A DNA stretch of 20,398 nucleotides, from positions 1-20,398 of the IMG/VR virus record IMGVR_UViG_3300037071_004967. One strand, given 5' to 3'. The DNA comes from a virus. Shown here in pieces: positions 1-20,398 of the stretch; within the stretch, counting starts at the first letter, position 1; every line of letters begins with the position of its first letter. The notes below the pieces were generated by a model. The model ran no database searches. It had not been told where the DNA came from and was given only the letters and a program-made list of their open reading frames with translations. The translations under genes were made by a program, and so were the position numbers.

Positions 1-138
1 ATTTTGGATCGCGTTAGCCGCCGTCAGCGCCGCCCTGCCCAGCACGTTCAGGACGTGACCAAGCAGGGCGAGCGGGGCGATAACAACAACAAGCGCGATT
101 AACCAGAGGGTTGCGGCGACCGGCTTGAGGGTCGGCAT
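1..138 (-). CDS. Small membrane protein, 3' end outside the window
   Basis: An open frame of 46 codons starts at the ATG on 138-136 and is still open at base 1, so the gene is truncated by the window edge. The protein starts MPTLKPVAATLW and continues with one long hydrophobic stretch (about residues 9-35, rich in Leu, Val, Ala, Ile) that is typical of a transmembrane helix. The ATG lies one base after the TGA (142-140) of the upstream DUF2325-like gene, so the two are probably translationally coupled. Role unknown. A small holin-like or membrane-anchored accessory protein would fit, but nothing here proves it. Confidence 0.55.
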   Translation of the reverse strand, partial: MPTLKPVAATLWLIALVVVIAPLALLGHVLNVLGRAALTAANAIQN

Positions 139-139
139 C

Positions 140-1600
140 TCAAGTGTTGTCGATCCCTCCCAAGCCCCACGCCTCCATTTGTGTCACGACCTGATTCATG
201 CCGCCGCGAAGGTGCGTGTAATTTCCACGCTTAACACAGACGGAAATATGGTCATCCCACATATGGCTGATAAACTTCATCGAAATGGCGTAGTCGGCGG
301 CAATCGGGCGCGGTTTGGTGTCCTGTTCGTAGTGGCGCAATTCCACCTTGAGGCCGCGCTCCTCGGTACGCTTCGCGATAATATCGAACTCGTCTTTGCG
401 GCATCCAAGGATCGCCACGACCGGGAGCTTGGCGCGCTCCTGCCCGTTTACCTTGCGCTCCTGCTTGTCGAGGGTCCGCATATGTTCCTCGGATGTCTCC
501 ACGCGCTTCCGCAATCCTTCGACCTCTTCCAGAATGAGGCTGTTCATTTCTTTGAGTTCGGCGTTTTCTAGCCGGATGTCGTCGAGCATCTTGGCGAGCG
601 ATTGCGCCGCCGCGACGAACGGGTTGAGCGACACCTCGGCAAGTACAGGCGCGTTTTTAGATGGAGAAACGACCGCCGCCGCCCCAACATTACCGCTTTC
701 CGCTTGGGAGTGTACGGTTGTCGGTTGGCCGGCCGCAGGCACGGCGGGAGGGATTGGAGCCTGCGCCGTTTTGGTCGGCGGTCGTTTCAATTCGTTGGTG
801 AGCGCACCGAATGCGCCGCACTTCATGAGGATTTCGCGCGAGGTTAGAACCTTATGGCGCTCCTTTGGGAGAAGTTGGTTTTGCGCGGAGCGCACGGCAT
901 CGAGGACCATGCGCGAGCCGGCCCAATCGTCCGCCGAGGGAATTGTATTGAGGCCGTCAGCACGTAGCCGCGCCGCCGCGAGGACGACGACGTTGTTGAG
1001 TTCATCGCGCGACCATCGGATATAATGCCGGCCGCCCTCAGAGTAGGGGATGCGGCCTGAACCGGGTTTGCGAACCGGGATAATAATATGCCGTGGTTCG
1101 TGCTTTTCTGTGTGCTCCCCGTTCGCCGCTCCCCCGTTTTTCCCTTCCCCCTCTTCCCTTTCGTGCCCCCCGTTTACCTCGCTTATCCCGTTCACCGCTT
1201 CCTGTTGTCGTCCTATCCCTTCATCGACGGCGGCCTCCAAGTCCGCGCGTGTCTGAATTTTAGATACATCGGGCTCTAGTATTTTTGCTACCATGACTTT
1301 CTCCTTTTTTTTCTTTTTGTTTTTGGGTGTGTGCTTGCTTGGTGCAGGCCGTGCAGGCCGCGAGGCTATCGGTTGTCCGGTGAGCTTGGAAAGTAACTCA
1401 GGGGCTAATTCGCTGCCCCTGTGCCATAAGTAGTTGTGATCCCGAGGGCAAAACTTGCGCCTCAATTCCATAGTAACCGGATCGGGTATATCCTTGGGGT
1501 TGCTAATCGTTTTCATGCAAGGATTTTGCGGCTTATGATTTAGCGTTTTGGCAACGCGACCCCCTGTTTTTCCCGGCCCCTTGCTGTGACTGTTTTTCAT
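140..1600 (-). CDS. DUF2325-like protein with coiled coil and basic N-terminus
   Basis: The 486-residue frame has four parts. The first is a basic N-terminal part with a Lys-rich stretch near residues 93-100. An acidic/Gly linker follows. The middle block (about 165-270) contains RWSRDELNNVVVLAAARL, which looks like a small helical DNA-binding or SANT-like segment. A coiled coil spans about 330-390. The C-terminal 90 residues (VVAILGCRKDEF, then ISHMWDDH and LRGGMNQV) resemble the Rossmann-like DUF2325 family, which has no settled function. A second plausible start is the ATG at 1294, preceded at good spacing by AGGAG and an A8 run. That would give 384 residues, and the upstream 102 codons would then be a separate or optional extension. 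A promoter-like TTGACA/GATAAT pair lies 50 bases upstream of 1600. Function is inferred only as a phage nucleic-acid-associated protein. Confidence 0.75.
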   Translation of the reverse strand: MKNSHSKGPGKTGGRVAKTLNHKPQNPCMKTISNPKDIPDPVTMELRRKFCPRDHNYLWHRGSELAPELLSKLTGQPIASRPARPAPSKHTPKNKKKKKEKVMVAKILEPDVSKIQTRADLEAAVDEGIGRQQEAVNGISEVNGGHEREEGEGKNGGAANGEHTEKHEPRHIIIPVRKPGSGRIPYSEGGRHYIRWSRDELNNVVVLAAARLRADGLNTIPSADDWAGSRMVLDAVRSAQNQLLPKERHKVLTSREILMKCGAFGALTNELKRPPTKTAQAPIPPAVPAAGQPTTVHSQAESGNVGAAAVVSPSKNAPVLAEVSLNPFVAAAQSLAKMLDDIRLENAELKEMNSLILEEVEGLRKRVETSEEHMRTLDKQERKVNGQERAKLPVVAILGCRKDEFDIIAKRTEERGLKVELRHYEQDTKPRPIAADYAISMKFISHMWDDHISVCVKRGNYTHLRGGMNQVVTQMEAWGLGGIDNT

Positions 1601-1651
1601 AGGTCATTGCCAGCCGGAGGCGCATAACTAGGCGCACATCCGACACACATA

Positions 1652-1682
1652 ATTATCGACCCGTCCCCGCCCCGGTTGTCAA
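1652..1682 (-). promoter_or_regulatory. Sigma70-like promoter for the DUF2325-like gene
   Basis: On the minus strand a perfect -35 box TTGACA (1682-1677) is followed after 19 bases by GATAAT (1657-1652), five of six matches to the -10 consensus. It lies about 50 bases upstream of the ATG at 1600. The spacer is at the long end of the usual range and very G-rich. It is not tested experimentally here. Confidence 0.5.
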
Positions 1683-1924
1683 CACGGGAAAACCCCGGCG
1701 AATGCAACTTGCAATGTTGTTAAGGGTCCGGCGATCCCTCTCCCATAACGCCCGGTTATAGCTCTGAGCCCCCTGTTTTACCTGCAAAGCGCGGTGTGTT
1801 TCCCGGCTTCGCCCCAATATGCAGCTCCACCGGGAAACGGCCTCTAAATCAGGCCCGTCATGACCTCGCTTCCCACTGCCTAGCATTAGCGTATCTAATT
1901 CGTCAATATCTTTTACAGGACACT

Positions 1925-1963
1925 AAAAAAGCCGCCCCCGTTGGCACGGAAGGCGGCCCTTTT
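1925..1963 (-). terminator. Rho-independent terminator of the early minus-strand operon
   Basis: Read on the minus strand, GGCCGCC and GGGCGGC flank a loop of about 15 bases and are followed by TTTTTT. The hairpin starts about 20 bases after the stop of the ribbon-helix-helix gene (1985), the last gene of the block. The plus-strand reading also ends in a short T run, so some bidirectional action is possible. Confidence 0.75.
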
Positions 1964-1984
1964 AATCCAGTATCCAATCCAGTA

Positions 1985-2182
1985 TTACAAACAGCGGGCG
2001 CGAACGTACTCCGCGACGCTTGAGAAGCCGGCCGCCTTCGCGAGCGCGGCAAACCGCGTGTGCTCGTCATCAGTCACACGGATTTGCAGGAACTTAGCAG
2101 AGGGCACGGCCGCCCGTCGCCGGTAGGTGTTGCCGGCGTTGCCGTGTGGCTTGGGCTTTTGCGCGGGTTTAGGCTTAGTCAT
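1985..2182 (-). CDS. Ribbon-helix-helix (CopG/MobC-like) small DNA-binding protein
   Basis: The protein has 65 residues: a basic, Pro/Lys-rich N-terminus followed by a ribbon-helix-helix pattern from about residue 34 (KFLQIRVTDDEHTRF, then AAGFSSVAEYVRARCL). In this fold the short beta strand (FLQIRVT) binds the DNA groove as a dimer. Many members are small repressors or relaxosome accessory proteins. The start at 2182 is preferred because GGGGGAG lies at good spacing upstream; a start at 2209 would add nine residues without a better signal. It overlaps the upstream gene by 8 bases and is the last gene before the terminator. It is a natural candidate to bind one of the repeated sites in this window, but that is inference. 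Confidence 0.8.
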   Translation of the reverse strand: MTKPKPAQKPKPHGNAGNTYRRRAAVPSAKFLQIRVTDDEHTRFAALAKAAGFSSVAEYVRARCL

Positions 2183-2351
2183 CGACCGGCTCCCCCGTGA
2201 CCTCGGCAATGAGGTTTTTGGCGCTCGTTAGATAGGCCGCGACGCTTCGGACCCCATCAGGCCCGAGCGCGTGCGAGCGGAGCATCAGGATCGACTCAAC
2301 CGCGAACGCTAGGCCGCGCAATTCCTTCAACAGTTTTTCTTCGTTGCTCAT
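2175..2351 (-). CDS. Small unknown phage protein (58 residues)
   Basis: A 58-codon frame starts MSNEEKLLKELRGLAFAVES and ends EVTGEPVDD. It is mostly helical in composition, with no known motif recognised. The case for a real gene is positional: a strong GAGGAGG Shine-Dalgarno lies 7 bases upstream of the ATG at 2351. The ATG also overlaps the upstream stop as ATGA, and the stop overlaps the start of the ribbon-helix-helix gene by 8 bases. It fills what would otherwise be the only long gap in this part of the operon. Function unknown. Confidence 0.8.
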   Translation of the reverse strand: MSNEEKLLKELRGLAFAVESILMLRSHALGPDGVRSVAAYLTSAKNLIAEVTGEPVDD

Positions 2352-2566
2352 TTGCTGGCCTCCTCACGGTTGACCTCGCAAAACTCCTCAAACGTGCATC
2401 CGCCCTTGAGGTAGTCCGCCGCGCTCGTTGCCGTGCGCTCCGTGCCTCCCATCGTCGCGGTGTACGCTTCGCGGAGTGCGCGGTGTGAATGCCGGCGCGC
2501 TTGGGTTTTGGCGTCGGCTAGGTTGCCGTTTACGAACGTTTCAATCAGGTTTTTAACTGCGCTCAT
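2348..2566 (-). CDS. Small unknown phage protein (72 residues)
   Basis: It starts MSAVKNLIETFVNGNLADAK and ends in a segment with YLKGGCTFEEFCEV. This layout (helix, Arg/His-rich middle, then a Leu-Lys-Gly-x-x-x-Phe-x-x-x-Cys ending) recalls short proteins of mobile elements and phages whose function is unknown; I recognise the style but not a named family. The start at 2566 is chosen over 2602 because the upstream stop is at 2573-2571, only four bases away. The TGA overlaps the next ATG as ATGA. Confidence 0.7.
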   Translation of the reverse strand: MSAVKNLIETFVNGNLADAKTQARRHSHRALREAYTATMGGTERTATSAADYLKGGCTFEEFCEVNREEASK

Positions 2567-2570
2567 GGTG

Positions 2571-2975
2571 TTAGTTTTTGGCGGGTGTTTTTGTGTTGGC
2601 AATCATTTGCGCGAGGGCTTCGTTTTCCCATCGCTTAGGCCGCAAGACGCGCAGGCGTACAACGTCGTGCCCGCGCCGGATATGCGCGACGCACGCCTCT
2701 ATTTGCGCGGGTGTGCTTTCCGGCATCGGCAAAACCATAAACGAGCAACCGTCGCGGTTCGCTAGCTCAGAATGCCACGCGATCCCGGCGTGCGCGCAGT
2801 CAGGCCAAAGTTTATGGCAATGCGTGAATGCCCACTTGCGTTCGTGCTCATCGCGCACGGCAAGCGCCTCAAACCCGCGTTGAATTTGCCCCCATTGCTC
2901 AGAGGAAAAATCGCGCGGGACTTCCGCAATCGCCGCGACCCCTTCACAAAAGAAATAATAAGGCCGCGTGCTCAT
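2571..2975 (-). CDS. Unknown phage protein (134 residues)
   Basis: It starts MSTRPYYFFCEGVAAIAEV. It has an aromatic-rich N-terminus, Cys and His residues in the middle (FTHCHKLWPDCAHAG, about residues 50-65) that could bind a metal, and a helical Arg-rich C-terminus. No family is recognised. GAGGGG lies upstream of the ATG at 2975, and the ATG overlaps the upstream stop as ATGA. One copy of the repeated 11-mer lies inside the gene at 2702-2712. Confidence 0.7.
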   Translation of the reverse strand: MSTRPYYFFCEGVAAIAEVPRDFSSEQWGQIQRGFEALAVRDEHERKWAFTHCHKLWPDCAHAGIAWHSELANRDGCSFMVLPMPESTPAQIEACVAHIRRGHDVVRLRVLRPKRWENEALAQMIANTKTPAKN

Positions 2976-3253
2976 TGGTTGCCCCTCGCTTTGTTCAACG
3001 CTTCGCGCGCTTGTTTAAGCGCCTTCGCCCAAACGGCCGCCGCTTCCGACATAGGCGCGTCCGGCATGAATTGGTTTTTCGCGTTCGTGTTGTTGACGAT
3101 GAACGCGAGCGCGAAAATCAAATCGGGCAGGCCGGTTTCACGGTCAATAGTTTCCGCCTTCACCGTGGAGTGCGGCAATGGATAGGGAAGGGATTCGATG
3201 GCGCGGACGGCGCGCAAAGCGCCGCCCGATTGTTGACTATATTGAGTGCTCAT
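2972..3253 (-). CDS. Unknown phage protein (93 residues)
   Basis: It starts MSTQYSQQSGGALRAVRA. The middle has a hydrophobic segment, LPDLIFALAFIVNN (about residues 41-54), and the C-terminus is helical and Ala/Lys-rich. An in-frame ATG at 3286 would add 11 residues, but that ATG lies inside a conserved hairpin. The same hairpin occurs before two other genes with different spacing, so the extra codons look like part of an untranslated leader. No Shine-Dalgarno is present; the start follows ATCCAGAAAA. Function unknown. Confidence 0.65.
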   Translation of the reverse strand: MSTQYSQQSGGALRAVRAIESLPYPLPHSTVKAETIDRETGLPDLIFALAFIVNNTNAKNQFMPDAPMSEAAAVWAKALKQAREALNKARGNQ

Positions 3254-3348
3254 TTTTCTGGATTTTGTTTCGATGCGTGAGTGCATCGGTCAACCCTCAC
3301 GCGCTAGGCGCGAGGGTTGACGGGGAACTCACACGTTTGCGCGGGTTC
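3254..3348 (-). promoter_or_regulatory. Two-hairpin leader module, copy 1
   Basis: Reading towards the gene on the minus strand, a strong hairpin comes first. Its arms are 3312-3321 and 3289-3298 (10 base pairs), with an inner GCGC/GCGC stem. A second hairpin follows with arms CGATGC (3288-3283) and GCATCG (3276-3271) and a 6-base loop ACTCAC. The leader AAATCCAGAAAA then runs into the ATG at 3253. The 14-mer at 3334-3347 abuts the previous stop codon. The same order recurs at 4027-4113 and 5352-5433. No T run follows the first hairpin, so it does not look like a terminator. Confidence 0.6.
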
Positions 3349-3702
3349 TCAAAACGGCGCGTCCGCGTGCGCGGGCACCTCGGGAATTGCAAACCCGGTC
3401 GCGATTTCAAAAAGCCCTTGCGTGTGTTTATTGATCCACGCGACCGCCTCCCATTGCCCCTTGGAAATGCGCCGGGTAGTTATCCCGAGGGCTTTGCATA
3501 CGGCGCGCGTGCGTGCGTGCCGCTTGTAGGAGTTCCAAAACGCGACGCCGGGCACTCCCATGACGACGGCCTTAGGTTTGCCCTTGGACGTTTCTTTAAT
3601 GTCGGCGGCCTCCCATTGAATTTTTAGGTCGGATATGTCGGCGACGGTTAGCGTGCTAACGTGAGGGACGGCGGCGTTTTCGATTAGGATTTGTGTGCTC
3701 AT
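3349..3702 (-). CDS. Unknown phage protein (117 residues)
   Basis: It starts MSTQILIENAAVPHVSTLTV. The middle contains GVPGVAFWNSYKRHARTRAV, a Gly/Pro turn followed by a basic helix, and then a segment resembling a small helix-turn-helix (CKALGITTRRISKGQWEAV, about residues 69-87). The C-terminus is Pro/Ala-rich. A DNA-binding role is possible but weakly supported. The start at 3702 follows the leader AAATCCAGAAAA, the same leader as in three other genes of the block, here without the two hairpins. Confidence 0.65.
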   Translation of the reverse strand: MSTQILIENAAVPHVSTLTVADISDLKIQWEAADIKETSKGKPKAVVMGVPGVAFWNSYKRHARTRAVCKALGITTRRISKGQWEAVAWINKHTQGLFEIATGFAIPEVPAHADAPF

Positions 3703-3744
3703 TTTTCTGGATTTTTAGAGGGTTAAAATTTGCGCGGGTAGGCG

Positions 3745-4026
3745 TTACGAGCAACAGCCGCAACAAGGGGCATCCTCGCAACGGCCGCGCGAGTTCTGAA
3801 ACGTTTCCGCTCCGCTTGAAAAGCGCGCGTAAACGATGCGCGACGACGACGAACGGCGCGCGCGCGGCGCGTACGTTGACGGCCCCGCGTTCGCGACGAT
3901 GGAGCGCGCTTGCTCCGCGTTTGCGGTCGGGACATCCCAACCGTTTAACGCGCGGTTCCAACGGCCCCCGAGGGCTTTGATTTGTTCCTTAACCGGGTAG
4001 GTGTTACCTGTAATTAGTGTATGCAT
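3745..4026 (-). CDS. Small DUF5710-like protein with Cys-rich tail
   Basis: The protein has 93 residues. Residues 1-34 (ITGNTYPVKEQIKALGGRW, then NGWDVP) match the pattern of a short module found in many phage and mobile-element proteins (KxxxKxLGxRWxxxxxxWxVP, DUF5710-like), whose role is not settled. A Ser/Arg-rich linker follows. The tail is RGRCEDAPCCGCCS, with five Cys in 11 residues, which suggests a metal site or disulphide cluster. The start at 4026 is preferred; the in-frame ATG at 4071 lies in the conserved leader hairpin region. Function unknown. Confidence 0.7.
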   Translation of the reverse strand: MHTLITGNTYPVKEQIKALGGRWNRALNGWDVPTANAEQARSIVANAGPSTYAPRARRSSSSRIVYARFSSGAETFQNSRGRCEDAPCCGCCS

Positions 4027-4113
4027 TTTCTGAATTTTTCTGGATTTTTTTTGATGCGTGAGTGCATCCATTGCCCCCCGATTTCTCAGGGGGCAAAAGG
4101 GAACTCGCGCGGG
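4027..4113 (-). promoter_or_regulatory. Two-hairpin leader module, copy 2
   Basis: On the minus strand a hairpin with arms TTGCCCCC/GGGGGCAA (plus-strand positions 4071-4078 and 4089-4096) precedes a second hairpin, GATGC-ACTCAC-GCATC (4068-4053). An A-rich stretch with ATCCAGAAAAATTCAGAAA then runs into the ATG at 4026. The order and the loop sequence match copy 1, although the sequence of the first stem is completely different. Confidence 0.6.
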
Positions 4114-4317
4114 TTAAACCTTCGTTTTGAATCCCTCGTTTATCACGTAGCAGGCTTGCTCATAAACCTGCATCGCCCCGGATGCGTCGGCGGTTTCTTC
4201 GCCTAGAAAAAGGCCCTCAATCATGACCCCGGATGTTTCGCAGGTCATCAGGGCAAGGATTTGTTCAAGGCGTTGGCGCGTGATATACTGATACGTCGGA
4301 AGCGGTTTTGATTTCAT
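4114..4317 (-). CDS. Small unknown phage protein (67 residues)
   Basis: It starts MKSKPLPTYQYITRQRLEQI and has an acidic middle (GLFLGEETADASG) and a helical end. No motif is recognised. There is no Shine-Dalgarno. It lies between the two-hairpin leader copy 2 and a 35-codon frame. The codon composition resembles that of its neighbours. Confidence 0.6.
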   Translation of the reverse strand: MKSKPLPTYQYITRQRLEQILALMTCETSGVMIEGLFLGEETADASGAMQVYEQACYVINEGFKTKV

Positions 4318-4326
4318 GGGAAGGAT

Positions 4327-4434
4327 TTACTTTTGCGCGTTTGCGCGGGTTTTTTGTTTGGCTAGATAAGCGGAAAACGCTTTCGCGTGAATGCTATCGG
4401 CGCGGGTAACGCGCGTGAGTTTTGGCGCGTTCAA
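4327..4434 (-). CDS. Possible 35-residue protein with TTG start
   Basis: The TTG at 4434-4432 overlaps the TGA of the ArdC-like gene. The frame continues 35 codons to TAA at 4329-4327, with a plausible soluble basic sequence (PKLTRVTRADSIHAKAFSAY, then LAKQKTRANAQK). It fills most of an otherwise empty 113-base gap. GGGGAGG lies about 14 bases upstream of the TTG, farther than usual. The alternative is that the gap is untranslated; it carries one copy of the repeated 14-mer (4338-4351). Function unknown. Confidence 0.35.
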   Translation of the reverse strand: MNAPKLTRVTRADSIHAKAFSAYLAKQKTRANAQK

Positions 4435-5351
4435 GCGGCCTTTTCCTCCCCTTGCTCCTCACTCGCATACTTAATGCCCAAAACGTTCTCAAACGCGCGT
4501 TGCGCTTGCGCGGCCGCAATGACTACCAATTTCCGATCCCCTTTGATTGCCCGTATCCACGAGTCGAGATAGCTAGCCGATTGCCCTATGGTTTGCGGAC
4601 TGATGCCGACATGCGCGCAAAGGAAAGCGCTCCCCATCTCCGCGCATAACTCCTCTTTCCCGTACTTATCCGAGCCAAACTTTGCCCCATCGGTCACGCC
4701 GTCGCGGTTAAGGCGTTTTGCGTGCCCCGTTGCGTGCGTGAGTTCGTGGAAAAGTACCGCGTAATATTGTTCGGCCGTGAGAAAGTCTTTTAGGTTTGGC
4801 ATTTTCACCGCGTCAAACGTTGGCGAGTAGCAAGCGCGGTCGCCGCCGTGAGAAAGCGCGGGTTTGTCCGGCATCGCCGGGTAAATCTTTTCCGCGTCCG
4901 CGATGCGTTCGTGCTCCGCTTTAACGGGCAACGCCGGGATGCTCCATTTGATCCCATCGACTTGTTCAAGGTTGAAAACGGTATAGTAACGCAAAAGCGG
5001 GATGACTTTCTTTTCGCCGGTTTTTTCGTCCGTTACGGGGAGACGTTTCCAAAAGACAATGGGAGTTCCCTTTTCGCCCTTGCGAACGCTTCCGCCGAGT
5101 TCGCGCGCCTGATTGAACGTAACCCAAAACGGGCACGAACGGCCTAGCATCGAAAGCATAAAATAATTGATCCCCCGATATGCTTTCTTGCTCGCGTAGT
5201 TAGTCGGCAAAAGGCCGCCATTAGCCGGCGATTGCCAAGGCTTTTGCCAAGGCGCGACGCCTTTTTCCAACATTTCCAAAATTCTGTCCGTGATAATTTG
5301 ATAAACGTCCGCTTTCGCGACGGCCTCCCCTGTCTTTTTGTTCGTGCTCAT
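4431..5351 (-). CDS. ArdC-like antirestriction protein (ssDNA-binding plus zincin domain)
   Basis: The protein has 306 residues. The N-terminal half (about 13-135) has the pattern of the ArdC N-terminal ssDNA-binding domain, including APWQKPW, YRGINYFML, WVTFNQARELGGSVRKGEKG and YYTVFNLEQ. The C-terminal half carries HELTHATGH at 202-210 (His202, Glu203, His206, His210), the zinc-dependent protease signature. EELCAEMGSAFLC (233-245) supplies the usual downstream Glu. In conjugative plasmids ArdC protects incoming DNA from restriction enzymes and binds single-stranded DNA, so a phage copy would plausibly act in early infection. The start at 5351 is preferred over the in-frame ATG at 5396, which lies in the leader hairpin. 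The motifs are intact. Confidence 0.9.
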   Translation of the reverse strand: MSTNKKTGEAVAKADVYQIITDRILEMLEKGVAPWQKPWQSPANGGLLPTNYASKKAYRGINYFMLSMLGRSCPFWVTFNQARELGGSVRKGEKGTPIVFWKRLPVTDEKTGEKKVIPLLRYYTVFNLEQVDGIKWSIPALPVKAEHERIADAEKIYPAMPDKPALSHGGDRACYSPTFDAVKMPNLKDFLTAEQYYAVLFHELTHATGHAKRLNRDGVTDGAKFGSDKYGKEELCAEMGSAFLCAHVGISPQTIGQSASYLDSWIRAIKGDRKLVVIAAAQAQRAFENVLGIKYASEEQGEEKAA

Positions 5352-5433
5352 TTTGTATTGTTTTTCTGGATTTCTGGATTTGACGCCTGAGGGCATCGCG
5401 CGGCCTTCGCTTTCGCGAAAGCCGGACGGGCTC
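5352..5433 (-). promoter_or_regulatory. Two-hairpin leader module, copy 3
   Basis: A perfect 14-base palindrome, GCTTTCGCGAAAGC (5409-5422), precedes the hairpin GATGC-CCTCAG-GCGTC (5397-5382), followed by ATCCAGAAATCCAGAAAA and the ArdC ATG at 5351. Relative to copies 1 and 2 the second arm is GCGTC instead of GCATC, so the pairing is kept through a T-G wobble. This is weak evidence that the RNA structure matters. Confidence 0.55.
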
Positions 5434-5685
5434 TCAGAACCAGAGCGAACAATGGTTTTGATTCGGGTATTCGTGGATTTGAACGTGCCCCGAATCGCCG
5501 TGCGGCGTTTTCGCTTTCATTGCTTCGCCCTGCGCGAGTGCATCAGCCCTGTCCTTCACCGTGATTTCAGACAGGTGCAAAACGTCGTAATAAGGGCCGT
5601 TGCGTTTTGTGAGGGGCGTGTGGCCTAGGCGTGACCAAACGTGCAAAGTTGCGGCGTAAGTTGTGGCGGTTTTCGTGGAGTTCAT
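5434..5685 (-). CDS. Unknown early protein (83 residues), first gene of the operon
   Basis: It starts MNSTKTATTYAATLHVWSRL. The middle (NGPYYDVLHLSEITVKDRAD) and the C-terminus (SGHVQIHEYPNQNHCSLWF) suggest a small alpha/beta fold. No family is recognised. It is the promoter-proximal gene of the minus-strand early block, 196 bases from the divergent gene at 5881. There is no Shine-Dalgarno; the leader is A-rich. Confidence 0.65.
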   Translation of the reverse strand: MNSTKTATTYAATLHVWSRLGHTPLTKRNGPYYDVLHLSEITVKDRADALAQGEAMKAKTPHGDSGHVQIHEYPNQNHCSLWF

Positions 5686-5880
5686 TTCGTGCGTGTTTTT
5701 GTTTTGGATTTGCTAACGTGCCCCCTTCATCGGCCGCCTTTGTTTCACTGTCAATACAGTAATAATTCAAAACAACTCTTTTACAAATCCCAGTAGCGCA
5801 GCTTATTTGCTTTCTGACTGTAATAAGGAAAACTACTTGACGACATGCCCGACCCCTCCCCCCCTAGTTTAACCTGAGAT
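5686..5880. promoter_or_regulatory. Divergent control region between early block and packaging-side genes
   Basis: This AT-rich gap separates the minus-strand operon from the plus-strand gene at 5881. A weak minus-strand promoter is possible: TTGTAA (5786-5781), 16 bases, TATTAC (5764-5759). The inverted repeat ACTGT-N4-ACAGT (5747-5760) lies at its -10/+1 position, as an operator would. A near-palindromic TTCTGACTGTAATAA (5812-5826) lies between the two directions and is related to four sites downstream. On the plus strand TTGACG (5837-5842) has no -10 box at normal spacing. A regulatory role is likely from position; the exact start sites are not visible. Confidence 0.5.
5812..5826. promoter_or_regulatory. 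Near-palindromic site TTCTGACTGTAATAA
   Basis: The left arm TTCTGAC is identical to the arms of the perfect site at 6751-6765, and the right arm is degenerate. It lies 54 bases upstream of the plus-strand start at 5881, in a position suited to an operator. Confidence 0.4.
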
Positions 5881-6615
5881 ATGAGCACGCAAGGCACGGA
5901 AAAACCTGTTTCGCGGAGAACAAAGGCAAACCGTGAGAACGGCAAAAAAGGCGGCCGGCCTGTTGACCTGTTAGACGTGGATCAAATCACGAAAACGGCC
6001 CTTGCGACCGTTGGTGCCGGCCTAGGCTCGCGACAAATCATAAAAGGCGAGGAAAACCGGCCGCCCGTATGCACTTGGCTCAGTCTTGCCGATAGGATTT
6101 CACCTGAGGCCGCCAATTGGCTCAAAAAGGCCGTTGGTTGCTCGCCTGAGGAGTTTCGCGACCTGCTAGGCTCACGCTTAGAGCAAGTCGTCGCGCAGGC
6201 CGTGAGCACGTTGGAAACCCGCATTGCCGATATGAGCGGCCGCGACCTTGCTTTGACGTTCGGAATTTTGAATGACCATTTGCTGAAAACTCGGGGATTT
6301 AGCGGCGCGGGATCATTAACCGTTCATCAGACCAACGTGCAAATTAACGGCCTCTCACGCTCTGATGCGTTGGCGGCCCTCACGGGCAAACAAGGGCTGA
6401 AATTAGACGCCGATTGCAATGGGTTTGCTCGTAGCAACGAAAGCCCGCAACGCGCGCCGGCCGTGGAAATCACGGTAAATTCTGACAGTAAGATTGTTGG
6501 CGCTCCGCGTGCCGATTCTGACAGTAAGATTCTGGATCAATTAAACGGTGCAACGGTTACGCAAACCGTTGGTCGCACCTCTGAAAACGGCGGAAATGTC
6601 CGCGAAAACACCTAA
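5881..6615 (+). CDS. DNA-binding protein, possible small terminase subunit
   Basis: The protein has 244 residues. The N-terminus is basic with NRENGKKGGRPVDLL (about 18-32), a stretch common near the start of phage small terminases and similar DNA-binding proteins. The central part is helical, with LEQVVAQAVSTLETRIADMS and then DLALTFGILNDHLLKTRGF. That last pattern, a helix with an L-GIL-D-H/K motif, resembles a segment seen in small-terminase-like proteins. The C-terminus is low in order and repeats DSDSKI twice because of a 17-base DNA repeat. It is the first plus-strand gene and lies 3.3 kb before the large terminase. The alternative is a phage regulator. I place small terminase at less than even odds. 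Confidence 0.45.
   Translation: MSTQGTEKPVSRRTKANRENGKKGGRPVDLLDVDQITKTALATVGAGLGSRQIIKGEENRPPVCTWLSLADRISPEAANWLKKAVGCSPEEFRDLLGSRLEQVVAQAVSTLETRIADMSGRDLALTFGILNDHLLKTRGFSGAGSLTVHQTNVQINGLSRSDALAALTGKQGLKLDADCNGFARSNESPQRAPAVEITVNSDSKIVGAPRADSDSKILDQLNGATVTQTVGRTSENGGNVRENT
6479..6531. repeat. Two exact 17-base direct repeats with near-palindromic core
   Basis: ATTCTGACAGTAAGATT occurs at 6479-6495 and again at 6515-6531, 36 bases apart, within the end of the gene at 5881. Each core, TTCTGAC-A-GTAAGAT, is one arm exact and one arm close to the perfect palindrome at 6751-6765. Confidence 0.8.
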
Positions 6616-6628
6616 CGTCTTGGACACT

Positions 6629-7324
6629 ATGAGCAACGCAAACCCAACGAAAGCAGAGCAACGCAAGCAGGGCCAAACCGCTTGGCTTCGCGAACTGTTG
6701 AAACGCAACGATTTAGACGGCGCGGCGCGCTACGCTGCGAAGCACGGCCTTTCTGACTGTCAGAATGTCGCCGAACTTGACAGTCAGATTGCATCGTCCC
6801 TTCTGAAAAGACAGGGCACAGGGGGGGCGGGGGTCGCGCTTGAGCGCGCGGGTGGGAATATGTATCCATCCACTTCCCCCCAATTTTTTTCTACAAAGGA
6901 GTCGCCCGACAATGGTTTGCGTGTGAATTTGAAACCCGGTGAAGGCGTGCAGATTTTTCGTGGCGAGTACGGAGCGGTACAAACTGAAACGCCCGAGTGC
7001 CAGGATGTGCCGCCATTTGATCCGCCGTACACGGTGAGAACGGAAGGGCCGTGCAACGAGACGGTGCCGCAAGTGGGCATTCCGCGTGATTTGGAGCCGG
7101 CGAGGGAGAAACTGCCTGCTGGGGTTTATTGGGCGGTGATGACGGCCAAGATGCAGAACCAGCGGCGATATTGGGCGACGATCAAGGGTGAGCGTGTGCA
7201 GGTGTGGGTGACGCTGCGGGATCGGGCGAAAATGATCCGGGTGGTTGGGCGGACGTTGCCGGTGAAGGTGAACGCGGATGCGTTGCAGGGCGGCTATGTT
7301 CTTTGGAAAGGAGGTGCGGCGTGA
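6629..7324 (+). CDS. Unknown phage protein (231 residues)
   Basis: It starts MSNANPTKAEQRKQGQTAWL. The N-terminal 60 residues are helical and basic. A Gly/Pro/Ser-rich linker follows, then a C-terminal beta-rich part (LPAGVYWAVMTAKM, RRYWATIKGERVQVWVTL, GGYVLWKGGAA). No family is recognised. An in-frame ATG at 6596 would add 11 residues and overlap the previous gene by 20 bases. The start at 6629 is chosen because TTGGA lies 5 bases upstream, but the choice is uncertain. Two near-palindromic sites (6751-6765, 6775-6789) and a long G run (from 6817) lie inside it. Confidence 0.65.
   Translation: MSNANPTKAEQRKQGQTAWLRELLKRNDLDGAARYAAKHGLSDCQNVAELDSQIASSLLKRQGTGGAGVALERAGGNMYPSTSPQFFSTKESPDNGLRVNLKPGEGVQIFRGEYGAVQTETPECQDVPPFDPPYTVRTEGPCNETVPQVGIPRDLEPAREKLPAGVYWAVMTAKMQNQRRYWATIKGERVQVWVTLRDRAKMIRVVGRTLPVKVNADALQGGYVLWKGGAA
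6751..6789. promoter_or_regulatory. Pair of palindromic sites, one perfect
   Basis: TTCTGAC-T-GTCAGAA (6751-6765) is a perfect palindrome with 7-base arms around one base. ACTTGAC-A-GTCAGAT (6775-6789) is a close relative starting 24 bases later. Both lie in the coding sequence. They are candidate protein-binding sites of the same family as 5812-5826, 6480-6494 and 6516-6530. Confidence 0.55.
7307..7315 (+). promoter_or_regulatory. Consensus Shine-Dalgarno that selects a GTG start
   Basis: AAAGGAGGT lies 5 bases upstream of the GTG at 7321, whose last bases overlap the TGA of the previous gene (GTGA). It decides the start of the 114-residue protein against longer upstream alternatives. Confidence 0.8.
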
Positions 7325-7665
7325 GCATCGGGACGTTGACGAGCCGGCAGATCGCGGAGCGGGAGGCCGAGACGGAAATGGTCGAGCTTACGTGGGAGAG
7401 TTTGCACGCGCTATCGAGTTCTCCGGGAGGCAATGGTTTTACGCGGGCGCAAATCCTCCTGATGGGATTTCCGTACCCGCCGCCTGCTGGGTGGCTTAGG
7501 AGCCTGATTGGGGCGAAGGTGAGTTTGGCGGGGTATGAGCGTGTTCGGGAGGCGGCGTCGGTGAAGGGTAAGGCGTCGCGAGGGATGGCGAAGCGGATGC
7601 GGCGGGCGGCGAAGAAGGCGGCAAAGCGGGCAGTTCGTGAAAATCGAAATAGGAGCCGTCTTTGA
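7321..7665 (+). CDS. Unknown phage protein with very basic tail (114 residues)
   Basis: It begins at GTG 7321. The N-terminal 80 residues contain LTWESLHALSSSPGGNGFTR, AQILLMGFPYPPPAGWLRSL and IGAKVSLAGYERV. This pattern (helix, Gly-Phe, then a Pro-Pro-x-x-Gly-Trp-Leu segment) is familiar from short phage proteins of unknown function. The last 33 residues are mostly Lys, Arg and Ala, suggesting nucleic-acid contact. Its last 170 bases overlap the end of a minus-strand gene. The basic tail may be the mirror of GC-rich antisense coding, so its selection in this frame is less certain than that of the first 80 residues. Confidence 0.65.
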   Translation: MSIGTLTSRQIAEREAETEMVELTWESLHALSSSPGGNGFTRAQILLMGFPYPPPAGWLRSLIGAKVSLAGYERVREAASVKGKASRGMAKRMRRAAKKAAKRAVRENRNRSRL

Positions 7666-8050
7666 ACCAGCGGGGTTTTTTGGAGCCGATGGCGGCGTAG
7701 GGCTCGCAGCGGGTGAAGCCGAGTGATTCGGCGTGGCGGATGACGGATTCACGATAGGCTTGCACGTCGCTGTCAATGCGGACGGGTGTACTGTTTTTCG
7801 GATACAGCTTGCGGCGCAGGGCGTTGTTTTCGTGGCGCAGGATGTGAAATTTTCCTTCCCACAGGTGGGCTTGCTGCCATGCGGCGCGGGCGCGTTGATT
7901 CTGCTTGTCGATGCGGGTTTCGGCGAGTTGGGCGTAAAAGCGGGCGGTTTCTAGGTTGATGAGGGAACAGGTGGGAGCGTGCCGGCCGTCGATGCGGGTG
8001 TGGGAGCCGTAGTGGCATTCTGGGCAGGGTCCGGGTAGTGGGAGTGGCAT
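7496..8050 (-). CDS. Unknown protein with Cys/His N-terminus and Pro-rich tail (184 residues)
   Basis: It starts MPLPLPGPCPECHYGSHTRI and has HAPTCSL soon after, so CPEC-H...H-C could form a zinc site (about residues 9-30). A long basic helix follows (RIDKQNQRARAAWQQAHLWE, HENNALRRKLY, about 45-90), probably a coiled coil. A compact segment ends near YFDFHELPAL. The last 45 residues are Pro/Ser/Ala-rich and antisense to the Lys/Arg tail of the gene ending at 7665. The start overlaps the upstream gene by 100 bases in another frame and lacks a Shine-Dalgarno, so the exact start is uncertain. Last gene of the minus-strand cassette. Confidence 0.6.
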   Translation of the reverse strand: MPLPLPGPCPECHYGSHTRIDGRHAPTCSLINLETARFYAQLAETRIDKQNQRARAAWQQAHLWEGKFHILRHENNALRRKLYPKNSTPVRIDSDVQAYRESVIRHAESLGFTRCEPYAAIGSKKPRWFKDGSYFDFHELPALPPSSPPAASASPSLATPYPSPTPPPEHAHTPPNSPSPQSGS

Positions 8051-8199
8051 GGTTGTTTTTTGGGTTGGTCGAAATAGCAGACAGGCAGGCCGTGGGCGGT
8101 GGCTTTTTTCCAGACCTCGGGAGTAAGGGCGCGCGGGCAGTGGCGGAATTTCGTGCAGCCGTCGCCCTCGCAAAAGGTCATGTCGCGGTAGTTGAGCAC
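7951..8199 (-). CDS. Small Cys-rich protein (82 residues), GTG start
   Basis: It starts at GTG 8199 (reads MLNYRDMTFCEGDGCTKFRH). Cys occur in CEGDGC...C with a further Cys in LPVCYFDQPKKQPCHSHY, which makes a metal-binding fold likely. GAGGTGA lies about 10 bases upstream and supports GTG 8199 rather than the internal ATG at 8181. Short phage proteins with this CxxxxC...C pattern and a Gly-Leu-Pro-Val segment are common and uncharacterised. The Ala/Pro/Thr-rich C-terminus overlaps the next gene by 100 bases. Confidence 0.65.
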   Translation of the reverse strand: MLNYRDMTFCEGDGCTKFRHCPRALTPEVWKKATAHGLPVCYFDQPKKQPCHSHYPDPAQNATTAPTPASTAGTLPPVPSST

Positions 8200-8203
8200 G
8201 GGG

Positions 8204-8416
8204 TCACGTCACCTCGGGGAGCAGCACGAAAACATGATCGGGAGCCGGGACGCCCTTGGGGACGATTTGGATGGAGATGCCCGATTTGACCATATCGGCG
8301 ATGGTGGCGTTTTTGGGGATCATGACCCACACGCCGAGGGCGTTTCTGAATACACCGTGCGAGACGGGTTCAGGTTTTTTGGCGCGCTTTTTGGGCGCTG
8401 GTTTTTTCTTTTTCAT
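8204..8416 (-). CDS. Small unknown protein with Lys-rich N-terminus (70 residues)
   Basis: It starts MKKKKPAPKKRAKKPEPVSH, a strongly basic tail, then a compact beta-rich part (GVFRNALGVWVMIPKNATIA, PAPDHVFVLLPEV). The start at 8416 overlaps the upstream stop as ATGA, which selects it over a longer frame upstream of unlikely Arg/His-rich composition. Function unknown; nucleic-acid binding is possible from the charge. Confidence 0.7.
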   Translation of the reverse strand: MKKKKPAPKKRAKKPEPVSHGVFRNALGVWVMIPKNATIADMVKSGISIQIVPKGVPAPDHVFVLLPEVT

Positions 8417-8730
8417 GGGAGGTTGTTGGCTTCCTTGTAGGCGGCGGCGATTTCGAGAGAGGCGTTGAGGTCGTCGAAGGTGATATGGATGGTTTCGCCG
8501 TCGCTCAGGCGTTGGATGGTGGAGCGGGCGATGATGCCGCGCAGGGTGGCAATTTCGGCGTACAGCGTGCCCATCTCCCCGCACATGCGCTCAACAGTGG
8601 CCTCCGCTTTAAGCGCCCGGTCGAGGAGCGCGCGCTGTCCTATCGCGAAATCTTTTTCGAGGGCGGCCGTGGACGCCTTGAAGGTTTCGATCAGGCCGTT
8701 GAAGCGGGCGATTTCCTCGGGCGTGCTCAT
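8413..8730 (-). CDS. Coiled-coil protein (105 residues)
   Basis: It starts MSTPEEIARFNGLIETFKAS. Residues 5-70 are almost continuously helical, with heptad-like spacing (LIETFKASTAALEKDFAIGQ, then RMCGEMGTLYAEIATLRGII). The end reads ITFDDLNASLEIAAAYKEAN. The start at 8730 overlaps the upstream TGA as ATGA. Function unknown; an oligomeric accessory protein would fit. Confidence 0.65.
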   Translation of the reverse strand: MSTPEEIARFNGLIETFKASTAALEKDFAIGQRALLDRALKAEATVERMCGEMGTLYAEIATLRGIIARSTIQRLSDGETIHITFDDLNASLEIAAAYKEANNLP

Positions 8731-9077
8731 GGGGTATTCGGGGGACGAACCTTGTTTTCGATCATCCAACCGCGCATTTGGCCGACCATTTCGCGGGTCA
8801 CGCCGACATCCATTGCAATCGCCGTGTCGGTGCCGTCCCAATTATGAAAAACCGCGCAGAGGGTTTTGAGTACGGCGGTGTCCCGGTAAACGTGGTTTCG
8901 CTTGCATCGGTTGTCTTCGGCGATGCCGAGAATCCGCATGGCGTTGCGAACCGTGATTGCGGCGACGCCGAGCTTTTCGGCGATGTTGTGAACGTTGTAG
9001 CCGTCCGCGTTGAGGGTGCGGATTTGTTTTTCCGCCTCGGGGTTGACGGTGCTATGAAAGATTTGGGAGCGACTCAT
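8727..9077 (-). CDS. Protein with two helix-turn-helix segments (116 residues)
   Basis: The first helix-turn-helix lies at about residues 14-52 (EAEKQIRTLNADGYNVHNIA then EKLGVAAITVRNAMRILGI), with the usual Ala-x-x-x-Gly turn. A second, at about 66-108 (DTAVLKTLCAVFHNW, then DTAIAMDVGVTREMVGQMRG), repeats the layout, so the protein may be an internal duplication. It is the only clear DNA-binding protein of the cassette and may control it or the adjacent late region. Start and stop both overlap neighbours as ATGA. The target is unknown. Confidence 0.75.
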   Translation of the reverse strand: MSRSQIFHSTVNPEAEKQIRTLNADGYNVHNIAEKLGVAAITVRNAMRILGIAEDNRCKRNHVYRDTAVLKTLCAVFHNWDGTDTAIAMDVGVTREMVGQMRGWMIENKVRPPNTP

Positions 9078-9352
9078 GGGGCGGCGTCCGTGGGTTTTGC
9101 CGTGGCCTGTTCGATGATGGCGTCAATTTCCTTGTGCAGCCGGAACAGGATGATTTCGCCGTCCTTTTCCTTCATTTGGGTGGCGGCGTTGATCGTATTG
9201 AACATGGTGATACTGCCGGCGCAGAAGGCCATATAGGCGCGCTTTAGCTGGTCGGGCGTGCAATCGCCTTCGAGGACGGTTTTATAGAAATCGTCAAACG
9301 ACGCCTTGATTGACCGGGGGACTTGGAGCGGCCGGAGCCGGGAGGTTTTCAT
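9074..9352 (-). CDS. Unknown phage protein (92 residues)
   Basis: It starts MKTSRLRPLQVPRSIKASFD. The middle (FYKTVLEGDCTPDQLKRAYM, AFCAGSITMFNTIN) resembles short conserved phage proteins of unknown function with a Pro-Asp-Gln-Leu and Ala-Phe-x-x-Gly pattern. It overlaps the upstream gene by 59 bases in another frame and the downstream start as ATGA. No Shine-Dalgarno; expression may rely on reinitiation. Confidence 0.65.
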   Translation of the reverse strand: MKTSRLRPLQVPRSIKASFDDFYKTVLEGDCTPDQLKRAYMAFCAGSITMFNTINAATQMKEKDGEIILFRLHKEIDAIIEQATAKPTDAAP

Positions 9353-9725
9353 GGGTGAGGGGTTGAGGATACAGGTCGAAGATTTCCGCGCCGATGCGGA
9401 GCGGGAGCGCGCGCTGGAAAAAGCATTGCACTTTAAGTGATGCGAGAACGTCGGCGTCGTGGATTTTCACGGCCGAGTAACCAAAGCCGACAAGGGTTTT
9501 GTACTCCTCGGGGATAAACCAGAGGCGCAGGTCGTCGAGCGAGATGCAGCCGAAGCCGCGCGCCATGCCGTAAATCCCGAGGCGTTGGAGGGCACCAAAC
9601 TGCTTTTCGGAAAACATCAACCGGGCATAATCCTTGGGGGAGCGATCCGCCGCCCATTTATGGGAAAAGCCCGGTTTCCACGGGCCGCGACCCTCAACGT
9701 CTTGGATTCGATAAACGGTAGTCAT
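9294..9725 (-). CDS. Conserved-type phage protein of unknown function (143 residues)
   Basis: It starts MTTVYRIQDVEGRGPWKPGF. The order of short motifs (YRIQDVEGRGPWKPG, SHKW, FGCISLDDLRLWFIPEE, LVGFGYSAVKIHDADV, QCFFQRALPL) is that of a small protein family common in phages and prophages. I know the layout but no assigned function. The start at 9725 is chosen because the motif pattern begins there; a 20-residue upstream extension is not supported. It is the first gene of the minus-strand cassette, 155 bases from the large terminase. Confidence 0.7.
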   Translation of the reverse strand: MTTVYRIQDVEGRGPWKPGFSHKWAADRSPKDYARLMFSEKQFGALQRLGIYGMARGFGCISLDDLRLWFIPEEYKTLVGFGYSAVKIHDADVLASLKVQCFFQRALPLRIGAEIFDLYPQPLTHENLPAPAAPSPPVNQGVV

Positions 9726-9880
9726 TCGTATTCGCGAAGTTATTACACTGCCCGGCCCTGACTTTGTTTTTGGTGTTGTGAGCAATAACTAACAGGCGGG
9801 CAAGCGCGACAATGCGCCTAATTGTACGCATTAGACTTGCTTGTTCTACGTGGAACAATGGATAAGCATACCTAATCGCC
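9726..9880. promoter_or_regulatory. Divergent region between cassette and large terminase
   Basis: The gap holds TTCGCGAA (9731-9738), CTAAT-N7-ATTAG (9819-9834 region, containing GCATTAG at 9828-9834), and the parS-like palindrome at 9841-9858. A weak plus-strand pair TTGCTT (from 9837), 18 bases, GATAAG (from 9861) would put the palindrome inside the promoter. No gene fits this stretch. Confidence 0.45.
9841..9858. promoter_or_regulatory. parS-like ParB-binding palindrome
   Basis: TTGTTCTACGTGGAACAA is an 18-base palindrome with one imperfect pair. The inner 16 bases, TGTTCTACGTGGAACA, differ at one position from TGTTCCACGTGGAACA, a known form of the bacterial chromosomal parS sequence. 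No ParA or ParB gene lies in the window. It could also be an operator for a different protein. Confidence 0.5.
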
Positions 9881-11536
9881 ATGCTAGGCCAGAAGTTTTT
9901 CACCAATGAGCTAAAGCTCGATTTCGGAATGCCGTGGCAGGAGCGTTTCACGCGGCCCGAGCTTTACGAGTCGTGGACGGACGCGGCCATCACGGCCGAA
10001 CTGGAGCAAAAAACGCTCATCGAAAACGCCGCGATCCTCGACCCGATACAGTTTGGTTGGACGCTCCCCGGTTGGCGCGAGGTCATGGAAAATTGGGCGG
10101 CCTACGACACGCATTGCGTCTTTGGCGGCAACCGATCCAGCAAGAGCGTCTTTTGCGCGCGTCTGTTTGTGGATTTGCTGATGCTCATTCCCGAGGCGCA
10201 AATCCGGTGCTATCACGTCAACTTGGAAAAGAGCATCGCCGAGCAACAGGCGTTTATTTGGGACGCCCTGCCCGACCGCTACAAACAAATGCCCCGCCGC
10301 AAGGGCATCGCGCATTCGATCCAGTATTCACAGAAAAACGGGTTTGTCGGCGGCAAGTTGATCCTGCCCCCGCAACCGGGACGGCGGCGCGGTTCCGAGA
10401 TGATTTTCGGGACGTATTCACAGTACAAGGACGATCCGCAATGCGTCGAGGGCTGGTGGGCACACGCGATTTGGGCGGACGAGGAGATGCCGCTCAAAAT
10501 GTTCGAGCGCCTGTTGACCCGCCTGTACGACACCAAGGGCCGCATGGTCCTGTCGTTTACGACGATCCAAGGTTGGAGCCCGCTGGTTGCAGACATCCTA
10601 GGGCGCGTTGCGGTCCTTCGCCGCCGTTATAGTCACCTCCTCAAGCGGGAAATCCCGGTCGCGCAGGAGAGTTTGCGCCGCAAGGGCACTCGTATCTATT
10701 ATTTTTGGACACAGGACAACGCCTTCATCCCGTCCGATGTCATCGAGAAATTGCGGGGCCGGCCGCCCGATGAAATCTTGGCGATTGCTCATGGCATCCC
10801 AACCAAGCCGGCCCTGTCCAAGTTTCCGAAATTCGACGAGACGGTGCATGTCATGGAGCACAACCGGCTGCCGTGGCTCATCCCGGCGAAGGAGGACACG
10901 CCCGAACTGGAGTTCACCCGCTACCATGTCATCGACCCTTCCGGCCGGAAACCGTGGACGATGCTATGGGCCGCCGTCGATCCGGCCGGGCGCATCTACG
11001 TTTACCGGGATTGGCCGGACGAGGCGGCCGGCGCGTGGGGTGAACTCAACGAAAAGCCCGAGGGCAAGGCGGGGCCGGCGCAACAGCCCAACGGCTTCGG
11101 CATCGGTGACTACGTGGAGCGCATCAAAATGGTCGAGGACGGGGAGGAGATTTTCGAGCGCCTGATTGACCCGCGCCTAGGTGCGGCCCTGTCCGTCACC
11201 AAAGAGGGCGCAACGTCGATCATTACCGAGCTTGAGGACGCCGGGATGCTCTGCCTCGCCGCTCCCGGCCTGCATGTCGATCACGGCCTTTCCCTCATCA
11301 ATGACCGCCTGAGCTACAACCAGACCGCGCCGATTTCGGCCATGAACACCCCGCGCCTGTTTATCTCCGACCGCTGCACGAACCTGATTGAGTGCATCAA
11401 AAACTACACGGGCGCGGGCGGCCCCGATGAAGTGTGGAAGGATTTCATCGACTGCCTGCGCTACCTGTTGGAGCACGGCGCGGATTTCGTCTCCAAGGCG
11501 GACCTGCGCCAGAGCGGCAAAAGTTTCTCGTACTGA
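9881..11536 (+). CDS. terL: Terminase large subunit (packaging ATPase and nuclease)
   Basis: The protein has 551 residues. It pumps DNA into the prohead and cuts the concatemer. Walker A is GGNRSSKS at 82-89, and Walker B is HAIWADEEM with Asp200-Glu201. A coupling segment SFTTIQG lies at 225-231. The RNase H-like nuclease half starts at YHVIDPSGRKP (Asp352), with later acidic residues LIDPR (Asp430) and the C-terminal DFIDCLRYLLEH. The length is normal for the family. The start at 9881 lacks a Shine-Dalgarno; the next ATG (codon 17, GMPWQERF) is the alternative. It is unusual that the gene is separated from the putative small subunit by a minus-strand cassette. Confidence 0.95.
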   Translation: MLGQKFFTNELKLDFGMPWQERFTRPELYESWTDAAITAELEQKTLIENAAILDPIQFGWTLPGWREVMENWAAYDTHCVFGGNRSSKSVFCARLFVDLLMLIPEAQIRCYHVNLEKSIAEQQAFIWDALPDRYKQMPRRKGIAHSIQYSQKNGFVGGKLILPPQPGRRRGSEMIFGTYSQYKDDPQCVEGWWAHAIWADEEMPLKMFERLLTRLYDTKGRMVLSFTTIQGWSPLVADILGRVAVLRRRYSHLLKREIPVAQESLRRKGTRIYYFWTQDNAFIPSDVIEKLRGRPPDEILAIAHGIPTKPALSKFPKFDETVHVMEHNRLPWLIPAKEDTPELEFTRYHVIDPSGRKPWTMLWAAVDPAGRIYVYRDWPDEAAGAWGELNEKPEGKAGPAQQPNGFGIGDYVERIKMVEDGEEIFERLIDPRLGAALSVTKEGATSIITELEDAGMLCLAAPGLHVDHGLSLINDRLSYNQTAPISAMNTPRLFISDRCTNLIECIKNYTGAGGPDEVWKDFIDCLRYLLEHGADFVSKADLRQSGKSFSY

Positions 11537-11558
11537 TTTTAACCCCGAAAATGTCGTC

Positions 11559-11900
11559 ATGCCTTGGATCGAAGTTGGCCTGCGCGGCCTCCTGCTGGTG
11601 TACGAAAGATTTCACCGCAAAACCCGGCGAAAGAAAAAACCCGTGATAAATCCCGACGAATACCTTAGCGCGTTGGAGCACTTGGCCCGGCAACATTGCT
11701 GCACGCTTGAACAGCCGCGCGGCTACGATCTGCGCCGGGAGGGAACACTCCTGACAGACTCGGGCTTTCACCCCGCCCACACGGAGGCGCTATGGCTACT
11801 GGCACGCGCCGGGCGCTTCCGCATCGTTGAGGACGGCGAGGGCATGGTTGTTGGTTATTGGCCGGAAAACGATCCCGAGGCGGCCAATAAGTCCGGTTAA
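11559..11900 (+). CDS. Unknown phage protein (113 residues)
   Basis: It starts MPWIEVGLRGLLLVYERFHR, a short hydrophobic helix followed by a basic stretch RKTRRKKKPV. The rest (YLSALEHLARQHCCTLEQPR, GFHPAHTEALWLLARAGRFR, MVVGYWPENDP) is a compact domain with a possible winged-helix layout. No family is recognised. It lies between the large terminase and the portal, where phages often carry a small accessory gene. The start at 11559 is chosen because it is the first ATG after the terminase stop in this frame; no clear Shine-Dalgarno. Confidence 0.65.
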   Translation: MPWIEVGLRGLLLVYERFHRKTRRKKKPVINPDEYLSALEHLARQHCCTLEQPRGYDLRREGTLLTDSGFHPAHTEALWLLARAGRFRIVEDGEGMVVGYWPENDPEAANKSG

Positions 11901-11939
11901 TACTGGACAATACGCATTAGGCGGCCTTATGCCGATTAA

Positions 11940-14063
11940 ATGGCATCGGTGAACAAGGTGAGCGCGCAACAGGCGGAAAACGATCCGGCCTTTCAGATTG
12001 CGCCGCCAGACGGGGACGGCCCGAACATGGGAGCCCTGCAAACGGCGTTTAGTCGCACGATGTCGGATACACAACCGTACCTCGACCAATGCCGGCAAAA
12101 CTACGAGACACGGTTTGCGATTTGGAACGGGCAGGCGGCGGACGGAAAGAAACACGCGAGAGAGGCAGGAGGGAAAATCGACCCGACGCCGTGGGATGGG
12201 GCGAGCGATTTGCGGGTGTACCTCGTTGACGGGGCGATCCGGTACAAGGTGGCACGCAACGGCATCGCCCTCCGCAAAGCGAACCTCGTTGCCGTGCCGG
12301 TGAACGGGGCGGATATAACCCGTGCGCGCGTGGTGAGTAACTTCATGAAGTGGCTCGTAAACACGCAGATTCCCGAGCTAGACCGCGAGGAGGAGTTGCT
12401 TTCAAATTATATCGAGGAAAAGGGCGTCGCGGCGACCGGGCAGTTTTGGGAAGTCTGTCAGGAAAAAACCCTCGTCACCCTGCGCCTGTCGGAATTTCAG
12501 CAGCAGTTTCCGCAAATGGATGTGCTGGCCCTCATGTCGGAAGAGGCGACCGCCGACCAGTTGCAGGCGATCCTTGAGGAAATCTACGGCATCAGCGCGA
12601 AGAAGGCGAAAGCGGTCCTCAAAGACCTGCGCGTAAAAGGAGAATCCGCCGTGCCGATGAACGGCCGCAAATACTCCCGCCCCGTCGTCCGCGCCTTCTG
12701 CCTCGACCGCGATTTATTCATTCCGTCGTGGGCAACCGACATCGAGACGTGCCCGTATATTTTCCGCGTCGAGTATTTTACGGCTGAACAACTCCGCGCG
12801 TTTTCCAACTCCGAAGGGTGGGACAAGGGTTGGACCGAGGCGGCGATTATGAAGTGCCGGGGCCGCATGGTTACGGTCATCCCGGACGCGACCCTGCAAC
12901 CGATTTCGCGCTCGTTTATTTATATCGACCGCAAAGTAATGTATACCGATTTGATCGGCGTCGTCTTTGCGTATCAGCGCCTCTCTGACGACGAGGGCGT
13001 GCCGGGTATTTACCTCACGATTTTCAACCCGTTTTTATCGAAGGACGCCGCCCAACCCGGCTATGCCAAGTTTGGCCTTCTCGGGTATCAGCACGGCGAA
13101 TACCCGTTCGTCCTGCACCGCAAAGAGTACCTTTCCCGTAAGCTCCATGACTCGCGCGGGACTCCCGAGACGGGCAAGGCGTGGCAGGACCAAATCAAGG
13201 CGCACCGTGACTCGCGCATTGATGCGGCCTCCCTCGCCATTGTCCCGCCTTTCGGGTATCCGCTTGGCCGGCCGCCCGCCCGGTGGGGTCCGGGTGTCCG
13301 CATCCCCGAGCGCCGCCCCGGCGAATATCATTTCATCGACAAGCCGACCGGCGACGTAAACACGGAGACATCCGAGGATCGCCTGATGAAGTCGTACAGC
13401 GAGTACAACGGGATCAACGGCGAAGGCTCCGACCCGGTGCTCACGAACACGCTCAACCAGCACGAAGTTGAAAAATTCCTGATGGGTTGGTGCAAGGCAT
13501 ACCGGCAGGTCTGGAAACTGTATCAGCAGTACGGCGACGAAGAGGTTTTCTTCCGCGTCATCGGCCTTCAGAACGCGCAGCCGCAGGTTTTCAAAAAGGG
13601 CGACCCGAGCGAGGACTACGATATTTATATGTCGTGGGACGTGTTCAGCATGTCGCCTGAACAGCAGACGCTAAAACTCGAAAACATCGCGAAGATTTGC
13701 GCGACCGCCGACAAGTACGGGCAGGTCGATTATTCCGAACTCCTGCAAATCCTCATCGAGTCCGTCGATCCGAACGTTGCCGAGCGCATCATCCTGCCCA
13801 AAGACACGGCCGCGAAAAAGTTTGTCGAGGAGGAGAAACAAGCCCTCGCGCAAATCTACTCCGGTTTCGACGAGGACATCAAACAGGGCTCGCCGCCGCA
13901 AATGGGGTTGCAGGTCATGCAGCAGTATATGCAAGCGCCCGATGTGCAGCAGCGTTACCAGAGCGACGAGGCTTTCAAGGGCCGCCTCGACAAGCGTTTC
14001 AAGCAATACAATTTCCAGATCACGCAGGAGCAAAACGCGCAAATCGGCCGCCTCGGTGCTTAG
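11940..14063 (+). CDS. Portal protein
   Basis: The 707-residue protein would form the dodecameric ring at one capsid vertex through which DNA enters and leaves. The N-terminal part has WDGASDLRVYLVDGAIR followed by a long helical region ending in NFMKWLVNTQIPELDREEEL, a layout typical of large phage portals. The middle is beta-rich (DRDLFIPSWATDIETCPYIF). Clip- and stem-like helices follow, and the C-terminus is Gln-rich and helical (QVMQQYMQAPDVQQRYQSDE). The gene follows the terminase and precedes the scaffold and capsid, the conserved head-gene order. A length of about 700 residues is found in several podovirus-type portals. Confidence 0.9.
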   Translation: MASVNKVSAQQAENDPAFQIAPPDGDGPNMGALQTAFSRTMSDTQPYLDQCRQNYETRFAIWNGQAADGKKHAREAGGKIDPTPWDGASDLRVYLVDGAIRYKVARNGIALRKANLVAVPVNGADITRARVVSNFMKWLVNTQIPELDREEELLSNYIEEKGVAATGQFWEVCQEKTLVTLRLSEFQQQFPQMDVLALMSEEATADQLQAILEEIYGISAKKAKAVLKDLRVKGESAVPMNGRKYSRPVVRAFCLDRDLFIPSWATDIETCPYIFRVEYFTAEQLRAFSNSEGWDKGWTEAAIMKCRGRMVTVIPDATLQPISRSFIYIDRKVMYTDLIGVVFAYQRLSDDEGVPGIYLTIFNPFLSKDAAQPGYAKFGLLGYQHGEYPFVLHRKEYLSRKLHDSRGTPETGKAWQDQIKAHRDSRIDAASLAIVPPFGYPLGRPPARWGPGVRIPERRPGEYHFIDKPTGDVNTETSEDRLMKSYSEYNGINGEGSDPVLTNTLNQHEVEKFLMGWCKAYRQVWKLYQQYGDEEVFFRVIGLQNAQPQVFKKGDPSEDYDIYMSWDVFSMSPEQQTLKLENIAKICATADKYGQVDYSELLQILIESVDPNVAERIILPKDTAAKKFVEEEKQALAQIYSGFDEDIKQGSPPQMGLQVMQQYMQAPDVQQRYQSDEAFKGRLDKRFKQYNFQITQEQNAQIGRLGA

Positions 14064-14262
14064 TACATTCTCACGTCCTTCCGAGTGGCCGGACGCCGAG
14101 GCATTCAACCGGGCCGGCGCGGAAACGGCCGTCGCAGTGTGGTCAAGCCGCCAACTTAACGAGGAACACCCCAAGCGGGTATCCGATCCCATACTACAAC
14201 AGGCCATTGCGGCCGAAATCCAAAAACGATGCGCCTCTTCCCCTACCGTAAACGCCCAATGA
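14056..14262 (+). CDS. Small unknown protein with GTG start (68 residues)
   Basis: GTG at 14056 overlaps the portal stop by 8 bases. The frame gives a helical sequence (STFSRPSEWPDAEAFNRAGA, then SRQLNEEHPKRVSDPILQQA). The TGA at 14260-14262 overlaps the next ATG as ATGA, which supports a translated frame here. There is no Shine-Dalgarno, so coupling to portal translation is likely. Function unknown. Confidence 0.55.
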   Translation: MLSTFSRPSEWPDAEAFNRAGAETAVAVWSSRQLNEEHPKRVSDPILQQAIAAEIQKRCASSPTVNAQ

Positions 14263-14504
14263 GCGTGTTCGCCGGCCCCTTCGACCCCGAAGACCCCGGC
14301 CCCGTGCAGGGCAACCCCGCCGAGGGTTGGTTTCTGGAAACGGGCATGGGCCGCGTCCTCGTCAAAGAGGGTATGTGGATCGTGCAGGGCGAGAGCGGCG
14401 ACTACTACGCCGTGCCGGGGTACGATTTCAAACGCATCTATGAAGCCATCGAAAAAGACGAAGCCGGCCGCCCTGAAAATAAAGACATCGAAAGCCCGGC
14501 GTGA
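14259..14504 (+). CDS. Small unknown head-region protein (81 residues)
   Basis: It starts MSVFAGPFDPEDPGPVQGNP and has a beta-rich middle (GWFLETGMGRVLVKEGMWIV then ESGDYYAVPGYDFKRIYEAI). It starts by ATGA overlap with the previous gene. The acidic, Gly-rich composition would suit a small virion or chaperone-like protein, but no family is recognised. Confidence 0.7.
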   Translation: MSVFAGPFDPEDPGPVQGNPAEGWFLETGMGRVLVKEGMWIVQGESGDYYAVPGYDFKRIYEAIEKDEAGRPENKDIESPA

Positions 14505-14748
14505 GGCCGGACTGACGCGCGAACAAAAACGCGCGCTCATGGAGGACTCGCTCAAGCAGCTTAACGGCAACCCCGCCTTTGAAATGTTCATCGACGTGGT
14601 TTGGGAACTCCGCGAATCCGCCGTGAAGTCCGCCTGTACGCAGGGGGTCACGGGCAACCCCTCCCTCGTCACGGGAGCCCTCGGGGAAATCTCGGCCTAT
14701 GAGGACATCTTATCCATCGTCGCGCAGTATATTAGCGATACTGATTGA
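14440..14748 (+). CDS. Small basic head-region protein (102 residues)
   Basis: It starts MKPSKKTKPAALKIKTSKAR, a basic tail, followed by a helical part (LTREQKRALMEDSLKQLNGN, PAFEMFIDVVWELRESAV, YEDILSIVAQYISDTD). The helical half recalls short proteins that sit between portal and scaffold in several phages. It overlaps the previous gene by 65 bases; a later ATG at 14539 would remove the basic tail. Function unknown. Confidence 0.65.
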   Translation: MKPSKKTKPAALKIKTSKARREAGLTREQKRALMEDSLKQLNGNPAFEMFIDVVWELRESAVKSACTQGVTGNPSLVTGALGEISAYEDILSIVAQYISDTD

Positions 14749-14821
14749 CAGATAAGAACGGCTAATGCACGGGTTTCGTCACTAGGGGGCCACCCCCCTT
14801 GAGGCTCTTGGGCTTTTAACC
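14749..14821 (+). promoter_or_regulatory. Possible promoter region before scaffold
   Basis: TTGACA (14745-14750) is a perfect -35 box, but no -10 box follows at 16-19 bases. TAATGC follows after 12 bases (14763-14768); the same TTGAC-N12-TAATGC string occurs on the minus strand at 1906-1883. An AGGGGG/CCCCCT hairpin (about 14783-14800) follows without a T run. Confidence 0.3.
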
Positions 14822-15934
14822 ATGTCGAACGAATCCACAGTGACCACTACGCCGGTCACTTCCGCGCCTAGCGCGAATGAAGGCGTCGATAAGTCTCGCA
14901 GCGGAAACCTGTCAGTTGGTCAGGCCGCCCTCCAACTCCTTCAACGGGGAGCACCGGAGAACCCGACTAGCAGCGCAGAACAGGCCACACCCCCGGCTCC
15001 ACCTGAGTCCGGCGAAACCGCTCCCCAACCTGCGCCTGTCGAGGCAGAAGCCCCGCCAGATTCTTTTCCCGAGGTAAACGCCCCCGAGGATCAACCGGCC
15101 GAAACGCCGGGCGAACCAAAGGACGGCACCGCTCTTTCACACGAACTCCCCCCCGAACTCCAAGCCAAGATCGACAAACGCATTGGCAAGGAAGTCGCCC
15201 GCCGCAAGACGCTCGAAGAGGAAAACGCACGGCTCAAGGCCCAGCTATCCCAGCCGCCTACGCAGTCCGCAACCCCTCCACCCGCGCCAAGCCCCGATGA
15301 ACCTCTCGGTCATGTGACTGACGTTCAGGCTCTCGCTCAGGAACACCACAACATCAAAGAGGTAAAACGTTGGGCTCAGGCTCAACTCCTCCGCGAAGAC
15401 GGTAGCGAAAGCATCGAGGCATACGGCCGGACATGGAGCAGACAGGATTTGCAAGCAACCGTCCTTAACGCCGACCGCGTACTAGAGGACCAAATACCTG
15501 CCCGCTTCCAGTTTCTTCAAGCCCGCAGTCAGGCCGAAGTAAACGCGCGACAAACCTTCCCGTGGCTCAACGATCCGCAAAGCGCGGAGTACGCCGAATA
15601 CCAAGCAGCTTTTAAGCAATATCCGATGCTCGCCAAAATGCCCGATGCCCCCTTCGTGGTGGCTGTTCAGATCACGGGCCGGCAAGCCCTTCAAAAGCAG
15701 CAGGAGGCAGCAGCCGCAGCGGCCAAGAAAAAGCAGACGCCGCCAAAGCCAAGCTCGCCGCCTCCCGGTTCACAAACCGCAGTCGGCGCGGCCCCCGCTC
15801 CCATCCGGGAGACGGTTCAAGCGACCGCCCAAAAGGCGGCCGATGCAGCAGTTCAGGGAGCGAAAGTGAAAGGCAACCTCACGCAGAAGGATATGGCGCG
15901 GCTTCTCTCGCAGAAAGCCCAATCGACTCGTTGA
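14822..15934 (+). CDS. Capsid scaffolding protein
   Basis: The protein has 370 residues, very rich in Ala, Pro, Gln and Glu. It has an acidic unstructured first third and a helix with LPPELQAKIDKRIGKEVARR and KTLEEENARLKAQLSQ (about 110-145). A folded middle ends in DAPFVVAVQITGRQALQKQQ, and a basic C-terminal helix has LTQKDMARLLSQKA. In scaffold proteins such a C-terminal helix binds the capsid shell. Its position directly before the capsid gene (4 bases apart) is the usual order. No protease motif is seen, so there is no sign of a fused head-maturation protease. Confidence 0.85.
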   Translation: MSNESTVTTTPVTSAPSANEGVDKSRSGNLSVGQAALQLLQRGAPENPTSSAEQATPPAPPESGETAPQPAPVEAEAPPDSFPEVNAPEDQPAETPGEPKDGTALSHELPPELQAKIDKRIGKEVARRKTLEEENARLKAQLSQPPTQSATPPPAPSPDEPLGHVTDVQALAQEHHNIKEVKRWAQAQLLREDGSESIEAYGRTWSRQDLQATVLNADRVLEDQIPARFQFLQARSQAEVNARQTFPWLNDPQSAEYAEYQAAFKQYPMLAKMPDAPFVVAVQITGRQALQKQQEAAAAAAKKKQTPPKPSSPPPGSQTAVGAAPAPIRETVQATAQKAADAAVQGAKVKGNLTQKDMARLLSQKAQSTR

Positions 15935-15938
15935 GTAA

Positions 15939-16958
15939 ATGCCCGAAGCAACAACCTATAATATCGTCGGTATCCGCGAAGACCTTACGGATTATTTGAC
16001 CATTCTTGAGCCCGAGGATACGCCCAAGCTCTCCTCGTTTAACAAGTCCCCCCGCCCGACCTCCTATTTTCAGGAGTGGCAGGTTGACAACCTCTCCCCG
16101 GTGCAATTCCCCGGCGTGCTTGAAGGGCAGGACGTTTCCGCCTTCGCCAACAAAGCACAAGCCCGCGCCCGCATCGGCAACTACGTGCAAAAGTTTTGGC
16201 GTCCGTGGGCCGTCTCGGATATTGTCGAGGCGTCCGATGTGGCCGGCGTGGCGAATGAAGTCGCCAACGCGAAAGCCAAGGTTGCGCGTGAAATCAAACG
16301 CGACATCGAAGCCGCCATCGGCTCCGACAACGAGATGCAGGCGGACAACGGCTCCGTGCCGTACCTGTTTCGCGGCCTCGGCAAATGGATCGGGCCGGCC
16401 TCCGGGCAGACCGTGCATCCCGTGCCCGCGCTCTACGAAACCCCCGCCGCGTCGATTTCAACCACACTCACGAACGCGCTTACCGAAGCGATTTTCAACA
16501 GTGTGTTTCAGTCGATCTTCGAGGTGAACGGCGGCAAGCGTTCTTACACGCTCTTTGCCGGCCCCACCCTCAAGCGGTATATCTCGCTGTTTCAGCGCGT
16601 CGAAGGCGCGGCCGGTACGACCAAAACGTATCAGGTCACGCAGGGCGCGGAGGAACACCGCATCGACCTGCACGTTGATATTTACGAGGGCGATTTCCAC
16701 ACGGTTACGATCATCCCCGATTTGTTCAACGGGCTTGTCTCCACTCCCGCCAACGCAACGAGCTTCCCTTACACGGATGTCTCCCGCGCTCGCGGCTACG
16801 TCATCGACCCCGACCTTGTAGGCGTGGGTTACATGATCGGTATGGAAAACATGGAGTTGCCCGACCTCGGCGCTGGCCGCCGTGGCCTCATCAAATCGGT
16901 TCCGACCCTCATGGTTAAGAACCCTCGCGGCCTCGGCAAGTTCGCGAGCCTGAGCTAA
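15939..16958 (+). CDS. Major capsid protein, DUF5309 (SU10)-like
   Basis: The protein has 339 residues. The N-terminus (REDLTDYLTILEPEDTPKLS then FNKSPRPTSYFQEWQVDNL) matches the layout of the DUF5309 capsid family described in phage SU10 and related podoviruses. A long spine-like helix follows (VANEVANAKAKVAREIKRDI, about 103-125), with beta segments and a C-terminus GLIKSVPTLMVKNPRGLGKF. Its role is the HK97-fold shell. The gene follows the scaffold by four bases and is followed by a highly expressed small gene. The family assignment comes from the sequence pattern and should be read as strong but not certain. Confidence 0.85.
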   Translation: MPEATTYNIVGIREDLTDYLTILEPEDTPKLSSFNKSPRPTSYFQEWQVDNLSPVQFPGVLEGQDVSAFANKAQARARIGNYVQKFWRPWAVSDIVEASDVAGVANEVANAKAKVAREIKRDIEAAIGSDNEMQADNGSVPYLFRGLGKWIGPASGQTVHPVPALYETPAASISTTLTNALTEAIFNSVFQSIFEVNGGKRSYTLFAGPTLKRYISLFQRVEGAAGTTKTYQVTQGAEEHRIDLHVDIYEGDFHTVTIIPDLFNGLVSTPANATSFPYTDVSRARGYVIDPDLVGVGYMIGMENMELPDLGAGRRGLIKSVPTLMVKNPRGLGKFASLS

Positions 16959-16976
16959 CCGCCAACCAGTAACCAC

Positions 16977-16983
16977 AAGGAGG
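16977..16983 (+). promoter_or_regulatory. Strong Shine-Dalgarno AAGGAGG
   Basis: It lies 8 bases upstream of the ATG at 16992. Most other head genes have no comparable site, so this small protein is probably made in large amounts. Confidence 0.8.
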
Positions 16984-16991
16984 ATACTACA

Positions 16992-17462
16992 ATGGCAAAC
17001 TTCAATATCACCATCCCCGGCGCGCGTGTTTCCCCTCTCATCCAGTATGAGAGCGGCATCATCGGCAACGCCGTCCGCTACCTCATCTATGGTTCGGACA
17101 TCAAGGTTGCGGCCGCCACCGGCATCACCGACACCATCACCGTCCTGCTTGGCAAGACGCCCAAGAACTTCGCCATCGTCGGCGCGTTTGCGTATATCTC
17201 GCAGGCGTTTGCCGGCCCCGGTGGACTCACCGCCCAAATCGGCACGCTGGCAACTCCCGCCGCCGTCCTCGACGTGGGCAGTGTGCTTGCGACCGGCTTC
17301 AAGCAGCCCGCAAACGGCATCTACTCGCTGGCAATCAGCGGTACGGCCCCCGTGGAGTTCTATGCAGTCTTCACCAGCGCGGTTTCGGGCGGCCCTGCCG
17401 CAACGACTGCCGGCATCATCGAGATTGTTCTGCAAATCCTCGACTTGGATCAGTTGTACTAA
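16992..17462 (+). CDS. Probable capsid decoration or other abundant head protein (156 residues)
   Basis: It starts MANFNITIPGARVSPLIQYE. It is almost Cys-free, Ala/Gly/Thr-rich and beta-rich (DTITVLLGKTPKNFAIVGAF, YSLAISGTAPVEFYAVFTSA), which is typical of small virion proteins. It sits directly after the capsid gene, has the best ribosome site of the head module, and is followed by a terminator. The inference is a decoration protein present in many copies. Alternatives are a spike or minor head protein. No named family is recognised. Confidence 0.6.
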   Translation: MANFNITIPGARVSPLIQYESGIIGNAVRYLIYGSDIKVAAATGITDTITVLLGKTPKNFAIVGAFAYISQAFAGPGGLTAQIGTLATPAAVLDVGSVLATGFKQPANGIYSLAISGTAPVEFYAVFTSAVSGGPAATTAGIIEIVLQILDLDQLY

Positions 17463-17476
17463 CCCAAACACTACAA

Positions 17477-17514
17477 CCCCGGCTCACGCTTAACGGCGCG
17501 GGCCGGGCCTTTTT
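17477..17514 (+). terminator. Terminator or attenuator after the capsid genes
   Basis: CCCGGC (17478-17483) pairs with GCCGGG (17502-17507), and pairing can be extended by two bases on the loop side. TTTTT (17510-17514) follows. It comes 15 bases after the decoration-gene stop. It ends two bases before the next ATG at 17517, so it may limit expression of the downstream genes rather than stop it completely. Confidence 0.8.
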
Positions 17515-17516
17515 GC

Positions 17517-17810
17517 ATGTTCGACGAAGCGGAATTTGCTTACGGCCTGCACGACTACGTTTTGAAAAACGTGGATAAGGAGAAGGCGCGCGCCGTGCTC
17601 AATCAGGCGCGCATTGCCCGGATCATGCAGCAAGCCGGCTCCGTCTCCATCAATGGCATCGGCCAAAAAATCGGCTCCATCGACGCCCGCACGTTCTTCC
17701 GGTGGGAGCAACAACTCCCCGGATGCTGGCGCAATGACGAGTTTCGCAAGGAGTTCCTTCGCGACAATCCCAACGCCCGCGCTCCCGGTTACACCGGACA
17801 CAAAAAGTGA
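17517..17810 (+). CDS. Small unknown phage protein (97 residues)
   Basis: It starts MFDEAEFAYGLHDYVLKNVD, followed by a basic helical middle (KARAVLNQARIARIMQQAGS) and a C-terminus rich in aromatic and basic residues (WEQQLPGCWRNDEFRKEFLR). The start abuts the terminator and has no Shine-Dalgarno. The end overlaps the connector start as GTGA. The middle could be a helix-turn-helix, but the match is weak. Function unknown. Confidence 0.65.
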   Translation: MFDEAEFAYGLHDYVLKNVDKEKARAVLNQARIARIMQQAGSVSINGIGQKIGSIDARTFFRWEQQLPGCWRNDEFRKEFLRDNPNARAPGYTGHKK

Positions 17811-19138
17811 GAACGGTTAATTACTCCGACTATCTCACGGGCGTCACCGCGCTTATCGGCATCCCGATTGAGGGCTTGCACGAACAGGAACGCTCTTGGC
17901 TCGACGCCTACTTTTCCAAGGCCCTGCGCGGCGCGTGGGAGGCGTCCAACTGGCTCGACCTGTGCCCGTACTCGGAAGCGCGCATCCCGAAAAACTTGGT
18001 GGAATATCCCAGCGACTACGCCCTTGGCGGCTGGCTCCTCAACGGCGTCACCATCGACACGGTTAAAATCTCCAACCCGCTCGACGGCCGGCGCAACGCG
18101 CAACGCCTCCTCGAAACGGCGACCAATTCGCCGCACGCAATCAATATCACGTTTCCCAATCCGCTCCCCAATACACAATACGTGTATCACGGATACGTAC
18201 ATGCGTTTAACCGGGAGTGGGTTTATATCACGGCGAGCGATGGGATTCAGGCCGTCACCGCGTTTTTCAACATCCGCCTCGGGACGCTCGGCACAATCAC
18301 AACTCTTACCGGCCTTGGCGTCGCGGCGATCAAACCGCTCGCGGGCGGGTGGTATGAAATCGCCGTCACCATGACGAGCCATGCCGACGCCGGCTATCTT
18401 CCGGGCGGCATCACCGTGGGCACTTCGGTTAATGGTTCGCTCCTGTCGGAACTCGGCGACCCGACGCGCGGTTTTCAGGCGTTCGGCATCACCATCACCC
18501 CGAACAACCCGCCCGGCCCCAACTCGTTTTTCATCCCGTGGGAACAGCCCGGCGAGCACACGATTGACGCCGTTTTCGAGGTGTGGGGCACAAACCCCAA
18601 CGGCTTCCTGCCCGGCGCGCGCTCCGCGTATCAACTCACCGATTACGGAATACAGTTTATTTGCACGACTTGGCCCTCCCCGGTGTGGCTTTATTACCGC
18701 GTGGCCTGCCCGTCCGTGCGCGCCACCACGTACAACCCGGTCCTGCCTTATGGGACCGGCCGCCGCGTCCGCTTCACCAACGCGCAAGGGATCATCAACA
18801 TTTACACGGCCAAGGCGCTTATCCTGCCCGGCCAAAGTCCCGACTCCCTGCCCGCCCTATGGGAGCTTTTGGAAATCCCCTTCCTGTTTCTCGACTACCT
18901 CATTCAACAGGCGTTCGGCGACTGGCTCGCAATGGACGGACAGGCCGACAAGGCCGCCGCCGCTTATGGATACGCGCGCACCTTCCTCGACGATCAACTC
19001 GACAAGCAGGAGCGCCAAATGGGCTACGTCGCACCGATCAAAATTTCCACGCACCTGACGAGTCAAAACCGGGGACTCGGTATGGCGGCACAATCCAACC
19101 AACCCGGTTTCCCCAACGGCCTCGGCTTTGGCTTCTGA
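17807..19138 (+). CDS. Head-tail connector with inserted lectin-like domain
   Basis: It begins at GTG 17807. The protein has 443 residues. Residues 1-55 (YSDYLTGVTALIGIP, AWEASNWLDLCPY) and the C-terminal part (about 300-405, with ALILPGQSPDSLPALWELLE, IPFLFLDYLIQQAFGDWL and MDGQADKAAAAYGYA) fit phage connector or adaptor proteins below the portal. Between them, about residues 95-235 (YVYHGYVHAFNREWVYITAS, GGWYEIAVTM, GFQAFGITI) have the pattern of a carbohydrate-binding beta-sandwich known from many phage tail proteins, including the Gly-Trp-Tyr motif. An insertion of that domain into a connector is inferred. No Cys cluster or enzyme motif is seen. Confidence 0.7.
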   Translation: MRTVNYSDYLTGVTALIGIPIEGLHEQERSWLDAYFSKALRGAWEASNWLDLCPYSEARIPKNLVEYPSDYALGGWLLNGVTIDTVKISNPLDGRRNAQRLLETATNSPHAINITFPNPLPNTQYVYHGYVHAFNREWVYITASDGIQAVTAFFNIRLGTLGTITTLTGLGVAAIKPLAGGWYEIAVTMTSHADAGYLPGGITVGTSVNGSLLSELGDPTRGFQAFGITITPNNPPGPNSFFIPWEQPGEHTIDAVFEVWGTNPNGFLPGARSAYQLTDYGIQFICTTWPSPVWLYYRVACPSVRATTYNPVLPYGTGRRVRFTNAQGIINIYTAKALILPGQSPDSLPALWELLEIPFLFLDYLIQQAFGDWLAMDGQADKAAAAYGYARTFLDDQLDKQERQMGYVAPIKISTHLTSQNRGLGMAAQSNQPGFPNGLGFGF

Positions 19139-19139
19139 T

Positions 19140-19460
19140 ATGGCTTACACAAATCTCAACAACCTCTATCCGAAGCCCGCGCGCGATAACAAGAACGTGC
19201 TCGTACCTTCGTTCTCCCTCGTCGTCGGGGCCGCTCCAACGGCCGTGCCGGCGACGACCTACGCCGACCCGCGCGTTGACCTCGTTTTGGTTCAACCCGT
19301 GGCGGACATCACCGTAACGTTTGACGGGAGCAACCCGACGACGGACGGATTTTTGGTCAAGGCCGGCGTCGCTGAATTTTGGTCACTCGCCCGGCTTCTC
19401 GCCGCGCGCTTCACGGCCGGCGCTTCAACGACCCTGCACACGTCTCCTTTCCAACTGTAA
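19140..19460 (+). CDS. Unknown virion-region protein (106 residues)
   Basis: It starts MAYTNLNNLYPKPARDNKNV. It is beta-rich and Thr/Ala-rich (VGAAPTAVPATTYADPRVDL, VADITVTFDGSNPTTDGFLV) and lacks charged helices. The start is one base after the connector TGA. It is a probable minor structural protein by composition and place; no family is recognised. Confidence 0.65.
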   Translation: MAYTNLNNLYPKPARDNKNVLVPSFSLVVGAAPTAVPATTYADPRVDLVLVQPVADITVTFDGSNPTTDGFLVKAGVAEFWSLARLLAARFTAGASTTLHTSPFQL

Positions 19461-19463
19461 CCC

Positions 19464-19619
19464 ATGAACAAAACCGAAGCCCTCCGCATCGTCCGCGAGG
19501 CGTGCGCCTCTGTCACCGCCAACCTGCAAACGCATCAAATGGTTCAGCAGGCGCTTGCCGTGCTAGAGCGTGAACTCACGCCGCCGCCCGCCCCGCCCGA
19601 GCCCCCCAAGGCGGAATAG
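19464..19619 (+). CDS. Small unknown protein (51 residues)
   Basis: It starts MNKTEALRIVREACASVTAN and continues as a helix (LQTHQMVQQALAVLERE) ending in a Pro-rich tail. It starts three bases after the previous stop and ends six bases before the next ATG, so it fills an otherwise unexplained space. Short helical proteins of this type are frequent in phage connector regions. Function unknown. Confidence 0.6.
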   Translation: MNKTEALRIVREACASVTANLQTHQMVQQALAVLERELTPPPAPPEPPKAE

Positions 19620-19625
19620 TATGCA

Positions 19626-20398
19626 ATGGATAGATACCGTAAATATGGCGAGGGAGACGACGTGCCGCTTAACGACGGCGACGGGTTTTTTCGCGGCTTC
19701 TATTCGCGGTTTCAGCCCACCTCGTTGACGCAGGGGCAGGCGTTTTATTCCGGCAATATGCGGATGGATCGCGGGACGTGCCGCGTCCGCAAGGGACTCA
19801 AGGCGCTGGCAACGGACATCGTGCAGCCCAACCCGCCCCTCATCGTCGATATTGCCCAACTCGCCCTCGACGTTCCGGTTTCACTTCTCGCGCGCGTGGG
19901 CGGGACCGTCACGGCCGATACGGCCATCCCGCACGGCTATGTGAACGGCGACCGCATCAACATCGGCGGCGCGGTGCAAATTGAGTACAACGGCGATTTC
20001 AATATAGTCGTCACCGGCCCCTCGCAATTCACGTACACGATTGCGACCACCCCATTCAGCCCGGCAACCGGCACGATCCTCGCGAACAAAGGCCCGCGTC
20101 TTTTCGAGACGACCTCGACGCAGGTTGTCGGCTCCGGCGACTACGCGGACGTTATCACCAACCAGACCGGCATTGTCCTCGCGCTTGAGGGCACGGCGTA
20201 CCTGTACCGCAACGGGCTTTCGACCATCGCCATCGGCTACCCGGCCGGCGAAACCTGCGATGTCGGCGACCCCTGCGACATCGTTCAATTTCTCGGCCGC
20301 GTCTTTTTGTTTCGCGGCTACAAGTACGCCGAACCGCAGGACATCCCGCCGCCAACCAACGCGGCCGGCGTCGCCACCGTCGTTACGCCCTTCCCCCA
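19626..20398 (+). CDS. Tail or tail-tube-type structural protein, 5' part
   Basis: It starts at ATG 19626 (MDRYRKYGEGDDVPLNDGDG) and is open to the right edge (257 codons). Residues 25-60 (FRGFYSRFQPTSLTQGQAFY, SGNMRMDRGTCRVRKGLKAL) have the pattern of the N-terminus of large phage tail proteins that often fold as beta propellers. Residues about 80-155 (IPHGYVNGDRINIGGAVQIE, then FTYTIATTPFSPATGTI) are a beta module known from other phage and surface proteins. Further beta segments follow (FLGRVFLFRGYKYAE). The ATG at 19621 is out of this frame and stops early. Probable virion tail component. Confidence 0.7.
   Translation, partial: MDRYRKYGEGDDVPLNDGDGFFRGFYSRFQPTSLTQGQAFYSGNMRMDRGTCRVRKGLKALATDIVQPNPPLIVDIAQLALDVPVSLLARVGGTVTADTAIPHGYVNGDRINIGGAVQIEYNGDFNIVVTGPSQFTYTIATTPFSPATGTILANKGPRLFETTSTQVVGSGDYADVITNQTGIVLALEGTAYLYRNGLSTIAIGYPAGETCDVGDPCDIVQFLGRVFLFRGYKYAEPQDIPPPTNAAGVATVVTPFP

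Follow-up and report, generated by a model that had tools for sequence, protein, structure and literature searches.

The window analysed here is a whole virus record of 20,398 bases (G000) from a phage whose capsid protein is SU10-like. A leftward run of genes, which is probably an early phage operon, begins near position 5685 and faces a rightward gene at 5881 (5881-6615). In three intergenic gaps of this run, before the genes starting at 5351, 4026 and 3253, the minus strand carries copies of one module, one per gene and spaced by approximately 780 and 1330 nt (Table 1). At 4322-4432, a small basic open frame of about 35 aa with a TTG start shares bases with the ArdC stop codon and may be a real small gene. 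Operator-like repeats around CTGACTGTCAGA are found at 5814-5825, 6482-6493, 6518-6529, 6753-6764 and 6777-6788; the window holds 12 matches to this word (up to 2 mismatches, both strands) vs 2.3 expected, mostly in or around the divergent gene 5881. The word TCTGACTGTCAGA occurs near the homolog of that gene in a related phage (L075, approximately 430-450), and these repeats may be sites at which a phage regulator binds. The same contig carries near its end (L075:1-1420) long runs of short tandem repeats, with units such as TATCTGGC, GGCGGTC and GCAGCACC.

Table 1. Parts of the three module copies and neighbouring genes in the window
Feature	Position	Strand	Basis
Copy 3 P3a, CTGAGA, overlapping the stop codon of gene 5434-5685	5432-5437	-	complementary to H2 loop
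Copy 3 H1, GAAA loop	5401-5424	-	folding and covariation
Copy 3 H2, GATGC-CCTCAG-GCGTC (GATGCCCTCAGGCGTC)	5382-5397	-	sequence match and covariation
Copy 3 A-rich leader, two ATCCAGAAA words	5352-5381	-	word counts, base composition
ArdC-type antirestriction gene behind copy 3	4431-5351	-	Pfam ArdcN and MPTase-PolyVal; PHROG 7245
Copy 2 P3a, GCGAGT	4103-4108	-	complementary to H2 loop
Copy 2 H1, GAAA loop	4071-4096	-	folding and covariation
Copy 2 H2, GATGC-ACTCAC-GCATC (GATGCACTCACGCATC)	4053-4068	-	sequence match and covariation
Copy 2 A-rich leader, ATCCAGAAA and ATTCAGAAA	4027-4052	-	word counts, base composition
Small gene behind copy 2, function unknown	3745-4026	-	PHROG 5664/2656
ATCCAGAAAA leader of gene 3349-3702, without module	3703-3712	-	sequence
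Copy 1 P3a, GTGAGT	3327-3332	-	complementary to H2 loop
Copy 1 H1	3289-3321	-	folding and covariation
Copy 1 H2, GATGC-ACTCAC-GCATC (GATGCACTCACGCATC)	3272-3287	-	sequence match and covariation
Copy 1 A-rich leader with ATCCAGAAA	3254-3271	-	word counts, base composition
Gene of unknown function behind copy 1	2972-3253	-	open frame, no Pfam/PHROG match

On the mRNA the parts of the module follow each other in the order P3a, NCCC, first hairpin (H1), second hairpin (H2), A-rich leader and start codon, the entire six-base loop of H2 serving as the second strand (P3b) of a helix with P3a. The H2 sequence has no other match in the whole record at up to 2 mismatches beyond the three copies, and words similar to ATCCAGAAA are found 14 times vs 3.0 expected, a count that none of 100 shuffles reached. 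Compared with 200 shuffles each, all of which folded more weakly, the three leaders gave folding z-scores of -7.5, -4.5 and -4.2. A first-pass annotation of this DNA had described three leaders composed of a strong hairpin, a 5-6 bp hairpin with a six-base loop and a short stretch before the start codon, and all of these parts are present, on the minus strand. As it proposed, H1 keeps its place and not its sequence: it lies in one register in the three copies, with both sides changed in 6 of 11 pairs. The second stem of copy 3 does stay paired by a wobble (U.G), and gene 3702, for which a ATCCAGAAAA leader alone had been reported, indeed lacks the module; relatives of its protein were looked for and none was found. 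The view of a two-hairpin module held for both hairpins and overlooked the third helix, P3, which makes it a three-helix module.

The alignment of the three copies revealed a conserved GAG[TA][TG]CCC before H1, and the strand preceding H1 pairs with the H2 loop as GTGAGT/ACTCAC in copy 1, GCGAGT/ACTCAC in copy 2 (one C.A) and CTGAGA/CCTCAG in copy 3 (one A.C), that is, with one non-standard pair each in copies 2 and 3. The complementarity of these six nucleotides to the loop gives the module the option of a kissing-like pseudoknot. In kissing loops a six-base loop may be wholly paired to another strand, so that P3 and H2 could form together; a loop-linear arrangement of this kind is what we infer. 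When knots are left aside, the energy gap between the fold with P3 and H1 and that with H1 and H2 is approximately 7 kcal/mol in copy 3 and 1.5-2.5 kcal/mol in the other copies, including the fourth one described below. The H1 loops are of the GNRA type.

The fourth copy comes from a related phage. The first-pass annotation had proposed a covariance search for further copies with compensatory changes, and such a copy was obtained. The covariance model (R1), built from the three copies with H1 and H2 and with P3 left out, finds all three in the window and, over approximately 1.05 Mb of related phage DNA, gave one further match, at 12,619-12,676 of G013 (L051; IMGVR_UViG_3300033076_000846), with 26.9 bits and an E-value of 0.004 over the approximately 1.05 Mb (1.6e-4 for the record). 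Its H2 stem is letter-identical to those of copies 1 and 2; H1 and the loop, in contrast, are changed almost throughout and yet paired. In the R1 alignment the P3a columns are occupied by CCGAUU, with UCCC after it; this strand forms 6/6 pairs (one G.U) with the loop AAUUGG, none of them modelled beforehand; in shuffles of the 23-nt stretch, 6/6 pairing occurred with a frequency of 0.0017 at the site and of 0.03 anywhere in the stretch. The capsid, portal and terminase proteins of G013 are 52-63% identical to those of the window, and a homolog of gene 5881-6615 (26% identity) is found near 13,080. The G013 element lies approximately 400 nt left of this homolog, as copy 3 lies approximately 440 nt left of gene 5881; the gene that follows the element codes for a protein of 145 aa without a Pfam match, vs ArdC in the window. 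The cassette thus keeps its place while the gene that it serves differs.

To evaluate the three helices, the four-copy alignment (A4) was trimmed to begin at P3a, with the register of the fourth copy taken from the covariance-model alignment. Over 84 pair cells, 95.2% are paired vs 78.6% in shuffles, and nine pairs (six in H1, three in P3) are changed on both sides. The covariation score is 0.635 vs 0.287 in shuffles (0/500 reach 0.635); three of the four copies are paralogues of one genome, a relatedness that the shuffle controls keep in. Sliding the partner columns by 1 to 3 positions reduces pairing to 34-42%. The three-helix structure is thus well supported. The bare architecture, without any sequence, is found at 116 places in 2.46 Mb of strand (approximately one per 21 kb), so that a lone copy without covariation would be meaningless and the claim rests on recurrence and covariation. 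Since the fourth copy has changed in matching pairs, we conclude that the module is a real RNA element, and one of an uncatalogued family: no Rfam 15 family reaches its gathering score in the window, and nothing relevant appears at E ≤ 5 around the elements and the G013 copy. Within this otherwise diverged RNA the H2 stem is nearly invariant, as is the CCC after P3a, suggesting that a protein or the ribosome recognises them.

The strand on which the element acts can be judged from its non-Watson-Crick cells. Read in the mRNA sense, the pair cells include 6 G.U vs 2 A.C, and pairing amounts to 95.2% on the mRNA strand vs 90.5% on the other. A scan for sigma-70-like promoters over 2500-6000 gave no site, and no terminator-like sites were found at the modules. 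The better pairing on the mRNA strand, together with the lack of promoter and terminator in these scans, favours an RNA within the genes' own transcript. The proposal of a repeated phage RNA element matching no described class is supported by these wobbles, as it is by the compensatory changes and the Rfam result. The same data make it very unlikely that the module acts as DNA, be it an operator, a cruciform or a recombination cassette: H2 is near-palindromic, and the module precedes unrelated genes, the one behind it being exchanged between phages, which would suit such an element, but the G.U cells improve pairing on the mRNA strand, the H1 loops are GNRA-type, the two strands of P3 covary although H1 and 30-40 nt lie between them, and no promoter-like site was found in the scan.

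A second model (R2), with P3 and H1 and built from the four copies, was run on 56 records; it scored its training copies at 66-72 bits and everything else at 15.7 bits or less. The search extended to approximately 85 related or similar records, and two phages alone were found to have the element. It is absent from the closest capsid relatives, G001 and G002 (75% identity), and from the ArdC relatives; an apparent H2 at 41655 of G002 was discarded, as it lies inside a gene. Scans of viral and genome collections with H2 DNA patterns in various contexts returned chance matches only, located within coding DNA or close to it. When the loop before ATGAGCAC was left free, at least 119 stretches matched; among the matches listed, the G013 contig was the sole fit. 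In six named phage records no convincing copy was seen. A scan of 200 bacterial genomes found none either, which says little, as 27 candidates were scored per genome. An unrelated two-hairpin leader, with no match to the models, lies directly before the ArdC gene of another record (L029:5936-5989, MW202801.1).

Several described elements share features with the module. STAXI RNAs (RF01728) are pseudoknots that recur, frequently in the neighbourhood of genes for antirestriction or other handling of DNA (Weinberg 2010, PMC2864571), and occur as two or three tandem pseudoknots in Enterobacteriales, often with UUCG loops (PMC2864571). Repeated predicted pseudoknots and a nearby antirestriction gene are also encountered here, but the pseudoknots are single, each before its own gene, approximately 780 and 1330 nt apart and not in tandem. 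STAXI was rejected, with no match in G000 at E ≤ 10 and 7.6 bits elsewhere in G013 vs a cut-off of 40.5. The promoter-early stem-loops (PeSLs) of T4-like phages are composite promoter-terminator motifs (cited in PMC4503421). The module resembles them in being a small stem-loop cassette that lies between genes and is reused as phages exchange genes, and differs in being a covarying three-helix RNA; a PeSL cassette was rejected, since the elements have no sigma-70-like promoter, the only type scanned, and no terminator-like site. In type III toxin-antitoxin systems, including the AbiF type, ToxI pseudoknot repeats pair with an endoribonuclease toxin (PMC12373285). The module is similar to ToxI RNAs as a small repeated RNA, predicted to form a pseudoknot, beside a gene, and this candidate was dropped because no ToxN, AbiQ, CptN or AbiF-type toxin was found among the neighbours with Pfam and PADLOC.

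How the genes behind the module are translated was considered next to the rest of the genome. The three genes have no Shine-Dalgarno, with duplex energies of approximately 0 kcal/mol, as the first-pass annotation had observed; this holds true, although it is common to many genes of the phage and not special to these. Shine-Dalgarno use is mixed, being strong before the genes at approximately 1294, 2351, 2975, 7321 and 16992 and absent before many others, including those at 9881 and 14440. A role of the modules as substitutes for absent Shine-Dalgarno sequences was therefore discarded, because genes with no module lack them too. The leaders of the four copies are 52-69% A, with distances from H2 to the start codon of 18, 26 and 30 nt in copies 1 to 3 and of 29 nt in G013. 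In L073, a relative with no module, the reverse strand of 1200-3060 carries a comparable A-rich leader, CCAGAAAACCAAAAACTACACAAAATG, which suggests that such leaders serve as start regions in general, with the knot added on. As gene 3702 and L073 both have similar A-rich starts and no module, the module is not required for initiation as such.

An AUG within H2 could act as a second start, so that the segment would code for an N-terminal extension. In copies 1 and 3 this AUG shares the reading frame of the gene, and a Shine-Dalgarno-like GAGG or AAGG in H1 precedes it by 7-8 nt. Copy 2 is out of frame, the G013 frame is closed by TAA, a stop lies directly before the leader of gene 3702 and the H2-to-start distances vary among the four copies, all of which makes this possibility, raised in the first-pass annotation as a potential refutation, extremely unlikely: it fails in copy 2 and in G013 and stays open in copies 1 and 3.

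We tentatively favour, from sequence and position, a role of the module as a cis-acting intercistronic translation element at the junctions of the leftward operon. P3a starts 16 nt past the upstream stop codon in copy 1, 5 nt past it in copy 2 and overlaps it in copy 3; in G013 it lies 5 nt past the stop of a short open frame. Given this distance of 0-16 nt, a terminating ribosome would cover P3a in most copies, which would couple folding to upstream termination. The proposed mechanism is as follows. Just 3' of the stop codon that closes the preceding open frame, the RNA would fold as a loop-linear, kissing-like pseudoknot that compacts the intergenic RNA and leaves the A-rich start region single-stranded; this open region would admit a ribosome with no need of a Shine-Dalgarno. 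The full knot would form in vivo only once the terminating ribosome has left, so that folding would follow upstream termination and the module would exert translational control of the next gene. A trans-acting regulator might plausibly join the three genes into a regulon. In the predicted folds, no sequestration of start codon, Shine-Dalgarno or terminator was seen; the start codon is free in both, and a switch is thus not obvious.

The main rival, possible but less likely, is a site for mRNA processing or stability, where an RNase III- or RNase E-like cut, or a block to exonucleases, would provide every early gene with a separate mRNA end, as happens in the early region of T7. The early intercistronic RNase III sites of T7 are structured RNAs between early genes, with longer stems that are cut by RNase III, and to our knowledge they have neither a pseudoknot nor a constant short hairpin. 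The module is likewise structured RNA between early phage genes, but it has a constant short hairpin and a predicted pseudoknot, and its stems are shorter. Processing would agree with strong hairpins located exactly between the genes of one operon, with the lack of promoter or terminator consensus at the modules, and with an H1 kept by compensation while its sequence is free to change, as expected of a site for a double-strand enzyme or of a barrier. On the other hand, the H1 stems of 9-14 bp are short for RNase III, such a model calls for neither the P3 helix nor a conserved H2 sequence, and some junctions of the operon have no module.

Next after processing, and rather unlikely, comes an operator or riboswitch bound by a protein or ligand, in which a binder of the constant H2 stem and CCC, either a small molecule or a protein of the phage or its host, would repress or activate the three genes jointly, like gp32 on the T4 gene 32 mRNA. 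That operator, described in T4, T2 and RB69, comprises a pseudoknot (about 28 nt in T4) and unstructured A+U-rich repeats; it serves one gene, which has a Shine-Dalgarno, and its autoregulator gp32 is known (PMC3014915, PMC535899). It is the nearest system in layout, both being phage mRNA leaders between genes with a compact pseudoknot, which in the module is a predicted one, 5' of an unstructured, repeat-bearing start region. The module precedes three unlike genes, however, encloses H1 inside the predicted knot, carries ATCCAGAAA repeats and has neither a Shine-Dalgarno nor a known binder. None of the genes behind it encodes a single-stranded-DNA-binding protein, the products being ArdC or proteins that match no such family, and for this reason it is not a gene 32-type operator. 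As a more general model, binding by a regulator would account for the letter-identical G013 H2 stem where nearly all else has changed, for an element common to several genes and for a predicted pseudoknot before an unstructured leader, a layout resembling that of the gene 32 operator (PMC3014915, PMC535899). It is weakened by the lack of a known binder and by a start codon and Shine-Dalgarno that are not sequestered; moreover, the downstream proteins are mutually unrelated, so that simple autoregulation cannot serve all of them.

Returning to the intercistronic translation element, its boldest form, which we regard as doubtful, would be a new class of riboregulator in which the ribosome terminating upstream covers one strand of a loop-linear pseudoknot; upstream termination would thereby set the fold and, through it, how the next early gene is translated or its mRNA cleaved. 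The cassette would be reused before unrelated genes and keep its place while the gene is exchanged. A pseudoknot-like cassette that is independent of the gene it precedes, occurs repeatedly in a single operon and stays in position even between diverged phages would represent a portable part for early-gene control from uncultured phages. It would also offer a direct test of control without Shine-Dalgarno in polycistronic mRNA.
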